Assembly: GCF_016907315.1 (NCBI RefSeq)
Contig: NZ_JAFBBS010000001.1
Coordinates: 2,790,001 to 2,854,000 of the forward strand
DNA length: 64,000 bases
Direction: 5' to 3'
Origin: Microbacterium esteraromaticum
GTDB taxonomy: Bacteria; Actinomycetota; Actinomycetes; Actinomycetales; Microbacteriaceae
This document shows positions 1 through 64,000 of this stretch, in pieces. A program made the position numbers and the translations under genes. A model generated the notes under the pieces. It saw only the letters and a program-made list of their open reading frames with translations, was not told the DNA's origin and did not search any database. How positions within the stretch are numbered: position 1 is the stretch's first letter; each line of letters opens with the position of its first letter.

Positions 1-500
1 GCGAACAGGTAGCCGAGCACGACGAATTCCTCCTGGACGGATGCCCGAGCCGCTGACAGCAGCAGGATCGGCACCGTCCACCAGTGCGCGTCGAGACCGG
101 CCGGATCGACAGCCACGAACCACCCGAGTCCGCGTCCGACGAGGTAGAGCCCGATGCCGGGGATGCCGATCGCGGCGACGAGCCCGATTCCCCAGCCGAT
201 GTCGCGCACCGGACGCGTGCCGTCCAGCCCCAGCATCCCGAGATGCGGCCTGTGCGACTGCCAGAGCAGGAAGCACACGAGAAGGACGGGCACGATGCCG
301 AAACCGATCGACAGCAGCTGGTAGATGAGATCGAACACCTCGCGGTCGCTGCGCGACGGGTTCAGCGTGGCGGTCTGATCGGCCAGGGGAGTGGAGTCGG
401 TGAGGCGGTAGGCGAGCTGCACGATCGCATAGACCGCCGCCTGCCCGAGCCCGAGCGCGAGCACGATCCCGATCTCCCACCACAGGCGCTTCCGATTCAC
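1..500 (-). CDS. CPBP-family intramembrane metalloprotease (partial, C-terminus outside window)
   Basis: The visible 166 residues read as a polytopic membrane protein with hydrophobic segments near residues 8-28, 55-77 and 98-120. Close to the window edge is the motif S-V-Q-E-E-F-V-V-L-G-Y-L-F, which matches motif 1 (the di-glutamate metal-site motif) of the CPBP/Abi family in its actinobacterial form. Members are intramembrane proteases used in prenyl-protein processing or self-immunity; the substrate here is unknown. The GTG start at 500 is chosen because a -10-like TAGCAT (508-513) lies 7 bases upstream, which suggests a leaderless transcript. It is divergent from typA. The C-terminal half with the second histidine motif is not visible. 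Confidence 0.75.
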   Translation of the reverse strand, partial: MNRKRLWWEIGIVLALGLGQAAVYAIVQLAYRLTDSTPLADQTATLNPSRSDREVFDLIYQLLSIGFGIVPVLLVCFLLWQSHRPHLGMLGLDGTRPVRDIGWGIGLVAAIGIPGIGLYLVGRGLGWFVAVDPAGLDAHWWTVPILLLSAARASVQEEFVVLGYLF

Positions 501-654
501 CCTTCCGATGCTAGGTGCCTGCTCCCAGGTACGACGTGCGGCCATACGCTATTCTGGAACGTCGCTCACGTTCATTCGGTGCACGAACCGTCTCGCTGAC
601 GCTCGTCCGGTACAGCGGCATCTCTCACCTACGACTCCGCATTGGACTTCTTGA

Positions 655-2571
655 ATGGCGCACGCCCTCCGCTCTGACCTCCGAAACGTCGCGATCGTCG
701 CACACGTCGACCACGGCAAGACCACCCTCGTCGACGCGATGCTCCGCCAGACCGGCTCGTTCGGCTCTCACGAGCACATGGAAGAGCGCGCGATGGACTC
801 GAACGACCTCGAGCGTGAGAAGGGCATCACGATCCTCGCCAAGAACACGGCGATCACGTACAACGGTGTCCACACCGAGACTCCGATCACGATCAACGTG
901 ATCGACACCCCCGGCCACGCCGACTTCGGCGGTGAGGTCGAGCGCGGTCTGTCGATGGTCGACGGCGTCGTACTGCTCGTCGACGCCTCCGAGGGGCCGC
1001 TGCCGCAGACCCGCTTCGTGCTGCGCAAGGCGCTCGAGGCCAAGCTCCCCGTCATCCTGCTGGTCAACAAGACCGACCGCCCAGACGCCCGCATCGCCGA
1101 GGTCGAGGAAGAGGCGCACGACCTGCTGCTCGGACTCGCCTCCGACCTCGTCGACGATGTTCCCGACCTCGACGTCGACGCGCTGCTCGACGTGCCGGTG
1201 GTCTACGCCTCCGGCCGCGCCGGCGCCGCGTCGCGCAACCGCCCCGCGAACGGCGACCTGCCCGACAACGACGACCTCGAGCCGCTGTTCGAGGCGATCC
1301 TCGAGCACGTGCCCGCGCCCTCGTACGACGACGAGGCGCCGCTGCAGGCTTGGGTCACGAACCTCGACTCCTCGGCGTTCCTCGGTCGCCTCGCCCTGCT
1401 GCGCGTGTTCAACGGCACCCTGAAGAAGGGCCAGACGGTGGCGTGGGTCCGTCAGGACGGCACCACGCAGAACGCTCGCATCACCGAGCTGCTCATGACC
1501 AAGGCCCTCGACCGCTACCCCGCCGAGTCGGCGGGCCCCGGCGACATCGCCGTGATCGCCGGCTTCGCCGACATCATGATCGGCGAGACCATCGCCGACC
1601 CCGAAGACGTGCGCCCGCTGCCGCAGATCACGGTCGATGAACCGTCGATCTCGATGACCATCGGCACCAACACCTCGCCGCTCGTCGGCAAGGTCAAGGG
1701 CCACAAGCTCACCGCCCGCATGGTGAAGGACCGCCTCGACCGCGAGCTGATCGGCAACGTGTCGCTGCGCGTGAACGACATCGGCCGCCCCGACGCCTGG
1801 GAGGTGCAGGGCCGTGGTGAGCTGCAGCTCGCCATCCTCGTCGAGAACATGCGTCGCGAGGGCTTCGAGCTCACCGTGGGCAAGCCGCAGGTCGTCACCC
1901 GGAAGATCGACGGCAAGGTGCACGAGCCCTACGAGCACCTGACCATCGATGTGCCCGAAGAGCACCTCGGCGCGGTCACCCAGCTGATGGCGAATCGTCG
2001 TGGCCGCATGGACAACATGATCAACCACGGCACCGGCTGGATCCGCATGGAGTTCATCGTGCCGTCGCGCGGTCTGATCGGCTTCCGCACGGAGTTCCTC
2101 TCGATCACGCGCGGCACCGGCATCGCGAATGCGATCTCGCACGGCTACGACGAGTGGGCCGGTTCCATCGTCGCGCGCCAGAACGGCTCGATCGTCGCCG
2201 ACCGCGCGGGAGTCGTGACTCCGTTCGCCATGATCGCCCTGCAGGAGCGCATGTCGTTCTTCGTCAAGCCCACCGAAGAGGTCTACGAGGGCATGGTCGT
2301 GGGTGAGAACTCGCGCGCCGACGACATGGATGTGAACATCACCAAGGAGAAGAAGCTCACCAACATGCGCTCGGCGACCGCAGACTCGTTCGAGTCGATG
2401 ACGCCCCCGCGCATCCTCTCGCTGGAGGAGTCGCTCGAGTTCGCTCGCGAGGACGAGTGCGTCGAGGTGACGCCCGAAGCCGTGCGCATCCGCAAGGTGA
2501 TCCTCGACCAGACCACTCGCGGTCGCGAGGCATCGCGTCTGAAGCGCCAGGACGCGAACGCCAACGCCTGA
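655..2571 (+). CDS. typA: GTP-binding protein TypA/BipA
   Basis: A 638-residue translational GTPase of the usual TypA length. The G1 loop A-H-V-D-H-G-K-T is at about residues 16-23, the switch [12 protein letters not shown] at about 85-94, and N-K-T-D near 140. The EF-Tu-like domain II, EF-G-like domains III and V and the TypA-specific C-terminal domain follow without interruption. TypA binds ribosomes and helps 50S assembly and growth under stress, mainly in the cold. The ATG at 655 has no clear Shine-Dalgarno. A -10-like TATTCT at 548-553 would give a leader of about 95 bases. A strong terminator follows directly, so the gene is probably monocistronic. Confidence 0.97.
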
Positions 2572-2588
2572 TCAGGCTGATCTGCGCG

Positions 2589-2615
2589 AAGACCCCGGCC
2601 CACGGCCGGGGTCTT
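2589..2615 (+). terminator. Rho-independent-type terminator of typA
   Basis: A perfect 12-bp stem, AAGACCCCGGCC (2589-2600) with GGCCGGGGTCTT (2604-2615), closes a CAC loop 18 bases after the typA stop. There is no long T tract, as is common in actinobacteria. Confidence 0.85.
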
Positions 2616-2657
2616 CGTCGTCCGGCCCTCGCAAGGAGGGCGGGTGCAGGGGCTGAG

Positions 2658-2678
2658 ATAACGAACTCATAACATACT
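2658..2678 (+). promoter_or_regulatory. Direct repeat ATAACG/ATAACA and likely promoter of the muralytic gene
   Basis: ATAACG (2658-2663) and ATAACA (2669-2674) form a direct repeat with an 11-base period. This is the geometry bound by OmpR-type response regulators such as actinobacterial MtrA, which controls cell-wall hydrolase genes. A -10-like CATACT (2673-2678) overlaps it. Transcription from here would give a leader of about 170 bases. That leader contains a 9-bp stem TTCCCGAGA/TCTCGGGAA (2679-2687/2703-2711), a 5-bp hairpin GGGCA/TGCCC (2714-2728) and a repeated CCAGGTGGG (2727-2735, 2749-2757). The regulator assignment is inference. Confidence 0.35.
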
Positions 2679-2856
2679 TTCCCGAGAGCGATGAGGCGGC
2701 ATTCTCGGGAAGCGGGCATGTTCTGCCCAGGTGGGCGCAGGGTTTCATCCAGGTGGGGCAGTCAGGCTTGTTCCTCGTGCCCGGGAAACGACGCTCCCAT
2801 GAGCGCGCCCCGCGAGGGTCCGGGCCATCGACAACCCGAAGGTCGAACCCCCTCCC

Positions 2857-3729
2857 ATGATCGATACCCTGAACACCCGCGCGTCTCAGCGCGTCTCCCA
2901 TGTGGCAACAGCCCACTCCCGTATGCGTCGCCCTCTCATCGCCGTGGCCATCGGCGCGGTGCTCGCGGCCTCCGCCGCTGCTGGCGCAGTCTTCGCTCCG
3001 GCCGCTCTCGGCGCGATCCCGTCGGAGCAGGCGCTTGATCAGGCGGCGGACGCCGCGGATGACGGCAAGATCGCCCTGGTCAACGCGGAGTCTCTGAACA
3101 ACGTGGTCGCCGGCGTCGACTTCCCGATGCAGACCGAGACGACCCGTGTCGACCTGACCGACCTGAGGACCGACGTGAAGCGTCTCGGCCGAGCAGATCA
3201 GCTGTCGTCGGAGCAGGTCTCCGAGCTGACCGCCGAGGTCGTGCTCGGCACGGTCATCGTGCAGTCCAAGACGTCTGACCTGCAGGACGCCCTGACCGCT
3301 GCGAAGGCCGCGGAAGCCGCCCGGGTCAAGGCGGAGGCCGAGCGCATCGCCGCTGAGAAGGCGGCCAAGGAGGCTGCAGAGAAGAAGCGCCGCGCGGCAG
3401 CGGCCCTCGCTGCGGCGAACACCCCCGACGGTGCGAAGGCCGTGGCCCGCGCCATGGCGGCAGAGCGCTACGGCTGGGGTGAGGGCGAGTTCTCGTGCCT
3501 CGCGAACCTCTGGACCAAGGAGTCGGGCTGGAACTACAAGGCCTACAACGAGAACGGTGGCGCCACGGGCATCCCTCAGGCCCTTCCCGGCAGCAAGATG
3601 GCCACGGCAGGAGCCGATTGGCGCACGAACGCCGCGACGCAGATCGCCTGGGGCCTCGGCTACATCGATCGCGCCTACGGCTCGCCGTGCGCCGCCTGGG
3701 GCCACTCGCAGGCCGTCAACTGGTACTGA
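2857..3729 (+). CDS. Secreted lytic-transglycosylase-like / aggregation-promoting-factor C-terminal domain protein
   Basis: 290 residues. A basic N-terminus and a hydrophobic stretch at about 27-50 act as signal peptide or anchor. An Ala/Glu/Lys-rich coiled coil follows (about 145-190), then a C-terminal lysozyme-like domain (about 195-290). That domain has W-T-K-E-S-G-W, with the presumed catalytic Glu, then the conserved G-G-A-T-G-I-P-Q-A-L-P-G-S-K-M, two cysteines that could form a disulfide, and a terminal N-W-Y typical of the family. It probably cleaves or remodels peptidoglycan outside the membrane. The ATG at 2857 lacks a good ribosome site; the ATG at 2923 (M-R-R-P-L) is an alternative. 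It stands alone, with a long structured leader. Confidence 0.8.
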   Translation: MIDTLNTRASQRVSHVATAHSRMRRPLIAVAIGAVLAASAAAGAVFAPAALGAIPSEQALDQAADAADDGKIALVNAESLNNVVAGVDFPMQTETTRVDLTDLRTDVKRLGRADQLSSEQVSELTAEVVLGTVIVQSKTSDLQDALTAAKAAEAARVKAEAERIAAEKAAKEAAEKKRRAAAALAAANTPDGAKAVARAMAAERYGWGEGEFSCLANLWTKESGWNYKAYNENGGATGIPQALPGSKMATAGADWRTNAATQIAWGLGYIDRAYGSPCAAWGHSQAVNWY

Positions 3730-3747
3730 GGCCAGCGGCCGCGGCGG

Positions 3748-4293
3748 TCAGCGCAGCTCCGACACCAGCACCGCGCTGGTGCCGGGGCTGCGCGCCTCGA
3801 AGATGTGGGCCGCGTCGCCCGCGTACGACAGGTAATCGCCGGGGTGCAGCAGCTCCGGAGCGTCGGCCGGGCCGATCAGCGCCTCGCCGCTGACCAGCAC
3901 GACGTGCTCTGTCGTGCCGGTGTGGTGGGGGAGCGATCGCCTCGGCTCTCCTGGCTCGGCCTGGATGAGGTAGATGTCGCGACGTGTTCCGGGGGCCGCA
4001 GCCGAGAGCAGGGTGGCGAGGTAGGGGGATGCCGCTGACGGCACTCCGGCGTGATCGCCGAGCCGGATGAGCCGCGATGCCGGCGCACGGTCTTCGACCA
4101 GGGTTGCGAAGGGGACGCCCAGTGCATCGCCGATCGCCCAGAGCGTCTCGACGCTCGGGTTGCCTGCGCCGCTCTCCAGCTGCGAGATCGTCGCCTTCGA
4201 CACGCTCGCGCGTCGTGCGAGCTCGGACACCGACAGTCCTGCCCCCTCTCGTTCGCGACGAAGAGAGTGGGCGAGGCGCTCCCGCAGTTCCAT
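3748..4293 (-). CDS. XRE-family regulator with C-terminal cupin domain
   Basis: 181 residues: a helix-turn-helix of the lambda-repressor/XRE type at about 12-66 (S-V-S-E-L-A-R-R-A-S-V-S-K-A-T-I-S-Q-L-E), then a cupin-2 sensor barrel at about 105-178. It sits back to back with azlCD, the usual arrangement for a local regulator of an AzlCD exporter, and probably senses an amino acid or related ligand. Its ATG is preceded by -10-like CATACT (4300-4305) with a 6-base spacer, so the message should be leaderless. The palindrome AACGATCGTT just upstream would allow autoregulation. A tail-to-tail gap of only 18 bases separates it from the muralytic gene. Confidence 0.88.
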   Translation of the reverse strand: MELRERLAHSLRREREGAGLSVSELARRASVSKATISQLESGAGNPSVETLWAIGDALGVPFATLVEDRAPASRLIRLGDHAGVPSAASPYLATLLSAAAPGTRRDIYLIQAEPGEPRRSLPHHTGTTEHVVLVSGEALIGPADAPELLHPGDYLSYAGDAAHIFEARSPGTSAVLVSELR

Positions 4294-4308
4294 GCGTTCA
4301 GTATGTCA

Positions 4309-4351
4309 AACGATCGTTCAACTTGACTGCACGACGGTAGCTGTTCAGAAT
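4309..4351. promoter_or_regulatory. Divergent xre/azlC promoters with candidate operator
   Basis: A perfect 10-bp palindrome AACGATCGTT (4309-4318) lies directly upstream of the regulator's -10 and next to the azlC -35. For azlC, TTGACT (4323-4328) and CAGAAT (4346-4351) are 17 bases apart, close to a textbook sigma-70 promoter. The expected start site falls on the ATG at 4359. The palindrome is the best operator candidate for the adjacent XRE protein; that is inferred from position only. Confidence 0.5.
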
Positions 4352-4358
4352 GATGATC

Positions 4359-5096
4359 ATGCGTTCATCAGAGCGAACAGTGGTGCATGACCAGGCCCGC
4401 AGAGAGGTCTGGCGCGAGGGGCTTGGCGTGGCCATCGCCACGAGCGCCTATGGCATCTCTTTCGGCGCCCTGTCAGTGGCATCCGGACTCGACGTCTGGC
4501 AGACGTGCGTGCTCAGCCTGCTGATGTTCACCGGGGGATCCCAGTTCGCCTTCATCGGCGTCTTCGGTGCAGGTGGCGTCGCCGCCCTCCCGTCGGCGAT
4601 CGCTTCGGCCGCTCTGCTCGGGGTGCGCAACGTCGCCTACGGCATGCGGATGTCGTCGATCATCGGCGACGGCTTCTGGCGTCGTGCTGCAGCTGCCCAG
4701 GTGACCATCGACGAGTCGACCGCCGTCGCGATCTCCCAGGAGCGCCCGCACCTGCGTCGTCTGGGGTTCTGGCTCACCGGGCTGGGGGTGTTCATCGGCT
4801 GGAACCTCATGACCCTCGCCGGGGCCCTGCTGGGCGACGTGCTGGGGGACCCGAAGACGTGGGGGCTCGATGCGGCCGCAGCCGCCGCCTTCCTCGCTCT
4901 GCTGTGGCCCCGCCTCAAACAGCGGCAGGCCATCGCGGTCGGTGTGGCTGCGGCCGTGGTGGCGGCCAGCCTCACGCCGTTCCTCATGCCGGGCCTGCCC
5001 GTGCTCGTGGCAGCGTTCGTCGCGATCCTCGTCGGGTGGTTCAACTGGCTCGGGCGTGACGCCCCGCAGCAGCCGCTGCAGGGGGTCGACGCGTGA
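4359..5096 (+). CDS. azlC: AzlC-family branched-chain amino acid exporter, large subunit
   Basis: 245 residues with about seven transmembrane segments and the AzlC signature S-Y-G-I-S-F-G-A-L and F-T-G-G-S-Q-F-A-F-I-G near the N-terminus. AzlC with AzlD forms an inner-membrane exporter of branched-chain amino acids or analogues. An ATG at 4350 is also in frame. The ATG at 4359 is preferred because the strong -10 CAGAAT ends 7 bases before it, which would make the transcript leaderless. It shares the GTGA overlap with azlD, so the two are translationally coupled. The divergent XRE/cupin gene is the likely regulator. Confidence 0.9.
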   Translation: MRSSERTVVHDQARREVWREGLGVAIATSAYGISFGALSVASGLDVWQTCVLSLLMFTGGSQFAFIGVFGAGGVAALPSAIASAALLGVRNVAYGMRMSSIIGDGFWRRAAAAQVTIDESTAVAISQERPHLRRLGFWLTGLGVFIGWNLMTLAGALLGDVLGDPKTWGLDAAAAAAFLALLWPRLKQRQAIAVGVAAAVVAASLTPFLMPGLPVLVAAFVAILVGWFNWLGRDAPQQPLQGVDA

Positions 5097-5407
5097 CGGT
5101 CTGGAGTGCGGTGCTGCTCGCCGCGTGCATCTGCGTGGGGCTCAAGGTCGCCGGCTACCTGGTTCCGGCGCGGCTGCTCGAGGCGCCCCGGCCGGCGCGG
5201 ATCTCGGATCTGCTGACGGTGGCGCTGCTCGGTGCGCTGGTCGCGGTGCAGACGCTCGGCGCGGGGCAGGCCGTGGTGGTGGATGCCCGGGTGCCGGCTG
5301 TCCTCGTCGCCGCAGGCCTCCTGTGGATGCGGCAGTCCTTCCTCGTCGTCGTCTTCGCTGCAGCGGCCGTAGCCGCCCTGCTGCGGATGCTCGGGCTCGC
5401 GTCTTGA
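5093..5407 (+). CDS. azlD: AzlD-family transporter small subunit
   Basis: 104 residues with three to four hydrophobic helices, the length and composition of AzlD, the small partner of AzlC. The conserved basic/proline stretch V-P-A-R-L-L-E-A-P-R-P-A-R follows the first helix, as in the family. The GTG start overlaps the azlC stop by 4 bases. A strong hairpin follows 13 bases after the stop and closes the two-gene operon. Confidence 0.88.
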   Translation: MTVWSAVLLAACICVGLKVAGYLVPARLLEAPRPARISDLLTVALLGALVAVQTLGAGQAVVVDARVPAVLVAAGLLWMRQSFLVVVFAAAAVAALLRMLGLAS

Positions 5408-5420
5408 CTCCGTCCCGTCG

Positions 5421-5448
5421 GCTTTCCCCCGCACAGCCGGGGGAAAGC
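5421..5448 (+). terminator. Terminator after azlCD
   Basis: An 11-bp perfect stem GCTTTCCCCCG (5421-5431) with CGGGGGAAAGC (5438-5448) and a 6-base loop lies between azlD and the next gene. No T tract. Confidence 0.75.
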
Positions 5449-5469
5449 ACCGCGCAGTAGGCTGAGTCC

Positions 5470-5871
5470 GTGCGCAGAATGCTCTCTCGCGGCCTCTCAT
5501 GGCTGGCCGCCGCCTTCGTCGGAGCCGTCTACGGCATCGCCGCGACCATCGCGCACAGCTTCACGATCGGACCGATCCCCGTCGGCATGATCCTCGGGTC
5601 GATCGCCTGCGCCGCACTGCTCGTCGCCCTGCGTGCCCTGACGCGCGATCGCTGGGCCGCACTGGCCGCGGGCCTCGGCATGCTCGCTCTGCTGCTCGTG
5701 ATCTCGCAGCGGGGGCCCGGCGGGTCGATCATCGTGCCGAACACCCCGCTCGGCAACATCTGGATGTACGTCGCCGCAGGCATCGTGATGCTCGTCGTGG
5801 CCTGGCCCGACACGTCGCGGCTGCGTGCGCTGTCGGCGGGCACGGCCGCTCCTCGGGGCGAGGCGCGCTGA
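5470..5871 (+). CDS. Small integral membrane protein (DUF6113-like)
   Basis: 133 residues with four hydrophobic segments (about 8-27, 33-52, 60-80 and 96-116) and an Arg-rich tail. I do not recognise a function. Its position directly before ferredoxin and dapC resembles the DUF6113-type membrane gene found there in other actinobacteria; that family call is tentative. The GTG start follows -10-like TAGGCT (5458-5463) with an exact 6-base spacer and no ribosome site, so it is probably leaderless. Ferredoxin has its own -10, so the two are not obligately cotranscribed. Confidence 0.65.
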   Translation: MRRMLSRGLSWLAAAFVGAVYGIAATIAHSFTIGPIPVGMILGSIACAALLVALRALTRDRWAALAAGLGMLALLLVISQRGPGGSIIVPNTPLGNIWMYVAAGIVMLVVAWPDTSRLRALSAGTAAPRGEAR

Positions 5872-5890
5872 GGGGTCGTAGACTGATCAC

Positions 5891-6211
5891 GTGACGTACG
5901 TGATCGCCCTTCCCTGCGTCGATGTCAAGGACCGCGCCTGCATCGACGAGTGCCCCGTGGACTGCATCTACGAAGGTGAGCGGATGCTGTACATCCACCC
6001 CGACGAGTGCGTGGACTGCGGCGCCTGCGAGCCCGTCTGCCCCGTCGAGGCGATCTACTACGAAGACGACCTGCCGGAGGAGTGGGCCGACTACTACAAG
6101 GCCAACGTCGAGTTCTTCAACGAGATCGGCTCTCCCGGCGGCGCCTCGAAGGTCGGCGTGTACGACTTCGACCACGCGGTGGTCACCGCGCTCCCCCCGC
6201 AGGGGGAGTAG
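5891..6211 (+). CDS. fdxA: Seven-iron ferredoxin (3Fe-4S/4Fe-4S)
   Basis: 106 residues, the standard length of actinobacterial FdxA/FdxC. Cysteines at about 9, 17, 21 and 25 (P-C-V-D-V-K-D-R-A-C-I-D-E-C-P-V-D-C) and the run C-V-D-C-G-A-C-E-P-V-C-P supply one 3Fe-4S and one 4Fe-4S cluster. It is a cytosolic low-potential electron carrier for cytochromes P450 and other oxidoreductases. The GTG start follows -10-like TAGACT (5879-5884) by 6 bases, so it is leaderless. dapC begins at the base after its TAG stop, so both lie on one transcript. Confidence 0.96.
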   Translation: MTYVIALPCVDVKDRACIDECPVDCIYEGERMLYIHPDECVDCGACEPVCPVEAIYYEDDLPEEWADYYKANVEFFNEIGSPGGASKVGVYDFDHAVVTALPPQGE

Positions 6212-7324
6212 GTGGGGGTCCGGGATCTCGCGGATTACCCGTGGGACGCGGTGGTGCCCTACCGCGAGCGGGCGTCCCAGCATCCGGATGGACTCGTCGA
6301 CCTCTCGATCGGCTCGCCGGTCGATCCGACGCCCGAGGTGATCCGCCGTGCGCTCGCCGAGGCGACGGACGCGCATGCCTACCCGCAGACCGTCGGCACC
6401 GTCGACGTGCGACGCGCCATCGTCGACTGGTACGCCCGCCGGCGCGGCGTGCCCGATCTGACCGATGCCAACGTCATGCCGACGATCGGCTCGAAGGAGC
6501 TCGTGGCGCTGCTGCCCCTGCTGCTCGGCATCGGACCCGGCGACATCGTCGTGCATCCGCGAGTCGCCTACCCGACTTACGCGGTCGGCGCTGCCGTCGT
6601 GGGAGCGGCTGCCGTCGCCGCCGACGACCCCGCCGAATGGCCGGAGGGCGCCAAGCTCATCTGGATCAACACGCCGGGCAACCCCGACGGCCGCACCTGG
6701 AACGTCGAGGAGCTGAGTGCCGCCGTGCGTCGTGCGCGCGAGCTGGGTGCGGTGCTCGCGAGCGACGAGTGCTACGCCGAGCTGGGATGGGATGGACCCT
6801 GGCGGACCGAGTCGATCCCGTCGGTTCTCGACCCTCGGGTCACCGACGGCAGCCGGGCGAACCTGCTCAGCGTGTACTCCCTCAGCAAGCAGTCGAATCT
6901 TGCGGGGTACCGCGCGGCGTTCATCGCCGGATGCTCGAAGCTCATCGCCGAGGTCCTCGCGGCGCGCAAGCATCTCGGCCTCATGCCACCCGCCCCTGTG
7001 CAGCACGCCATGGCCGTCGCACTGCGCGACGACGAGCACGTGGAGACGCAGAAGCGGCTCTACCGTGAGCGGCGCGAGGTGCTGCTGCCCGCGCTCGTCG
7101 CCGCCGGCTTCCGCATCGACGGGTCAGAGGCAGGACTCTATCTCTGGGCCACGGAGGGGCGCGACGCCTGGGAATCGATGGACCGCCTCGCCTCTCTGGG
7201 CATCCTCGCCGGTCCAGGACACTTCTACGGCGATCACTCGGGCCGGCACGTGAGGCTCTCGCTCACCGCACCCCTAGAGCGGGTGCAGCAGGCGGCCGCC
7301 CGACTGGCGTCCGCTGCGCAGTGA
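6212..7324 (+). CDS. dapC: Succinyldiaminopimelate transaminase
   Basis: 370 residues, fold-type I PLP aminotransferase. The PLP lysine is in S-V-Y-S-L-S-K-Q-S-N-L-A-G-Y-R, the substrate-binding N-T-P-G-N-P-D-G and the S-D-E-C-Y loop precede it, and a C-terminal R-L-S-L carboxylate-binding arginine is present. It converts N-succinyl-2-amino-6-oxopimelate to N-succinyl-LL-diaminopimelate for lysine and peptidoglycan. GTG at 6212 is preceded by AGGGGGAG in the ferredoxin stop region. dapD and dapE lie 4-5 kb downstream, so three consecutive steps of the succinylase branch are near each other. A second aminotransferase at 50975-52174 belongs to a family that also includes a proposed DapC. Confidence 0.9.
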   Translation: MGVRDLADYPWDAVVPYRERASQHPDGLVDLSIGSPVDPTPEVIRRALAEATDAHAYPQTVGTVDVRRAIVDWYARRRGVPDLTDANVMPTIGSKELVALLPLLLGIGPGDIVVHPRVAYPTYAVGAAVVGAAAVAADDPAEWPEGAKLIWINTPGNPDGRTWNVEELSAAVRRARELGAVLASDECYAELGWDGPWRTESIPSVLDPRVTDGSRANLLSVYSLSKQSNLAGYRAAFIAGCSKLIAEVLAARKHLGLMPPAPVQHAMAVALRDDEHVETQKRLYRERREVLLPALVAAGFRIDGSEAGLYLWATEGRDAWESMDRLASLGILAGPGHFYGDHSGRHVRLSLTAPLERVQQAAARLASAAQ

Positions 7325-7336
7325 GGTTTTTGTGCG

Positions 7337-7403
7337 CATCAGCCTCTGATGGCGCCGATCTCTTGGCGGATGTCACAGTAGGCCGACGGCACGACTAGGC
7401 TGT
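7337..7403 (+). promoter_or_regulatory. gltA promoter region with small inverted repeat
   Basis: A -10-like TAGGCT (7398-7403) would start a leader of about 75 bases. CATCAG (7337-7342) and CTGATG (7346-7351) form a 6-bp inverted repeat around CCT roughly 50 bases upstream, a possible operator or the end of the dapC transcript. No clear -35 is visible. Confidence 0.4.
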
Positions 7404-7485
7404 AGGGGCGATGGGGTCCCACGCGACCCGGCGCTGCGTGCGTCTCACATCGCCTACGACGATACGAACGCAGCAGGAGGTTGGC

Positions 7486-8775
7486 GTGAGCGCAGCTCAG
7501 CCCGAGAAGGCTACTCTTTCGATCGGCGACACCACAGCGGAATTCCCCGTGGTCCGCGGGACGAGCGGCACCGACAGCATCGACTTCTCCACGCTCACGC
7601 GTCAGACCGGCTACACGGGCCTCGACTACGGGTTCGTGAACACGGCGTCGACCAAGTCGGCTGTCACCTTCATCGACGGTGATCAGGGCATCCTGCGCTA
7701 CCGGGGGTACCCCATCGAGCAGATCGCCAAGAACTGCAGCTACCTCGAGGTGGCGTGGCTGCTGATCTACGGCGAGCTGCCGACCGCGACCGAGCTCGCC
7801 GAGTTCGACGAGAAGATCCGTCGGCACACGCTGCTGCACGAGGACCTCAAGCACTTCTTCTCCGCCCTCCCGCACACCGCGCACCCGATGGCGGTGCTCT
7901 CATCGGCGGTGGCTGCGCTCTCGACGTACTACGAGGGCCAGACCGACCCGAACAACCCCGAGCACGTCGAGCTCAACATGGTGCGCATGCTCGCCAAGCT
8001 TCCCGTGATCGCGGCGTACGCGCACAAGAAGAGCGTCGGACAGGCGTTCCTGTATCCCGACAACTCGCTGAGCTTCGTCGACAACTTCCTCAAGCTGAAC
8101 TTCGGGGTGCACAGCGAGCCGTACGAGGTCAACCCGGTCATGTCAAAGGCGCTCGAGCTGCTGCTGATCCTCCACGAGGACCACGAGCAGAACGCGTCCA
8201 CCTCGACCGTGCGACTGGTCGGATCGACCGGCGCCAATCAGTTCGCGTCGATCTCGGCCGGCATCCAGGCGCTGTCCGGTCCGCTGCACGGCGGGGCGAA
8301 CGAGGCTGTGCTGACCATGCTCGGACAGATCCGGGACTCGGGCCAGAGCGTGCAGCGTTTCGTCGAGAGCGTGAAGAACAAGGAAGCCGGCGTCAAGCTG
8401 ATGGGCTTCGGACACCGGGTCTACAAGAACTACGACCCGCGCGCCAAGCTCGTGAAAGAGGCCGCAGACGAGGTGCTCGCCGAGCTCGGCGTGACCGACC
8501 CCCTGCTCGACCTCGCCAAGGAGCTCGAGGAGATCGCCCTCGCGGACGACTACTTCAAGGAGCGCCGCCTCTACCCCAACGTCGACTTCTACACCGGCGT
8601 CATCTACAAGGCGATGGGCTTCCCGACGCGCATGTTCACCGTGCTGTTCGCGATCGGCCGTCTGCCCGGCTGGCTCGCGCAGTGGCGAGAGCTGAACCTC
8701 GACCCGCAGACCAAGATCGGTCGCCCGCAGCAGCTCTACGTCGGCTCGCCCGAACGCAGCTACCCCGGGCGCTGA
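7486..8775 (+). CDS. gltA: Citrate synthase
   Basis: 429 residues, the length of hexameric type II bacterial citrate synthases. Catalytic motifs are present: H in G-S-T-G-A-N-Q-F-A-S with G-P-L-H-G-G-A-N-E-A, then G-F-G-H-R-V-Y-K and the Asp in P-N-V-D-F-Y-T-G. It condenses acetyl-CoA and oxaloacetate, the entry to the TCA cycle, in the cytosol. The GTG at 7486 follows a strong GCAGGAGG by 5 bases; an upstream in-frame ATG at 7411 has no such site and adds 25 non-conserved residues. It is monocistronic, with a long terminator after the stop. Confidence 0.97.
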   Translation: MSAAQPEKATLSIGDTTAEFPVVRGTSGTDSIDFSTLTRQTGYTGLDYGFVNTASTKSAVTFIDGDQGILRYRGYPIEQIAKNCSYLEVAWLLIYGELPTATELAEFDEKIRRHTLLHEDLKHFFSALPHTAHPMAVLSSAVAALSTYYEGQTDPNNPEHVELNMVRMLAKLPVIAAYAHKKSVGQAFLYPDNSLSFVDNFLKLNFGVHSEPYEVNPVMSKALELLLILHEDHEQNASTSTVRLVGSTGANQFASISAGIQALSGPLHGGANEAVLTMLGQIRDSGQSVQRFVESVKNKEAGVKLMGFGHRVYKNYDPRAKLVKEAADEVLAELGVTDPLLDLAKELEEIALADDYFKERRLYPNVDFYTGVIYKAMGFPTRMFTVLFAIGRLPGWLAQWRELNLDPQTKIGRPQQLYVGSPERSYPGR

Positions 8776-8785
8776 GTCGCCGCGA

Positions 8786-8820
8786 GAAGGGACGTCGACG
8801 CGCTGCGTCGGCGTCCCTTC
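8786..8820 (+). terminator. Terminator of gltA
   Basis: A 15-bp stem (8786-8800 with 8806-8820, one G-U pair in RNA) and a 5-base loop start 10 bases after the gltA stop. Confidence 0.8.
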
Positions 8821-8861
8821 CGCTGTCCCGGCCGGTCAGCCGACCTGAAGGCCGCGCACCA

Positions 8862-8910
8862 CGCAGAGCGGCCCGCCGAAGAACCAGGTTCTTCAGCGGG
8901 CCGCTCTGCG
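8862..8910. terminator. Very long hairpin terminator, mainly for the minus-strand helicase gene
   Basis: CGCAGAGCGGCCCGC (8862-8876) pairs perfectly with GCGGGCCGCTCTGCG (8896-8910). The middle is itself an 8-bp hairpin, GAAGAACC-A-GGTTCTTC (8878-8894). Apart from one C/A mismatch the whole 49 bases fold into a single stem. It lies 16 bases beyond the helicase stop (8927) and behind the gltA terminator, so it can stop transcription from both sides. Confidence 0.85.
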
Positions 8911-8926
8911 GTCGGTGTCCTGTCGG

Positions 8927-10486
8927 TCAGCGTCCCTGGGGGCGGCTTGCACGACGCGAGCCGGCGCGCGCCCGGGCGGCACCCTGGTCGCCTTGACGCG
9001 AGTGGGTCGCCGGGGCGCCGGTCTGCGTGGAGTACCGGGCCTGGCTGCCCTGCGAGCGTGAGCGACCGGCGTCCGCACGGCCCGCTTCGTGACGCGATGA
9101 TCCGCCCTGGCGCTGGCCTGCGTTCTGCCGCTGACCGCTGTCCGCCCGCTGAGCGGTGTCGGTGCGGCGGGCGGCGTCGCCGCCGTTCCCGCGGCCGCGA
9201 CGGCGACGGCCGCCGTCACGTGAACCGGGCTGCGAGGCATCCGCTGCACCGCCCCTGGCGGCCGGCTTCGACTTCGGCTTGTTCTGCTGCTGCGCGACCG
9301 GAACCGTCTTGATCTTCGGTGCTCGCTCGCCGACGAGCTCCTCGACGATCGCCGGGGTCACGTCTTCGAGTCCGACGGTGATCTGGGCCTTCCGCAGAAT
9401 GTCCTTCACGTCACGACGCTGCTCGGGCAGCATCAGCGTGACGACCGTGCCTGCGGCTCCGGCGCGCGCGGTGCGGCCCGAGCGGTGCAGGTACGCCTTG
9501 TGCTCGACGGGCGGGTCGACGTGCACGACGAGCTCGACGTCATCGACATGCACGCCACGGGCGGCGACGTCGGTCGCGACGAGAACCCGCACCCCGCCGT
9601 TCGCGGGGTCGGCGCCGAAGGCTGCGAGGTTGCGCTCACGCGCGTTCTGGCCGAGGTTGCCGTGCAGGTCGACCGACGGGATGCCCGCGGAGGTCAGCTG
9701 CTTGGCGAGCTTCTTGGCGTGATGCTTGGTGCGCGTGAACAGGATGCGGCGGCCGACGCCGGACGCGAGGTCCTCGACGAGCTTCTTCTTGGCATCCGCG
9801 TCCGAGGCGATGAGCACCCGGTGGGTCATCTCGCCCACAGGCACGCTCGCCTCGTCGACCTCGTGGCTGACGGGGCTGCTGAGGAAGCGCTTGGCGAGAG
9901 CGTCGATGCCCCGGTCGAGCGTCGCGCTGAAGAGCAGACGCTGGCCACCGGCGGGAGTCGCGGCGAGGATGCGGGTGACGCCGGGCAGGAAGCCCAGGTC
10001 GGCCATGTGGTCTGCCTCGTCGAGCACGGCGACCTCGACGGCGCCGAGCGAGACGACGCCCTGCTTCATGAGGTCCTCGAGGCGGCCGGGGCAGGCGACG
10101 ACGATGTCGACGCCGCCACGGAGAGCCTGCTCCTGGGGACGCTGGCTGACACCGCCGAAGACAGTGGTGACGCGCATGCCGACGGCTTCGGCGAGAGGCT
10201 TGATCGTCGCGGCGATCTGGGTGGCGAGCTCGCGGGTCGGTGCGAGCACCAGACCGCGCGGGCGGCCGGCCTGGCGGCGGGCACCTGATGCGGAGAGGCG
10301 AGCGACCAGGGGCAGCGCGAACGCGATCGTCTTGCCGCTGCCGGTGCGGCCGCGGCCGAGCAGGTCACGACCGGCCAGGGAGTCGGGAAGGGTGTCGCGC
10401 TGAATGGCGAACGGCTCGGTCTTGCCGTCGGCGGCCAGCACGTCGGCCAGCGCGGCGGGCACGCCGAGATCGATGAAGGAAGGCAT
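8927..10486 (-). CDS. DEAD-box RNA helicase with basic Arg/Gly-rich tail
   Basis: 519 residues. A Q-motif (K-T-E-P-F-A-I-Q) precedes Walker A G-R-T-G-S-G-K-T, P-T-R-E-L, D-E-A-D, S-A-T and H-R-S-G-R-T-A-R-A-G, covering both RecA domains up to about residue 385. A tail of about 130 residues rich in Arg, Gly, Gln and Ser, probably disordered and RNA-binding, completes it. It is expected to unwind rRNA or mRNA structures during ribosome assembly or cold adaptation. The ATG at 10486 follows GGAG by 8 bases in M-P-S-F-I-D-L-G-V; the longer frame to 10576 is non-conserved. A -10-like TAGGGT at 10643-10648 gives a leader of about 150 bases. Confidence 0.92.
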   Translation of the reverse strand: MPSFIDLGVPAALADVLAADGKTEPFAIQRDTLPDSLAGRDLLGRGRTGSGKTIAFALPLVARLSASGARRQAGRPRGLVLAPTRELATQIAATIKPLAEAVGMRVTTVFGGVSQRPQEQALRGGVDIVVACPGRLEDLMKQGVVSLGAVEVAVLDEADHMADLGFLPGVTRILAATPAGGQRLLFSATLDRGIDALAKRFLSSPVSHEVDEASVPVGEMTHRVLIASDADAKKKLVEDLASGVGRRILFTRTKHHAKKLAKQLTSAGIPSVDLHGNLGQNARERNLAAFGADPANGGVRVLVATDVAARGVHVDDVELVVHVDPPVEHKAYLHRSGRTARAGAAGTVVTLMLPEQRRDVKDILRKAQITVGLEDVTPAIVEELVGERAPKIKTVPVAQQQNKPKSKPAARGGAADASQPGSRDGGRRRRGRGNGGDAARRTDTAQRADSGQRQNAGQRQGGSSRHEAGRADAGRSRSQGSQARYSTQTGAPATHSRQGDQGAARARAGSRRASRPQGR

Positions 10487-10736
10487 AGGAGTATCTCCGG
10501 GAAAGGCGCAGCGGGGCTGCGGGAATGGGCGACGGCGCTGGTTCACGCATCGGTTCGCCGCTCGAGATGTCCGCATACCGGATGCCGGTGCGGAAGGGTA
10601 TCGACGACGCAGACGTCTCGCTTCGCGAGGGGCGTCGAGTCCACCCTAACAGTCGCAGCCCGCGCCGACCTGGACGAACGCCCGTTCCGGGTGCCTCGCC
10701 CGCTGCGTCAGCCCCTCTTCCGGGTGCTGTGGCGTA

Positions 10737-11690
10737 TCAGGCGTGCAGCATCTCGTTCAGGGTCACACCGTGGCCCGAGCGCTGCACGACCTCGACCGCG
10801 CCGCTCAGCGAGTTGCGGCGGTAGAGCAACCCGCTGCGGCCGGACAGCTCGGCGGCTTTGATGGTCTGCCGAGCGCCGTCGGGGGTGACGGGAGCGTCGG
10901 CGATGACGACCTTGGTGCCGGCGGTGATGTAGAGGCCGGCTTCGACGATGCAGTCGTCGCCGAGCGAGATGCCGATTCCCGCGTTGGCTCCCAGCAGGGT
11001 GCGCGCGCCGATCGACACACGGTGCTGCCCGCCGCCCGAGAGCGTGCCCATGATCGATGCGCCGCCCCCGATGTCGCTTCCGTCGCCGACCACGACACCC
11101 TGCGAGATGCGTCCCTCGACCATGGACGCGCCGAGCGTGCCTGCGTTGAAGTTCACGAAGCCCTCGTGCATGACCGTGGTGCCGGGCGAGAGATGCGCGC
11201 CGAGGCGCACCCGCGAGGCGTCGGCGATGCGCACGCCCGCCGGCTGCACGTAGTCGGTGAGGCGGGGGAACTTGTCGAGCCCCTGGATCTGAATGGCGTG
11301 GCGCTGCAGCACGGGGCGAAGTCGCGCGGCGTCGTCGGGGTGCATGGGGCCTGCGGTCGTCCATGCGTTGTTCGGCAGGTGCGCGAAGATGCCGTCGAGG
11401 CTGAGCTCGTTCGGGCGCACGAGCAGACGCGACAGCGCGTGCAGACGCAGGTACGCGTCAGGGGTCGAGGTGACCGGCGCGTCGAGGTCGATGCTGAGCT
11501 GCACGAACTCGATCGTCACGCCGCGGCGCTCGTCCTCGTCGGCGAAGGCGCCCCATGTGGCGGCGGCCGCCGCGGCGTCATCGGGCTCCTGGGCTCCGAA
11601 GCCGGCCTCGGGGTACCAGGCGTCGAGGACGGTGCCGTCCGACGCGATCGTGCTCAGTCCGATGCCCCATACCGTGCGTGCAGTGCTCAT
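10737..11690 (-). CDS. dapD: 2,3,4,5-tetrahydropyridine-2,6-dicarboxylate N-succinyltransferase
   Basis: 317 residues of the actinobacterial DapD type: a mixed N-terminal domain followed by left-handed beta-helix hexapeptide repeats (about 160-280), including [14 protein letters not shown] and F-V-N-F-N-A-G-T. It transfers succinyl from succinyl-CoA to tetrahydrodipicolinate in lysine/DAP synthesis. The ATG at 11690 is preferred over the frame extension because TACCGT (11697-11702) lies 6 bases before it, a leaderless arrangement. It is divergent from dapE across only 64 bases, so the two promoters are interleaved. Confidence 0.95.
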
Positions 11691-11754
11691 GCCTCTACGG
11701 TACGCGGCCCGACACACGGCCGAGGAGTTGTGACGACGTGGCTAGGCTGGGGAC

Positions 11755-12828
11755 ATGGCGCTCGATCTGACCGCAACCTCTCTCGAACTCACTCGCACGA
11801 TCTGCGACATCCCGAGCGTGTCGGGCGGTGAGGCGCGTCTCGCAGACGAGATCGAGGCGGCCGTGCGCGCGTACCCGCACCTCGAGGTCGTGCGCCACGG
11901 GAACACCGTCGTGGCCCGCACGGATCTCGGCAGGGCGCAGCGGGTCGTGATCGCGGGTCACATCGACACGGTGCCGATCAACGACAACGTGCCCACCCGC
12001 GACATCGAGATCGACGGAGTGCCGTTCCTCTGGGGACGAGGCACCGTCGACATGAAGGCAGGCGTGGCGGTGCAGCTGAAGCTCGCCGCCGAGCTCACCT
12101 CGCCCTCGGTCGACATCACCTGGATGTGGTACGACAACGAGGAAGTCGACGCCGCGCTGAACGGACTCAACGTGCTCGCGCAGGCTCGGCCAGACCTCTT
12201 CGAGGCGGACTTCGCGATCCTGGGCGAACCCTCGGACGGGCGCGTCGAGGGCGGCTGCAACGGCACGCTGCGCGCTGTGGTCCGCGTGCGCGGCGTTCGC
12301 GCGCACAGCGCCCGCTCGTGGATCGGCGAGAACGCGATCCACGCGGCGGCTCCGATCCTGTCGCGGCTCGCCGAGTACCGGGCGCGGGAGGTCACGGTCG
12401 AAGGACTCGGGTACCGCGAGGGACTCAACGCCGTCAGCATCCGCGGAGGTGTGGCGGGCAACGTCATCCCTGATCTGTGCGAGGTCGACGTGAACTACCG
12501 CTTCGCCCCGAACAAGAGCGTGGCCGACGCCGAGGCGCATGTGCGCGGCGCCTTCGCGGGCTTCGAGGTGGAGATCGTCGACGCGGCAGGCGGCGCGCGG
12601 CCAGGACTCGACGCCCCGATCGCCCAGCAGTTCCTTGCCGCCGTCGGGGGAGAGGCGCACGCCAAGTACGGATGGACCGACGTCGCGCGGTTCTCGGCGA
12701 TGGGCGTACCAGCGGTCAACTACGGCCCCGGCGACCCGCACCTCGCGCACCACGACGAGGAGCGCGTACCCGTCTCGCAGATCGAGGACGTCGAACGCGG
12801 ACTCCGCGCGTGGCTCAGCGGCTCCTGA
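11755..12828 (+). CDS. dapE: Succinyl-diaminopimelate desuccinylase
   Basis: 357 residues, M20 zinc peptidase. Metal ligands are seen in I-A-G-H-I-D-T-V-P, G-R-G-T-V-D-M-K-A-G, the catalytic Y-D-N-E-E, E-P-S-D-G and a late H in P-H-L-A-H-H-D-E. The dimerisation lid with R-A-H-S-A-R-S lies near 180. It releases succinate to give LL-diaminopimelate. TAGGCT (11743-11748) followed by exactly 6 bases and ATG makes it one of the clearest leaderless starts. The downstream mannosyltransferase gene overlaps its 3' end. Confidence 0.96.
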   Translation: MALDLTATSLELTRTICDIPSVSGGEARLADEIEAAVRAYPHLEVVRHGNTVVARTDLGRAQRVVIAGHIDTVPINDNVPTRDIEIDGVPFLWGRGTVDMKAGVAVQLKLAAELTSPSVDITWMWYDNEEVDAALNGLNVLAQARPDLFEADFAILGEPSDGRVEGGCNGTLRAVVRVRGVRAHSARSWIGENAIHAAAPILSRLAEYRAREVTVEGLGYREGLNAVSIRGGVAGNVIPDLCEVDVNYRFAPNKSVADAEAHVRGAFAGFEVEIVDAAGGARPGLDAPIAQQFLAAVGGEAHAKYGWTDVARFSAMGVPAVNYGPGDPHLAHHDEERVPVSQIEDVERGLRAWLSGS

Positions 12829-14024
12829 CCCCGGCCCTGCGCACCTGGATACGGATGCCGGTCGCCGGCCGCATCGCGATCATCTATCTGCTCGCGCGGC
12901 TGACCACGACCGGTTTCTTCGCGATCGCCGCCGCGTCATCCCCGCCGGGGTCGCGGTTCGGCATGCAGCCGACGCTCGGCGACTACGTTCTGGGCTGGGA
13001 CGCGCAGTGGTACTGGACCGTCGCCGTGTTCGGCTATCCGTCGACGCTTCCGCTGAACGACGCCGGGCAGGTGACCGAGAACGCGTGGGCGTTCATGCCC
13101 GTGTACGCGTACCTGTCGCAGTTCGTCGGACTGGGGGACTGGGGCGCGGGTGCCCTGGTGGTGTCGCTCGTCGCCGGATTCCTCGCGTGCCTTGCCCTGC
13201 ACAGGCTGCTCCGTCGCAGGATCGGCTCGACGGCGGCGCTGTGGGCCGTCGCCTTCTTCGCCTGCGGGCCGCTCGCGGCGCTCTTCCAGGTGGGATACGC
13301 CGAGAGCCTGTTCGTGCTGCTGCTGCTCATCGCTCTCGACCTCGCGTCTCGGCACCGGTACGGGTGGCTGTACCTGCTGATCCCGGTGATGGGCTTCACG
13401 CGGCCCGGTGTGCTCGCTTTCGCGCTCTTCCTCGGACTGCACGGAATCGCACGTTGGGCCGCACGAGAACGCGAACCGCTGCCGGCGAGGGATGTCGTGC
13501 ACATCGTGGCCCTCGGCGCTCTCACCACAGCGGTCGGCTTCTCGTGGCAGGTGATCGCCGCAGCGGTGACGCGCGATCCCGGCGCGTACCTGAAGACCGA
13601 GCTCTCGTGGCGCCGGAACTGGCTGGTCGACCCGAGTGCCGACTTCGTTCCCTTCGACGGGTTCGTGCGCGGCGCCGAGTTCTGGGCCGCGCAGTGGGGG
13701 ATGCCTGCATGGGCGGGCTGGGTGATCCTGGCGGTCCTGGTGATCGGCGCGGCATACGCTCTGCTTCGCGCCAGGAACGTGCGCAGCCTCGGCGTCGACA
13801 TCCGGCTGTGGAGCGCGAGCTATGTGCTCTACCTTCTCGCGGTGTTCTTCCCGCAGTCGAGCACGTTCCGTCTGCTGTTCCCGCTGACGCCGCTCGCGGG
13901 AGCGCTCGCCGTGCCGCGCTCGCGGGCATACAGATGGGGTGTGCTTCTCGTCTGCCTGCTGCTGCAGCTGCTGTGGATCCTGGCGATGTACGGCTCGGCG
14001 CAGACCTTCTGGCAGGTGCCGTGA
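12810..14024 (+). CDS. PIG-V-like (GT-C) mannosyltransferase family membrane protein
   Basis: 404 residues with about nine to ten transmembrane segments. An early luminal motif G-W-D-A-Q-W-Y-W-T-V-A-V-F-G-Y-P matches the W-D-x-x-W-Y-x-x-I-A-x-x-G-Y signature of the PIG-V/GPI mannosyltransferase-II clan, and Q-V-G-Y-A-E-S-L-F and G-F-T-R-P-G are also family-like. It would use polyprenyl-phosphate mannose on the outer membrane face; the acceptor is unknown. The GTG at 12810 overlaps dapE by 19 bases; an ATG at 12855 (M-P-V-A-G-R) is an alternative. Coupling to dapE is likely positional. Confidence 0.75.
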   Translation: MAQRLLTPALRTWIRMPVAGRIAIIYLLARLTTTGFFAIAAASSPPGSRFGMQPTLGDYVLGWDAQWYWTVAVFGYPSTLPLNDAGQVTENAWAFMPVYAYLSQFVGLGDWGAGALVVSLVAGFLACLALHRLLRRRIGSTAALWAVAFFACGPLAALFQVGYAESLFVLLLLIALDLASRHRYGWLYLLIPVMGFTRPGVLAFALFLGLHGIARWAAREREPLPARDVVHIVALGALTTAVGFSWQVIAAAVTRDPGAYLKTELSWRRNWLVDPSADFVPFDGFVRGAEFWAAQWGMPAWAGWVILAVLVIGAAYALLRARNVRSLGVDIRLWSASYVLYLLAVFFPQSSTFRLLFPLTPLAGALAVPRSRAYRWGVLLVCLLLQLLWILAMYGSAQTFWQVP

Positions 14025-14104
14025 CGTCCCGGTGACTCGCGGACGCCGAACCTGTGAGCCTACCGATAAACTTGACGCATACCACCGAGGGAAAGGGTGC
14101 CACG

Positions 14105-14275
14105 ATGGCAGCGATGAAGCCGAGGACCGGCGACGGACCGATGGAGGCCGTGAAGGAGGGGCGACTCATCATCGTGCGGGTTCCGCTCGAGGGCGGCGGC
14201 CGACTGGTCGTCTCCGTGAACGACGCCGAGGCGAAGGAGCTTCACGACGTGCTGGCAGCCGTCGTGAACGCCTGA
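14105..14275 (+). CDS. DUF3117 domain-containing small protein
   Basis: 56 residues, M-A-A-M-K-P-R-T-G-D-G-P-M-E-A-V-K-E-G-R at the start, almost invariant in actinobacteria and annotated DUF3117. It is small, soluble and predicted to be mainly beta; function unknown. GAAAGGGTG lies 5-13 bases before the ATG. It stands alone, with a UUCG-capped terminator directly after it. Its place between dapE and the tatB/mrp group matches the order in other actinobacteria. Confidence 0.9.
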   Translation: MAAMKPRTGDGPMEAVKEGRLIIVRVPLEGGGRLVVSVNDAEAKELHDVLAAVVNA

Positions 14276-14286
14276 CCTGCTTGACG

Positions 14287-14322
14287 AGAAGGGCGGTGGA
14301 TCTTCGGATCCACCGCCCTTCT
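14287..14322 (+). terminator. UUCG-capped terminator
   Basis: AGAAGGGCGGTGGATC (14287-14302) pairs perfectly over 16 bp with GATCCACCGCCCTTCT (14307-14322) around a TTCG tetraloop, an exceptionally stable structure. It lies 11 bases after the DUF3117 stop and also faces the end of the convergent methyltransferase gene. Confidence 0.9.
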
Positions 14323-14347
14323 GCTGCGTCCTGAGGCCGCTGCGGGT

Positions 14348-14980
14348 CTACTCCGCGATGCGGGTGAGCTGCAGCAGCCCCTCGCCAACGGTCGACAGCG
14401 CGGCGAGCACGGCCTGCGATTCCTGCGTCTCCTGCACCAGTGAGCGGTACGCCGTTGTCACCGCGTCCCGCTGCACGGGGTCGGCCACGCGGCCGCCGTG
14501 CAGAACACGCGGCACCAGCACGAGCCCGCCCGTGCGCACGAGCCGCAGACCGTGCTCGACGTACTCGATGACGTTCTCGGCGTCGGCGTCGATGAGGACG
14601 ATGTCGTACGCGCTCTCGTTCATGCGCGGCAGCACGTCGGCGGCTCGACCCGTGATGAACCGGCCGCGGGCTGCGGGGATGCGTGCGTCGGCGAACGCCT
14701 GGCGGGCGGCCGCGAGATGCTCGGGCTCATTGTCGATCGTGGTCAGCACCGCCTGCGGCGCGCCGCGCAGCAGCCACAGTCCGGAGACGCCGGCACCCGT
14801 GCCGATCTCGACGATCGAGCGCGCAGCGGTCGCCGCGGCGAGCACGGCGACCTGGGCGCCGACCGCCGGACTGATCGGGGCTGCTCCGAGTTCGAGTGCG
14901 TGGGCTCGCGCACGGGCGATCGCGGCGGGTTCCACGATGGTCTCGCGCGCGAATCGGGCGTTCGCGTCGTGCTCGCTCAT
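14348..14980 (-). CDS. SAM-dependent O-methyltransferase (class I, methyltransf_3 type)
   Basis: 210 residues. Motif I V-E-I-G-T-G-A-G-V-S-G is near residue 58, an acidic post-I strand T-I-D-N-E-P-E-H follows, and I-V-L-I-D-A-D-A-E-N provides the metal/catechol-type acidic site. The fold matches caffeoyl-CoA/catechol O-methyltransferases, such as the conserved mycobacterial protein encoded beside sigE. The substrate is unknown. A good GAGGAG precedes the ATG by 7 bases. It is divergent from tatB; sigE, rseA and htrA, which lie between these two genes in Mycobacterium, are absent. Confidence 0.88.
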   Translation of the reverse strand: MSEHDANARFARETIVEPAAIARARAHALELGAAPISPAVGAQVAVLAAATAARSIVEIGTGAGVSGLWLLRGAPQAVLTTIDNEPEHLAAARQAFADARIPAARGRFITGRAADVLPRMNESAYDIVLIDADAENVIEYVEHGLRLVRTGGLVLVPRVLHGGRVADPVQRDAVTTAYRSLVQETQESQAVLAALSTVGEGLLQLTRIAE

Positions 14981-15067
14981 GGTGTCTCTCCTCGGAAAAG
15001 CCGGTCATGACAAGCGTAAGCGGCCGAAGCGACTCGGAAGGGGAGGCGCGGCGGGTAGCCTGGGGGG

Positions 15068-15457
15068 ATGGAACTGGGGTTGACCTTCGACAAGCTGCTG
15101 CTGATCGGCCTTGTCGCTGTCATCATCATCGGCCCTGAGCGGCTGCCGAAGGCGGCAGAGACGTTCGCGAAGTTCGTGCGACGCGCGGGGGAGTACCTGC
15201 GCGAGACCAAGAGCAAGATGCGCGATGAGCTCGGTCCTGAGATCGACGAAGTCGATTGGCGCAAGCTGGATCCTCGTCAGTATGACCCCCGACGGATCAT
15301 CCGCGACGCGCTGTTCGAGGAGCCCGAGTTCGACGCGCATCCGGCTCCGGCGCCGACCGCCGTCGCGACCGATCCGGTCGCACCGGTGCGGCAGCGGATG
15401 GCCCGCACTCACTTCTCACGGCAGACTCCGCCGCCCTTCGACGTCGAAGCCACCTGA
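15068..15457 (+). CDS. tatB: Sec-independent translocase subunit TatB
   Basis: 129 residues. One N-terminal transmembrane helix (about 7-21) ends in the hinge G-P-E-R-L-P, followed by an amphipathic helix K-A-A-E-T-F-A-K-F-V-R and a polar tail of about 80 residues; this length fits TatB better than TatA. It forms the twin-arginine receptor with TatC. TAGCCT (15056-15061), 6 bases and ATG make it leaderless. No tatC lies in this window. It converges on mrp with a 21-base gap. Confidence 0.85.
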   Translation: MELGLTFDKLLLIGLVAVIIIGPERLPKAAETFAKFVRRAGEYLRETKSKMRDELGPEIDEVDWRKLDPRQYDPRRIIRDALFEEPEFDAHPAPAPTAVATDPVAPVRQRMARTHFSRQTPPPFDVEAT

Positions 15458-15478
15458 CCGTCGGCGCGTGGCCGGTGA

Positions 15479-16600
15479 TCAGCCGAGCCGCAGCGGCAGC
15501 GCACGGCCCGAGAGACCGCGCCCACGGTGGGCGATCCCCTCGGCGAGCGATGTGATGGCTCGGGCCGCGACGTCGTCGGGCTCTCCGAGCACGATCGGGA
15601 TGCCCTGGTCACCGCCTCGGCGGAGGGCAGGGCTGAGCGGAATGGATGCCAGCAGCGGCACGTCCTCACCGTCGGCGCTGAGTGCCGACGCGACCTTGGC
15701 GCCTCCGCCTTCGCCGAAGAGGTCGAGCAGGGTGCCGTCGGGCAGGGCGAACGCGGCCATGTTCTCGATCACGCCGATGACGCGCTGGCCGGTCTGCCTG
15801 GCGACGAGCCCGCTGCGGATCGCCACGTCGGCGGCGGCAGGCTGCGGGGTGGTGACGACCAGCACCTCCGCGTGCGGCAGGATCTGGCCGATCGAGATCG
15901 CGATGTCGCCGGTGCCAGGTGGCATGTCGATCAGCAGCACGTCGAGGTCGCCGAAGAACACGTCGGTGAGGAACTGCTGAACCGTGCGGTGCAGCATCGG
16001 TCCCCGCCAGGCGACCACGGCTTCACCCTCGCGCAGGAACATCCCGATCGACACGGTCTTCACATCGTGGGCGACGGGAGGCAGCATCAGGTCGTCGATG
16101 CGCGTCGGCTGCGTGCCGGGTGCGATCCCGAGCAGACCGGGGATCGAGAAGCCGTGCACATCGGCGTCCACCAGGCCGACGCGCAGACCCTGCCGGGCGA
16201 GCGCCACGGCCAGGTTGGCGGTCACGGTCGACTTGCCGACGCCGCCCTTCCCGCTGGACACGAGGATGACGCGGGTGAGCGAGTCGGGGCCGAACGGCAT
16301 CTGGCGTGCGGGGCGGCCTTCGCGGAGCTTCTCGGTGAGCGCGCGACGTTCGTCCGGCGTCATGACGCCGACGTCGACCGTCACGTCGTCGATGCCCATG
16401 ACGGATGCTGCGGCATCCCGCACATCCTGCTCTATGCGCTGAGCGGCAGGGCATCCGACGATCGTGAGCACGATCGCGACCCGGGCGGTCGAGCCGTCCA
16501 CGGCGATGTCGCGCACCATGTCGAGGTCGCCGATCGGACGTCGCAGCTCGGGATCGGTGACGGCGGCGACGGCGGTCCGGACGCGGTCAGCGAGCGTCAT
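15479..16600 (-). CDS. mrp: Mrp/ApbC-family P-loop ATPase, Fe-S cluster carrier
   Basis: 373 residues. An N-terminal MIP18/DUF59 domain (about 1-85) is followed by an Mrp/NBP35 ATPase with the deviant Walker A S-S-G-K-G-G-V-G-K-S-T near residue 115, D-A-D-V-H-G-F-S and I-D-M-P-P-G-T-G-D. It is thought to bind and hand over Fe-S clusters to apoproteins. The ATG at 16600 overlaps the DUF1003 stop by 14 bases; an in-frame ATG at 16624 is possible. It is the last gene of the minus-strand operon MgtE-N, DUF1003, mrp. Confidence 0.93.
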   Translation of the reverse strand: MTLADRVRTAVAAVTDPELRRPIGDLDMVRDIAVDGSTARVAIVLTIVGCPAAQRIEQDVRDAAASVMGIDDVTVDVGVMTPDERRALTEKLREGRPARQMPFGPDSLTRVILVSSGKGGVGKSTVTANLAVALARQGLRVGLVDADVHGFSIPGLLGIAPGTQPTRIDDLMLPPVAHDVKTVSIGMFLREGEAVVAWRGPMLHRTVQQFLTDVFFGDLDVLLIDMPPGTGDIAISIGQILPHAEVLVVTTPQPAAADVAIRSGLVARQTGQRVIGVIENMAAFALPDGTLLDLFGEGGGAKVASALSADGEDVPLLASIPLSPALRRGGDQGIPIVLGEPDDVAARAITSLAEGIAHRGRGLSGRALPLRLG

Positions 16601-17123
16601 GGCTGTTCTCTGCTGCGCCCTCATCGTCGTTGAGCTCGGCGAGCAGCGCCTTCAGCTCCTGGCGCAGCACGTCGCGGGTCACCTGCTGGTTCGAGCGCTC
16701 CTCGAGCGACATGCGCAGCGCCACGATCTCGCGCGCCAGGTATTCGGTGTCTGCGAGGTTGCGCTCGGCGCGCTGCCGGTCCTGCTCGATCTGCACGCGG
16801 TCGCGGTCGTCCTGCCGGTTCTGTGCGAGCAGGATGAGGGGAGCAGCGTACGACGCCTGCAGCGACAGGATCAGCGTGAGCGCGGTGAAGCCGAGGGCGG
16901 CGGAGTCGAAGCGCCACCAGCCGTTCTGCTCGGCCAGCATCGTGTATGCGATCCAGAGCGCGCAGAACAGCGTGAGGATCGTGAGGAAGGTCGGCGTTCC
17001 CATGGCCCGCGCGACCCACTCGGTGAAGCGGCCGAAGCGGTCGCGCGACGGCGCCTGCGTGCGCGTGGTGCCGAGGGTGCCTGGAGTGTCGAGACGCGCC
17101 GCGCGCGACGGACGCGCCATCAT
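16587..17123 (-). CDS. DUF1003 family membrane protein
   Basis: 178 residues. Two transmembrane helices (about 45-65 and 77-99) are followed by a long charged helix, probably coiled coil (about 105-165). The conserved core I-L-T-L-F-C-A-L-W-I-A-Y and S-Y-A-A-P-L-I-L-L-A-Q-N-R-Q defines DUF1003. Function is not established; in many actinobacteria it sits beside MgtE-like genes, which suggests a link to magnesium. It overlaps the upstream gene by ATGA and mrp by 14 bases, so all three are translationally coupled. Confidence 0.9.
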   Translation of the reverse strand: MMARPSRAARLDTPGTLGTTRTQAPSRDRFGRFTEWVARAMGTPTFLTILTLFCALWIAYTMLAEQNGWWRFDSAALGFTALTLILSLQASYAAPLILLAQNRQDDRDRVQIEQDRQRAERNLADTEYLAREIVALRMSLEERSNQQVTRDVLRQELKALLAELNDDEGAAENSHDAR

Positions 17124-18379
17124 CGGGCACCAGCCGTCGGCTCGTCGGCGTCATGGGTCCGCCAGTCGTCGGGCAGCAGGTAGTCGAGCACGTCGTCGAC
17201 GCTGATCGCGCCGACGAGGCGGTGCGCGCTGTCGATCACCGGCAGCGAGACGAGGTCGTAGCTGGCGAGCATGCGGGCGACCTCGGCGGCCGATGCGGTC
17301 ACGGCGACCGGCTCGACGGACTCGTCGAGGATCGCACCCAGGCGCTCATGCGGGGGATAGCGCAGCATCTTCTGGAAGTGCACCACGCCGAGCAGGCGCC
17401 CGGTCGGCGTCTCGAACGGCGGCAGCGTGACGAACACGGCCGCCGCGAGAGCCGGGTGCAGCTCGTGACGGCGGATGAGGGCGAGCGCCTCGGCGACCGT
17501 CGCATCGGCGGACAGGATGATCGGCTCCGGCGTCATCAGACCGCCGGCGGTGTCGGCGCCGTAGCGCAGCAGCGTCCGGACGTCCTCGGCCTCCTCCGGA
17601 TCCATCAGGGCGAGGAGGTGCTCGAGGCGCTCTGGCGGAAGCTGGGCGAGCAGGTCGGCGGCGTCGTCAGGCTCCATCTCGTCGAGCACGTCGGCGGCGC
17701 GTTCGTCGCCTAGCCTGTCGAGGATGCCGACCTGATCGTCTTCGGGCATCTCCTCGAGGGCGTCTGCGAGCCGCTCGTCCGGCAGCTCCTCCGCGACTTC
17801 GATACGGCGCTCCTGCGGCAGGTCGAGCAGGGTCGTCGCCAGGTCGGCGGCGTGCAGTTCCGAGTAGGTGGCAACCAGCTGCTCGGCCGACTGCGCCTCG
17901 CCTGGTTTGCGCAGCTCGGCGACCTCGTTCCATGCGGCGAAGGCGGTGGGGCCCTTGGCGAACGGCGACGCGCTGGTCTTCGCCTTCCGAAGGAACAGCT
18001 GGGTGATGCCCCACTCTCCGTGGCGGTCCTGCTCGATGGCGACGTCTTCGATGACCGCAGTGCCACCGCCGTCGATGAGACTGACGCGGCGGCCGAGGAA
18101 CTCTGCGACCACGCGCACCTCGCCGGGGCGGGGCTGGAAGCGACGCACGTTGATGAGGCCTGTCGTGATGACCTGGCCGGAGCGGATCGAGTTGACCCTC
18201 CCGATGGAGAGGAACACATGTCGGCGCCCGGGGATCTCGATCACGAGGCCGATCACGCGGGGCGATGCGGTCTTGCGATAGACGATGACGACGTCGCGGA
18301 CCTTGCCGAGGCGATCACCGGCCGGATCGAACACGGCGCAACCTGCCAGACGTGCGACGAAGACCCGTTGTGTGCTCAC
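17120..18379 (-). CDS. MgtE N-terminal/CBS-domain protein with PRC-barrel, no channel domain
   Basis: 419 residues. A PRC-barrel-like region (about 15-165) precedes an MgtE intracellular N domain (about 200-300, with repeated L-P-x-E-R and D-E-M-E-P-D-D-A-A-D-L-L) and two CBS motifs (about 300-410). The five-helix magnesium channel of true MgtE is missing, so this is a soluble sensor or regulator. The GTG at 18379 is chosen because TACGCT (18386-18391) lies 6 bases upstream; longer frames are not conserved. It heads the operon with DUF1003 and mrp. The mycobacterial relative lies in the same gene order. Confidence 0.85.
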   Translation of the reverse strand: MSTQRVFVARLAGCAVFDPAGDRLGKVRDVVIVYRKTASPRVIGLVIEIPGRRHVFLSIGRVNSIRSGQVITTGLINVRRFQPRPGEVRVVAEFLGRRVSLIDGGGTAVIEDVAIEQDRHGEWGITQLFLRKAKTSASPFAKGPTAFAAWNEVAELRKPGEAQSAEQLVATYSELHAADLATTLLDLPQERRIEVAEELPDERLADALEEMPEDDQVGILDRLGDERAADVLDEMEPDDAADLLAQLPPERLEHLLALMDPEEAEDVRTLLRYGADTAGGLMTPEPIILSADATVAEALALIRRHELHPALAAAVFVTLPPFETPTGRLLGVVHFQKMLRYPPHERLGAILDESVEPVAVTASAAEVARMLASYDLVSLPVIDSAHRLVGAISVDDVLDYLLPDDWRTHDADEPTAGAR

Positions 18380-18455
18380 TGTTCCAGCGTAGTCCGCGAG
18401 CATCGTGTCGTCCCGGCGGGTGACGACTCGCCGCCGTCGATGGGACAATGGCGGC

Positions 18456-19271
18456 ATGAGCATGCTGAATCGACCGGTGAACGGGAACGACCTCGGCGAG
18501 GTGATCGCCTCGACGAAGGACTACGAGGCGGCCCAGAAGATCGTGTCGAAGCTGATCGCGGGTGAGGTGCCGGCGCGCGACATCGCCATCGTGGGCGAGG
18601 GCGTGCGCACGGTGGAGCGCGTGACGGGGAAGCTCGGGTACGCCGCGGCCGCGCGGTCAGGTGCGACGAACGGCGTGCTGATCGGGCTGCTGCTCTCGGC
18701 CATCATGCTGTTCGGCACGCCCGATGCGCCGATCTCGCTCTTCCTCGGGTTCCTGCTGATCGGCGTCGCGCTGGGCATGATCATGAGCCTGGTGACGTAC
18801 TCGATCGTGCGTCGGCGCCGCGACTTCGCGAGCATGATGCAGATGCTCGCCGAGCACTACGAGGTGCGCGTGCAGGCTGCTTCTCTCGCCAAGGCCCGCG
18901 GGGTGGTCGGTCCCGGGCGGCCGCAGTCCGTGCGCCCGCCCGTCGACCTGAGTGAACCGCCCCGCTACGGCGAGCGGGTGCCCCCGGCGGGGCAGGGCGT
19001 CCCCGCGGCTCCGGTCGCGCCGCCCGTGGCCGACCCCGCACCGGCACCGCAGCCGCCCGTCGAGCCGGAGCAGGGCCCTGGTACGGAGCCGGCCCCCGGA
19101 CAGGCGGGTGGCCCGGTCATCCCGCCGAAGCCGCCGCTTCCCGGCACCGAGCCGGGAGACGGCGCCCCGGCATCAGGAACCTCCGCGCATCCAGGAGCGG
19201 CTGCGGGCCCGGCATCCGGACCTGAATCCGGTTTCGAGGGTGAGACGTCGCCGCCGACCGATCTGCGATGA
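18456..19271 (+). CDS. General stress protein 17M-like protein with Pro-rich tail
   Basis: 271 residues. The N-terminal part (about 10-60) carries the YflT/GSP17M-type fold, with a start like S-T-K-D-Y-E-A-A-Q-K-I-V. Two hydrophobic helices (about 70-85 and 90-112) follow, then R-R-R-R-D-F-A-S-M-M-Q and a tail of about 120 residues rich in Pro, Gly and Ala. The role is unknown; relatives are stress induced. The ATG follows GACAAT (18444-18449) by 6 bases, so it is leaderless, back to back with the MgtE-N gene. ATGA overlap with the next membrane gene. Confidence 0.8.
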   Translation: MSMLNRPVNGNDLGEVIASTKDYEAAQKIVSKLIAGEVPARDIAIVGEGVRTVERVTGKLGYAAAARSGATNGVLIGLLLSAIMLFGTPDAPISLFLGFLLIGVALGMIMSLVTYSIVRRRRDFASMMQMLAEHYEVRVQAASLAKARGVVGPGRPQSVRPPVDLSEPPRYGERVPPAGQGVPAAPVAPPVADPAPAPQPPVEPEQGPGTEPAPGQAGGPVIPPKPPLPGTEPGDGAPASGTSAHPGAAAGPASGPESGFEGETSPPTDLR

Positions 19272-19675
19272 CGGCGGAAGGTCGCGTGGCGACCGGCGCG
19301 TCGGCGTGGGCGCTGGGGATGCTGGTGCTCGTGCCGATCCCGTTCCTCGGCGCGCTCGCCGCAGGCGGCGGCATGATCGCGGCCTACGGCTCGCTGTCGA
19401 GGCAGGGGCCGCTGGCGAAGCGGAATGCCGCCGCGGCGCGTGCGTGGGGCCGGCTGTTCCTCGTATCGTCCACAGTGCTGCTGCTGGCCCAGCTGGTGAT
19501 CGGGCTGGTTCGGCTGACGACGCCGAGTGCGCCCGCGACGGGTTTCTTCCCGCAGGGCATCCCGTTCGCGCTGTACATCGTCGTGTGCGTGACGCATCTG
19601 GTCGTCGTGCTCGTGGCGCTGCGTCGTGCGCGCCGCGGTGAGGTGGTGCGGGTGCCGTTCGTGAGGAGTGCGTGA
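19268..19675 (+). CDS. DUF4870-like membrane protein
   Basis: 135 residues with three transmembrane segments (about 13-38, 62-83 and 97-117) separated by a short charged loop with S-R-Q-G-P-L-A-K-R-N. Fold and length resemble DUF4870 proteins; function unknown. It starts inside the stop of the stress gene (ATGA) and its own TGA overlaps the start of the hydrolase gene, so the three form one operon. Confidence 0.7.
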   Translation: MTAEGRVATGASAWALGMLVLVPIPFLGALAAGGGMIAAYGSLSRQGPLAKRNAAAARAWGRLFLVSSTVLLLAQLVIGLVRLTTPSAPATGFFPQGIPFALYIVVCVTHLVVVLVALRRARRGEVVRVPFVRSA

Positions 19676-20343
19676 TGGGTGTCGAGGTCGACCTGCCGTC
19701 GGGGGCCGTGTCTGTCACCACCGCGTGGTCCGAACCCGACGATGACTCGCGTGGCGTCGTCGCGATAGCCCACGGGGCGGGTGCGGGCATGGATCATCCG
19801 TTCCTGGTCGGATTCGCCGAGGCGCTGCGCGTCTCGGGCTTCACGACGGTGCGATTCAACTTCCCGTACGTCGAGGCGGGTCGACGGATGCCAGGACCCG
19901 CAGCCCACGCCGTGCTGACCTGGCGTGCGGTGGTGGACAGCATCCGGGCGGAGCGACCGGATGCTGCGATCTGGGCGTGCGGCAAGTCCTACGGCGGCCG
20001 GATGGCATCGATGGCCGTGGCCGAGGGGCTGCAGGTCGATGGGCTGGTCTACCTGGGTTACCCGTTGCACCCGCCGGGAAAGCCCGAGAAGCCGCGAGTC
20101 GAGCACCTTCCCGCCGTGCGCCCGCCGCAGCTGTTCGTCGAGGGCACGAACGATCCGTTCGTGCAGCCGCTCTCGCAGCTCGAAGAGGCGGTCGCGTCGT
20201 GTCAGGATGCCACGATCGCCTGGATCGACGGCGGCGGGCACTCGTTCGAAGTGAAGGGCAGCACGCGTCCAGCGGATGCGGTGGGGGCAGGGCTTGCCCC
20301 GGTGGTGGTCGATTTCATCGCGGAGGTGCGCTCAGGAGGGTGA
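19675..20343 (+). CDS. Alpha/beta hydrolase, KANL3/Tex30 type
   Basis: 222 residues. The nucleophile elbow G-K-S-Y-G-G-R-M is near residue 104, the acid is probably in E-G-T-N-D-P-F, and the histidine is in G-G-G-H-S-F. The opening A-H-G-A-G-A-G-M-D-H-P-F and R-F-N-F-P-Y-V-E-A-G-R-R-M-P are typical of the KANL3/Tex30-like bacterial hydrolases. The substrate is unknown. GAGGAG lies 6 bases before the ATG at 19675; a GTG at 19672 would add one residue. Third gene of the stress-protein operon. Confidence 0.85.
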   Translation: MGVEVDLPSGAVSVTTAWSEPDDDSRGVVAIAHGAGAGMDHPFLVGFAEALRVSGFTTVRFNFPYVEAGRRMPGPAAHAVLTWRAVVDSIRAERPDAAIWACGKSYGGRMASMAVAEGLQVDGLVYLGYPLHPPGKPEKPRVEHLPAVRPPQLFVEGTNDPFVQPLSQLEEAVASCQDATIAWIDGGGHSFEVKGSTRPADAVGAGLAPVVVDFIAEVRSGG

Positions 20344-20370
20344 GGGCCGACGGTCGGGCGGGAGACTCCC

Positions 20371-21264
20371 TCAGGGGGCCCTGGCGACGTCCTGGTCTTC
20401 GAGCACGCGCCGCACGGTGCTGCGTCCCAGTCGGGCCATCGCCGGATTCGACTCCCGGTAGTACCAGACCAGACCCATCGCCTGCTGCAGCGCCCAGGCG
20501 GCGCCGCGTCGCCACTCGTCCTCGGATGGGGCGATGGCCGCCCGCAGGGCGCTCCGCGGTGCGGCATCCAGAAGATGCCAGGCGCACACGAGGTCCAGAG
20601 ACCGGTCCGCGGGTCCGAACGAGCCGCCGTCGAGCACTCCGGTCAGTCGTGCGCCTGCGACAAGCAGGTTCGCGGGCGTGAGGTCGCGATGACTCATCAC
20701 ATGGTCGCCTGCGACGGGCACGGAACGAAGGGCTTCCCAGGCTGAAGCGACGCGGCCGACGTCCACGATGCCGGCGCTCTGAGAAAGACAGTGCGTCATC
20801 CACGCGTCGTGGTCGGCGAGCACTCCGCCACGACCATGTCCGTCGAACACGCGCCCGCCCACCGGAACCGCGCGCAGCGCGAGGATGAGTCCGCCGAGAT
20901 CCGCGGCGAGCGACGACGAGCGCGCGGAGCGGATCGGATCGGCCACGTCGCCGGGCAGCCATGTCTGCAGCGACCACGCCGACGGGTACCGCTCATCGCC
21001 CTGGCCCACGCCGAGAGGCTCTGGCGCGGGGAGGGGGCAGGCCAGCGCGAACTCCGTCAGCGCCGCCGCCTCGGTCTCGAGATCGGCGGCGGACGCGGAT
21101 GCCAGCGGGAACCGCGCCGCCGCGTCCGCGCCCACACGGAAGATCGCGTTCACCGTCCCGGCACCGGGCAGGGCGACGACGGGCAGCCCCCGGAGACGCG
21201 GGAACTCGCGGGCGATCAGTTCGCCCGCGAGTTCCTCGTCGACGGCCAGCTGGCCCTCATGCAT
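20371..21264 (-). CDS. Aminoglycoside-phosphotransferase-fold kinase
   Basis: 297 residues, APH/choline-kinase fold. The catalytic loop S-H-R-D-L-T-P-A-N-L-L keeps the Asp and Asn, and G-V-L-D-G-G-S-F-G keeps the metal-binding Asp, although the usual Trp after it is Gly. An active small-molecule kinase is therefore plausible; the substrate cannot be read from sequence and antibiotic resistance should not be assumed. It begins 11 bases after the aminopeptidase stop and is probably cotranscribed with it. Contrast with the dead relative at 37731-39161. Confidence 0.85.
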   Translation of the reverse strand: MHEGQLAVDEELAGELIAREFPRLRGLPVVALPGAGTVNAIFRVGADAAARFPLASASAADLETEAAALTEFALACPLPAPEPLGVGQGDERYPSAWSLQTWLPGDVADPIRSARSSSLAADLGGLILALRAVPVGGRVFDGHGRGGVLADHDAWMTHCLSQSAGIVDVGRVASAWEALRSVPVAGDHVMSHRDLTPANLLVAGARLTGVLDGGSFGPADRSLDLVCAWHLLDAAPRSALRAAIAPSEDEWRRGAAWALQQAMGLVWYYRESNPAMARLGRSTVRRVLEDQDVARAP

Positions 21265-21275
21265 CCGGATGCCGG

Positions 21276-22694
21276 TCAGCCCTTCAGCCGGGCGATCCAG
21301 GCCTCGACGTCCTCGACGGTGCGCGGGATGTCGGCCGACAGGTTGACGGCGCCGTCGGCGGTCATCAGGATGTCGTCCTCGATGCGCACGCCGATGCCGC
21401 GCAGTTCCTGCGGGACGGTGAGATCGTCGATCTGGAAGTACAGGCCGGGCTCGATGGTGAAGACCATGCCCTCCTCGAGGACGCCGTCGTAGTACATCTC
21501 ACGGCGCGCCTGAGCGCAGTCGTGCACGTCGATGCCGAGGTGGTGCGAGGTTCCGTGCACCATGTAGCGACGGTGCTGGCCGCCGTTGTCGGCGTCCAGC
21601 GCCTCCTCTGCGGTCACCGGCAGCACACCCCACTCGGCGGTGCGCTTCGCGATGACCTCCATGGCGGCCTCGTGCACGGTGCGGAACCTCACGCCCGGCT
21701 TGGCGGCGGCGAACGCCGCATCCGCCGCCTCGAGCACGACCTCGTACACCCGGCGCTGCACGTCGGAGAACGTGCCGTTCACCGGCAGGGTGCGGGTGAT
21801 GTCGGCGGTGTACTGGCTGTCGACCTCGACACCCGCGTCGATCAGGATGAGATCGCCCGGCACGACGGCGCCGTCGTTGCGCGTCCAGTGCAGGTAGCAC
21901 GCGTGGTGACCAGACGCGGCGATCGTGTCGTAGCCCTCCCAGTGCCCATCGCTGCGGGCGCGCTGGTGGAACACGCCCTCGACGATGCGCTCGCCGCGGG
22001 GATGCGCGACCGCCCGGTCGAAGTCGCGGATGATGTCGTCGAATCCGGAGGCGGTGACAGCGACCGCGTGACGCATCTCGGCGATCTCGAACTCGTCCTT
22101 GACGAGTCGCAGCTCCGAGACGAAGCGGGTCAGCTCTTCGTCCCCGTCGACGACGAGGTCGTCGTCAGCCGGGACGAAGGTGTCGACGTGCGCGGTGGCG
22201 AGGTCGAGGTCGGCGGCGACGCCCGCGAGCGAGGGGCGGGGGCCGATCCAGAACTCGCCGATCGTGGCATCCGAGTAGAACTCGCTCGTGGTGCGGTCAG
22301 CGCGCTCACGGAAGTACAGGGTGATCTCGTGGCCGTTGTCGGTCGGCTCGAAGACGAGCAGCGAGTCGGGCTCCGACTCGTTGGCCCAGCCCGTCAGATG
22401 CACGAAGGCCGAGTGGGCGCGGAACGGGTAGTCGGTGTCGTTGCTGCGCTGCTTGAACGATCCTGCCGGCACGACCAGGCGCTTGCCGGGGAAGGCCGCC
22501 GACACCTTGGCGCGGCGGGCGGCCGCGAACGGCGCCTGGGCCCGCGGCGCGGGCATGGACTCGGGGCGGTCGGCCCATCCGGTGGAGATGGTGTCGAGGA
22601 ACCCGCGGGGGAACGGCTGCTTGCGGGGATTCTTCTCTTCGGCGACGGCCTCGGCGGGGGTCTCGACGGCGGCGTCGTTGTCTGCGCTGGTCAT
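21276..22694 (-). CDS. pepP: Aminopeptidase P family (Xaa-Pro) metallopeptidase
   Basis: 472 residues, M24B type. An AMP_N domain (about 50-190) is followed by the pita-bread domain with metal ligands in L-I-D-A-G-V-E, Y-T-A-D-I-T-R-T, H-G-T-S-H-H-L-G-I-D-V-H-D, T-I-E-P-G-L-Y and G-V-R-I-E-D-D. It removes N-terminal residues before proline in the cytosol. The ATG at 22694 is preceded by GAGAAT (22701-22706) and a 6-base spacer; the longer frame to 22730 adds residues without conservation. It is divergent from the cysteine leader/cbs operon. Confidence 0.93.
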   Translation of the reverse strand: MTSADNDAAVETPAEAVAEEKNPRKQPFPRGFLDTISTGWADRPESMPAPRAQAPFAAARRAKVSAAFPGKRLVVPAGSFKQRSNDTDYPFRAHSAFVHLTGWANESEPDSLLVFEPTDNGHEITLYFRERADRTTSEFYSDATIGEFWIGPRPSLAGVAADLDLATAHVDTFVPADDDLVVDGDEELTRFVSELRLVKDEFEIAEMRHAVAVTASGFDDIIRDFDRAVAHPRGERIVEGVFHQRARSDGHWEGYDTIAASGHHACYLHWTRNDGAVVPGDLILIDAGVEVDSQYTADITRTLPVNGTFSDVQRRVYEVVLEAADAAFAAAKPGVRFRTVHEAAMEVIAKRTAEWGVLPVTAEEALDADNGGQHRRYMVHGTSHHLGIDVHDCAQARREMYYDGVLEEGMVFTIEPGLYFQIDDLTVPQELRGIGVRIEDDILMTADGAVNLSADIPRTVEDVEAWIARLKG

Positions 22695-22782
22695 GTGTCC
22701 ATTCTCGCACCGGAGTACCGGCACCGGCATCCGAGGCGGCGCAGCGGTTGGCGATCGGGAGGAGTTCGGCTATCGTGAGCGC

Positions 22783-22812
22783 GTGTCCTTCACCTGTCGC
22801 TGTTGTCGCTGA
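22783..22812 (+). CDS. Polycysteine leaderless leader peptide (VSFTCRCCR)
   Basis: A nine-codon ORF, GTG to TGA, encoding V-S-F-T-C-R-C-C-R. It starts exactly 6 bases after the -10-like TATCGT (22771-22776), so it should be read as a leaderless message. Three of its last five codons are Cys (TGT). It lies 90 bases before the cystathionine beta-synthase start. Leaderless short ORFs with clustered Cys codons act as cysteine-responsive attenuators in mycobacteria: ribosomes stall when Cys-tRNA is short. The same role is inferred here. Too short for ordinary gene callers. Confidence 0.7.
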   Translation: MSFTCRCCR

Positions 22813-22878
22813 GCGCCCCGCGCTCATCTTCGACGACCCCGACGGCATGCCGCACTCGCGCAGCGCTCCCGCTGCGCG
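22811..22878 (+). promoter_or_regulatory. Candidate attenuator hairpins between leader peptide and cbs
   Basis: The leader's stop codon enters a perfect 6-bp hairpin GAGCGC-CCC-GCGCTC (22811-22825). A second 9-bp stem CGCGCAGCG (22857-22865) pairs with CGCTGCGCG (22870-22878) 24 bases before the cbs ATG. A ribosome stalled on the Cys codons would cover or free the first stem. No T tract follows either one, so Rho action or masking of the ribosome site is more likely than intrinsic termination. Mechanism is inference. Confidence 0.45.
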
Positions 22879-22902
22879 CGGCCACACATCCAGGACCTTC
22901 TC

Positions 22903-23919
22903 ATGCGTTACGCATCGCACATCGCCGACCTCGTCGGCGGCACGCCCCTCGTCCGCCTGAACCGCGTCACCGACGGCGTCGCCGCCACGGTGCTCGCGAA
23001 GGTGGAGTACTTCAATCCGGGCGGATCGGCCAAAGACCGCATCGCCCGCGGAATCATCGACGCGGCCGAGCGTGACGGGCTGCTGCGCCCCGGGGGCACC
23101 ATCGTCGAGCCGACGAGCGGCAACACGGGCGTCGGTCTCGCGCTGGTCGCTCTGCAGCGCGGCTACCGGATGGTCTTCGTCGTGCCAGACAAGTTCGCAG
23201 GCGAGAAGGTGGCGGTTCTCCGCGCGTACGGCGCTGAGGTCGTCATGACACCCGCGAACGTGCCGCCAGAGCATCCGGAGTCGTACTACAGCGTCTCCGA
23301 TCGCCTCGCTCGCGAGATCCCGGGTGCCTTCAAGCCGAATCAGTTCGCGAACCAGAATGGTCCACGCGGACACTATGCGACCACCGGCCCCGAGATCTGG
23401 CAGGACACCGACGGCAGGGTGACGCACTTCGTCGCCGGCATCGGCACCGGCGGCACGATCAGCGGCACCGGACGCTTCCTCAAGGAGCAGGGCGACGTCG
23501 TCGTCGTCGGCGCCGACCCCGAGGGGTCGATCTACTCCGGCGGTCCCGTGCACGGCTATGCGGTCGAGGGCGTCGGCGAGGACTTCGTTCCCGAGACCTT
23601 CGATCCGTCGGTCGTCGACCGCTTCGAGCGGGTGCCGGACGCCGAGAGCTTCGCCATGACGCGCAGGCTGGCCCGCGAGGAGGGTCTGCTCGTCGGCGGC
23701 TCATCCGGCATGGCCGTCGTGGCGGCCCTGCGCACCGCTCGAGACCTTCCCGCCAGCGCCGTGGTGGTCGTGCTGCTGCCCGATCACGGCCGCGGCTATC
23801 TCTCCAAGATCCACGACGACGGCTGGCTCGCCGATCACGGCTTCGCCGGTCTCATCCCATCCCAGACCGCACGCAGCACCGCCCCCGCAGGCACCGACCC
23901 CACCAGGAGCACACGATGA
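22903..23919 (+). CDS. cbs: Cystathionine beta-synthase catalytic domain, lacking CBS pair
   Basis: 338 residues, fold-type II PLP enzyme. The PLP lysine lies in N-P-G-G-S-A-K-D-R-I-A, with P-T-S-G-N-T-G-V-G-L-A, G-I-G-T-G-G-T-I-S-G-T-G and D-P-E-G-S-I-Y-S-G-G. It follows mycobacterial Cbs closely along its length up to D-G-W-L-A-D-H-G-F. The regulatory CBS-domain pair that completes the actinobacterial enzyme (about 460 residues) is absent and replaced by a tail of about 20 residues. It joins homocysteine and serine; a cysteine-synthase side activity cannot be excluded. ATGA overlap with the gamma-synthase gene makes a transsulfuration operon under the leader peptide. Confidence 0.88.
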   Translation: MRYASHIADLVGGTPLVRLNRVTDGVAATVLAKVEYFNPGGSAKDRIARGIIDAAERDGLLRPGGTIVEPTSGNTGVGLALVALQRGYRMVFVVPDKFAGEKVAVLRAYGAEVVMTPANVPPEHPESYYSVSDRLAREIPGAFKPNQFANQNGPRGHYATTGPEIWQDTDGRVTHFVAGIGTGGTISGTGRFLKEQGDVVVVGADPEGSIYSGGPVHGYAVEGVGEDFVPETFDPSVVDRFERVPDAESFAMTRRLAREEGLLVGGSSGMAVVAALRTARDLPASAVVVVLLPDHGRGYLSKIHDDGWLADHGFAGLIPSQTARSTAPAGTDPTRSTR

Positions 23920-25067
23920 CCACCGCAGCCCGCGCCTTCGCCAGCCTCGCCGTCCATGCGGGGCAGGAGTTCGACCCCACCACCGGTGCGGTCATCCCGC
24001 CCGTGCACTTCTCGACCACGTACGCCCAGGACGGCATCGGGGGTCTTCGCCAGGGCTACGAGTACGGCCGCAGCGCCAACCCCACCCGCACCGCGCTGCA
24101 GACCCAGCTGGCAGCGATCGAGGGCGGTGCGCATGCCTTCTCGTTCGCATCGGGGCTTGCGGCCGAGGACACCCTGCTGCGAGCAGTCCTCTCGCCGGGC
24201 GACGAGGTTCTGCTCGGCAACGACGTCTACGGCGGCACGTACCGCCTGCTCGCCCGGGTGCTCGGCCCGTGGGGAGTGCGCCTGCGCGTCGTCGACATGA
24301 GCGACGCCGAAGCCGTGCGCACCGCGGTAGCCGAGCGCGCACCCCGGATGCTCTGGGTCGAGACGCCGTCGAACCCTCTGCTGCGGATCACCGACATCGC
24401 CGGCCTCTCCGCGATCGGCCGCGAGGCGGGTGCGCTCGTCGTCGTCGACAACACGTTCGCGACTCCGGCACTGCAGCAGCCGCTGCTGCTCGGCGCAGAC
24501 GTGGTCGTGCACTCGACGACGAAGTACCTCGGCGGCCACTCCGACGTGGTCGGCGGCGCGCTCGTGATGAACGACGATGCGCTCGCCGAGCGGGTGGGCT
24601 TCCTGCAGTTCGCCGTCGGCGCGGTGTCAGGCCCTCTCGACGCCTGGCTCACGACTCGCGGCATCAAGACGCTCGACGTGCGCATGCAGCGGCACAGCGA
24701 GAACGCGGTGAGGATCGCAGAGTATCTGGCCGGGCACGAGCGCGTCGCACGCGTGCACTATCCGGGCCTGGCCACCCACCCCGGCCACGAGATCGCCGCG
24801 CGGCAGATGTCGGCGTTCGGCGGCATCGTGTCGGTCGCACTGGAGTCGGGCGAGGCCGCGCGGCGCTTCGCCGAGTCGACGCGCCTGTTCCAGCTCGCAG
24901 AGTCGCTCGGAGGTGTCGAATCGCTGGTGAACTACCCCGACGCCATGACGCACGCGTCCGTGCGCGGAACCGATGCGGCCGTTCCCGAGGAGGTCGTGCG
25001 TCTCTCGGTCGGGATCGAGGACTCCGCCGATCTGCTCGCGGACATCGAGCAGGCCCTGCGCGCCTGA
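23916..25067 (+). CDS. metB: Cystathionine gamma-synthase / gamma-lyase family enzyme
   Basis: 383 residues, Cys/Met-metabolism PLP family. The PLP lysine is in H-S-T-T-K-Y-L-G-G-H-S-D-V, with Y-E-Y-G-R-S-A-N-P-T and the C-terminal S-L-G-G-V-E-S-L. The family covers O-succinyl- or O-acetylhomoserine to cystathionine (MetB) and cystathionine to cysteine (gamma-lyase). Pairing with cbs favours the cysteine direction, but the sequence alone does not settle it. It is translationally coupled to cbs and converges on the endonuclease-family gene with a 19-base gap. Confidence 0.9.
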   Translation: MTTAARAFASLAVHAGQEFDPTTGAVIPPVHFSTTYAQDGIGGLRQGYEYGRSANPTRTALQTQLAAIEGGAHAFSFASGLAAEDTLLRAVLSPGDEVLLGNDVYGGTYRLLARVLGPWGVRLRVVDMSDAEAVRTAVAERAPRMLWVETPSNPLLRITDIAGLSAIGREAGALVVVDNTFATPALQQPLLLGADVVVHSTTKYLGGHSDVVGGALVMNDDALAERVGFLQFAVGAVSGPLDAWLTTRGIKTLDVRMQRHSENAVRIAEYLAGHERVARVHYPGLATHPGHEIAARQMSAFGGIVSVALESGEAARRFAESTRLFQLAESLGGVESLVNYPDAMTHASVRGTDAAVPEEVVRLSVGIEDSADLLADIEQALRA

Positions 25068-25086
25068 TCCGCGCCGTCGGTGCCGT

Positions 25087-26118
25087 TCAGCGCTCGGCGC
25101 CGGCCGGCTCCAGCTGGGCGACGAGGGCGCGGTGATCGCTGCCGCCCGCGTCTGCGAGCACCAGGGTGCCGGTGGCCTTCCACTGCGGGCTCGACATGAT
25201 GTGGTCGATGGGCGCGCCGGCCAGGCGCGGAAGCGTGGCGGGCCAGGTGCCGACCATGCCGTTGCCGGTGCGCGATGCGGCGTCGACGCAGCGTCCCATC
25301 GTGCCGCCGTCGATGCCGAACGACGACATGTGATCCAGCGTCGCATTGAAGTCGCCGGCGAGGATGAACTCGCCTTCCGGGCACTGATCAGCGATCCATT
25401 CCAGGTCGGAACGCCACTGGGCCATCGCGTCCTCGCGTGGGGCGACGGCGTGCACCGCGACGATCGTGGGGCCTGTGCCGTCGACCGGCATCGCGACGGC
25501 GCTCGGCACGGACCCGGTGTTGCTCGAGCCGTCGCGCGACGAGTCGATCACCGAGTACTCGCCGAGCTCGGCCGAGATGAGGATCGTCGTCTGCCATGCC
25601 TGCGGGCCGTTGGGCACGTCGGGACGGATGTTCACGTGGTGCACCCACATCGGCCGTCCGGACTCGCGCATCATGATCGCGATCTTCTCGCCGACCTCTT
25701 CGGATGTCTCCGGAAGGGCCACGATGTCTGCCCGCTGCTCGTCGATGACGCCGGCGATGGTCTCGGCCGACACCGCGGCGCCCGCGGTGTTCCAGCTCAG
25801 CACCCGGACGGCATCGTCGGTCTTCTCAGGCAGGGCGTCTGCACCGTACCCGCGCAGCGCGCCGATGAGGCCGATGGAGCCGGCGCCGACCAGCGACACG
25901 ATGAGGATCGATGCGGCGAGACCGCGCAGCGGCCTCGCGAACAGCAGAAGCGCGGCGAGCACGGCGACGACCAGCAGGGCCACCAGGGCCGCTGCGCGTG
26001 AGGCGACGACCTGAGCGATCGGGTAGGTCATCTCGAGCTGGAAGAACTGCGGCCAGATCAGAATCGCCGTCGCGATGGCGAACAGCACGGTGAAGAGGAT
26101 TCCGACGAGTCGTAGCAT
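25087..26118 (-). CDS. Endonuclease/exonuclease/phosphatase family membrane protein
   Basis: 343 residues. Three transmembrane helices (about 4-22, 36-58 and 66-85) precede an extracytoplasmic EEP domain (about 100-340) with L-S-W-N-T-A-G, A-L-P-E-T-S, A-G-D-F-N-A-T-L-D-H and G-S-D-H-R-A-L. Catalytic Asn, Glu, Asp and His are all present, so it is likely an active phosphodiesterase or nuclease acting outside the membrane. Start at 26118: TAGGCT (26127-26132) lies 8 bases upstream. A much longer frame upstream is antisense to the PHP gene and was not used. Confidence 0.85.
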   Translation of the reverse strand: MLRLVGILFTVLFAIATAILIWPQFFQLEMTYPIAQVVASRAAALVALLVVAVLAALLLFARPLRGLAASILIVSLVGAGSIGLIGALRGYGADALPEKTDDAVRVLSWNTAGAAVSAETIAGVIDEQRADIVALPETSEEVGEKIAIMMRESGRPMWVHHVNIRPDVPNGPQAWQTTILISAELGEYSVIDSSRDGSSNTGSVPSAVAMPVDGTGPTIVAVHAVAPREDAMAQWRSDLEWIADQCPEGEFILAGDFNATLDHMSSFGIDGGTMGRCVDAASRTGNGMVGTWPATLPRLAGAPIDHIMSSPQWKATGTLVLADAGGSDHRALVAQLEPAGAER

Positions 26119-26172
26119 CGCCCGAAAGCCTAGGGGAGACGGCTGTGATGCCGCTGGCGGTACCCTCGGAGG

Positions 26173-27048
26173 ATGACCACAGGCCCCTCCGCCCGCTTCG
26201 AGGGCCCGAGCGACCTGCATCTGCATTCCAACCACTCCGACGGCACAGAGCCGCCGGCTGAGGTGATGCGTCAGGCGCACGCCCACGGCATCCGCACTGC
26301 CGCCCTCACCGACCACGACCGCACGACCGGGTGGAGGGAGGCGGGAGATGCCGCCGTCGCCCTCGGCATGACGTTCCTGCCGGGGATGGAGTTCTCCGCC
26401 AAGCACGAGTGGCGCAGTGTGCACGTGCTCGGGTACCTCTTCGACCCCGACGACCCCGATCTCGTCGCCGAGACCGATCGCATCCGCAGCGACCGGATCG
26501 GTCGCGCGGAGCGGATCGTGCGCAGCATCGGCCGCGACTACGACCTGCACTGGGACGACGTGCTCGCGCAGACGACACCGGATGCCACGGTCGGCCGTCC
26601 GCATATCGCGGACGCGCTCGTCGCCCGGGGCATCGTCCGCGACCGAACAGAGGCGTTCGACGGCATCCTGCATCCTCGCGAGGGCTACTACGAACCCCAC
26701 TACGCGCCCGACCCCCTCACCGCCGTCCGGCTCATCACCCGGGCCGGGGGAGTGGCGATCATCGCACACCCCGTCACCGCCGGGCGAGATCGCATGATGC
26801 CGTTGTCGTACATCGAGCGGCTCATCGGCGAAGGGCTCGCCGGTTTCGAGATCGATCACCGGGAGAACACGCCGGACGGCAAGCGACTGCTGCGCGGAAT
26901 CGCCTCACGGCACGATCTCGTCGTCACGGGCTCGAGCGACTACCACGGCGCGGGCAAGCCGAACCGGCCCGGCGAGAACACGACCGCCGACGAGATGGTC
27001 GCGCGCATCGTCGAACGCGCGACCGGAACGCCGCCTCGCACGCCCTGA
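26173..27048 (+). CDS. PHP-domain phosphoesterase (RNase AM / nucleotide phosphatase type)
   Basis: 291 residues, PHP fold. Metal ligands D-L-H-L-H-S-N-H-S-D-G at the start, T-D-H-D near 52, E-F-S-A-K-H-E-W near 75, A-H-P-V-T and G-S-S-D-Y-H-G. Relatives (YciV/TrpH) hydrolyse 3',5'-nucleoside bisphosphates or 5' RNA ends. TACCCT (26161-26166), 6 bases, then ATG indicate a leaderless start; the CGGAGG in between is too close for a ribosome site. It is divergent from the EEP gene across 54 bases. Confidence 0.88.
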   Translation: MTTGPSARFEGPSDLHLHSNHSDGTEPPAEVMRQAHAHGIRTAALTDHDRTTGWREAGDAAVALGMTFLPGMEFSAKHEWRSVHVLGYLFDPDDPDLVAETDRIRSDRIGRAERIVRSIGRDYDLHWDDVLAQTTPDATVGRPHIADALVARGIVRDRTEAFDGILHPREGYYEPHYAPDPLTAVRLITRAGGVAIIAHPVTAGRDRMMPLSYIERLIGEGLAGFEIDHRENTPDGKRLLRGIASRHDLVVTGSSDYHGAGKPNRPGENTTADEMVARIVERATGTPPRTP

Positions 27049-27130
27049 CCCCGGACGCCCGATCGAGATGCTCGGCGTTCTGTCGGGCTTCTCCCTGCGC
27101 TCGCCCGGGCCCGGTCGATAGCGTCGCGGC

Positions 27131-28033
27131 ATGCGATGGGGGACGCCGCTCGAGCAGCGGATCGACGAGACCGCCGACCGTATGCTGCGCGACGCCGCCG
27201 CAGGCGGTGTGCGAGCCGGAGCGATCGAGCTCGTCGTATTCGTGCTCAAGCAGGCGTGGGCGTGCGCTTTCGGCGCTGCGCTGCTGCTGGTCATCGTCGC
27301 GGCTCGGCTCTTCTATCCCGATGGCGCCGCGCTGGCGCGCAACGACCTGCTGACCCTCGCTGCAGTGCTGATCCAGATGCTCATGCTGATGCTGCGTCTC
27401 GAGACGCTGCGCGAGCTGCGCGTGATCGTGCTCTTCCACATCACCGGCACCATCATGGAGCTGTTCAAGACCGACGTCGGATCATGGTCGTACGCTGCTG
27501 AGGGCATGCTGCGCATCGGGGGTGTGCCGCTGTTCAGCGGGTTCATGTACGCGGCCGTCGGCTCGTACATGGTGCGGGTGCACCGGCTCTTCGATCTGCG
27601 CTTCGATCGGTACCCGCGCCGCTGGATGACTGCCGTCGTGGCGGCCGCGATCTACATCAACTTCTTCACGCATCACTTCTGGTGGGATGCCCGCTGGGTG
27701 CTGCTGGGCGCCGTGGTGCTGCTCTGGGGGCGGACCGTCATGCACGCGCGCATCCGCAGAATGGTCATCCGTCTGCCGCTGCTGGCGGTGTTCGCGGGAG
27801 TCGCATTCTTCATCTGGCTCGCCGAGAACATCGGCACATGGGCCGGGGCGTGGGCGTACCCGGGTCAGGTCGACGGGTGGGAGCTCGTGTCGATCAGCAA
27901 GCTCGGGTCGTGGTTCCTGCTGATGATCATCTCGGTGGTGCTCGTGACGTGGGTGTACCCGCCGCAGAAGCCGGAGCCCACGAGCCGCGAGACGATCGAG
28001 GCCCCTCCTGCCCGGCAGGAGAGGCCTCGATGA
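27131..28033 (+). CDS. DUF817 family membrane protein
   Basis: 300 residues with about eight transmembrane helices and the DUF817 hallmarks H-I-T-G-T-I-M-E-L-F-K-T, G-S-W-S-Y, Y-I-N-F-F-T-H-H-F and W-L-A-E-N-I-G-T. No biochemical role is known. TAGCGT (27119-27124) and a 6-base spacer precede the ATG, so it is leaderless. The last 10 codons form part of the terminator palindrome shared with the convergent helicase gene, which fixes the C-terminal E-A-P-P-A-R-Q-E-R-P-R sequence. Confidence 0.88.
   Translation: MRWGTPLEQRIDETADRMLRDAAAGGVRAGAIELVVFVLKQAWACAFGAALLLVIVAARLFYPDGAALARNDLLTLAAVLIQMLMLMLRLETLRELRVIVLFHITGTIMELFKTDVGSWSYAAEGMLRIGGVPLFSGFMYAAVGSYMVRVHRLFDLRFDRYPRRWMTAVVAAAIYINFFTHHFWWDARWVLLGAVVLLWGRTVMHARIRRMVIRLPLLAVFAGVAFFIWLAENIGTWAGAWAYPGQVDGWELVSISKLGSWFLLMIISVVLVTWVYPPQKPEPTSRETIEAPPARQERPR
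27995..28031. terminator. Bidirectional terminator embedded in the DUF817 coding end
   Basis: ATCGAGGCC (27995-28003) pairs with GGCCTCGAT (28023-28031), and CTCCTGCC (28005-28012) with GGCAGGAG (28014-28021). One C/A mismatch interrupts a 17-bp stem closed by one to three loop bases. It ends 2 bases before the DUF817 stop codon ends and lies 13 bases from the convergent helicase stop, so it serves both. Confidence 0.8.
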
Positions 28034-28043
28034 GCTGATCGGA

Positions 28044-29561
28044 TCAGGCGCCGCTGGGAGCGGCACCACCGCTCCGGCGGCGTCGGCGACGGCGCTGCGG
28101 GGCCGGCTTGCCGTCGCGGTGCTCGCTGGTCGCATCGCCGTCGTGCGTGCCCGCGCCGTCCGCGTCCCGGTCGACGGCGGCTGCGTCCGAGTGGCCCGAG
28201 GCCTGCTGCTCTGCGCCCTCGGCGAAGGTCGAGCCGACTCTGTCCTCAGCCGAGCCGCGACGGCGGCGGCGACGACGACGGGTGGTGCCCTCGTCGGTGC
28301 CCTCGGCTGCGGCATCCGCTGCCTTCTGCGGCTGTCGCTGACGACGCTCGGTCGCGGGCTTCTCGGCCTTGGGTGCCGTCACGAGACGACCCTTCGTGCC
28401 GGCCGGGATGTCGAGGTCGCTGAACAGGTGGGGGCTCGACGAGTACGTCTCGACGGGCTCGGGCTGCCCGAACTCGAGAGCGCGGTTGATGAGAGCCCAC
28501 TTGTGCAGGTCCTCCCAATCGACGAAGGTCACGGCCGTGCCCGTCTTCCCCGCACGGCCGGTGCGGCCGGCGCGGTGCAGGTAGGTCTTCTCCTCGTCGG
28601 GGATCGTGTGGTTGATCACGTGCGTGACGTCGTCGACGTCGATGCCTCGAGCGGCGACGTCGGTCGCGACCAGCACGTCGCGCTTGCCGGCCTTGAACGC
28701 CGCCATCGAGCGCTCGCGCTGCTCCTGGCCCATGTCGCCGTGCACGCCTCCGACGTTGAAGCCGCGGTCGCCGAGCTCATCGACCAGCTTCTGCGCGGCG
28801 CGCTTGGTGCGGGTGAAGATCACGGTCTTGCCGCGGCCCTCGGCCTGCAGGATGCGGGCGATGATCTCGTCTTTGTCGAGCGAGTGCGCGCGGTAGACGA
28901 TGTGCTTGATGTTGGCCTGCGTCAGCCCCTCGTCGGGATCGTTGGCGCGGATGTGGATGGGGTTCGACATGAACCGTCGCGCGAGGGCGACGATCGGACC
29001 GGGCATGGTCGCCGAGAAGAGCTGCGTGTGGCGCACCGGGGGCACCTTCGAGAAGATCTTCTCGATGTCGGCGAGGAAGCCCAGGTCGAGCATCTTGTCA
29101 GCCTCGTCGAGCACGACCTCGGTGGCGTTCGACAGGTCGAGCAGACGCTGGTTGGCGAGGTCGATGAGGCGACCGGGCGTGCCGACGACGATCTGCGCGC
29201 CGGCCTTCAGCTGATCGATCTGGCCCTCGTACGCCTTGCCGCCGTAGATGGCCACGACGCTGGTCGAGCGGTTCGAGGTGAGCAGGTCGATGTCTTCATA
29301 GACCTGCACGGCGAGCTCACGGGTGGGCACCACGATCAGCGCCTTCACGCCGTGCTCGGGGTCCTTTCCGAGACGCTGCACCACGGGGATGCCGAAGCCG
29401 AAGGTCTTTCCCGTGCCGGTCTTGGCCTGTCCGATGATGTCCTGGCCGGGAAGCCCGAGCGGGATGGTCTGCTCCTGAATGGGGAACGCGTCGACGATGC
29501 CCTTCGCAGCCAGCGCGTCGATGATGTCCTGATCGATTCCCAGATCAGCGAATGAAGTCAC
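28044..29561 (-). CDS. DEAD-box RNA helicase, RhlE-like
   Basis: 505 residues. Q-motif F-P-I-Q-E-Q-T-I-P, Walker A A-K-T-G-T-G-K-T, P-T-R-E-L, D-E-A-D, S-A-T and H-R-A-G-R-T-G-R-A-G over about 1-380; the tail is acidic/basic low complexity with an R-R-R-R-R-R-R-R-G-S run and an R-R-R-R-R-R-R-S end. Position next to the ferritin-like gene matches mycobacterial rhlE. It probably remodels rRNA or mRNA. GTG at 29561 (V-T-S-F-A-D-L-G-I) has AAGAGAA 5 bases upstream. A -10-like TAGGCT at 29687-29692 gives a leader of about 115 bases with a hairpin CCTGC/GCAGG (29662-29678). Confidence 0.93.
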   Translation of the reverse strand: MTSFADLGIDQDIIDALAAKGIVDAFPIQEQTIPLGLPGQDIIGQAKTGTGKTFGFGIPVVQRLGKDPEHGVKALIVVPTRELAVQVYEDIDLLTSNRSTSVVAIYGGKAYEGQIDQLKAGAQIVVGTPGRLIDLANQRLLDLSNATEVVLDEADKMLDLGFLADIEKIFSKVPPVRHTQLFSATMPGPIVALARRFMSNPIHIRANDPDEGLTQANIKHIVYRAHSLDKDEIIARILQAEGRGKTVIFTRTKRAAQKLVDELGDRGFNVGGVHGDMGQEQRERSMAAFKAGKRDVLVATDVAARGIDVDDVTHVINHTIPDEEKTYLHRAGRTGRAGKTGTAVTFVDWEDLHKWALINRALEFGQPEPVETYSSSPHLFSDLDIPAGTKGRLVTAPKAEKPATERRQRQPQKAADAAAEGTDEGTTRRRRRRRRGSAEDRVGSTFAEGAEQQASGHSDAAAVDRDADGAGTHDGDATSEHRDGKPAPQRRRRRRRSGGAAPSGA

Positions 29562-29727
29562 GGTGTTCTCTTGCCTGTCCGGCGCGTGCGCGGTGCATGC
29601 CGCGCGAGCGGCGCCTCGTTGTGGATCCACGCCGTCTCATTGCATGCCACAGGCGCGGGGCCCTGCTCCGATGGCAGGACGGGACAAGCCTACCGGAGGA
29701 CGGCCCTGGGCCCAGTAGTCTGGGCGG

Positions 29728-30438
29728 GTGGTCAACTGGTTGTGGAAGCGCAAGCCGCAGCGGCGCCCCCTGAAGCTGCGCAGCCGCGGCGAGACGGGCG
29801 ACACCACGCGGGTCGACTTCGCCGAGCTCGCTCCCGAGCTGAACCGCTTCCTCGGTCAGGCCGCCTACCTGCAGCTCGGCTACTTCGAGACGCTCAGCCG
29901 CGGCATCAGGGGCACGCAGGAGCTTGGTCGCAAGGAGGCGCTGTCGCGCGCCGCCGGAGCAGCGCTCGACAAGCACCGCGCGATCGTGCAGGTGATCTCC
30001 GAACGCGGTGACGATCCGACCCAGGTCATGCTCCCGTTCCGGGAGAACCTCGACGAGTTCCGCCGCAAGACGATCGGCGAGCGACAGGAGGAGACGCTGC
30101 TCGCGGTGTATCTGACCGCCGGCATGCTCGACGACTTCTACCTCGCGCTCGCCGCGAGCTACGGCGAGACCGGGGAGCGCGTCGCGGCGATCCTCCGTCA
30201 GGATGACGGGGGCGAGGAGATCGTGTCGATCATCCAGCAGACCATCGAGAGCGACGATGAGTGGCGCTCGCTGCTGTCTATGTGGGGCCGTCGCCTCGTC
30301 GGCGACACCCTGCTGGTGTGCCGTGACGCGCTGCGGCCCGACCGCCTCGTCGCCGACGACCAGCGGATCGAGCCCGTCTACACCGAGCTGATGGGCGCGC
30401 ACGCGCGGCGCATGGATGCCATGGGGCTCGCCTCGTAG
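29728..30438 (+). CDS. Ferritin-like fold protein (MiaE-2 type)
   Basis: 236 residues, mostly helical, with the actinobacterial ferritin-like/tRNA-hydroxylase-like pattern: Q-A-A-Y-L-Q-L-G-Y-F-E-T-L, D-K-H-R-A-I-V near 85, and later E-E-T-L-L-A-V-Y and G-A-H-A-R-R-M. A di-iron site is plausible but not certain from sequence. Its mycobacterial relative sits between rhlE and the DUF3107 gene, as here. GTG start: TAGTCT (29716-29721) plus 6 bases, leaderless. Function unknown. Confidence 0.8.
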   Translation: MVNWLWKRKPQRRPLKLRSRGETGDTTRVDFAELAPELNRFLGQAAYLQLGYFETLSRGIRGTQELGRKEALSRAAGAALDKHRAIVQVISERGDDPTQVMLPFRENLDEFRRKTIGERQEETLLAVYLTAGMLDDFYLALAASYGETGERVAAILRQDDGGEEIVSIIQQTIESDDEWRSLLSMWGRRLVGDTLLVCRDALRPDRLVADDQRIEPVYTELMGAHARRMDAMGLAS

Positions 30439-30474
30439 CATCCGGACCCGGACGGGCCTCCGGCCCGCCTCGCG

Positions 30475-30762
30475 TCAGATGCCGAGCGACTGCTTCTCGG
30501 CGGCATCGCGACGCACGCGCCGGGCAGTGAGCGCCGCGGTGGCTGCCGCGGCGACGAGGATCCCCGACCCGATGCTCGCCACCCAGAGCAGGACGTCACC
30601 TTCGGTGACTCCCGTCCACTGCATGATCGTGTAGATCGCTGCGGTCGTCGCCGTCGCGATGGCCGGGGTCACCGCGGCGCCGCGCAGCTCGCGCCGCGGC
30701 ATGGCGAAGTGCACGACGACGCCCAGCGAGCACGCCGCGATCACGGCGAGCAGGATGTACAT
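30475..30762 (-). CDS. Small membrane protein, unknown function
   Basis: 95 residues with three hydrophobic helices (about 3-20, 30-48 and 58-79) and a charged C-terminus R-R-V-R-R-D-A-A-E-K. No family recognised. It begins one base after the stop of the DUF3107 gene and is cotranscribed with it. Its stop lies 36 bases from the end of the convergent ferritin-like gene. Confidence 0.65.
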   Translation of the reverse strand: MYILLAVIAACSLGVVVHFAMPRRELRGAAVTPAIATATTAAIYTIMQWTGVTEGDVLLWVASIGSGILVAAAATAALTARRVRRDAAEKQSLGI

Positions 30763-30763
30763 G

Positions 30764-30988
30764 TCAGGCGACGAAGCCGACGCGGCGCGACTCCTCGGTG
30801 CCCAGCTCGATGTAGGCGAGGTTCGCGGTGGGCACGATGTACGAGCTGCCCTTCGCGTCGGTGAGGCTGATGTGGCTGGCGTTCTGCTCGAGAGCCGAGG
30901 TCACCTGGGCGCGCACCTCGTCGGCGCTGCTGGACGTGTCGAAGCTCAGCTCACGACCGGTGTTGATGATGCCGATGCGGATTTCCAC
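30764..30988 (-). CDS. DUF3107 domain-containing protein
   Basis: 74 residues, M-E-I-R-I-G-I-I-N-T-G-R-E-L-S-F-D start, a small beta-alpha-beta protein of the DUF3107 family found throughout actinobacteria; function unknown. The GTG start is preceded by GAGGAGA at a good distance. It is divergent from adnA, and the same neighbourhood is kept in Mycobacterium. Confidence 0.9.
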   Translation of the reverse strand: MEIRIGIINTGRELSFDTSSSADEVRAQVTSALEQNASHISLTDAKGSSYIVPTANLAYIELGTEESRRVGFVA

Positions 30989-31135
30989 GCGATCTCCTCA
31001 GGTTGGGCGAACACCGGCAACTCTACCCGCAGGCCCGACGGCGAGGCGGGCCCGCTGCCCGGATTTCGCCGTGGGCGCACACGGCGCGTCGCCGGAGCAC
31101 GATGCGTGTCGGCAGCCGGATATAGCGTGGATGAC

Positions 31136-34100
31136 ATGACCCCGGATGCAGCTCAGCAGGCCGTCGTGGACGCCGACGCCGCGGCATCCGGCGTCATCAT
31201 CGGGGCACCGGGCACCGGCAAGACGAGCACTCTCATCGCCCGGGTCGTGCGTCTGCTCGCGACCGGCGTCTCTGCGGACGAGCTGCTCGTGCTCACCCCG
31301 AGCCGCCAGGCGGCCACCGCACTGCGCGACCGCGTGGGGGTGCTCATCGACCAGGCGACCCCGGGGCCGCTCGCCCGCTCGCTCGGATCGTTCGCCTTCC
31401 AGCTCGTGCGCGGCGTGATGGTGCACCAGGGCCACGAGCCGCCGGCGCTGCTGACGGGGGCCGACCAGGACCGCATCCTCGCCGACCTGCTCGCAGGCGA
31501 TGCCGAAGACGATGTGCGTCGCTGGCCCGACGCGCTGAGTCCTGCTGTGCGGGCGTCGAAGGGATTCCGCTCGGAGCTGCGCGCGTTCCTCGCCGAGTGC
31601 ACCGAGCTCGGGGTCCGGCCGGGAGAGCTCGCCGCCTCAGGACGCGAGGTCTGGCGCGCCGCCGACGACTTCCTCGACGAGTACCGCGAGGTGATGGGCG
31701 GCATGCGCGTCGCGCATCGCGACGTGCCTGAACTCCTCGCTGAGGCGACGGCGATCCTGCGCACGGCCGACCCGGCAGCACTCGGCCCTCTCGCCAGGCT
31801 GCGCGTCGTGCTGATCGACGATGCACAGGAGCTCACCCGCGGCGGGGTGCGACTCGTGCGGGCGCTGCGATCGCGCGGGGTCGCCGTGCTGGCCTGCGGC
31901 GACCCCGACATCTCGTCGGGCGCCTTCCGTGGTGCGAGTCCCCAGCTGTTCGCCGACCTCGCCCAGGCTCTGGGAGAGGTGCACGTGCTCGACGGCGCGC
32001 ACCGTCAGAGCCCTGCGCTGACCGCTCTGACCCGCACCGTCACGCAGGCGATCGGCGTCGCAGGACGCGTCGACCATCGTCGTGCCCCCGGCGAGACGAA
32101 CGGGGCCGGCGTCCGCACGTTGATCGCGCCCTCGCCGCATGAAGAGGTCGATCGCATCGCCGCCGTGCTGCGCGACTGGCACCTCACCGAGGGCATCCCA
32201 TGGAGCCGACTCGCCGTCATCGCGCACGACACGCGCCAGATCGTGATGCTCGAGGCAGAACTCGCAGCGCGCGAGGTGCCCACCAGGGCGGCGGGCGTGC
32301 CCCGTCCGCTCGGCAGCGAGGGCATCGTCCGCGAGATCGTCGAGATCGTGCGCCTCGGTCTCACCCCGCCGGACGAGCGTCCCTCCGATCTGCTGTCCGA
32401 GGCGCTCACCTCGCCGTTCGGCGGCCTTGATGCCGTTGGACTTCGGCGTCTGCGTGCGCGGCTGCGGCACGTCGAGCTCGAGCAGGGCGGCTCGACTCCC
32501 GCCCGTGAACTGCTTCGCGAGGCCATGCAGTTCCCCCATCTCTTCGACCGGGTGGACGCACCAGAGGCCCGCATCGCGCAGCGCTTCGCCGAGACCCTGC
32601 GAATGCTGCACGAAGAAGGATCCGCCGGGCGAACCATCCATGAGCTCCTGTGGACCGTCTGGGATCGTGCGCGCTCGGTCGCCGGCGGCTCGCTGCAGGC
32701 GGCATGGCGAGCGGAGGCCGATCAACCGGGCGGTGCCGAGATCGCGCGGTCGCTCGACAGCCTGGTCGCCCTCTTCGACGCCGCCAAGCGCTTCGTCGAA
32801 CGCTCGCCGCAGGAGAAGCCGGCGCTCTTCATCCGCGACATCCTCGACAGCGAGGTGCCGGAAGACACCCTGTCGACGCCAGACCGGCCGGGCCTGGTGA
32901 CGCTGCTGACGCCGGCCACGGCGCTCGGCACCGAGTTCGACGCGGTCGTCGTCGCCGGCGTGCAGGACGGCGTCTGGCCGAACGTGCGCCTGCGCGGCGG
33001 GATGCTCGAGACCTGGCGCCTTGCCGAGGCGATCTCGGCCGCGAGATCGGGGGAGCCGGAGACGGTGCCAGGCGTGCTGGACCGGCGCAGATCGGCACTG
33101 CACGACGAGCTCCGGCTGTTCGTGCGAGCGATCTCACGGGCGCGTACTAGGCTCGTCGTGTCGGCGGTGGACGACGACGATCTGACACCGAGTCCGTTCT
33201 TCTCGTTCCTGCCGGCGCCGCCTCCCGCCGAGGAGGACGAGCTGCGCTTCGCGCATCCGCTCACGCTGCGCGGGCTCGTGTCCCGCCACCGGCGCACGCT
33301 GACGACCTCGACCGATTCTGCGGATCGCGCCTTCGCGGCCGGGCAGCTGCGGATTCTCGCCGAGGAGGGGGTTCCTGGTGCGCACGTCGACGACTGGTAC
33401 GGCGTCACAGAGACATCGAGCACAGCACCGCTGCACGACCTCCATCTCGCGCCGGTGCGCGTCTCGCCGTCGAGGCTCGAGGCCTTCGAGGAGTGCGGGC
33501 TGAACTGGGTCGTCTCCTCGCTCGGTGGTGACACGGTGATGCCGCCGTCCGCCGGCATCGGCACCATCGTGCACGAGGTCATGGAGAAGGTGCCGGACGG
33601 CGACCCCGATGCAATGCGCGCGATCATCGACGAGCACTGGCCGGAGCTCGACTTCGAGACCGCGTGGATCGGCCGCAAGGAGCGCAGGCGAGCGGACCTC
33701 TACCTCGAGCGGCTGCGCTCGTACCTCGGCGAGGTGGCGAGGGACGGCGGTCGGGTCGTGGGGGCGGAGGCGCCGTTCCGTTTCGCCGTCGACCTCGAAC
33801 GCGGGGACGTCATGCCGGCCGACGCGGAGACCGGGGAAGCCGACGGCGCTCGTCCGCGGGCGCTGATCAGCGGGGTCATCGATCGTGTCGAGGTCTACCC
33901 GGCGGGTGCCGGTGAGCATGAGGGCGCCAGAGGGCAGAAGTGGGAGCGGATGGGCGGCGGAGAAGCCGAGCGGGTCGTCGTCGTCGATCTGAAGACGGGA
34001 AAGTACGAGCCCGACACCGAGGCCAATGTGCGCGAGCACGCGCAACTAGCCGCCTATCAGATCGCGGTGCAGGAGGGCCTGCTCGAGGGAGCACCCGCCG

Positions 34101-34342
34101 CGGCGCTCGCGGGCGCCCGCCTCGTGATCGTGTCGAAGACCGTGGGCAAGGCCCAGTACCGCGTCGCCCACCAGCACACGCTCGGCGAAGATGCCCGAGC
34201 GGCCTTCCTGCAGCGGGTGACCGCCGCCGGCCGAGGGATGGCGGCGAGCAGCTTCACCGCCCAGGTCGATGCGCACTGCGCCGACACCCAGGTGCGTGTC
34301 ACGCCATGCCACATCCACACGGTTCCGGCGGTGAGCTCGTGA
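31136..34342 (+). CDS. adnA: AdnA-like UvrD/Rep helicase-nuclease subunit
   Basis: 1068 residues. A SF1A helicase has Walker A G-A-P-G-T-G-K-T (Lys29) and motif II I-D-D-A-Q (Asp228-Asp229), where the usual Asp-Glu is Asp-Asp. A C-terminal RecB-like PD-(D/E)XK nuclease has V-D-L-K-T-G-K (Asp951, Lys953). With AdnB it forms the actinobacterial double-strand-break resection motor-nuclease that replaces RecBCD/AddAB. The typical C-terminal cluster-type cysteines are only partly seen (C-G-L-N-W, then H-C-A-D-T and P-C-H). The start follows TAGCGT (31123-31128) by 7 bases. GTGA overlap with adnB. Confidence 0.9.
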   Translation: MTPDAAQQAVVDADAAASGVIIGAPGTGKTSTLIARVVRLLATGVSADELLVLTPSRQAATALRDRVGVLIDQATPGPLARSLGSFAFQLVRGVMVHQGHEPPALLTGADQDRILADLLAGDAEDDVRRWPDALSPAVRASKGFRSELRAFLAECTELGVRPGELAASGREVWRAADDFLDEYREVMGGMRVAHRDVPELLAEATAILRTADPAALGPLARLRVVLIDDAQELTRGGVRLVRALRSRGVAVLACGDPDISSGAFRGASPQLFADLAQALGEVHVLDGAHRQSPALTALTRTVTQAIGVAGRVDHRRAPGETNGAGVRTLIAPSPHEEVDRIAAVLRDWHLTEGIPWSRLAVIAHDTRQIVMLEAELAAREVPTRAAGVPRPLGSEGIVREIVEIVRLGLTPPDERPSDLLSEALTSPFGGLDAVGLRRLRARLRHVELEQGGSTPARELLREAMQFPHLFDRVDAPEARIAQRFAETLRMLHEEGSAGRTIHELLWTVWDRARSVAGGSLQAAWRAEADQPGGAEIARSLDSLVALFDAAKRFVERSPQEKPALFIRDILDSEVPEDTLSTPDRPGLVTLLTPATALGTEFDAVVVAGVQDGVWPNVRLRGGMLETWRLAEAISAARSGEPETVPGVLDRRRSALHDELRLFVRAISRARTRLVVSAVDDDDLTPSPFFSFLPAPPPAEEDELRFAHPLTLRGLVSRHRRTLTTSTDSADRAFAAGQLRILAEEGVPGAHVDDWYGVTETSSTAPLHDLHLAPVRVSPSRLEAFEECGLNWVVSSLGGDTVMPPSAGIGTIVHEVMEKVPDGDPDAMRAIIDEHWPELDFETAWIGRKERRRADLYLERLRSYLGEVARDGGRVVGAEAPFRFAVDLERGDVMPADAETGEADGARPRALISGVIDRVEVYPAGAGEHEGARGQKWERMGGGEAERVVVVDLKTGKYEPDTEANVREHAQLAAYQIAVQEGLLEGAPAAALAGARLVIVSKTVGKAQYRVAHQHTLGEDARAAFLQRVTAAGRGMAASSFTAQVDAHCADTQVRVTPCHIHTVPAVSS

Positions 34343-37300
34343 CGATGACGACCACGGAGACGATCTCGGCCGAGACCATCGCACTCGCACTCGGTCTGCC
34401 CGTACCCACCGAGGCTCAGCAACGGGTCATCCAGGCGCCCCCGGCCCCGGCGCTCGTCGTCGCAGGTGCCGGCAGCGGCAAGACCGAGACGATGTCGGGG
34501 CGCGTGGTGTGGCTCGTCGCCAACGGTCATGTGCGCCCTGACGAGGTGCTCGGCCTCACCTTCACCCGGAAGGCCGCCGGCGAACTCGCAGAGCGCATCG
34601 GCATGCGCCTCGAGATGATCGACCACTTCGCGCGGCGCGGGCTGCTGCCGCACCTCACCGAGATCGTCGCCGATGGCGCCCTGCGGCGCATCCACGACGC
34701 CGTCGCGGGCGCGCCTCGCGAGGCCGTCCGCGTTCAGGTGCTCGACGAGCTCGCCGAGCGCTTCATGACGGGGTGGGACCCACGTACGCCGCGCTCGGCC
34801 GAAGACCTGCTGGTCCGGCCGAAGGTCTCGACGTACAACGCGTTCGCCGACAGCATCGTGCGTGAGCACGCGGCACGCATCGGGCGCGATCCGGAGGCGG
34901 CGATGCTGAGCCAGTCGGCGTCGTGGCTGATCGCGCGTGCCGTCGTGCTGCGCGCCGACATCCCCGACCTCGAAGAGATCGATCGCTCTCTGGGCGGCGT
35001 CATCGACGCCGTGCAGAAGCTCGCCGCCGAAGTGCTCGATCATCGAGTCGATATCTCCGCCGTCGAGCGCCTCGCCGCCGAGCAGGCAGCGGCCTTCGAG
35101 CCATACCGAACCAATCGCGACGTCGACACGGCGGCCGTCAACCTGCGCAGCATCCCGGTGCTGACGAGGCTCGTTCGCGACTACATGGCCGAGAAAGAGC
35201 GCCGTGGCGTGCTCGACTTCGCCGACCAGGTGGGTGGGGCGTTCGACATCGTCGAGAGCGCCCCCGATGTGCGGGCGGACCTGCGCGAGCAGCACCGGAT
35301 CGTGCTTCTCGACGAGTATCAGGACACCTCGGTGATCCAGACCCGCTTCCTCGCGGCGCTGTTCCGCGACAGCGCCGTCATGGCCGTCGGCGACCCCCAT
35401 CAGTCGATCTACGGCTGGCGCGGCGCGAGCGCCGACAACCTGTATGCCTTCAGCCGCGCGTTCGCGCATGACCAGCAGGCGACCACCTACAGCCTGATGA
35501 CGAGCTGGCGCAACGACAACCGCATCCTCGATGTCGCCAACCGCGTCCTCGAGCCGCTCAAGAGGCCGGGGCTCGACGTGCCGGCTCTCGAACCGAGGCC
35601 AGGTGCGGGGCAGGGACGAGTCGAGATCCGCTTTCCGCACACCGTCGACGACGAAGCGGATCAGGTCGCCGAATGGTTCGCCGCACGGCGCCGGGAGCAC
35701 GACGAGTCCCACCCCGATCGTGCGCATACCGGCGCGATCCTGTTCCGGTCGAAGCGGCACATGCAGACCTTCGCCGCCGCGCTGGCACGACAGGGCATCC
35801 CGCATCGCATCCTGGGCCTCGGCGGGCTCCTCTCCACACCCGAGGTGGTGGACGTCATCTCGATGCTGCGAGTCATCCATGACCCGACCGCGGGGTCGGC
35901 GCTCATCCGCGTGCTCGTCGGCCCCCGGTTCGCGATCGGGGTCGCCGACATGGCCGCCCTCTACGACCTCGCCACCGCGCTCGCCGGTCGCGATGCCGAT
36001 CTCGCACCGCTGGCCGATGACGTGCAGCAGCGGGTGCGCTCGTCACGAGGAGCGGATGAGGCCGTGTCGATCGTCGACGCGGTCGACTTCCTGCGCGCGG
36101 CCCCTGATGACTACCGGCTGATCTCCGCGATCAGTCCGGAGGGACGCAGGCGCCTTCGGGCCGCGGGGGAGATCCTCGAGCGGCTGCGGCGCTCGGCGGG
36201 TCTGCCGATCCCCGAGCTGATCCGCCTCATCGAGATCGAGCTGCGTCTCGACATCGAGCTCGCTGCGAACGAATCCCGCGGACCCGCCCGTGTCGCGGCG
36301 ACGCAGCTGCGGGCGTTCGCCGATGAGGTGCGGGCCTTCCTCAGCGCCGACGACCGCGGCACGATCGGCAGTCTGCTTGCCTGGCTCGACAAGGCTGAGA
36401 GCACAGATGAGCTGATGCCGCGCCCGGAGCCGCCCGAGCCGGGTGTGGTGCAGCTGCTCACCATCCACGGGTCCAAGGGCCTCGAGTGGGATGCCGTCGC
36501 GGTGGTGCGGCTCGTCGACGGCGAGCTGCCAGGTCGACCGCAGGACACCTCCGGGTGGTTCGGCTTCGGCGTCGTGCCCTTCGCCCTGCGAGGCGACCGC
36601 GACGCGCTGCCGGTGTTCCGCTGGGATCCGCAGGCCGAGATGGACGCTGCCGGCGACGAGCCGGCGAAGCGGCACAAGGCTGCGCTGGATGCGCTCGCTG
36701 CGAACGTGACGAAGGCCTTTCCACACGGCGGGGCACTGCGGAGATTCAAGAACGAGTACCGCGACTATCAGCAGCAGGAGGAACGTCGCCTCGCCTATGT
36801 CGCCTTCACGCGGGCGCGCAACGACCTCCTGCTCTCGGGCGCGCACTGGGCCGGACAGGTCAAGCCGCGCCAGGCGAGTCCGTACCTGCTCGACGCGATC
36901 GACGTGCTGGGCCTCGACCCGATCGCCGGGGTCGACCCCGATGACAACCCGTACGACGGCCCTGGCATGACCCGCTCATGGCCGATGGATCCGCTGGGCG
37001 ACCGACGTGCCCGTGTCACCGCTGCCGCGGACGACGTCAGGGACGCCCTCGCGTCGGCAGAACGCCCAGAGCCCACCGCTCAGCTGCAGAGGCTGCTGGC
37101 GGAGCGCGCGGAGCGGCAGGCGGGGATCGTCGGCGAGGCGCCGACGCGCGTTCCCGCCTCCCGCTTCAAGGACTGGGTCACCGACTACCGGGGCACGCTT
37201 CGCGATCTCGGCCGGCCGATGCCCGAGAGACCTTTCACACAGACGAGGATCGGCACTCTCTTCCACGCCTGGGTCGAGCATCGCTCCGGCCTCGTGGGTG

Positions 37301-37785
37301 CCGGCTCAACGGTCGAGAGCGCGCTATGGGAGGTCGACGACGACGGGCATGACACGGCGCAGTCGGCCGAGACCGGCAGCGACGACGAACGCGCACTCGC
37401 CGAGCTGCGCGCGGTGTTCGAACGCAGCGAGTGGGCGCAGCTGCAGCCCATCGCTGTGGAGATCGAGATCGACTTCGCCTTCACCGGCGGGCATATCGTC
37501 ATCTGCAAGCTCGACGCCGTGTACCGCCGTGATGACCGGGGCGGGCGAATCGAGATCGTCGACTGGAAGACCGGCCGGGCGCCCCGCACGGCCGCCGAGC
37601 GCGAGGAGCGGATGCTGCAGCTCGCCCTCTATCGGCTCGCCTACCACCGTCGGTTCGGCGTTCCGCTGGAGGACATCGACGTGGCGCTGTTCTACGTCGC
37701 CGACGATCTCATCATCCGGGGCGACCGGGTCTACTCGGAGTCCGACCTGGTCCAGCGCTGGAGCGCCGCTCGAGCAGCGCGCTGA
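34339..37785 (+). CDS. adnB: AdnB-like UvrD/Rep helicase-nuclease subunit
   Basis: 1148 residues. Walker A G-A-G-S-G-K-T (Lys48), Q-box T-E-A-Q-Q-R-V-I-Q, motif II L-L-D-E-Y-Q-D-T (Asp325-Glu326), G-D-P-H-Q-S-I-Y-G-W-R-G, motif V-like H-G-S-K-G-L-E-W and a C-terminal nuclease with I-V-D-W-K-T-G-R (Asp1075, Lys1077). All motor residues are intact, so this should be the lead translocase of AdnAB. The GTG overlaps the adnA stop by 4 bases; an ATG at 34345 fits the ribosome site GGTGAG slightly better. Its last 55 bases overlap the convergent pseudokinase gene. Confidence 0.92.
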   Translation: MTMTTTETISAETIALALGLPVPTEAQQRVIQAPPAPALVVAGAGSGKTETMSGRVVWLVANGHVRPDEVLGLTFTRKAAGELAERIGMRLEMIDHFARRGLLPHLTEIVADGALRRIHDAVAGAPREAVRVQVLDELAERFMTGWDPRTPRSAEDLLVRPKVSTYNAFADSIVREHAARIGRDPEAAMLSQSASWLIARAVVLRADIPDLEEIDRSLGGVIDAVQKLAAEVLDHRVDISAVERLAAEQAAAFEPYRTNRDVDTAAVNLRSIPVLTRLVRDYMAEKERRGVLDFADQVGGAFDIVESAPDVRADLREQHRIVLLDEYQDTSVIQTRFLAALFRDSAVMAVGDPHQSIYGWRGASADNLYAFSRAFAHDQQATTYSLMTSWRNDNRILDVANRVLEPLKRPGLDVPALEPRPGAGQGRVEIRFPHTVDDEADQVAEWFAARRREHDESHPDRAHTGAILFRSKRHMQTFAAALARQGIPHRILGLGGLLSTPEVVDVISMLRVIHDPTAGSALIRVLVGPRFAIGVADMAALYDLATALAGRDADLAPLADDVQQRVRSSRGADEAVSIVDAVDFLRAAPDDYRLISAISPEGRRRLRAAGEILERLRRSAGLPIPELIRLIEIELRLDIELAANESRGPARVAATQLRAFADEVRAFLSADDRGTIGSLLAWLDKAESTDELMPRPEPPEPGVVQLLTIHGSKGLEWDAVAVVRLVDGELPGRPQDTSGWFGFGVVPFALRGDRDALPVFRWDPQAEMDAAGDEPAKRHKAALDALAANVTKAFPHGGALRRFKNEYRDYQQQEERRLAYVAFTRARNDLLLSGAHWAGQVKPRQASPYLLDAIDVLGLDPIAGVDPDDNPYDGPGMTRSWPMDPLGDRRARVTAAADDVRDALASAERPEPTAQLQRLLAERAERQAGIVGEAPTRVPASRFKDWVTDYRGTLRDLGRPMPERPFTQTRIGTLFHAWVEHRSGLVGAGSTVESALWEVDDDGHDTAQSAETGSDDERALAELRAVFERSEWAQLQPIAVEIEIDFAFTGGHIVICKLDAVYRRDDRGGRIEIVDWKTGRAPRTAAEREERMLQLALYRLAYHRRFGVPLEDIDVALFYVADDLIIRGDRVYSESDLVQRWSAARAAR

Positions 37786-39161
37786 GCCTCGTCGGCCGAG
37801 TCCATGTCGCTCGGCGCCGTGTCGCCGGCGGGGCGGGTCTTCGCCGACGCATCGGACTGATGCGACGATCCGCGCACGCCGCTGACATCGGTGAGGTCCT
37901 GCGTCGCCTCGTCCCACGACGCGGTCCCCGATCCGGTCACGGGGCCGGCGCGCCTGTCGCCCTGCTGATCGGCGGAGACGTCGATCGAGCCGGTCTCGTC
38001 GTCGTCGGCGAGACCGGTGTGCGACGCGTCGCCCGCTCGCTCAGAGGCGCCTTCGCCGGACGACGCGTCGTCCGCGACGTTCGCGGTCTCGTCGGGCTCG
38101 TCCTGCCAGAGGTCTTCCGGCCGGTACGCATCGGTCTGCATCGAGGTGTCGATGTCGGTCGCCCGCGTATCGGGCACACGGTCGAGCACGTCGAGCGCCG
38201 AATCCACTCCACCGGTGTACGACGCGACCACGCGCAGGTCGTCGCTGCGCAGCCCGGCGCTGAGCGACTCGAGCAGGCCGGCCGCGTCATCGACGATGTC
38301 GGGTCGGCGCAGTTCGTCGCCGTGCACCAGCCACCGGGCGAACTCGAGCTCGGCGTGCAGGCGGGCGCGCACCTGCAGCGCGTCGTCGGCCGCGCGCTGC
38401 GAGGCGGCGGCGTATGCGGAGAGAACGTCGGATGCCGCCTCGGGGGCACCCGAGAGCCAGCCGAGATCCTCGGCGGGGTCGCCCACCGAGAGACCGCGCC
38501 AGCCGAGCACGGCGACGACCTGCGGGCCGTCCTGCGGGTCGTCCTCGAACAGGAACGACAGCGCCTGGATGCCGCCCAGTGTCACGGCGCTCTCGAAGCG
38601 CCAGAGATCGTCTGCCGCCACAGCGTCCCGCCAGCGAGCACTCAGACGGGCAGGGACGCGGCCGGTCGCCGATGCGCGGTCGACGAGCTGGTCGGTCTCG
38701 GTGCGAACGGCCGCGGCGTCGCGCACGCCGAGGCCTGCCGAGCGCACGACCGACGGCGGAAGCGCATGCACAGCCGCGATGGCCTCTCCGATCGAGTGCG
38801 CGGCTCCGCGCCCGGCCGGGATGTCGGACGCCTCGATCTGGAACCCGGGCATGAGGTCGGTCACCAGTGCGCGGGCTTCGCCCACCCGGGTCTCGCCCAT
38901 GGCGATCGGCACGCGGAAGCTCAGCATCTCTCTGGCACCTGCGGTCAGCGCCCTCAGAGCGAGCGCCTCCTCGGCAAGTTCGATCGCCGCGGCGTCGTCG
39001 GCGGCGACGCGGATCACGAGCTCGCTGCCGTCGGCGAGCGTCGCGACGGCCGAGTCGAACCTCCCGTCTCCGTCCGCGGTCAGAGCGCGAGCGCCCGTGA
39101 CCTCCGCCCCGGGCACAGCGGCCGTGACCGCCGCCACTAGAGTGAAAGGAGAGCGTGCCAT
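37731..39161 (-). CDS. APH-fold phosphotransferase-like protein with lost catalytic residues and long acidic tail
   Basis: 476 residues. About 1-335 has the macrolide/aminoglycoside phosphotransferase layout, but the catalytic loop that should read V-H-G-D-L-x-x-x-N-x-L is T-L-G-G-I-Q-A-L-S-F-L, and the metal-binding I-D-W loop is V-L-G-W-R-G-L-S-V-G-D-P-A-E-D-L. His, Asp, Asn and the second Asp are therefore gone: a probable pseudokinase. Residues about 345-476 are acidic low complexity. Start 39161: TACGCT (39169-39174) lies 7 bases before ATG. Its 3' end overlaps adnB by 55 bases; it is divergent from nudC. Confidence 0.82.
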   Translation of the reverse strand: MARSPFTLVAAVTAAVPGAEVTGARALTADGDGRFDSAVATLADGSELVIRVAADDAAAIELAEEALALRALTAGAREMLSFRVPIAMGETRVGEARALVTDLMPGFQIEASDIPAGRGAAHSIGEAIAAVHALPPSVVRSAGLGVRDAAAVRTETDQLVDRASATGRVPARLSARWRDAVAADDLWRFESAVTLGGIQALSFLFEDDPQDGPQVVAVLGWRGLSVGDPAEDLGWLSGAPEAASDVLSAYAAASQRAADDALQVRARLHAELEFARWLVHGDELRRPDIVDDAAGLLESLSAGLRSDDLRVVASYTGGVDSALDVLDRVPDTRATDIDTSMQTDAYRPEDLWQDEPDETANVADDASSGEGASERAGDASHTGLADDDETGSIDVSADQQGDRRAGPVTGSGTASWDEATQDLTDVSGVRGSSHQSDASAKTRPAGDTAPSDMDSADEAQRAARAALQRWTRSDSE

Positions 39162-39264
39162 GCTCCCCAGCGTAGGTCTGCCCCCGCGCAGTTGGCGTCC
39201 ACGCCACGCCCGTGCCGCGGCATACGTCACGCTCAGGAAGCCGAGCACGAGAGCAGGAGGACGC

Positions 39265-40158
39265 ATGAGCCCCGGGTCCGACATCCTCGACAGGGCAGCC
39301 GAGCTGCGTACCGAGCCGGGCGTCATCGATCGGCTGCGCGCCGCCGCTGACACCCGCGTCGTCGTCGTTCGTGATCGTCGGCTGCGTGTCGCCGGGCGCT
39401 CGGTCGTGCGGGTCGGTGCCGCCGAAGTCGGTGAAGCCGAATGGGCGCTTCTGGGCCGGGATGCCGACGGTGCGGCCCTGCTGCTGGCATCTGTCGCGCC
39501 TGAGAGCGGAAGCATCGACGCGGCGCCCGAGGAGAGGTGGCTGGGGCTGCGCGAGGTCGGGGGTCTGCTCGACCCGCATGAGGGGGAGATCTTCGTGACC
39601 GCGGTCGCGGTCGCCGCCTGGCTGGCCGATGTGCGGCATTGCGGCCGCTGTGGCAGCCGCCTCGAGCTGCGCAGCGCGGGGTGGTCGCGGCACTGCGCCA
39701 CCTGCGACACCGAGCACTTCCCGCGCACCGACCCGGCGGTGATCGTCGCGGTCGAGAGCCCCGACGGCGAGCGGCTGCTGCTGGGGGCGAACGCGGCGTG
39801 GCGGGGCACCATGTACTCCTGCTTCGCCGGTTTCGTCGAGGCGGGGGAATCGATGGAGGCGACGGTGCATCGTGAGCTCGCCGAAGAGGCCGGCGTGCGC
39901 GTGCGCGATCTGCACTATGTCTCGTCGCAGCCGTGGCCCTATCCCCGTTCGCTCATGGTCGGGTTCCGCGCCGTCGCCGCCGACGAGGACGTCCTCGCCG
40001 ACGGCGAGGAGATCATCGATGTGCGATGGCTGACCCGCGACGAGATCGGGCAGGCGCTCGCCGGCACCGGTCCGGTCGGGCTGCCCAGCCGGTCGTCGAT
40101 CGCCCGCCGCCTCATCGAGGACTGGTACAGGGATGCGCAGGGGAGCGCTGCGAAGTGA
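39265..40158 (+). CDS. nudC: NAD(+) diphosphatase, NudC-type Nudix hydrolase
   Basis: 297 residues. A zinc ribbon (C-G-R-C-G and C-A-T-C-D) ends in T-E-H-F-P-R-T-D-P-A-V-I. The Nudix box G-F-V-E-A-G-E-S-M-E-A-T-V-H-R-E-L-A-E-E follows, and S-Q-P-W-P-Y-P-R-S-L-M is the NudC-specific motif after it. It splits NADH into NMNH and AMP and can remove NAD caps from RNA. GCAGGAGG precedes the ATG by 5 bases. GTGA overlap with uvrD2 couples the two, as in Mycobacterium. Confidence 0.95.
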   Translation: MSPGSDILDRAAELRTEPGVIDRLRAAADTRVVVVRDRRLRVAGRSVVRVGAAEVGEAEWALLGRDADGAALLLASVAPESGSIDAAPEERWLGLREVGGLLDPHEGEIFVTAVAVAAWLADVRHCGRCGSRLELRSAGWSRHCATCDTEHFPRTDPAVIVAVESPDGERLLLGANAAWRGTMYSCFAGFVEAGESMEATVHRELAEEAGVRVRDLHYVSSQPWPYPRSLMVGFRAVAADEDVLADGEEIIDVRWLTRDEIGQALAGTGPVGLPSRSSIARRLIEDWYRDAQGSAAK

Positions 40159-41879
40159 GTGCCCTCGACACGCTCGACGAGCGCCAGCGCGAGGCGGCGT
40201 CCGTGCTGCGCGGCCCCGTGGTCGTGCTGGCGGGTGCCGGCACGGGGAAGACGCGCGTCATCACCCACCGCATCGCTCACGGGGTCGACACCGGTGCGTA
40301 CTCGCCGCAGCGCGTGATGGCCGTGACGTTCACCGCGAAGGCTGCGGGCGAGCTGCGCGGACGGCTCCGCGCCCTCGGTGTCGGCGGCGTCGCGGCCCGA
40401 ACCTTCCACGCGGCGGCTCTCAAGCAGCTGAACTTCTTCTGGCCCACCGTCGCCGGCGACTCGGCGCCGTCGCTGATCGACAACAAGGTGCGAATGCTCG
40501 GGCAGGCGGCCGACGCGATGCGGCTGCGCCCCAGCACCGCAACGCTGCGCGACATCGCGTCGGAGATCGAGTGGCGCAAGGTCTCGATGCTCTCGATCGA
40601 GCAGTACGCCGAACTCGAGCGGCCGATCAGCGGCATCCGGCCGGATCAGCTGATCGAGCTGCAGACGGCATACGAGGCGCTGAAGGATGAGCGCCGTCAG
40701 CTGGATTTCGAGGATGTGCTGCTCGCGTGCGCCGGGATGCTCGAGGCGGAGCCGCGTGTCGCCGCAGCCGTTCACGAGCAGTACCGGCACTTCACCGTCG
40801 ACGAGTTCCAGGACGTCTCTCCGCTGCAGAATCGCCTCCTCGAGCTCTGGCTCGGCGACCGGCGCGACATCTGCGTCGTCGGCGACGCGAGCCAGACTAT
40901 CTACTCCTTCGCCGGCGCGCAGCAGCGCTACCTGCTCGAGTTCGAGCGCCGCTTCACCGATGCGACGGTCGTGCGGCTCGAGACCAACTACCGCTCGAAG
41001 AGCCCCATCCTCACCGCGGCCAACGCGCTGATGAAGGGGCGGCCCGGCGCGCTCGCGCTCACCCCCGCCGACGCTCCGGCCGACGCCGATGAGGCGCCGA
41101 CGGTCACGGCCTATGACAGCGAGACCGACGAGGCGGCCGGCATCGCGGAGGCGATCGTGCGGCGCATCGCGGCCGGCGCCGATCCATCGGATATCGCGGT
41201 GCTCTATCGCGCGCACGCGCAGTCGGCGGTGCTGCAGCAGGCGCTCGCCGCACGCGGCATCGCGACCAGCGTGCTCGGCGGCACGCGCTTCTTCGACATG
41301 CCCGAGGTGCGTCAGGCCGTGCTCGCCCTGCGCGGGGCCGCCGTCGCACCGACGGACGCCGGGTTCCTGCCGACGGTGCGCGACGTGCTGCGCGGGCTCG
41401 GGCTCACCGACGAACCGCCGCAGGCAGGCGGAGCGCAGCGCGATGGGTGGGAGGCGCGTCGCGCCATCCTGCGCCTCGCCGAGGAGGCCCCGGCCGGTAC
41501 GACCCTGCGCGTGTTCGCCGACGACCTCATGGCGCGGGCGAAGGACCAGCACGAGCCGACCCTGCAGACGGTGACGCTCTCGACGCTGCACGCGGCGAAG
41601 GGCCTGGAATGGCCGCACGTCCTGCTCGCCGGGTGGGCGGAAGGCTCCCTGCCGATCTCCTACGCCACGTCGTTCGAGAACATCGACGAGGAGCGCCGCC
41701 TCGCCTACGTCGGCATCACGCGAGCCGCGCGAACTCTTGCGGTGTCGTGGGCGCGTTCAGCGGGACGGGGGGAGCGGTCGCCGTCTCGCTTCCTGGCGGA
41801 GATCGGAACGACAGCTCGCGGCACGGGCATTCTCCGTGATGTCGCACCGACATCCAGGCGTGCCGTCCGTCAGGGCTGA
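40155..41879 (+). CDS. uvrD2: UvrD2-like SF1 DNA helicase without HRDC domain
   Basis: 574 residues. Walker A G-A-G-T-G-K-T (Lys32), T-F-T-A-K-A-A-G-E-L, motif II V-D-E-F-Q-D-V (Asp216-Glu217), D-A-S-Q-T-I-Y-S-F, T-L-H-A-A-K-G-L-E-W and Y-V-G-I-T-R-A. The protein ends about 45 residues after motif VI. Mycobacterial UvrD2 (about 700 residues) continues with a tetracysteine motif and an HRDC domain, both missing here. It is a 3'-5' repair helicase by family. The final 164 bases are antisense to the ThiF-like gene. Confidence 0.88.
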   Translation: MSALDTLDERQREAASVLRGPVVVLAGAGTGKTRVITHRIAHGVDTGAYSPQRVMAVTFTAKAAGELRGRLRALGVGGVAARTFHAAALKQLNFFWPTVAGDSAPSLIDNKVRMLGQAADAMRLRPSTATLRDIASEIEWRKVSMLSIEQYAELERPISGIRPDQLIELQTAYEALKDERRQLDFEDVLLACAGMLEAEPRVAAAVHEQYRHFTVDEFQDVSPLQNRLLELWLGDRRDICVVGDASQTIYSFAGAQQRYLLEFERRFTDATVVRLETNYRSKSPILTAANALMKGRPGALALTPADAPADADEAPTVTAYDSETDEAAGIAEAIVRRIAAGADPSDIAVLYRAHAQSAVLQQALAARGIATSVLGGTRFFDMPEVRQAVLALRGAAVAPTDAGFLPTVRDVLRGLGLTDEPPQAGGAQRDGWEARRAILRLAEEAPAGTTLRVFADDLMARAKDQHEPTLQTVTLSTLHAAKGLEWPHVLLAGWAEGSLPISYATSFENIDEERRLAYVGITRAARTLAVSWARSAGRGERSPSRFLAEIGTTARGTGILRDVAPTSRRAVRQG

Positions 41880-42582
41880 CCCGCACGATCAGGCCCGCCG
41901 AGGGCGTCGGCGTGCGCAGGATGCGCGCGGCGAGGGAGGCCGCCAGAGCGATGCGCGCCGACGTCACCGGCGACGCGCCGCCCACGAGCTGCGCATGCAG
42001 GCGAGGCCATGCGGGATCGCGATCGCGTTCATGCGCGTCGCGACATGACAGGCAGGGTGTGCGGCCGGGAACCACGAGCGGCCCGACGACGGCGGCATCC
42101 TTCTCGAATCCGATCGGCAGGTGGGGCAGATCGTCGCGCAGGAACGGCGCCAACTGCAGGGCGGCGGCCGCTCCGCCGACCATCACCACCGCCACCGCAC
42201 CGTCGGAGCGAGGGTCGGCCTCGTCGAGACCCTCATCGACGAGCGACTGCCGCAGCCGATCCTGACCCCGGCCGTCGACCAGGTTGATCCCCTCGACCCA
42301 GAACGGCGGCGCGGGCAGGGCATCCTCGATCAGCACGGGTCGCAACGCAGCCAGCATCCGCCGCGCGTCCTGGCGCGGCGCTCCGACGCCGTGCGCGACG
42401 ACGTCGAACGCGCTGAGCCGGATGCCAGCCTGCAGACGGTTGAGCAGCAGCTCGACCCACGCGCCGACGACTTCGACGCGGGCGATGCCCTCGAGTCCGA
42501 ACTGCACCGTGTTCTCGTCGCGCCACAGCAGCGGATAGCGAGGATCGAGGCGGGTCAGAGTCGTCGGGCTCATCGGGCTCAT
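41716..42582 (-). CDS. Orphan ThiF/TOMM cyclodehydratase-like protein
   Basis: 288 residues. The N-terminus R-L-D-P-R-Y-P-L-L-W-R-D-E-N-T-V-Q-F-G resembles the leader-peptide-binding start of TOMM/bacteriocin cyclodehydratase partners. The body is a reduced ThiF/E1-like fold lacking the ATP-binding G-x-G-x-x-G, and C-L-S-C (in P-C-L-S-C-R-D) with C-P-C could hold structural zinc. No YcaO, precursor peptide or exporter is nearby. Start 42582: CACAAT (42589-42594) plus 6 bases, leaderless. It overlaps uvrD2 tail to tail by 164 bases. A conserved hypothetical occupies a similar place in Mycobacterium. Confidence 0.72.
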   Translation of the reverse strand: MSPMSPTTLTRLDPRYPLLWRDENTVQFGLEGIARVEVVGAWVELLLNRLQAGIRLSAFDVVAHGVGAPRQDARRMLAALRPVLIEDALPAPPFWVEGINLVDGRGQDRLRQSLVDEGLDEADPRSDGAVAVVMVGGAAAALQLAPFLRDDLPHLPIGFEKDAAVVGPLVVPGRTPCLSCRDAHERDRDPAWPRLHAQLVGGASPVTSARIALAASLAARILRTPTPSAGLIVRVSPDGRHAWMSVRHHGECPCRELSFRSPPGSETATAPPVPLNAPTTPQEFARLA

Positions 42583-42689
42583 GACCCGATTGTGTCCTGC
42601 GCGCTGCGGCCGGCGAGCGCAGTACGGCGATCTGTGGACGGATCGCCGATCGTCCGCTGCTGTGCAGGATGAGCCGCCGCGTCCGGCGC

Positions 42690-44072
42690 TCAGACCGGGC
42701 GGTCGCCCTCGGGCCGCCCCTCTCCGTCGCCGTCTGGCGCGGAGTCGTCGCCGTCGAAGCCATCGCCCTCGAGCAGGCGGGCCAGCGCCTCGTCGAACTC
42801 GTCGGCCACAGGCGTCTCGCCGCGCTGGAGAGCCTCGAGCCGAGCGATCAGGGTCGATGGGTCGTCGATGTCGGATGCGAGCGGCATGATGTCGGGGTAG
42901 TCCCACAGGGCGTCGCGGGCGGCGATGCCGACCGCATCCGTCACCGCTCGCCACATGGCCGAAGCCTCCCGGAGGCGACGGGGACGCAGCTTCAACCCGA
43001 CGAGGGCGCCGAGGGCATCCTCTGCCGGACCGCCCACCGCACGGCGGCGGCGAGCCGCCTCCGCCAGGCGTGCGCCGTCGGGCAGGCGAGCAGTGGCCTC
43101 CTCGGTGACGACGTCGACCCAGCCGTCGATGGTCGCGATGAGGTTCTCAAGCCGCGCGAGGGCCTCGCGCTGCGTCTCGGTCTGCTCGGGAAGGAGTGCG
43201 CCGCCCTCGATCGCGGCGCGCAGCTCTTCGGGGTTCGACGGGTCGAGACGGGACGCGAGTCCCTCCAGTGCCTCGATGTCGACGGTCACTCCGCGGGCGA
43301 AGTCCGTGATCTGCGACAGCACGTGCAGGTGCAGCCACTTCGCATGGCGGTAGAGCCGGGCGTACGCCAGCTCGCGCACCGCGAGATACAGCGCGATCTG
43401 GTCTTCGGGGATCTCGAGTCCCTCGCCGAAGTCGGCGATGTTCTGCGGGATCACGGCTGCCGTCCCCGCGGGAAGCACGGGGATGCCGACGTCGCCACCG
43501 GAGACGACCTCGAGCGACAGGCGGCCGAGCACCTGGCCGAACTGCGCCGCGAAGAGCGAGCCGCCCAGTCCCCGCATCAGCTGACCCGCTCCCTGCACCA
43601 TGCCCAGCATCTCGGGCGGCACCTGGGTCTGGAGGGCGTCGGTCAGGGCGTCCGCGATCGACGTCGAGACGGGATCAGCGATCTCCTTCCAGACCGGCAG
43701 AGTCTTCTCGACCCACTCGCCGCGCGTCATCGCCTGGGGCGGTGAGGCGAGCTCGGAGATCGTCGTCGCCTCGCCCAGCCACAGGTTGGCCAGGCCGAAG
43801 GCATCGGCCAGAGAGCTGCGGGAGCCGTCAGCGATGCCCATGCCGTCGCGGTTCGCGATGTGCAGCGCCTGCTGCCTCGCGCTCTGCCACGGGTCACCGC
43901 CGAACATGCCCTGCAGCTGCGACATGAATCCCGACATCTGCGCCGGGTCGATAGACGCGCCCCCCATGCCGGACAGCGCGTCGCGCAGCGCTTCGGGGTC
44001 GACCTGCCCGCCCGACATCATGCGCCGGAGCATCTCCTCGAAGTCGGACGGATCCCGATCGTCATCTGTCAT
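42690..44072 (-). CDS. Zinc-dependent metalloprotease-like protein, DUF2342
   Basis: 460 residues. The Met/Gly-rich N-terminus, W-L-G-E-A-T near 100, I-P-Q-N-I-A-D-F and V-R-E-L-A-Y-A-R-L-Y-R-H-A-K-W-L follow the DUF2342/zincin-like family. In that family an R-E-x-A-H motif carries the presumed ligand; here the His position is Tyr (E-L-A-Y), so activity is uncertain. The C-terminal 30 residues are acidic. The ATG at 44072 follows GAGAGGG; a longer frame to 44201 would run into the divergent gene's leader. It is divergent from the PDZ protease gene. Confidence 0.82.
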   Translation of the reverse strand: MTDDDRDPSDFEEMLRRMMSGGQVDPEALRDALSGMGGASIDPAQMSGFMSQLQGMFGGDPWQSARQQALHIANRDGMGIADGSRSSLADAFGLANLWLGEATTISELASPPQAMTRGEWVEKTLPVWKEIADPVSTSIADALTDALQTQVPPEMLGMVQGAGQLMRGLGGSLFAAQFGQVLGRLSLEVVSGGDVGIPVLPAGTAAVIPQNIADFGEGLEIPEDQIALYLAVRELAYARLYRHAKWLHLHVLSQITDFARGVTVDIEALEGLASRLDPSNPEELRAAIEGGALLPEQTETQREALARLENLIATIDGWVDVVTEEATARLPDGARLAEAARRRRAVGGPAEDALGALVGLKLRPRRLREASAMWRAVTDAVGIAARDALWDYPDIMPLASDIDDPSTLIARLEALQRGETPVADEFDEALARLLEGDGFDGDDSAPDGDGEGRPEGDRPV

Positions 44073-44191
44073 GCGAATAGCCCTCTCAGCATGCCCGTAG
44101 CGTGTGCGCTCTACGCTAGTCACACGATCCTGTGCTCGTACCCGATGCGCGCGGATCCCTGTACGCCGCTCGCGAACGCCCCGGAGGTTCC

Positions 44192-45283
44192 GTGTCATCA
44201 CGCCCCAGCAACGGCACGGTCACCGGCGTCGTCGCCCTCAGCGTCTCGCTGATCGCCCTCGTCGCCCTCACGTTCGTGCCGACGCCGTACGTCATCCAGC
44301 GACCTGGTCCCGTCTACGACACACTCGGCACCGCTCGCAGCGCAGACGGGGCGAAGGTGCCGCTGATCGAGGTGAACGGCGCCGAGACGTACCCCACAGC
44401 CGGAACGCTCGACCTCACCACCGTGCAGGTCGTGGGCAACCGCGAGCGCACTCCCACCTGGTTCGAGCTCGCCATGGCGTGGACGGACCCGACTCGGGCT
44501 GTCGTGCCCATCGACACCGTCTTTCCCCAGGGCGTCACCTCCGATGAGCGAGACGAGCGCAACGCGGCGCTGATGGTCGATTCGCAGCACGAGGCGACCG
44601 CAGCCGCTCTCACCGAGCTCGGCTACGACGTCGGGGCCACGGTGCGCGTCGTCGAGGCTGTCGACGACAGCCCAGCCCAGGGCCAGCTGGAGGCCGACGA
44701 CCTCGTCCTGGCGATCGACGGCACCGCAGTGGATTCGGCCACTCGTCTGCGCGACGCCATCCAGAAGGCCGAGGGCGCCGAGGTCACCCTGACGATCGAG
44801 CGCGACGGTGAGGAGAAGGAGGTCGCCGTCACTCCCGAGGAGTCGACCGACGCGGCGGGCGGGGAGGTGTGGCTGATCGGCATCGTGCTGACCACCGACT
44901 ACGACTTCCCCGTCGACGTGCGCCTGCAGCTCGACAACGTCGGCGGTCCGAGTGCGGGGATGATGTTCGCGCTCGGGATCATCGACACCCTCAGCCCCGG
45001 CGAGCTCAACGGAGGCGAGCAGATCGCCGGCACCGGCACCATCGACGCAGCGGGCACAGTGGGGCCGATCGGCGGCATCCGACAGAAGCTGTACGGGGCC
45101 CGCGACGCGGGAGCCACCGTGTTCCTCGCCCCGGAGGACAACTGCGACGAGGTCGTCGGGCATGTGCCGGACGGGCTCGAGGTCTTCCGCACAGGAACGC
45201 TGCAGGAGTCGCTCGACATCCTCGAGGTGGTGGCCGAGGGCGGCGACACGTCGAAGCTCCCGGTCTGCACGACGAAGCGCTGA
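44192..45283 (+). CDS. Membrane-anchored PDZ and Lon-like (S16) serine protease
   Basis: 363 residues. One N-terminal transmembrane helix (about 10-30), a PDZ domain (about 160-235) and a C-terminal S16 domain with the catalytic Ser in G-G-P-S-A-G-M-M-F-A and Lys in R-Q-K-L-Y-G-A. It is the YlbL/SdrC type, an extracytoplasmic Ser-Lys protease probably involved in envelope quality control. GTG 44192 has CGGAGG at good distance; a TACGCT-type -10 lies near 44112. In mycobacteria it also lies between the DUF2342 and UPF0182 genes. Confidence 0.9.
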   Translation: MSSRPSNGTVTGVVALSVSLIALVALTFVPTPYVIQRPGPVYDTLGTARSADGAKVPLIEVNGAETYPTAGTLDLTTVQVVGNRERTPTWFELAMAWTDPTRAVVPIDTVFPQGVTSDERDERNAALMVDSQHEATAAALTELGYDVGATVRVVEAVDDSPAQGQLEADDLVLAIDGTAVDSATRLRDAIQKAEGAEVTLTIERDGEEKEVAVTPEESTDAAGGEVWLIGIVLTTDYDFPVDVRLQLDNVGGPSAGMMFALGIIDTLSPGELNGGEQIAGTGTIDAAGTVGPIGGIRQKLYGARDAGATVFLAPEDNCDEVVGHVPDGLEVFRTGTLQESLDILEVVAEGGDTSKLPVCTTKR

Positions 45284-45364
45284 ACCGCCGGGCCGTCCGG
45301 GTCGACGTTTCCGCCCTGCGCGGATCCGGGGCCGCGTCATAGGCGGCCTGCCTAGGATGGAACG

Positions 45365-48280
45365 GTGACCTCGACCTCCGCGCCGCAGCCGGCCACACCC
45401 AGCACCTCACGTCGGATCCTCGCGATCTCGGTGGCGATCATCGCCGCCCTCATCGCGGCGTTCTTCGTGTTCTCCTCCCTCTACACCGAGTTTCTCTGGT
45501 TCGACCAGCTCGAATTCTCCTCGGTGCTGACGACCCAGTGGATCGCCACAGCCACGATGTTCGCCGTGGGGTTCCTCGGCATGGCGCTGCCGATCTTCCT
45601 CTGCATCCAGCTCGCGTACCGGCTGCGTCCGGTCTACGTGCGGCTGAGCTCGCAGCTCGATCGCTACCAGGAGGTCATCGAGCCCCTGCGTCGTCTGGCG
45701 ATGTGGGGGATGCCGGTGTTCTTCGGCGTCTTCGCCGGCTTCGCCGCCGCCGGCAACTGGAAGACCGCCTGGCTGTGGGCGAACGGTGTCACCACCGACA
45801 CGCTCGATCCGCAGTTCGGCGTCGACACCGGTTTCTATCTCTTCGCGATGCCGTTCTACTCTGCGCTGCTGGCGTTCGCCTCGGCGGTGCTGCTGCTCTG
45901 CCTCGTGATCACGGCGCTGGTCTCGTACCTGTACGGCTCGGTGCGCATCGGTCAGCGCGAGCTCCGGATCTCGAAGCCCGCCCGCATCCAGCTCGCGGTG
46001 CTGGCAGGTCTCTACCTCGCGGTGCAGGCGGTCAGCCTGTGGCTCGACCGGTACCTGACCCTCGTGCAGCCGGAGGGTCGCATCACCGGTGCGGCGTACA
46101 CCGGTGCGAATGCGACCATTCCCGGTCTCGCGATCCTGTCGATCATCGCGGCCGTGGTCGCGGTGCTCTTCCTGGTGACGGCCGTCATCGGCCGCTGGCG
46201 CTTCCCGCTCGTGGCCACCGCCCTGTTCGTCGTCGCCTCGCTCGTCGTCGGCATCGGCTACCCGTGGGTGGTCACCACCTTCCAGGTGAAGCCGAACGAG
46301 AACGCCTATCAGGCAGAGTTCTACGATCGAAGCATCGAGAGCACGAAGGAGGCGTACGGGGTCGCCGACATGGAGGTCACGCCGTTCGCCGCCGCGACCG
46401 ACACCGAGCCAGGCCAGCTGCGCGAGGACGCCGAGACCACGGCATCCGTCCGCATCATGGACCCCGCCATCATCAGCCCCACCGTTCGGCAGCTGCAGCA
46501 GTACCGCTCGTACTACCAGTTCGCACCCGAGCTCGATGTCGACCGCTACGAGATCGACGGCAAGTCGCAGGACACCGTCGTCTCGGTGCGAGACCTCGAC
46601 ATGACCAAGCTCGGTGGCGGCGACAGCTGGAACAACCGCGCCGCGGTGTACACCCACGGCTACGGTCTGGTGGCTCTGGCCGGAAACCAGCGCACCAGCG
46701 ACGGCGAGCCCGTGTTCCTCGAGCAGGGCATCCCGTCGTCGGGATTCCTCACCGACAGCGAGAAGTTCCAGCCGCGCGTGTACTTCGGCGAGTCGTCGCC
46801 CGAGTACTCGATCGTCGGCGCACCGAAGGGCACTGAGCCCGTCGAGATCGACTACCCGCGCGGTCAGGACGGCGCGAGCGACACGAAGACGACCTTCGAG
46901 GGCGATGGCGGTCCGCGCATCGGCAACACCTTCGTCAAGCTGCTCTACGCGATGAAGTTCCAGTCGGAGCAGATCCTGTTCTCGAACCTGGTCAACCCCG
47001 AGTCGCAGATCCTCTACGACCGCGACCCGAAGACCCGTGTGGGCAAGGTCGCGCCGTATCTGACGCTCGACAACGACCCGTACCCGAGCGTGGTCGACGG
47101 TCGCATCGTGTGGATCGTCGACGGCTTCACCACGAGCGCGACCTACCCGTACTCGAAGACGGTGAGCCTGAAGGACGCCATCGCGGACTCCCGTACGCCG
47201 GCATCCGTCGTCTCGTTCGACAACATCAACTACATCCGCAACTCGGTGAAGGCCACGGTCGACGCCTATGACGGCTCGGTCAAGCTGTATGCGTGGGATG
47301 CCGAGGACCCGATCCTCAAGGCATGGCAGAAGGTGTACCCCTCGACCGTCGAGCCGATCAGCGAGATGTCGGGCGACCTGATGAGCCACGTCCGCTATCC
47401 GACCGACCTCTTCAAGGTGCAGCGCGACGTGCTCGGCGTCTACCACATCGACGATGCGCGCTCCTTCGCTCAGGAGGACAACCGCTGGCAGACGCCGGAT
47501 GACCCGCGCGCCAAGGACCGCCTGCAGCCGCCGTACTACCTGTCGATGAAGATGCCCGGCCAGGAGGAGCCGCGCTTCTCGATGTTCTCGACCTTCATCC
47601 CGGCCTCGGCGCAGGGCGACACCCGCGAGGTGCTGATGGGATATCTCGCCGTCGATTCGGATGCCGGCAACAAGAAGGGCGTGAAGGCCGAAGGCTACGG
47701 GAAGATGCGTCTGCTCGAGATCGACACGAACACCACCGTGCCCGGCCCTGGCCAGGTGCAGAACACGTTCGACTCGGATACCGAGATCGCCAACAAGCTG
47801 AACGTCCTGACGCTCGGAAAGTCGGATGTGAAGTACGGCAACCTGCTGACGCTGCCGGTCGGTGGAGGCCTGCTGTACGTGCAGCCGATCTTCGTGCAGT
47901 CGTCCGAGGGCACCAAGCTGCCGAATCTGCGCAAGGTGCTGGTCGCGTTCGGCGACCGGGTCGCGTTCGAGGACACTCTGACCGAGGCGCTCGATGTGCT
48001 CTTCGGCGGTGACGCGGGTGCGTCCGGCGGTGACGGCGATGTCGAGCCGACCGATCCCGAGACGCCGGCCGATCCGGATGCTCCGGCCGATCCGGACGAG
48101 GGCGGCACGCCTCCGACCGGCGAGGCCGCGACCGCGCTCGAAGAGGCACGCGCCGCGCTGTCGGCCCGTGAGGCCGCGCTCAAGTCCGGAGACCTGGAGA
48201 AGTTCGCCGCAGAGGACAAGAAGCTCACCGCGGCGATCGAGAAGCTGCTCGCTCTCGAAGACGAAGCCGCGAAGGAGTAG
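45365..48280 (+). CDS. UPF0182 family large membrane protein
   Basis: 971 residues. Seven transmembrane helices lie in the first 310 residues, including F-S-S-L-Y-T-E-F-L-W-F-D-Q-L, followed by a large extracytoplasmic domain and a tail (about 880-971) with a Pro/Asp-rich linker and a helical A-L-E-E-A-R-A-A-L-S end. This length and layout define UPF0182; function unknown. GTG start: TAGGAT (45353-45358) with a 6-base spacer, leaderless. It is the last gene of the block shared with Mycobacterium and is followed by tRNA-fMet. Confidence 0.93.
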   Translation: MTSTSAPQPATPSTSRRILAISVAIIAALIAAFFVFSSLYTEFLWFDQLEFSSVLTTQWIATATMFAVGFLGMALPIFLCIQLAYRLRPVYVRLSSQLDRYQEVIEPLRRLAMWGMPVFFGVFAGFAAAGNWKTAWLWANGVTTDTLDPQFGVDTGFYLFAMPFYSALLAFASAVLLLCLVITALVSYLYGSVRIGQRELRISKPARIQLAVLAGLYLAVQAVSLWLDRYLTLVQPEGRITGAAYTGANATIPGLAILSIIAAVVAVLFLVTAVIGRWRFPLVATALFVVASLVVGIGYPWVVTTFQVKPNENAYQAEFYDRSIESTKEAYGVADMEVTPFAAATDTEPGQLREDAETTASVRIMDPAIISPTVRQLQQYRSYYQFAPELDVDRYEIDGKSQDTVVSVRDLDMTKLGGGDSWNNRAAVYTHGYGLVALAGNQRTSDGEPVFLEQGIPSSGFLTDSEKFQPRVYFGESSPEYSIVGAPKGTEPVEIDYPRGQDGASDTKTTFEGDGGPRIGNTFVKLLYAMKFQSEQILFSNLVNPESQILYDRDPKTRVGKVAPYLTLDNDPYPSVVDGRIVWIVDGFTTSATYPYSKTVSLKDAIADSRTPASVVSFDNINYIRNSVKATVDAYDGSVKLYAWDAEDPILKAWQKVYPSTVEPISEMSGDLMSHVRYPTDLFKVQRDVLGVYHIDDARSFAQEDNRWQTPDDPRAKDRLQPPYYLSMKMPGQEEPRFSMFSTFIPASAQGDTREVLMGYLAVDSDAGNKKGVKAEGYGKMRLLEIDTNTTVPGPGQVQNTFDSDTEIANKLNVLTLGKSDVKYGNLLTLPVGGGLLYVQPIFVQSSEGTKLPNLRKVLVAFGDRVAFEDTLTEALDVLFGGDAGASGGDGDVEPTDPETPADPDAPADPDEGGTPPTGEAATALEEARAALSAREAALKSGDLEKFAAEDKKLTAAIEKLLALEDEAAKE

Positions 48281-48355
48281 GGGAGTGCCGGCAGGCGCGA
48301 CACGCCCGTGTGCGCCTGCCGGCGGCCTCGATTCGCCCTCTGTCCGAAGCCGTGT

Positions 48356-48361
48356 TAGGCT
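48356..48361 (+). promoter_or_regulatory. -10 box of tRNA-fMet
   Basis: TAGGCT ends 11 bases before the first base of the mature tRNA, leaving a 5' leader of about 4-6 bases for RNase P. Confidence 0.5.
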
Positions 48362-48372
48362 TTAAGACGTGC

Positions 48373-48446
48373 CGCGGGGTGGAGCAGTTCGGTAGCTCGC
48401 CGGGCTCATAACCCGGAGGTCGCAGGTTCAAATCCTGTCCCCGCAA
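48373..48446 (+). tRNA. Initiator tRNA-fMet (CAT)
   Basis: A 74-base cloverleaf without encoded CCA. The acceptor arms are CGCGGGG (48373-48379) and CCCCGCA (48439-48445) with A73. The first pair is a C-A mismatch, the hallmark of initiator tRNA needed for formylation. The anticodon stem C-C-G-G-G/C-C-C-G-G around CTCATAA gives anticodon CAT and the three consecutive G-C pairs required for P-site entry. GTTCAAATC forms the T loop. Confidence 0.96.
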
Positions 48447-48451
48447 CAAGA

Positions 48452-48483
48452 AGAAGGCCCGGTCCGAAAGGACCGGGCCTTCT
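48452..48483 (+). terminator. Terminator after tRNA-fMet
   Basis: AGAAGGCCCGGTCC (48452-48465) pairs perfectly with GGACCGGGCCTTCT (48470-48483) around a GAAA tetraloop, 6 bases past the tRNA. The following 150 bases up to the permease start hold no further feature that I can support. Confidence 0.88.
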
Positions 48484-48635
48484 GCATTTCGTGCTGCGAT
48501 CGTGTCGCAGCGTGGCTGGATATCTGGGATCTCAGACAGAAAAGCCGCCGATCCGCCTGGAAGGCGATGAGTCGTGAGCTTTCATCGATGGAGCCGGTCG
48601 CCCTGCGACCGTCCGATTCCGTTCGAAGGAGAAGC

Positions 48636-50135
48636 GTGAGCATGACAGAGACGACCGGAGGCGGCCTCCGCCGCGGGCTCACCGCCCGGCACATCCAGTT
48701 CATGGCTCTCGGGTCCGCGATCGGCACCGGCCTCTTCTACGGTTCGTCGGCGGCCATTCAGACCGCCGGCCCCGCCGTGCTCATCGCCTACATGATCGGC
48801 GGCGCGGTGATCTTCCTGGTCATGCGCGCGCTGGGCGAGATGGCGGTGCGGCACCCGGTCGCGGGGTCCTTCGGTCAGTACGCGTCCCGCTACGTCGGAC
48901 CCTTCGCCGGCTTCCTCACGGGGTGGACGTACACCTTCGAGATGTTCGTGGTGGCGCTCGCCGACGTCACGGCGTTCGGGGTGTACATGGGCTTCTGGTT
49001 CCCCGAGGTGGAGCGGTGGGTGTGGATCCTCGCCGTCGTCTTCGTGATCGCCGCGGTGAATCTCGCCAGCGTCAAGGTGTTCGGCGAGCTCGAGTTCTGG
49101 TTCGCCCTGATCAAGATCGTCGCCATCGTGGCGATGATCGCCGGAGGAATCGCGATCATCGTCTTCGGCTTCTCGAACCCGACGGGCCACGAGACGGGCG
49201 TGTCCAACCTCTTCGCCGAGGGCGGCTTCGCGCCCCACGGCCTGTGGGGTCTGCTCGCGTCGCTCACGATCGTCATGTTCGCGTTCGGGGGCACCGAGGT
49301 CATCGGCATCACCGCAGGCGAGGCGGAGAATCCGAAGAAGATCCTGCCGAGGGCGATCAACTCCGTGCCCGTGCGCATCCTGCTGTTCTACGTGCTCGCA
49401 CTGGCCGTCATCATGATGATCCAGCCGTGGCACACGATCGACGGCGAGGCGAGCCCGTTCGTGTCGATCTTCAGCGGATTGGGCCTCGAAGGCGCGGCCA
49501 ACGTCCTCAACCTCGTCGTGATCACCGCCGCGCTCTCGGCGATCAACGCCGACATCTTCGCCGCCGGCCGCATGCTGCACGGGCTGGCGGAGCAGGGGCA
49601 GGCCCCACGCGCCTTCGCGCGCACCACGAAGTCGGGCGTGCCCTTCCTGACGGTGCTGGCCATGGTGTGCGCACTGCTGCTCGGTGTGCTGCTGAACATC
49701 TGGTTCCACGACCAGATCTTCTTCCTCATCGCCGCGCTCGCGACCTTCGCGACCGTCGTGGTGTGGCTGATGATCCTGATCTCGCACGCGAGGATGAAGG
49801 CCGAGATCAGACGCCGGAACAGCCCGCCGTCCGAGTTTCCCGCGCCGCTGTGGCCGGTCGGCAGCTATCTCGCGATGGCCGTCATCGCCCTCGTCATCGT
49901 ACTGATCGGGGTGATCCCCGACACCAGAGCCGCACTCGTGGTCGGCGCCGTGTGGATCGTCCTGCTCACCGTCGTGTACCTCGGATTCGTACGTGGTGCG
50001 GGGCGCCGTCGCATGGAGCTCGTCGACGAGACCGCCGCGATACCCGTGATCGGCGAAGCCTCCGCATCCGGAGACACGCACGCCACCGCCGACGACGGTC
50101 GAGACGGGCAGAAGCATCCGGATCGACGACGCTGA
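48636..50135 (+). CDS. Amino acid permease (APC superfamily, AAT type)
   Basis: 499 residues with twelve transmembrane helices. The N-terminal [20 protein letters not shown] and [13 protein letters not shown] are signatures of the AAT family (proline, aromatic and asparagine permeases), and [13 protein letters not shown] is in helix 6. Substrate cannot be fixed. The C-terminal 35 residues are polar. AAGGAG lies 4 bases before the GTG at 48636 and 10 before an ATG at 48642; either could be used. Confidence 0.92.
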
Positions 50136-50166
50136 CGACTGCTCGCGAATGCGGGAAGATGAGGAC

Positions 50167-50961
50167 ATGTCCGCACTCGTCGCCGTCTGCCAGTTCGCCC
50201 CCGCCGACTCGTCAGAGCAGAACCGCGGGCGGGTCGCCGAACTCGTCGCGCAGGCCGCAGCCCGGGGTGCCGGCGTCGTCGTGCTGCCGGAGTACTCGAA
50301 CTACTTCGTGAACCCGATGGACGACACCCTCGCGGCGAACGCCGAGGGGCTCGACGGCGAGTTCGTCACCGTTCTGCGTGCGCTGGCCGCAGAGCACGGC
50401 GTCGTCGTGGTCGCCGGAATGGTCGAGACGGCCGATGCGGGTCGCGTGCGCAACACCGTCGTCGCGATCTCGGATGCCGGTGTGCAGGCGGTGTATCGGA
50501 AGCAGCACCTGTACGACGCGTTCGGACAGCGCGAGTCGGACTGGATCGAGCCGGGAGAACTCGGGGACGCCGCCGTCTTCGACGCATTCGGGATGCGATT
50601 CGGGCTCATGACCTGCTACGACCTGCGTTTCCCCGAGGTGGCTCGGACGCTGATGGACGCGGGCTCGGATGCCCTGATCGTGCCGGCCGAATGGGTGCGC
50701 GGTCCGCTCAAGGAGCATCACTGGAACACCCTGCTCACTGCGCGCGCCATCGAGAACACGGCCTACGTGATCGCCGCAGACCATCCGGCGCCCATCGGGG
50801 TGGGCTACTCCCAGGTGGTCGACCCGCTGGGCGTGGTCGTCGCCGGCGTCAGCGCGGGGGAGGGAGTGGCCGTGGCATCCCTGGACCCCGGCCTCGTCGC
50901 CCGCACGAGGGAGACGAATCCGTCGCTGCGGCTGCGCCGCTACCGGGTCGTGCCCCGCTGA
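50167..50961 (+). CDS. Carbon-nitrogen hydrolase (nitrilase superfamily)
   Basis: 264 residues with the Glu-Lys-Cys triad: L-P-E-Y-S-N-Y-F, Y-R-K-Q-H-L-Y-D and M-T-C-Y-D-L-R-F-P-E. The branch resembles Nit/omega-amidase and dGSH amidase proteins rather than nitrilases; the exact substrate is open. GAAGAT (50155-50160) with a 6-base spacer precedes the ATG at 50167, so a leaderless start is likely. It converges on the aminotransferase with a 13-base gap. Confidence 0.88.
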   Translation: MSALVAVCQFAPADSSEQNRGRVAELVAQAAARGAGVVVLPEYSNYFVNPMDDTLAANAEGLDGEFVTVLRALAAEHGVVVVAGMVETADAGRVRNTVVAISDAGVQAVYRKQHLYDAFGQRESDWIEPGELGDAAVFDAFGMRFGLMTCYDLRFPEVARTLMDAGSDALIVPAEWVRGPLKEHHWNTLLTARAIENTAYVIAADHPAPIGVGYSQVVDPLGVVVAGVSAGEGVAVASLDPGLVARTRETNPSLRLRRYRVVPR

Positions 50962-50974
50962 ACGCGTGCGAGCG

Positions 50975-52174
50975 TCATCGGAGGCCGGAGAGCCGCCTGG
51001 CGGCCTCTTCGATCACCTCGACGCGCTTGCACGCGGCGAACCGGACGAGCCCTGAGTACTGCGCCTGGTTCTCTCGAGCGACGAAGGCGCTGATCGGGAT
51101 CGCCGCGACGCCGGCGCGCTCGGGCAGCGCGCGGCAGAAGGCGGCCGCATCCGCTCCGCCGAGCGCACTCGCATCGGCCACCGTGAAGTAGCCGCCCTGC
51201 GGGGCGAAGACCTCGAGACCGGCGGCGCGCAGCCCGTCGCCAAGAAGCTCATGCTTGCGCAGCATGATCGCCGCCGCGTCGTCGAAGTACGAGTCGGGCA
51301 GGCGGAGGCCGACGGCGATCGCCGGCTGGAAGGCCGACCCGTTCACGTAAGTGAGGAACTGCTTCACCGTCAGCACGGCGGTGATGAGGGCGGCGGGGCC
51401 GTGCATCCAGCCGATCTTCCACCCTGTCGTCGAGAACGTCTTGCCGGCCGACGAGATCGTCAGCGTCCGCTCGGCCGCACCGGGCAGCGACGCGATCGGC
51501 ACGTGCGGCGTGTGGAACGAGAGATGCTCGTAGACCTCGTCTGTGACGATGACAGCGTCGAACCGGGACGCGAGACGAATGACTTCCGTCTGCACCTCGG
51601 GAGTGAACACGGTGCCGGTCGGGTTGTGCGGATCGTTGACCAGGATGACCCGCGTGCGGTCGTTCACGACCCCGGCCAGCTGGTCGAGATCGGGCTGGAA
51701 GTCCGGTCGTCGCAGGGGCACGGTGCGCAGCCGTGCGCCGGCCAGTGCGACGATCGCGGCGTACGAGTCGTAGTACGGCTCGAAGACGACGACCTCGTCG
51801 TCGGGCCCGTCGATCAGTGCGAGAAGCGTCGCGGCGAGTGCCTCGGTCGCCCCGGCGGTGACCAGGACCTCGGTGTCGGGGTCGACCTGCAGCCCGTAGA
51901 AGCGCCGCTGATGCTCGGTGATCGCAGCGAGCAGATCGGGGATGCCACGGCCCGGTGGATACTGATTCGCGCCGTGCGCGATCGCCTCCCTCGCCGCCTC
52001 CAGCACCTCGGCCGGCCCGTCTTCATCGGGGAACCCCTGGCCGAGGTTCACCGACCCGGTGCGGGCCGCGGCCGCCGACATCTCGGCGAAGATGGTGGGC
52101 GCGACCCGGCCGTCAGGGGACAGCAGGCCCGCGCCCGCTGCCGTGCGGCGCCAGGCACCTGAGATGACATCCAT
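50975..52174 (-). CDS. PLP-dependent class I/II aminotransferase
   Basis: 399 residues. V-N-L-G-Q-G-F-P-D near the start, N-D-P-H-N-P-T-G, D-E-V-Y-E-H-L, the PLP lysine in S-S-A-G-K-T-F-S-T-T-G-W-K, and R-F-A-A-C-K near the end. The branch is that of kynurenine/methionine aminotransferases and of the mycobacterial protein also proposed as DapC. With a dedicated DapC at 6212-7324, its role here is undecided. TAGCCT (52182-52187) lies 7 bases before the ATG. Confidence 0.88.
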   Translation of the reverse strand: MDVISGAWRRTAAGAGLLSPDGRVAPTIFAEMSAAAARTGSVNLGQGFPDEDGPAEVLEAAREAIAHGANQYPPGRGIPDLLAAITEHQRRFYGLQVDPDTEVLVTAGATEALAATLLALIDGPDDEVVVFEPYYDSYAAIVALAGARLRTVPLRRPDFQPDLDQLAGVVNDRTRVILVNDPHNPTGTVFTPEVQTEVIRLASRFDAVIVTDEVYEHLSFHTPHVPIASLPGAAERTLTISSAGKTFSTTGWKIGWMHGPAALITAVLTVKQFLTYVNGSAFQPAIAVGLRLPDSYFDDAAAIMLRKHELLGDGLRAAGLEVFAPQGGYFTVADASALGGADAAAFCRALPERAGVAAIPISAFVARENQAQYSGLVRFAACKRVEVIEEAARRLSGLR

Positions 52175-52271
52175 GCAAGACAGGCTAAGACCATAGGCGA
52201 ATTTCATCCGCGGCATACGAAACGCACAGACTCGGTTGTCACTCTGATAGGGCCTTGAGAAGGAGCAGAAG

Positions 52272-53933
52272 ATGAACGACAACAGCACCCCAGACCAGCC
52301 CTCGAACCCCGAGGCGGCGAACGCAGCTCAGACTCCGCCGTCGGCCGCGTCCGGGCAGCACGTCCCCCCGCATTTCGGCTCCGAACCGACCGCTCCCCGG
52401 ACCGAGCCGGGGCCGGCCGGATCGGCTCAGCCTGGTCCGGCGCAGCCCGGCTCAGGGCAGGCATGGCAGCCGCCGGTTCCGGCGCAGCCGGGCACCTCCG
52501 CGCAGTACGGCACGCCGCCCACCGCTCCCGCCCAGCCGGGAGCGGGCGCGCGGCCGGGAGCGGGCTTCGGCCCCGCGCCGCATTCCGGACAGCCCTATGC
52601 CGGACAGTTCCACGGCGCGCCACGGCCGCCGCACGTCGGCGGGTTGGCCCCCACCGGCGAGCAGCAGACGCTCACCCTCGATCCGACGCTCATCGCGGCA
52701 CCTGATCCCTCCGCCTCCTCCGGTCAGAGGAAGGGCGGCGGGCCGGTCAAGGTCGCCGGCCTCATCCTCGCCGCAGCGCTGGTCGGCGGTGTGGCCGGTT
52801 TCGGCGGCAGCGCCCTCGGCAACGCCGTATTCGACCAGCCCGCCTCGCAGTCGGCATCCGGCCCGCAGAGCGTCACCGTCAACAACCCGGGATCGGTCAA
52901 CGAGACCACTGCGATCGCCAGCGAAGTGCTGCCATCCGTGGTCACCATCGAAGTCGCGGGCTCGAATGAATCCGGCAGCGGCTCGGGAGTCATCCTCGAC
53001 AAGGAGGGGCACGTGCTGACCAACACGCACGTGGTCACCCTCGGCGGCGCCGCCGCCGACCCGACTGTGCGCGTCACCACGTCGGACGGGCGGATCTACG
53101 AGGCCAGCATCGTGGGCACCGACCCCGTCTACGACCTCGCCGTCATCAAGCTGAAGAACGCCAAGGATCTCACTCCGATCGAGTTCGCCGACTCCGGCAA
53201 GCTCAACGTCGGCGACACCGCCGTCGCGGTGGGAGCGCCCCTGGGGCTGTCGAACTCGGTCACCACGGGTATCGTCAGCGCGCTGAACCGCAGCATCGAG
53301 GTCGCGTCGTCGGCACTGCCCGACAATTCGGCGCAGCAGCCGGACAGCGAGGGCGAGCAGGGTGACAGCGGCAACCCGTTCCAGTTCGACATCCCCGGCA
53401 TGGGCCAGCAGCAGGCGAAGCAGTCGATCTCGATCGCGGTGATCCAGACCGACGCGGCGATCAACCCCGGCAACTCCGGCGGAGCGCTCGTCGACAGCAA
53501 GGGCAGCCTCATCGGCATCAACGTCGCGATCGCGACGGCAGGCGGGTCGTCCGCGTCGAGCGAGGCCGGCTCCATCGGTCTCGGCTTCGCGATCCCCTCC
53601 AACATCGCCCAGCGCGTGGCTGACGAGATCATCGCAGACGGTGCGGCGACGCACGGTCTGCTCGGGGCGACCGTGCGCGACGCATCGACTGTCCAGGACG
53701 CCTCGGTCGCCGGTGCGGTTATCGACACCCCGACGCCGGGTGGCGCTGCCGCAGACGCGGGTCTCAAGCGCGGCGACATCGTCACGAAGTTCAACGGCGT
53801 GCCGATCACCGGAGCGAGCGACCTGACCGCACAGGTGCGTGCGGCGGCCGCAGGAAGCGACGCGACGCTGAGCTACGTGCGCTCGGGAAAGACCTACGAG
53901 GCAGAGGTGACGCTGGGCGAACTGCAGCTCTGA
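52272..53933 (+). CDS. Membrane-anchored HtrA/DegP-like serine protease with PDZ domain
   Basis: 553 residues. A disordered Pro/Gln/Gly-rich cytosolic region (1-155), one transmembrane helix (about 159-185), a trypsin-like domain with His253 (T-N-T-H-V-V), Asp288 (V-Y-D-L-A-V) and Ser402 (G-N-S-G-G-A), and a PDZ domain (about 455-545). It degrades or refolds damaged proteins outside the membrane. GAAGGAG precedes the ATG by 8 bases. The palindrome at 53959-53997 follows 25 bases after the stop. The sigE-linked htrA of mycobacteria is absent from its usual place near tatB. Confidence 0.93.
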   Translation: MNDNSTPDQPSNPEAANAAQTPPSAASGQHVPPHFGSEPTAPRTEPGPAGSAQPGPAQPGSGQAWQPPVPAQPGTSAQYGTPPTAPAQPGAGARPGAGFGPAPHSGQPYAGQFHGAPRPPHVGGLAPTGEQQTLTLDPTLIAAPDPSASSGQRKGGGPVKVAGLILAAALVGGVAGFGGSALGNAVFDQPASQSASGPQSVTVNNPGSVNETTAIASEVLPSVVTIEVAGSNESGSGSGVILDKEGHVLTNTHVVTLGGAAADPTVRVTTSDGRIYEASIVGTDPVYDLAVIKLKNAKDLTPIEFADSGKLNVGDTAVAVGAPLGLSNSVTTGIVSALNRSIEVASSALPDNSAQQPDSEGEQGDSGNPFQFDIPGMGQQQAKQSISIAVIQTDAAINPGNSGGALVDSKGSLIGINVAIATAGGSSASSEAGSIGLGFAIPSNIAQRVADEIIADGAATHGLLGATVRDASTVQDASVAGAVIDTPTPGGAAADAGLKRGDIVTKFNGVPITGASDLTAQVRAAAAGSDATLSYVRSGKTYEAEVTLGELQL

Positions 53934-53958
53934 GCTGCGCTCAGCCGGCTCCCCGGTC

Positions 53959-53997
53959 AGGACGCCACCCCGCGATAGGCTCGCGGGGTGGCGTCCT
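53959..53997 (+). promoter_or_regulatory. Perfect 17-bp palindrome combining htrA terminator with next gene's promoter and start codon
   Basis: AGGACGCCACCCCGCGA (53959-53975) pairs without mismatch with TCGCGGGGTGGCGTCCT (53981-53997); the 5-base loop is TAGGC. The loop plus next base is TAGGCT (53976-53981), a -10 hexamer placed exactly 6 bases before the GTG start (53988) of the glycerophosphotransferase gene. A pyrimidine-rich stretch follows the stem. For RNA coming from htrA it is a terminator hairpin; as DNA it is a promoter core. Confidence 0.7.
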
Positions 53998-55241
53998 TCT
54001 CTTTCGGCACCGGAAACGCGGCGAAGCTGCTCCGGATCCCGCTGTATGCCGCCGGACGCATCGCGGCGCTGCTGATCCCGCGCGGCGACCGGTGGGTGTT
54101 CGGCTGCGGAGCCGGCATCGGCGATGGCGCTCTCGCCCTGTACCGCGTCGCGACCGAGCAAGGGCACAGGGCGCTGTGGCTCGCGCGCTCCTCCCGGGAT
54201 GCGGATGACGCCAGCGCCATCGGCATCCGCACGGTTCCGCGCGACAGTCTGCGCGGCTGGTGGGCGACCATCAGGGCAGGGGTCGTCGTCGTGACGCACG
54301 GTCTGGGCGACGTGAACCGCTACGGCAGCAGCGACGCCTTCGTCGTGCAGCTGTGGCACGGCATCCCGCTCAAGCGGATCGGACTCGACTCGCCGATCAC
54401 CGCGCAGGTGCCGCAAGGGATACCGGGCGCAGCGGTTCTGCGCAGGCTGCTGACGGTGCTCTACCGTGGCGCCGCCCAGCGCATCCAGGTGCTGCCGGCC
54501 GCTTCGCACCGTTCGCGAGGTCGACTGGAATCGGCCTTCGGCCTGGGCGATGATCGCGTCGTCGTCACAGGGGAGCCCCGGGTCGACGTGCTCTCCGTCG
54601 GCATCCCTCAGCAGCGACGCGGGGATGCCGCACAGCTGCTCACCCGCACCGGGCCGGTCCTCGCGCACCAGCGGGTGCTGCTCTACGCCCCGACCTGGCG
54701 CGATGGCGCCCCGGACCCCGCCGTCCCCACGGCCGCGCAGTGGGTGGACATCGTGCGCCTCCTCGAGAAGCACGACGCGATCCTCTTCATCCGCTCGCAC
54801 CCGCTGGGTGAGGGGGCGTACGCCCCGCCGTGGTCGAGCGGCCGGGTGCGGATGCTGAACTCGGACCTGCTGGCCGACGTGACGCCGGCACTGCCGCGCG
54901 TCGACATCCTCATCACCGACTACTCGTCGATGGCGTACGACGTAGGGCTGCTCGCGATGCCCGTCGTCTATCTCGCCCCGGATGCCGACAGGTACGCCCT
55001 CGAACGCGGATTCTACGGTCGGTACGCCGACGTCGCCGGCGACGACAGCGCGACCGACTGGGAGACGGCGCTCGATCAGCTCGACGCCGTGCTGTCGGAT
55101 GACGCGGTGCGGGCCGAGCGCTCGGCGCGATCCGCTGAGCTCAGCGCTCACATGCACGCATACCGCGACGGGCAGAACGCCCGGCGCGTGTACCAGGCCA
55201 TCCGCGCGCGCGGCATCCCCGCGCCGAAGGGAGCACGATGA
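53988..55241 (+). CDS. CDP-glycerol glycerophosphotransferase family protein (TagB/TagF-like) 1
   Basis: 417 residues. L-W-H-G-I-P-L-K-R-I with the family's first conserved His, Y-A-P-T-W-R-D, S-H-P-L-G-E in place of the usual R-x-H-P, and I-T-D-Y-S-S-M-A-Y-D. The fold is GT-B; such enzymes add glycerol-phosphate units to wall teichoic acid or related polymers at the inner membrane face. A hydrophobic N-terminal stretch (about 10-30) fits membrane association. The GTG lies inside the palindrome described above. ATGA overlap with the next family member. Confidence 0.85.
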   Translation: MASFSFGTGNAAKLLRIPLYAAGRIAALLIPRGDRWVFGCGAGIGDGALALYRVATEQGHRALWLARSSRDADDASAIGIRTVPRDSLRGWWATIRAGVVVVTHGLGDVNRYGSSDAFVVQLWHGIPLKRIGLDSPITAQVPQGIPGAAVLRRLLTVLYRGAAQRIQVLPAASHRSRGRLESAFGLGDDRVVVTGEPRVDVLSVGIPQQRRGDAAQLLTRTGPVLAHQRVLLYAPTWRDGAPDPAVPTAAQWVDIVRLLEKHDAILFIRSHPLGEGAYAPPWSSGRVRMLNSDLLADVTPALPRVDILITDYSSMAYDVGLLAMPVVYLAPDADRYALERGFYGRYADVAGDDSATDWETALDQLDAVLSDDAVRAERSARSAELSAHMHAYRDGQNARRVYQAIRARGIPAPKGAR

Positions 55242-56674
55242 CCACCGCTCGGATCGATGAGCAGACGCAGACCCTGATCATCTCGGGAACGGGGGCACGC
55301 CCCGCATCCGCCGCACTCGTCGGGCCGCGTGCCCGGGTCTCGGCCCGTCTCACGGGCGGAGGGAAGACCTGGAAGGCGACTGTGCCCCTTCGGATCTCTC
55401 GTTGGGGAGGAGCGGAGCTGCCGCTGCCGGCCGGTCAGTACGAGCTGACCGTCGACGGCGCGGACATCGACGGAGCCGAACTCGAGCCCACCCTGCTTCC
55501 CGGGTTGCGCATCGAGGTGCGAGGCGCCGTCGTCACCATCGCGCCGCCGATCGCCCCGATCTACGAGACCATCGAGGGGCAGCGGACCCTCGAGCAGCGG
55601 TACGCGTCCCAGATCGGCGCCGGAGAGAACGCGGTGTTCTTCGAGAGCTTCTACGGCCAGACCGCCGGATGCAATCCCCGTGCGATCGACCGCGTGCTCG
55701 CCGAGCGCGCGCCATCGGTGGCCAGGTACTGGAGCGTCACCGACCTGTCGGTGGAGGTGCCGGAAGGCGCGATCGCCGTAGTGGAAGGCGGCCCCGAGTG
55801 GTGGCGCGCCCGCGCCGAATCACGGATCCTCGTCGTCAACGACTGGCTGCGACGCAGGTTCGTGCGCAAACCCGGTCAGATCGTGCTGCAGACCTGGCAC
55901 GGCACGCCGCTCAAACGACTCGCCCTGCACCGGCCCGGCTTCGATCCGCGGCGCATGGCGGCGGTCGTGAAGGAGTCCCGACGGTGGGATGTGCTCCTCG
56001 CGCAGAACCCGTACGCCTCGCGCATCCTCAAGAAGGCGTATGCGTTCTTCGGCAAGCCGATCTGGGTCGAGGGGTATCCGCGCAACGACGTCCTGGTGAA
56101 CGGTGACCCGCGGCCCGTCCGGAAGGCCCTCGAAATCGGCGCTGACGAGCGGGTCATCCTGTATGCGCCCACGTGGCGCGACGATCGCTCGGAGATGGTC
56201 GACTTCGTCGATCCGCAGCTGCTGGCAGAGCAGACCGACTCCGTCGTTCTCGTGCGGGGGCATTCGCGGACGATCCGCCCTGGGCGCGACCACGCGGGAG
56301 CGCGCGTGATCGACGTCACGGGCTACCCCGAGACGGCCCGCCTTCTGCTCATCGCCGACGTTCTCGTCACCGACTACTCCTCGGTGATGTTCGACTTCAG
56401 CGTGACCGGCCGGCCGATGTTCTTCCTCGTGCCCGACCTCGAGCACTACCGTGGCCAGCTGCGCGGGTTCTACTTCGATCTCGCCGAGCGGGCTCCCGGC
56501 CCCCTCGTGCACAGCCAGGATGAGCTCGTGCGCGCGCTCGACGACCTCGAGGTGCCCGAGGCCTTCCGTGAGCGCTATGCGGCCTGGCGATCGCAGTTCA
56601 ATCGTCGTGACGACGGTCAGGCGGCCGATCGCGTCGTCTCGCGCATCCTCGATCAGGGCTGGCTGACCGTCTGA
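55238..56674 (+). CDS. CDP-glycerol glycerophosphotransferase family protein 2
   Basis: 478 residues. About 100 residues form a beta-rich N-terminal domain of unknown role, followed by the catalytic domain with F-F-E-S-F-Y-G-Q-T, T-W-H-G-T-P-L-K-R-L, Y-A-P-T-W-R-D-D, R-G-H-S-R-T and V-T-D-Y-S-S-V-M-F-D-F. It is closest in layout to TagF/TarF-type enzymes. It is translationally coupled to family member 1, so the two may prime and extend the same polymer. No CDP-glycerol synthesis gene is in the window. Confidence 0.9.
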   Translation: MTTARIDEQTQTLIISGTGARPASAALVGPRARVSARLTGGGKTWKATVPLRISRWGGAELPLPAGQYELTVDGADIDGAELEPTLLPGLRIEVRGAVVTIAPPIAPIYETIEGQRTLEQRYASQIGAGENAVFFESFYGQTAGCNPRAIDRVLAERAPSVARYWSVTDLSVEVPEGAIAVVEGGPEWWRARAESRILVVNDWLRRRFVRKPGQIVLQTWHGTPLKRLALHRPGFDPRRMAAVVKESRRWDVLLAQNPYASRILKKAYAFFGKPIWVEGYPRNDVLVNGDPRPVRKALEIGADERVILYAPTWRDDRSEMVDFVDPQLLAEQTDSVVLVRGHSRTIRPGRDHAGARVIDVTGYPETARLLLIADVLVTDYSSVMFDFSVTGRPMFFLVPDLEHYRGQLRGFYFDLAERAPGPLVHSQDELVRALDDLEVPEAFRERYAAWRSQFNRRDDGQAADRVVSRILDQGWLTV

Positions 56675-56726
56675 TCGCCGAGCGTGCGACCCCTGACCCG
56701 CACGGCGGTCAGGGGAGAGGCGGCGG

Positions 56727-57791
56727 TCAGGGGAGCGGCGTGTTGCGCGAGCCGAGTCGTGAGGCGTCGACGGTGTCACGAGCCCCTCGAAGCGCCCCGC
56801 CGATGAAGCCCAGGCCCCAGGAGAAGTGCATCGTGGGCAGCACCGCCATGGTCCACAGTCGCTGGCGCACACCGCCTGGACCGGCGAGACCGACGCCGAT
56901 GACGAGCAGCGCGTACGCGATCAGGGGCAGATAGACGATCGAGGCGACCAGGCCGGCGACGCCGCGCAGCAGGCCGACGAGCTGCAGGACGCCGACCAGC
57001 GCTGCCGCGGCGGTCACGATGACGAGCGCAGGCGGGGCGAAGTACCGCAGTCCGTTCCTGCGACCGAAGCGGCGCACGAGTTCACCGCGCCAGGCGCCGG
57101 TCGCACGGAACTGCCGTGCCAGTCGCACCCAGCTCTCCCGTGGCCAGTACGTGACCGACAGCGCGGGATCGAACCACACCAGGTGCCCGGCCTGTCGGAT
57201 GCGCAGGTTCAGCTCCCAGTCCTCGCCGCGACGGATCGTCTCGTCGAAGAGGCCGACCTGTTCGATCACCTCACGGCGCATCACGCCGAGGTACGCCGAC
57301 TCGGCCTCGCCCTCATGATCGCTGCCGTGGTACGCACCTCCGCCCAGCCCCACGGGCGAGTTGTACAGGCGTGCGACCGCGCGCTGGAACGGTGTGCGGC
57401 CATCGGCCCGCATCACACCGCCGACGTTCGCGGCTCCCGTGCGCTGAAGCGTCTCGAGAGCACGCCGCGCGTACCCGGGCGAGAGCTCGGAATGAGCGTC
57501 GACCCGGATGATCGTCGCGTGGGTGCTGGCGCGGATGGCCGCATTGAGGCCGACGGGGATGTGCGCCGCGGGATTGTCGACGAGAAGGATCCGCTCGTCC
57601 TCGGCTGCGAGGCGGCGTGCCAGCTCGGTCGTGCCGTCGCTCGACGGACCGAGGGCGAGGACCAGCTCGGTCGGTCCGTCGACGTCCTGCTCGAGGACCG
57701 AGCGCACCGCGTGCTCGAGGTACGCACGCTCGTTCAGCACGGGCATCACGAACGAGACGCCGGCGGAGGTGATCCTGTCGTCATCGTGCAC
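56727..57791 (-). CDS. Family 2 glycosyltransferase with C-terminal membrane helices
   Basis: 354 residues. GT-A core with V-M-P-V-L-N-E-R-A-Y-L, A-L-G-P-S-S-D-G-T, R-V-D-A-H-S (the D-x-D-like metal site) and R-G-E-D-W-E-L-N-L-R. Two to three transmembrane segments lie after about residue 250. It resembles ExoA-like polysaccharide transferases and likely glycosylates a lipid-linked intermediate of the same wall polymer. GTG start: CATGAT (57798-57803) with a 6-base spacer. It is divergent from family member 3. Confidence 0.87.
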   Translation of the reverse strand: MHDDDRITSAGVSFVMPVLNERAYLEHAVRSVLEQDVDGPTELVLALGPSSDGTTELARRLAAEDERILLVDNPAAHIPVGLNAAIRASTHATIIRVDAHSELSPGYARRALETLQRTGAANVGGVMRADGRTPFQRAVARLYNSPVGLGGGAYHGSDHEGEAESAYLGVMRREVIEQVGLFDETIRRGEDWELNLRIRQAGHLVWFDPALSVTYWPRESWVRLARQFRATGAWRGELVRRFGRRNGLRYFAPPALVIVTAAAALVGVLQLVGLLRGVAGLVASIVYLPLIAYALLVIGVGLAGPGGVRQRLWTMAVLPTMHFSWGLGFIGGALRGARDTVDASRLGSRNTPLP

Positions 57792-57864
57792 GTGTCGATC
57801 ATGTCATGCGCCCTCGGCAGCCCGGTTCGGACGATTCGGAGGTTCGACGGCTAGCGTCCCCCGG

Positions 57865-59088
57865 ATGGACGCACTCCGAGATGCGAAGAAGGCGTACCGG
57901 CTGCTGCGCCGCGCGATACGGATCCGCGCGGCGCGTGAGAGCGTACGGCACATGCTGGCCGAGAGGCCGCCGCTGCCTGCGCACCGTTTCCGGATCGCGG
58001 TCTACTTCGCCGACACCGACGTGAACATGTACCAGATCCGTCAGTGGTACCGGCCGCTGCGACGGCTCACCGAGCGGTACCCCGTTGTCGTGATCTCGCG
58101 CTCGCCGCTGGGCGCCGAGGCGCTGCTGCGCGACGACGCGCTGCCCGTCGCCTTCGTGCCGGAGATCGCTGAGCTGGAGGCCTTCCTCGCCGAGCAGGAC
58201 ATCAGGATCGTGCTCTACGTGAATCAGAACACCCGCAACTTCCAGATGTTCCGGTATGGCCGCCGCACGCACGTGTTCATCAATCACGGCGAGTCCGACA
58301 AGGTCTACATGATCAGCAATCAGTACAAGGCGTACGACCATGCGCTCATCGCAGGAGAGGCTGCACGCGACCGCCTCGCGGATGCCCTGTGGGACTACGA
58401 CGTCGATACCCGCACGACCATGATCGGCCGCCCGCAGGCGGATCACTTCACCGGCGAGCTGCCGTTCGCACCGGATGAGCGGACGGTGGTGCTGTACGCG
58501 CCGACGTGGGAGGGCGACAGGGCATCGATGGCATACGGGTCGGTGCGCACGCACGGAGTGGCGCTCGTCGAGGCGCTGGTGGCCACCGGCCGGCATCGTG
58601 TGATCTACCGCCCCCACCCCCGTACGGGGGTGATGGACGACGACTACCGGGCCGCGAGCGAGCGGATCGTGGGGCTGCTGACGGCGGCCAACGAAGCGGA
58701 CCCCGCCGCGCACCACGTGCACGATGACGGGCCCGAGATCGGCTGGCAGCTGACGGCGGCCGACGTGGCCGTGCTCGATGTGTCTGCCATGATCTACGAC
58801 CGCCTCGCCACGGGGCGCCCCCTCCTCGTGACCCGCCCGACAAGCTCCGAGGCGGAGATCGACGCGAGTGGATACCTCTCGGCGTGCGAATGGCTCACGG
58901 CCGAGGAGGCCGCCGGGGACGGGGCGGCGGCGATCGAGCGCGTGCGCGTCGACGCTGAGGCGATCGACAGGCTGAGCCGCTGGTCGGCACGGTATTTCGG
59001 CGATACGACGCCGGGGGCAGCGACCGCCCGGTTCGAGGCGGCGATCGACCGACTCTGGGAGGCCGCTGCCGGGCGTCCCGAGGCCTGA
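57865..59088 (+). CDS. CDP-glycerol glycerophosphotransferase family protein 3 (tandem paralogue)
   Basis: 407 residues of a divergent branch: F-I-N-H-G-E-S-D-K-V-Y-M replaces the W-H-G-T-P-L-K motif, followed by L-Y-A-P-T-W-E-G-D, Y-R-P-H-P-R-T-G and L-D-V-S-A-M-I-Y-D in place of T-D-Y-S-S. Most of its length is closely similar to the next gene. The ATG at 57865 is preceded by TAGCGT (57852-57857) and 7 bases; a longer in-frame extension runs antisense through the glycosyltransferase gene and is rejected. Confidence 0.85.
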   Translation: MDALRDAKKAYRLLRRAIRIRAARESVRHMLAERPPLPAHRFRIAVYFADTDVNMYQIRQWYRPLRRLTERYPVVVISRSPLGAEALLRDDALPVAFVPEIAELEAFLAEQDIRIVLYVNQNTRNFQMFRYGRRTHVFINHGESDKVYMISNQYKAYDHALIAGEAARDRLADALWDYDVDTRTTMIGRPQADHFTGELPFAPDERTVVLYAPTWEGDRASMAYGSVRTHGVALVEALVATGRHRVIYRPHPRTGVMDDDYRAASERIVGLLTAANEADPAAHHVHDDGPEIGWQLTAADVAVLDVSAMIYDRLATGRPLLVTRPTSSEAEIDASGYLSACEWLTAEEAAGDGAAAIERVRVDAEAIDRLSRWSARYFGDTTPGAATARFEAAIDRLWEAAAGRPEA

Positions 59089-59119
59089 GATGCGCCGTCG
59101 TCGCCGGTATCCTGGAGGG

Positions 59120-60397
59120 ATGGGTGTGGTCTCAGATGGCAAGAAGGCGTATCGACTGCTGCAGAAGGCCCTCGCCTCGCGTTCAGCCGTGCAGCGGGTG
59201 CGTCGACGGCTCGCCGCGCAGGGGCCGCATCCGCATCAGCACTACCGCATCGCGGTCTACTTCGCTGACGGGGCGGTCAACATGTACCAGATGCGTCAGT
59301 GGTACCGTCCGCTCGCGGAGCTCGCGAAGCGCTGGCCCGTCGTCGTGCTCTCGCGCAGCGCGACCGGCGCCGAGAAGCTGATCGAGGAGGACGGCCCGCC
59401 CGTGGCCTTCGTGCCCACGGTGCGCGATCTCGAGAAGTTCATCGCCAAGCAGGACATCCGCATCGTCCTCTACGTGAACCAGAACACCCGCAATTTCCAG
59501 ATGTTCCGCTACGGCCGTCGCTGGCATGTGTTCATCAACCACGGCGAGTCCGACAAGATGTACATGACCACGAATCAGTACAAGGCATACGACTACGCGC
59601 TGATCGCGGGTCAGGCGGCGCGGGAACGGCTGAGCCGCACTCTGTGGGACTACGACCTCGACAAGCGCGCGATCGAGATCGGCCGGCCGCAGGCCGACCA
59701 TTATTCGGGCACCCTCCCGTACACGCCGGATGAGCGTCAGGTCGTTCTCTACGCACCCACCTGGGAGGGGGACCGTCCGTCGGCGCACTACGGCTCGATC
59801 GTCTCGCACGGTGAGAAGCTCGTCACCGAGTTGCTGGCCACAGGGCATCACCGGGTGATCTACCGTCCGCACCCGCGCAGCGGCGTGGTCGACGACGAGT
59901 ACGGCGCCGCGCACCGGCGGATCCTGGCGGCGATCGCGGAGGCGAACGCCGCAAATGCCGCAGCGCAGCACGTGTACGACGACGGACCGGAGCTCGGCTG
60001 GCAGCTCGCCGCCGCCGACGTCGCAGTCGTCGACATCTCCGCGATGGTCTACGACCGTCTCGCCGCAGGCAAGCCGCTGCTGATCACGCGGCCGGCCGAC
60101 GAGCGCGCATCCATCGACACCACGGGGTACCTCTCGGCGTGCGAATGGCTCACCGTGGACGGCGCCGCCGACATCGTCGCCGAGGTCGAGCGGGTCGCGG
60201 CCGACGACGAGGCGGTCACGCGCCTGCGGACCTGGGTGCAGCACTACTTCGGCGACACGACGCCGGGGGCGGCGACCGCGAAGTTCCATGGCGCCATCGA
60301 GCAGCTCATGCAGAAGTGGGACGAGTGGCACGCCCGGGATGCGGGTGGCGACGCCCCCGACGATGACGACCAAGACGCCCCCGAGGACGACGACTGA
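59120..60397 (+). CDS. CDP-glycerol glycerophosphotransferase family protein 4 (tandem paralogue)
   Basis: 425 residues, a close paralogue of the preceding protein: shared D-G-K/D-A-K-K-A-Y-R-L-L start, R-I-A-V-Y-F-A-D, V-L-Y-V-N-Q-N-T-R-N-F-Q-M-F-R, H-G-E-S-D-K-M-Y-M and Y-R-P-H-P-R-S-G. An acidic Asp-rich tail of 20 residues is unique to this copy. TATCCT (59108-59113) plus 6 bases precede the ATG, so it has its own leaderless promoter although the paralogue ends only 31 bases upstream. birA starts on the last base of its stop. Confidence 0.85.
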   Translation: MGVVSDGKKAYRLLQKALASRSAVQRVRRRLAAQGPHPHQHYRIAVYFADGAVNMYQMRQWYRPLAELAKRWPVVVLSRSATGAEKLIEEDGPPVAFVPTVRDLEKFIAKQDIRIVLYVNQNTRNFQMFRYGRRWHVFINHGESDKMYMTTNQYKAYDYALIAGQAARERLSRTLWDYDLDKRAIEIGRPQADHYSGTLPYTPDERQVVLYAPTWEGDRPSAHYGSIVSHGEKLVTELLATGHHRVIYRPHPRSGVVDDEYGAAHRRILAAIAEANAANAAAQHVYDDGPELGWQLAAADVAVVDISAMVYDRLAAGKPLLITRPADERASIDTTGYLSACEWLTVDGAADIVAEVERVAADDEAVTRLRTWVQHYFGDTTPGAATAKFHGAIEQLMQKWDEWHARDAGGDAPDDDDQDAPEDDD

Positions 60398-61161
60398 TGC
60401 AGCTGCCGCGCACACGCGCGCTCGCCGATCCGCTGATCGTCCTCGACACCTGCGGTTCGACCAACGCCGAGCTGCGGGGTCGTATCGAGGCGGGGGAGCG
60501 CCTGGGACACCCCGCCATGCTGCTCACCGACGCGCAGACGGCCGGCCGTGGCCGGCTGGATCGCACCTGGGCGACCCCGGCGGGCTCGGCGCTCGCCGCG
60601 TCGACACTGCTGCGCGACCTGCCGGCCGACATCGACGCATGGGGGTGGGTCCCGCTGGCGGCAGGTGTCGCGATGACGGATGCTGTGGCTGCGCAGCTTC
60701 CCGGGCGCGACGTGGGGCTCAAGTGGCCGAACGACGTGCTCGTCGACGGACGGAAGATCTGCGGCATCCTCGCCGAGGTCACCGCGCAGGGGATCGTCGT
60801 CGGCACCGGCGTGAATACATCGATGACCGAGGCCCAGCTGCCGGTGCAGACCGCGACCTCCTTCGCGGTCCTGGGCGTGAGCGTCGACGCCGACAGGCTG
60901 CTGGCCGAGTACCTGTCCGAGCTCATCGCTCTCGTCGACGGACTCATCAAGAGCGCCGACGCCGTCGCGTCCGGCCTGCACGCCGAAGCCGAACGGCGCT
61001 GCCTCAGCATCGGCCGGGATGTGGACGTCACGCTGCCCGGCGGAGACGTGCTGCACGGACGCGCTGTGCGGCTGCAGCACGACGGATGCCTGGTGGTGGA
61101 CATCGGCGGGACGACGAGGGCAGTGGCATCCGGAGATGTCGTCCACGCCCGCCTCGCCTGA
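60397..61161 (+). CDS. birA: Biotin--[acetyl-CoA-carboxylase] ligase, monofunctional
   Basis: 254 residues. S-T-N-A-E-L, G-R-G-R-L-D-R-T-W, L-K-W-P-N-D-V-L-V-D-G-R-K-I-C-G-I-L and G-T-G-V-N form the catalytic core, with a small C-terminal SH3-like domain. It lacks the N-terminal DNA-binding domain of bifunctional BirA. It attaches biotin to acyl-CoA carboxylase carrier domains. TGATG overlap with the preceding gene suggests cotranscription with the wall-polymer genes, probably without functional linkage. Confidence 0.93.
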   Translation: MQLPRTRALADPLIVLDTCGSTNAELRGRIEAGERLGHPAMLLTDAQTAGRGRLDRTWATPAGSALAASTLLRDLPADIDAWGWVPLAAGVAMTDAVAAQLPGRDVGLKWPNDVLVDGRKICGILAEVTAQGIVVGTGVNTSMTEAQLPVQTATSFAVLGVSVDADRLLAEYLSELIALVDGLIKSADAVASGLHAEAERRCLSIGRDVDVTLPGGDVLHGRAVRLQHDGCLVVDIGGTTRAVASGDVVHARLA

Positions 61162-61239
61162 ACGCGAGCGGGCACGCCCCGATCCGGCACGCCCGGCGGG
61201 CCTGCCGCGCCGACGCCGGGTCGCGGGCACAATGGAGGT

Positions 61240-61785
61240 GTGACCCAGCCCGTGACTCTCGGTGGTCGGCCGAAGATGCCGCCCCCGGGTGCGCCTGTCG
61301 AAGAGCTGCTGGTGGCGCGTTTTCGCAGCCACGCACGGCGGCTGTTCTGGCCGGCCCTGCTGCTCATCGCGACGACGGGTGCGACGGCGTACCTCTACGG
61401 CAATCTGCCCGCTCCGTTCGAGGACTGGATGCTGCTGGCCGCCGCTGGAATCGTGATCCTGCTGTTCGTCGTGCTGCCGTACCTGTTCTGGATCTCGCGC
61501 ACCTGCACGATCACCACGCGCCGGGTCATCCTGCGCGAGGGACTCGGCTCTCGGCGCAGACGGGAGCTCTCGCACATGCGCGGCTACTCGATCGGCGTGC
61601 GCCGGGGCCCGCTGCAACGACTGTGGGGCGCAGGGACGATCACGCTGAGCAACGGCGTCGACGCACCCATGCGACTGCAGAACGTTCCGATGGCCAACCT
61701 CGTGCACGAGGTGCTCGCCGACCAGGTCGAGGTGAACCAGATCCTCGCTCATCGCGACGCCCAGGCGGCGAGTCCGTCCGTCTGA
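61240..61785 (+). CDS. PH (bPH2-like) domain membrane protein
   Basis: 181 residues. Two transmembrane helices (about 35-55 and 62-83) precede a bacterial PH-like domain with T-I-T-T-R-R-V-I-L-R-E-G-L and L-W-G-A-G-T-I-T-L-S-N-G. Function unknown; it is a common actinobacterial gene beside purK. The GTG follows CACAAT (61228-61233) by exactly 6 bases, so it is leaderless. Confidence 0.85.
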   Translation: MTQPVTLGGRPKMPPPGAPVEELLVARFRSHARRLFWPALLLIATTGATAYLYGNLPAPFEDWMLLAAAGIVILLFVVLPYLFWISRTCTITTRRVILREGLGSRRRRELSHMRGYSIGVRRGPLQRLWGAGTITLSNGVDAPMRLQNVPMANLVHEVLADQVEVNQILAHRDAQAASPSV

Positions 61786-61848
61786 CCTCGGGGCGTCCGA
61801 GGGCACTCGCGGAGTGCGCGAGAATGGATGCGACGAAAGGGGCGCTGC

Positions 61849-62970
61849 ATGACCGTGCGCGTGGGTGTGATCGGCGGAGGACAGCTTGCTCGGATGATGA
61901 TCGCTCCTGCGGTCGAACTCGGGCTCGACATCCGGGTGCTCGCCGAGGACGAGGGCATGTCGGCCCAGCTCGCGGCCACGGCGGTGGGCGACTACCGCGA
62001 CCTCGAGACCGTGCGTGCCTTCGCCAATGACGTCGACGTCATCACCTTCGACCACGAGCACGTCCCGCAGGAGGTGCTTCGCGCGCTCGTCGCTGACGGT
62101 GCGCAGGTGCATCCGGGCCCCGACGCCCTGCAGTACGCGCAGGACAAGCTGGTCATGCGAGCGCGGCTCGCCGAGCTCGGCGTGCCGCAGCCCGACTGGG
62201 CGCCGGTGCGCGATGCCGACGAGCTGCAGCGCTTCATCGACGAGCACAACGGAGGCGCGGTGGTGAAGACGCCGAGGGGCGGTTATGACGGCAAGGGCGT
62301 GCGGGTCGTGCGCTCGGGCGCCGAGGCCGCCGACTGGTTCGACGCCGCAGCCGGCGAGGCCCTGCTCGTCGAGGAGCTCGTTTCCTTCCGTCGCGAGCTG
62401 GCGCAGCAGATCGCCCGTCGCCCGAGCGGCGACATGGCCGCCTACCCGGTCGTCGAGACCGTCCAGCGCGACGGCGTGTGCGCCGAGGTCATCGCGCCGG
62501 CGCCCGACACGACAGAGCGGCTCGTCGAGGTCGCCGAGCAGATCGGCCGGCGGATCGCCGAGGGCATCGGCGTGACGGGGATGCTGGCGGTCGAGCTCTT
62601 CGAGACCGATGACGAGCGGATCCTGGTGAACGAGCTGGCCATGCGTCCGCACAACAGCGGTCACTGGAGCCAGGACGGCGCCGTCACCGGGCAGTTCGAG
62701 CAGCACCTGCGGGCCGTCGCCGACCTTCCTCTCGGCGGCACCGAACCTCGTCAGCCGTGGACGGTCATGATCAACATCCTCGGGGGCCCGCAGGACGGAA
62801 CCCTCGCGGAGCGATTCGCCCCCGCCATGCAGCAGCACCCCGAGGCGAAGATCCACACCTACGGCAAGGCTCCGCGCCCTGGTCGCAAGGTCGGTCACGT
62901 GAACGTCTCGGGCGACGATCTCGACGATGTCGCCTACATCGCACGGGTCACCGCGTCGCTCTTCCTCTGA
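61849..62970 (+). CDS. purK: 5-(carboxyamino)imidazole ribonucleotide synthase
   Basis: 373 residues, ATP-grasp. G-V-I-G-G-G-Q-L-A-R-M near the start, K-T-P-R-G-G-Y-D-G-K-G, V-E-E-L-V-S-F and N-E-L-A-M-R-P-H-N-S-G-H. It makes N5-CAIR from AIR, bicarbonate and ATP in purine synthesis. GAAAGGGG lies before the ATG at 61849; GAGAAT (61820-61825) may be its -10 with a leader of about 17 bases. purE, the next step, follows 79 bases later with its own promoter. Confidence 0.95.
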   Translation: MTVRVGVIGGGQLARMMIAPAVELGLDIRVLAEDEGMSAQLAATAVGDYRDLETVRAFANDVDVITFDHEHVPQEVLRALVADGAQVHPGPDALQYAQDKLVMRARLAELGVPQPDWAPVRDADELQRFIDEHNGGAVVKTPRGGYDGKGVRVVRSGAEAADWFDAAAGEALLVEELVSFRRELAQQIARRPSGDMAAYPVVETVQRDGVCAEVIAPAPDTTERLVEVAEQIGRRIAEGIGVTGMLAVELFETDDERILVNELAMRPHNSGHWSQDGAVTGQFEQHLRAVADLPLGGTEPRQPWTVMINILGGPQDGTLAERFAPAMQQHPEAKIHTYGKAPRPGRKVGHVNVSGDDLDDVAYIARVTASLFL

Positions 62971-63049
62971 GCCGATCGGGGGTGCCGACGAGCCGACGCG
63001 GCGCGTGCCGCTGCGAACTTCTCACAGAGGCGCCCCGTAACCTGTCATG

Positions 63050-63565
63050 GTGACTGAGCCACTGCACTCCTCGAGCTCGCCCCTGGTCGGCGTCGTGATG
63101 GGATCCGACTCCGACTGGCGCGTGATGGGCGACGCCTCACAGGCGCTCACCGACTTCGGCATCGCGCATGAGGTCGAGGTCGTGTCGGCGCACCGCACGC
63201 CAGACAAGCTGATGAGCTACGCGCGAGAGGCACGCAGCCGCGGTGTCCGCGTCATCATCGCGGGCGCCGGGGGAGCAGCGCACCTGCCCGGCATGATCGC
63301 CTCGATGACCGCCCTGCCGGTCATCGGCGTCCCGGTGCCGCTCGCATATCTCGACGGCATGGACTCGCTGCTGTCGATCGTGCAGATGCCCGCCGGCATC
63401 CCCGTCGCGACCGTGTCGATCGGTGGTGCGCGCAACGCCGGCCTGCTCGCGGCTCGCATCCTGGGCACCTCCGATGCGGCTCTCGCGGATCGCGTCGAGG
63501 AGTACGCGGCCGAGCTCGAGCGTCAGGTCGAGCAGAAGAACCATCGGCTGAAGGACTCCCTGTGA
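63050..63565 (+). CDS. purE: 5-(carboxyamino)imidazole ribonucleotide mutase
   Basis: 171 residues, class I Pur[34 protein letters not shown] and the C-terminal N-A-G-L-L-A are active-site motifs. It converts N5-CAIR to CAIR as an octamer. An ATG at 63047 sits only 3 bases after the -10-like TAACCT (63038-63043); the GTG at 63050 has the standard 6-base spacing and is preferred. GTGA overlap with the LCP gene. Confidence 0.94.
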
Positions 63566-64000
63566 CCTTGGCCGCTCCGCACGCCTCCGCGCGAGGCGGG
63601 CGGCCGCTCATCGAGACGCGCCCGCTGCGCTACCCCGACACCGCCGACGAGGCCACGATGGCGCGACGGGGCTGGTGGCTCGTCGTGCTGAACGCGCTCA
63701 TCCCCGGGTCGGCGCAGGTGCTCGCCGGAAACAGGCGTCTCGGGCGCTTCGGCCTCGGCGCGACCCTGTCGGGCTGGCTCCTCGTGCTCATCGGCGCGGG
63801 CCTCGCGCTGTTCGGCCGCGGTGCGCTCGTCTGGCTCGTCGTCGGCCCGCTGTCGTGGTTCGTGCTCACCCTCGTGCAGGTGCTGCTCATCGGCTACGCG
63901 ATCCTGTGGGTCGTGCTCACGATCGACGCCCTGCGCCTGGTGCGGCTGATCAGGGTGCCGACCGTGTCACGCTGGGCGCTGCCCGTGGCATCCGTCCTGG
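63562..64000 (+). CDS. LCP (LytR-CpsA-Psr) family protein, N-terminal part
   Basis: The visible 146 residues hold a basic N-terminus, R-P-L-R-Y-P-D, the motif [20 protein letters not shown] and four hydrophobic helices. This is the N-terminal membrane module of many Microbacteriaceae LCP proteins; the catalytic domain lies beyond the window, so the family call rests on this module and on context. LCP enzymes link undecaprenyl-bound glycopolymers to peptidoglycan, which fits the glycerophosphotransferase cluster 3-10 kb upstream. GTGA overlap with purE. Confidence 0.6.

Follow-up and report, generated by a model that had tools for sequence, protein, structure and literature searches.

The classical trp, ilv, and leu attenuators have a leader peptide with many codons for the amino acid that their operon makes, followed by alternative RNA folds. 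In mycobacterial leaders, stalled ribosomes reportedly free the ribosome site. The accessible part of one report (PMC13236596) is in line with such a release. Leaderless cysteine uORFs of mycobacteria, with ribosome occupancy, are reported in the available portion of Shell et al. 2015 (PMC4633059), and mycobacterial polycysteine sORFs (Canestrari et al. 2020, Mol Microbiol 114:93) are reported to work by translation attenuation and the pace of ribosomes on Cys codons; as far as the available text goes, six candidate sORFs were examined in M. tuberculosis. Earlier, Seliverstov et al. 2005 (PMC1262725) predicted cysteine leaders upstream of the cys operons in Mycobacterium and P. acnes, and of cbs in Bifidobacterium longum, and, in the part of the paper available, found no terminators at them; Leifsonia xyli, a member of Microbacteriaceae in the same genome set, is not named there among the bearers of cys or cbs leaders. 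A reannotation of Streptomyces lividans (PMC8079986) lists eight leader peptides, none of which is called cysteine-dependent in the accessible text.

Here we describe a candidate of this kind in Microbacterium esteraromaticum, found in a 64-kb window (the whole stretch of DNA analysed) of a 3.24 Mb single-contig genome. A short ORF with clustered Cys codons lies directly upstream of the sulfur-metabolism operon cbs-metB, and we consider it likely that it forms a leaderless, cysteine-sensing attenuator that would control this operon through ribosome stalling that opens the cbs ribosome site. With the mycobacterial polycysteine sORFs, as far as the available texts describe them, it shares a short ORF, presumed leaderless here, clustered Cys codons, and sulfur genes downstream; the peptides differ, and one leader was found, at cbs, compared with six candidates in M. 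tuberculosis. The TGT bias, the stop-codon hairpin, and the anti-Cys element are features that we measured for the Microbacterium leaders. The B. longum cbs leader is alike in having a short ORF with Cys codons near its stop, placed before cbs and free of a terminator, but it is a single sequence, and the accessible part of that paper (PMC1262725) reports no conserved hairpins for cys leaders and does not discuss a leaderless start. The classical attenuators are alike in their amino-acid-rich leader peptide and alternative RNA folds; unlike them, the leader in the window has no terminator hairpin with a U run, as a scan for intrinsic terminators across positions 22500–23000 returned no terminator-like site.

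The mycobacterial leaderless Cys ORFs that the original prediction took as its precedent are borne out by the accessible literature. Its caution that such a leader at cbs-metB in Microbacteriaceae was not known to it as described needs one amendment, namely that a cbs cysteine leader had already been predicted in B. longum (PMC1262725). For Microbacterium and Microbacteriaceae, no description was found among the titles and abstract openings listed in a search that had most subscription papers outside its scope. On the available parts of these sources, the Microbacterium leader therefore extends a known kind: cysteine attenuation, established by experiment in mycobacteria, would reach into Microbacteriaceae and, if our reading holds, into reverse transsulfuration.

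Elements of the cbs leader and its operon are collected in Table 1. Direct reading agrees base for base with the expected TATCGT, the exactly six-base spacer (GAGCGC, 22777–22782), and the nine-codon ORF V-S-F-T-C-R-C-C-R-stop, whose codons are GTG TCC TTC ACC TGT CGC TGT TGT CGC TGA; the nine pairs expected of a hairpin before the cbs ATG were likewise found. The hairpin at the stop codon is present, with seven pairs including a T-A at its foot instead of the 6 bp first proposed. The metB frame overlaps cbs by 4 nt (ATGA). No consensus promoter was listed at the leader region by the promoter scan, and at the gathering threshold Rfam gave no match at the leader; its only match within the window is a tRNA at 48373–48446.

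Table 1 Features of the candidate cysteine leader and the cbs-metB operon, in window coordinates.
Feature	Position	Strand	Remark
Candidate -35, TTGGCG	22748..22753	+	17 nt to -10; 4/6 match to TTGACA; putative
-10 element, TATCGT	22771..22776	+	read directly; spacing kept in Microbacterium leaders
Leader ORF, VSFTCRCCR	22783..22812	+	presumed leaderless; conserved
P0 5′ arm, GTCCT	22785..22789	+	predicted (MFE fold) to pair with AGGAC 22892-22896, cbs ribosome site
Element A, Cys-codon tract, CTGTCG-CT-GTTGTCG	22794..22808	+	predicted to pair with element B
Hairpin P1 on the stop codon, TGAGCGC-CCC-GCGCTCA	22810..22826	+	7 pairs incl. T-A at foot
Element B, CGACGACCCCGACGG	22831..22845	+	complementary to element A
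Hairpin P2, CGCGCAGCG-CTCC-CGCTGCGCG	22857..22878	+	9 pairs; 5′ of cbs ribosome site
cbs Shine-Dalgarno, AGGA	22892..22895	+	7 nt before ATG 22903
cbs, cystathionine beta-synthase-like, 338 aa	22903..23919	+	PALP domain only
metB, cystathionine gamma-synthase family	23916..25067	+	NF005871, 631 bits (cut-off 513)

A strict scan was defined as TAnnnT, 5–8 nt, a start codon, and 4–30 codons with at least two Cys; on both strands of the window its single match is the cbs leader. Among the best 80 of at least 588 cbs loci, the closest relatives of the window gene are those of Microbacterium. These 80 comprise 24 Microbacterium-type loci, four of which bear other or wider titles, and 56 others, mostly from Streptomyces, Actinoplanes, and their kin. 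All 24 encode a mini-gene like VSFTCRCCR (consensus V-x-LTCRCCR-stop), and 23 of them have a metB match after cbs, L023 giving no hit. The strict scan found none at the 56 loci outside Microbacterium, where an earlier scan with a lazy gap had returned no -10-linked Cys ORF and six unlinked ones.

Of 197 genomes sampled within the genus, 151 gave a cbs match at E 1e-100, and 89 of the 150 outside the host genome were examined. The leader was found by strict scan within 400 bases upstream of cbs in 54/54 loci with a near cbs (five of which duplicate loci among the 24) and in 3 of the 35 with a more distant cbs, here called long. Dinucleotide-shuffled upstream DNA of the near group gave 0.006 matches per sequence, and the reverse strand gave 0/54; across three locus groups the chance rate was 0.001–0.007 per sequence, with no reverse-strand match in any. 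The Microbacterium loci examined thus conserve the ORF along with its Cys codons and its distance from the -10; a lack of conservation in close relatives would have spoken against the original prediction. After removal of the five duplicates, and with L013 and L028 set aside (the peptide is present there, the strict TAnnnT is not), 75 distinct strict leaders remain, that of the window included; the Microbacterium leaders lie 94–135 nt upstream of cbs. When the -10 requirement was dropped, a relaxed scan of the long group matched 10/35 loci, against 0.019 per shuffled sequence, seven of the matches being far upstream and unlike the leader. Seven loci that lack a strict leader (L291, L295, L297, L299, L302, L315, and L316) carry an RSSSxSCCR-like frame about 330–400 nt upstream of a long cbs; it was found by the relaxed scan only and is perhaps the edge of a neighbouring gene.

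At the family level, cbs was matched in 109/149 sampled genomes. Strict Cys leaders precede 27 of the 108 cbs genes outside the host genome, all in other genera (near-duplicates L098/L102, L114/L190, and L109/L259 included, and with the cbs start of L259 placed roughly), and the remaining 81 have none; a relaxed scan gave 29/108, against 0.020 per shuffled sequence. The other-genus peptides are unlike that of Microbacterium (VNISRSCCRR, VFVTCCCRCR, VSTVKSCCCCR, and MRLRLSCSCCPR among them), and what leaders of different genera have in common is Cys codons near the stop. A fixed pattern, CTSACSTGTCGNTGTTGTCN, proved too narrow, matching 0/149 family genomes and missing even the host genome, whose leader reads TTCACC. 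Alignment of the 75 distinct and 27 unlike leaders makes codon choice, hairpins, and pairing testable. One record titled Planococcus sp. APC 4015 carries a Microbacterium-type cbs with the leader; since it falls inside Microbacterium on the tree and its leader stretch is identical to that of a sampled genus genome (G265), its title or assembly is probably wrong.

In order to search for further copies, a covariance model of the leader ORF with its A:B pairing was run against 119 genus genomes; it matched in 65 and not in the other 54. Below E 1e-3 there are 61 matches, one per genome, and every one is at cbs: 60 were placed by coordinates within 120 nt upstream of the gene, and that of G096 by reading the sequence. 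In G096, the leader VSLTCRCRR (positions 380–483 onward of its stretch) stands before a cbs with a fragmented frame, the result of decay or sequencing error, and the 5-kb stretch gave no metB match. Eight weaker matches (E 0.002–0.003) comprise one at cbs (G196) and seven elsewhere; all seven stretches are crossed by one or more open frames and showed no Cys mini-gene, so we read them as chance. The model also misses some true leaders, such as VLTLRCCRR in G163, which the strict scan found. Its second-best hit in the host genome (E 0.04) has no Cys mini-gene.

A 21-base pattern allowing up to three mismatches has one exact site in the host genome, the cbs leader, and 19 sites with two or three mismatches, making 20 in all compared with eight for the reversed pattern. 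Across five other stretches of the same genome the strict scan returned a single match, an ORF of 26 codons in which the two Cys codons are not clustered; in the sulfate-assimilation stretch, one of the five, it found no Cys leader. If the cbs leader is the sole one of its genome, the system would be simpler than the multi-locus one of mycobacteria. Matches to another pattern, TGTCGNTGTTGTCN, occur in 173 of 197 genus genomes; because they include clustered repeats elsewhere, we drew no count from it.

The start of the transcript is suggested by spacing. TAnnnT precedes the start codon by 6 nt in 57 and by 7 nt in 18 of the 75 distinct leaders, with 5–8 nt allowed, and the start is GTG in 73; this is the spacing expected of a leaderless start, as judged from sequence. 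The -35 is poorly conserved and begins TTG in 13/75. Cys codons at a presumed 5′ end, conserved before cysteine-making enzymes, point to sensing of charged Cys-tRNA. We propose that the transcript begins at or beside the GTG at 22783, in which case the ribosome would load directly on this 5′ end and read V-S-F-T-C-R-C-C-R. With ample Cys-tRNA it would finish and depart, letting the Cys codons pair with element B around P1 and, in the window genome, letting the first leader codons also pair with the cbs Shine-Dalgarno, so that cbs would be translated poorly. With scarce Cys-tRNA it would halt at the TGT codons, mask both pairing segments, and leave the cbs site open. Output of cbs-metB would then supply cysteine by reverse transsulfuration, the route from homocysteine and serine to cysteine on which the assumed direction of the pathway is based.

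The Cys codons of the Microbacterium leaders are 217 TGT and 17 TGC, and those of the other-genus leaders are 63 TGT and 7 TGC; in 24 non-overlapping coding-like ORFs of the window the counts are 3 TGT and 45 TGC. This bias fits slow decoding and RNA pairing alike, because it also holds in the other genera, where the Cys tract shows no preference for the element-B region (pairing of 0.24 vs 0.32 in shuffles).

Folding was examined in 30 Microbacterium representatives, each less than 82% identical to the others. Compared with versions whose downstream sequence was shuffled, the leader RNA is more stable (mean z -2.5). Bases of the Cys tract pair with the segment that separates P1 from the ribosome site at 0.71, vs 0.30 in shuffles, with z above 1 in 24/30. 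A stem of at least four pairs occupies the place of P1 in 71 of the 75 distinct leaders, as 34 different stems (GAACGC/GCGTTC, GTGCC/GGCAC, TGAAGC/GCTTCA, and CGCCGG/CCGGCG among them), many of them compensatory, and P1 is therefore supported by compensatory change. The same scan moved by +12, +20, and +30 nt found 15, 9, and 3 stems of 75; at +40 nt it recovered 61/75 at hairpin P2, and at -15 nt, inside the ORF, 51/75 with a mean score of 4.4 vs 12.7 at P1. In the other genera, a stem stands at the stop in 7/27.

Elements A and B are complementary in 91% of cells across 25 sequences, against 25–63% for slid versions, with the structure derived from one row. Covariation beyond shuffles was looked for in these 25 sequences and not found, because element A is nearly invariant, and RNAalifold gave a weak consensus fold for the same set (-1.57 kcal/mol, 10 pairs). 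Native A:B duplexes (-17.49 kcal/mol) are barely better than swapped ones (-17.23 kcal/mol), and p 0.05 against shuffles was reached in 10/75. Against shuffled targets, the mean z in Microbacterium was -1.06 for the Cys tract and -0.45 for nucleotides 1–12 with the ribosome site; the corresponding values in other genera were -0.43 and -0.38, and the swap control was near zero.

Our first model was a simple sequestration of the Shine-Dalgarno shared across Microbacterium. In the window, the Shine-Dalgarno region pairs with the leader ORF at 0.49 (z 1.6); across the genus the value is 0.20 vs 0.15 in shuffles, so P0-type pairing is not general there, and the region as a whole is paired less than in shuffles (0.44 vs 0.54). 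With a stalled ribosome placed in the fold, opening of the Shine-Dalgarno alone became easier by more than 0.3 kcal/mol in 29/75 leaders and harder in 29/75. We therefore keep sequestration as partly supported, for lineages like that of the window. The 27 other-genus leaders pair with the Shine-Dalgarno region at 0.42 vs 0.21 in shuffles, with z above 1 in 17/27 and ten such pairs in L098. One sensing principle thus seems to work through more than one RNA architecture, as Microbacterium has P1 and the other genera mostly lack it, tending to pair the leader with the Shine-Dalgarno region instead.

When the ribosome was placed on the first Cys codon and the whole cbs site was considered, opening became easier by more than 0.5 kcal/mol in 14 of 30 representatives and harder in 2. 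In the window, the predicted cost of opening the site was 9.6 kcal/mol in the free leader and 7.3 kcal/mol with the stalled ribosome, and that of opening the Shine-Dalgarno 2.26 and 1.10 kcal/mol. Translational attenuation is favoured on these grounds, and the output probably lies at translation initiation, a reading that the folding tests contradict in part.

The same cysteine leader could instead act on transcription, with the folded leader or Rho halting the polymerase before cbs unless a ribosome stalls. The 90 nt that separate the leader stop from cbs are rich in C (43 C, 23 G), strong hairpins recur at P1 and P2, the Microbacterium Shine-Dalgarno is not unusually paired, and Seliverstov et al. 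proposed Rho for the Mycobacterium and P. acnes cys and B. longum cbs leaders in the accessible part of their paper (PMC1262725). Against this stand the lack of any terminator-like site in the scan of 22500–23000 and the sign of the effect, for stalling would expose the C-rich element B and A:B pairing would conceal it, the reverse of what Rho binding at B requires; we consider such an output unlikely. More doubtful still is that a stalled leader ribosome shields the message from decay at its 5′ end and that the structures concern stability. The ORF does lie at the predicted 5′ end, and in the window leader without a ribosome A, P1, and B fold into a single stable stem, but shielding would leave unexplained the tendency of leaders in other genera to pair with the ribosome site. 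A conserved structured RNA, serving as a regulator or protein site to which the short ORF is incidental, would account for the strong structure and for the recurrence of B and P1; it is very improbable given that leaderless-type Cys ORFs precede 27/108 other-genus cbs genes despite differing peptides and structures. A chance ORF with Cys codons, conceivable for a frame of nine codons, is excluded by its conservation at 54/54 near loci against 0.006 per shuffled sequence and 0/54 on the reverse strand.

The favoured reading, cysteine sensing at translation initiation, can be set beside the domain content of the enzyme. The best NCBIfam match of the window cbs is cystathionine beta-synthase at 479.7 bits (cut-off 510.25), spanning positions 3–321 of a 457-position model, and no CBS (Bateman) domain was found in the protein at E 0.001. 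In 93 proteins of known length, leader-bearing cbs are short (<420 aa) in 51 cases, all Microbacterium-type, and long in 15 (two Microbacterium, 13 other genera); without a strict leader, 26 are long and one, L099, is short. The near and long labels used above came from a cut on hit strength and open frame; of the three leader-bearing loci labelled long, L322 proved short (352 aa) and L320 and L321 are long, and 25 of the 54 near loci, covered over 461 bases each, bear on the leader and not on cbs length. On the tree, the short leader-bearing proteins all fall together (support 93/60); the association therefore reflects at most a few events and is no statistical proof.

CBS-domain scores of L320 and L321 are 20.3 and 16.3 bits, below the cut-off of 24, as is that of the leader-less Microbacterium protein L329 (18.0 bits); five other leader-less Microbacterium proteins score 25.0–33.7, and 34.4–43.3 bits were obtained for three long proteins from other genera whose genes have a leader. 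A tentative and rather doubtful idea is that in Microbacterium the control of cysteine supply moved from enzyme to RNA, an attenuator whose Cys codons fold onto an anti-Cys element around a stop-codon hairpin being gained first and the CBS domains lost afterwards. G224 and G289, which combine a leader with a long protein whose domains score under the Pfam cut-off, would then be relics of the intermediate step. The pattern is suggestive of domain loss after leader gain in Microbacterium, on very few independent events. The exchange is opposed by the three other-genus leader-bearing proteins that retain good domain scores and by L099, short without a leader. A link between leaders and the loss of regulatory domains would make an exchange of allostery for RNA testable.

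L099 itself (genome G127, cbs at 1498) lies outside Microbacterium and encodes a 320-aa protein with PALP only and no strict Cys leader; domain loss occurs also without the leader. In L095 (genome G057, cbs at 1501), a Cys leader, VRYSLCCCR, lies 222 nt upstream of a 754-aa frame in which cbs seems to run on into a metB-like part as a fusion.
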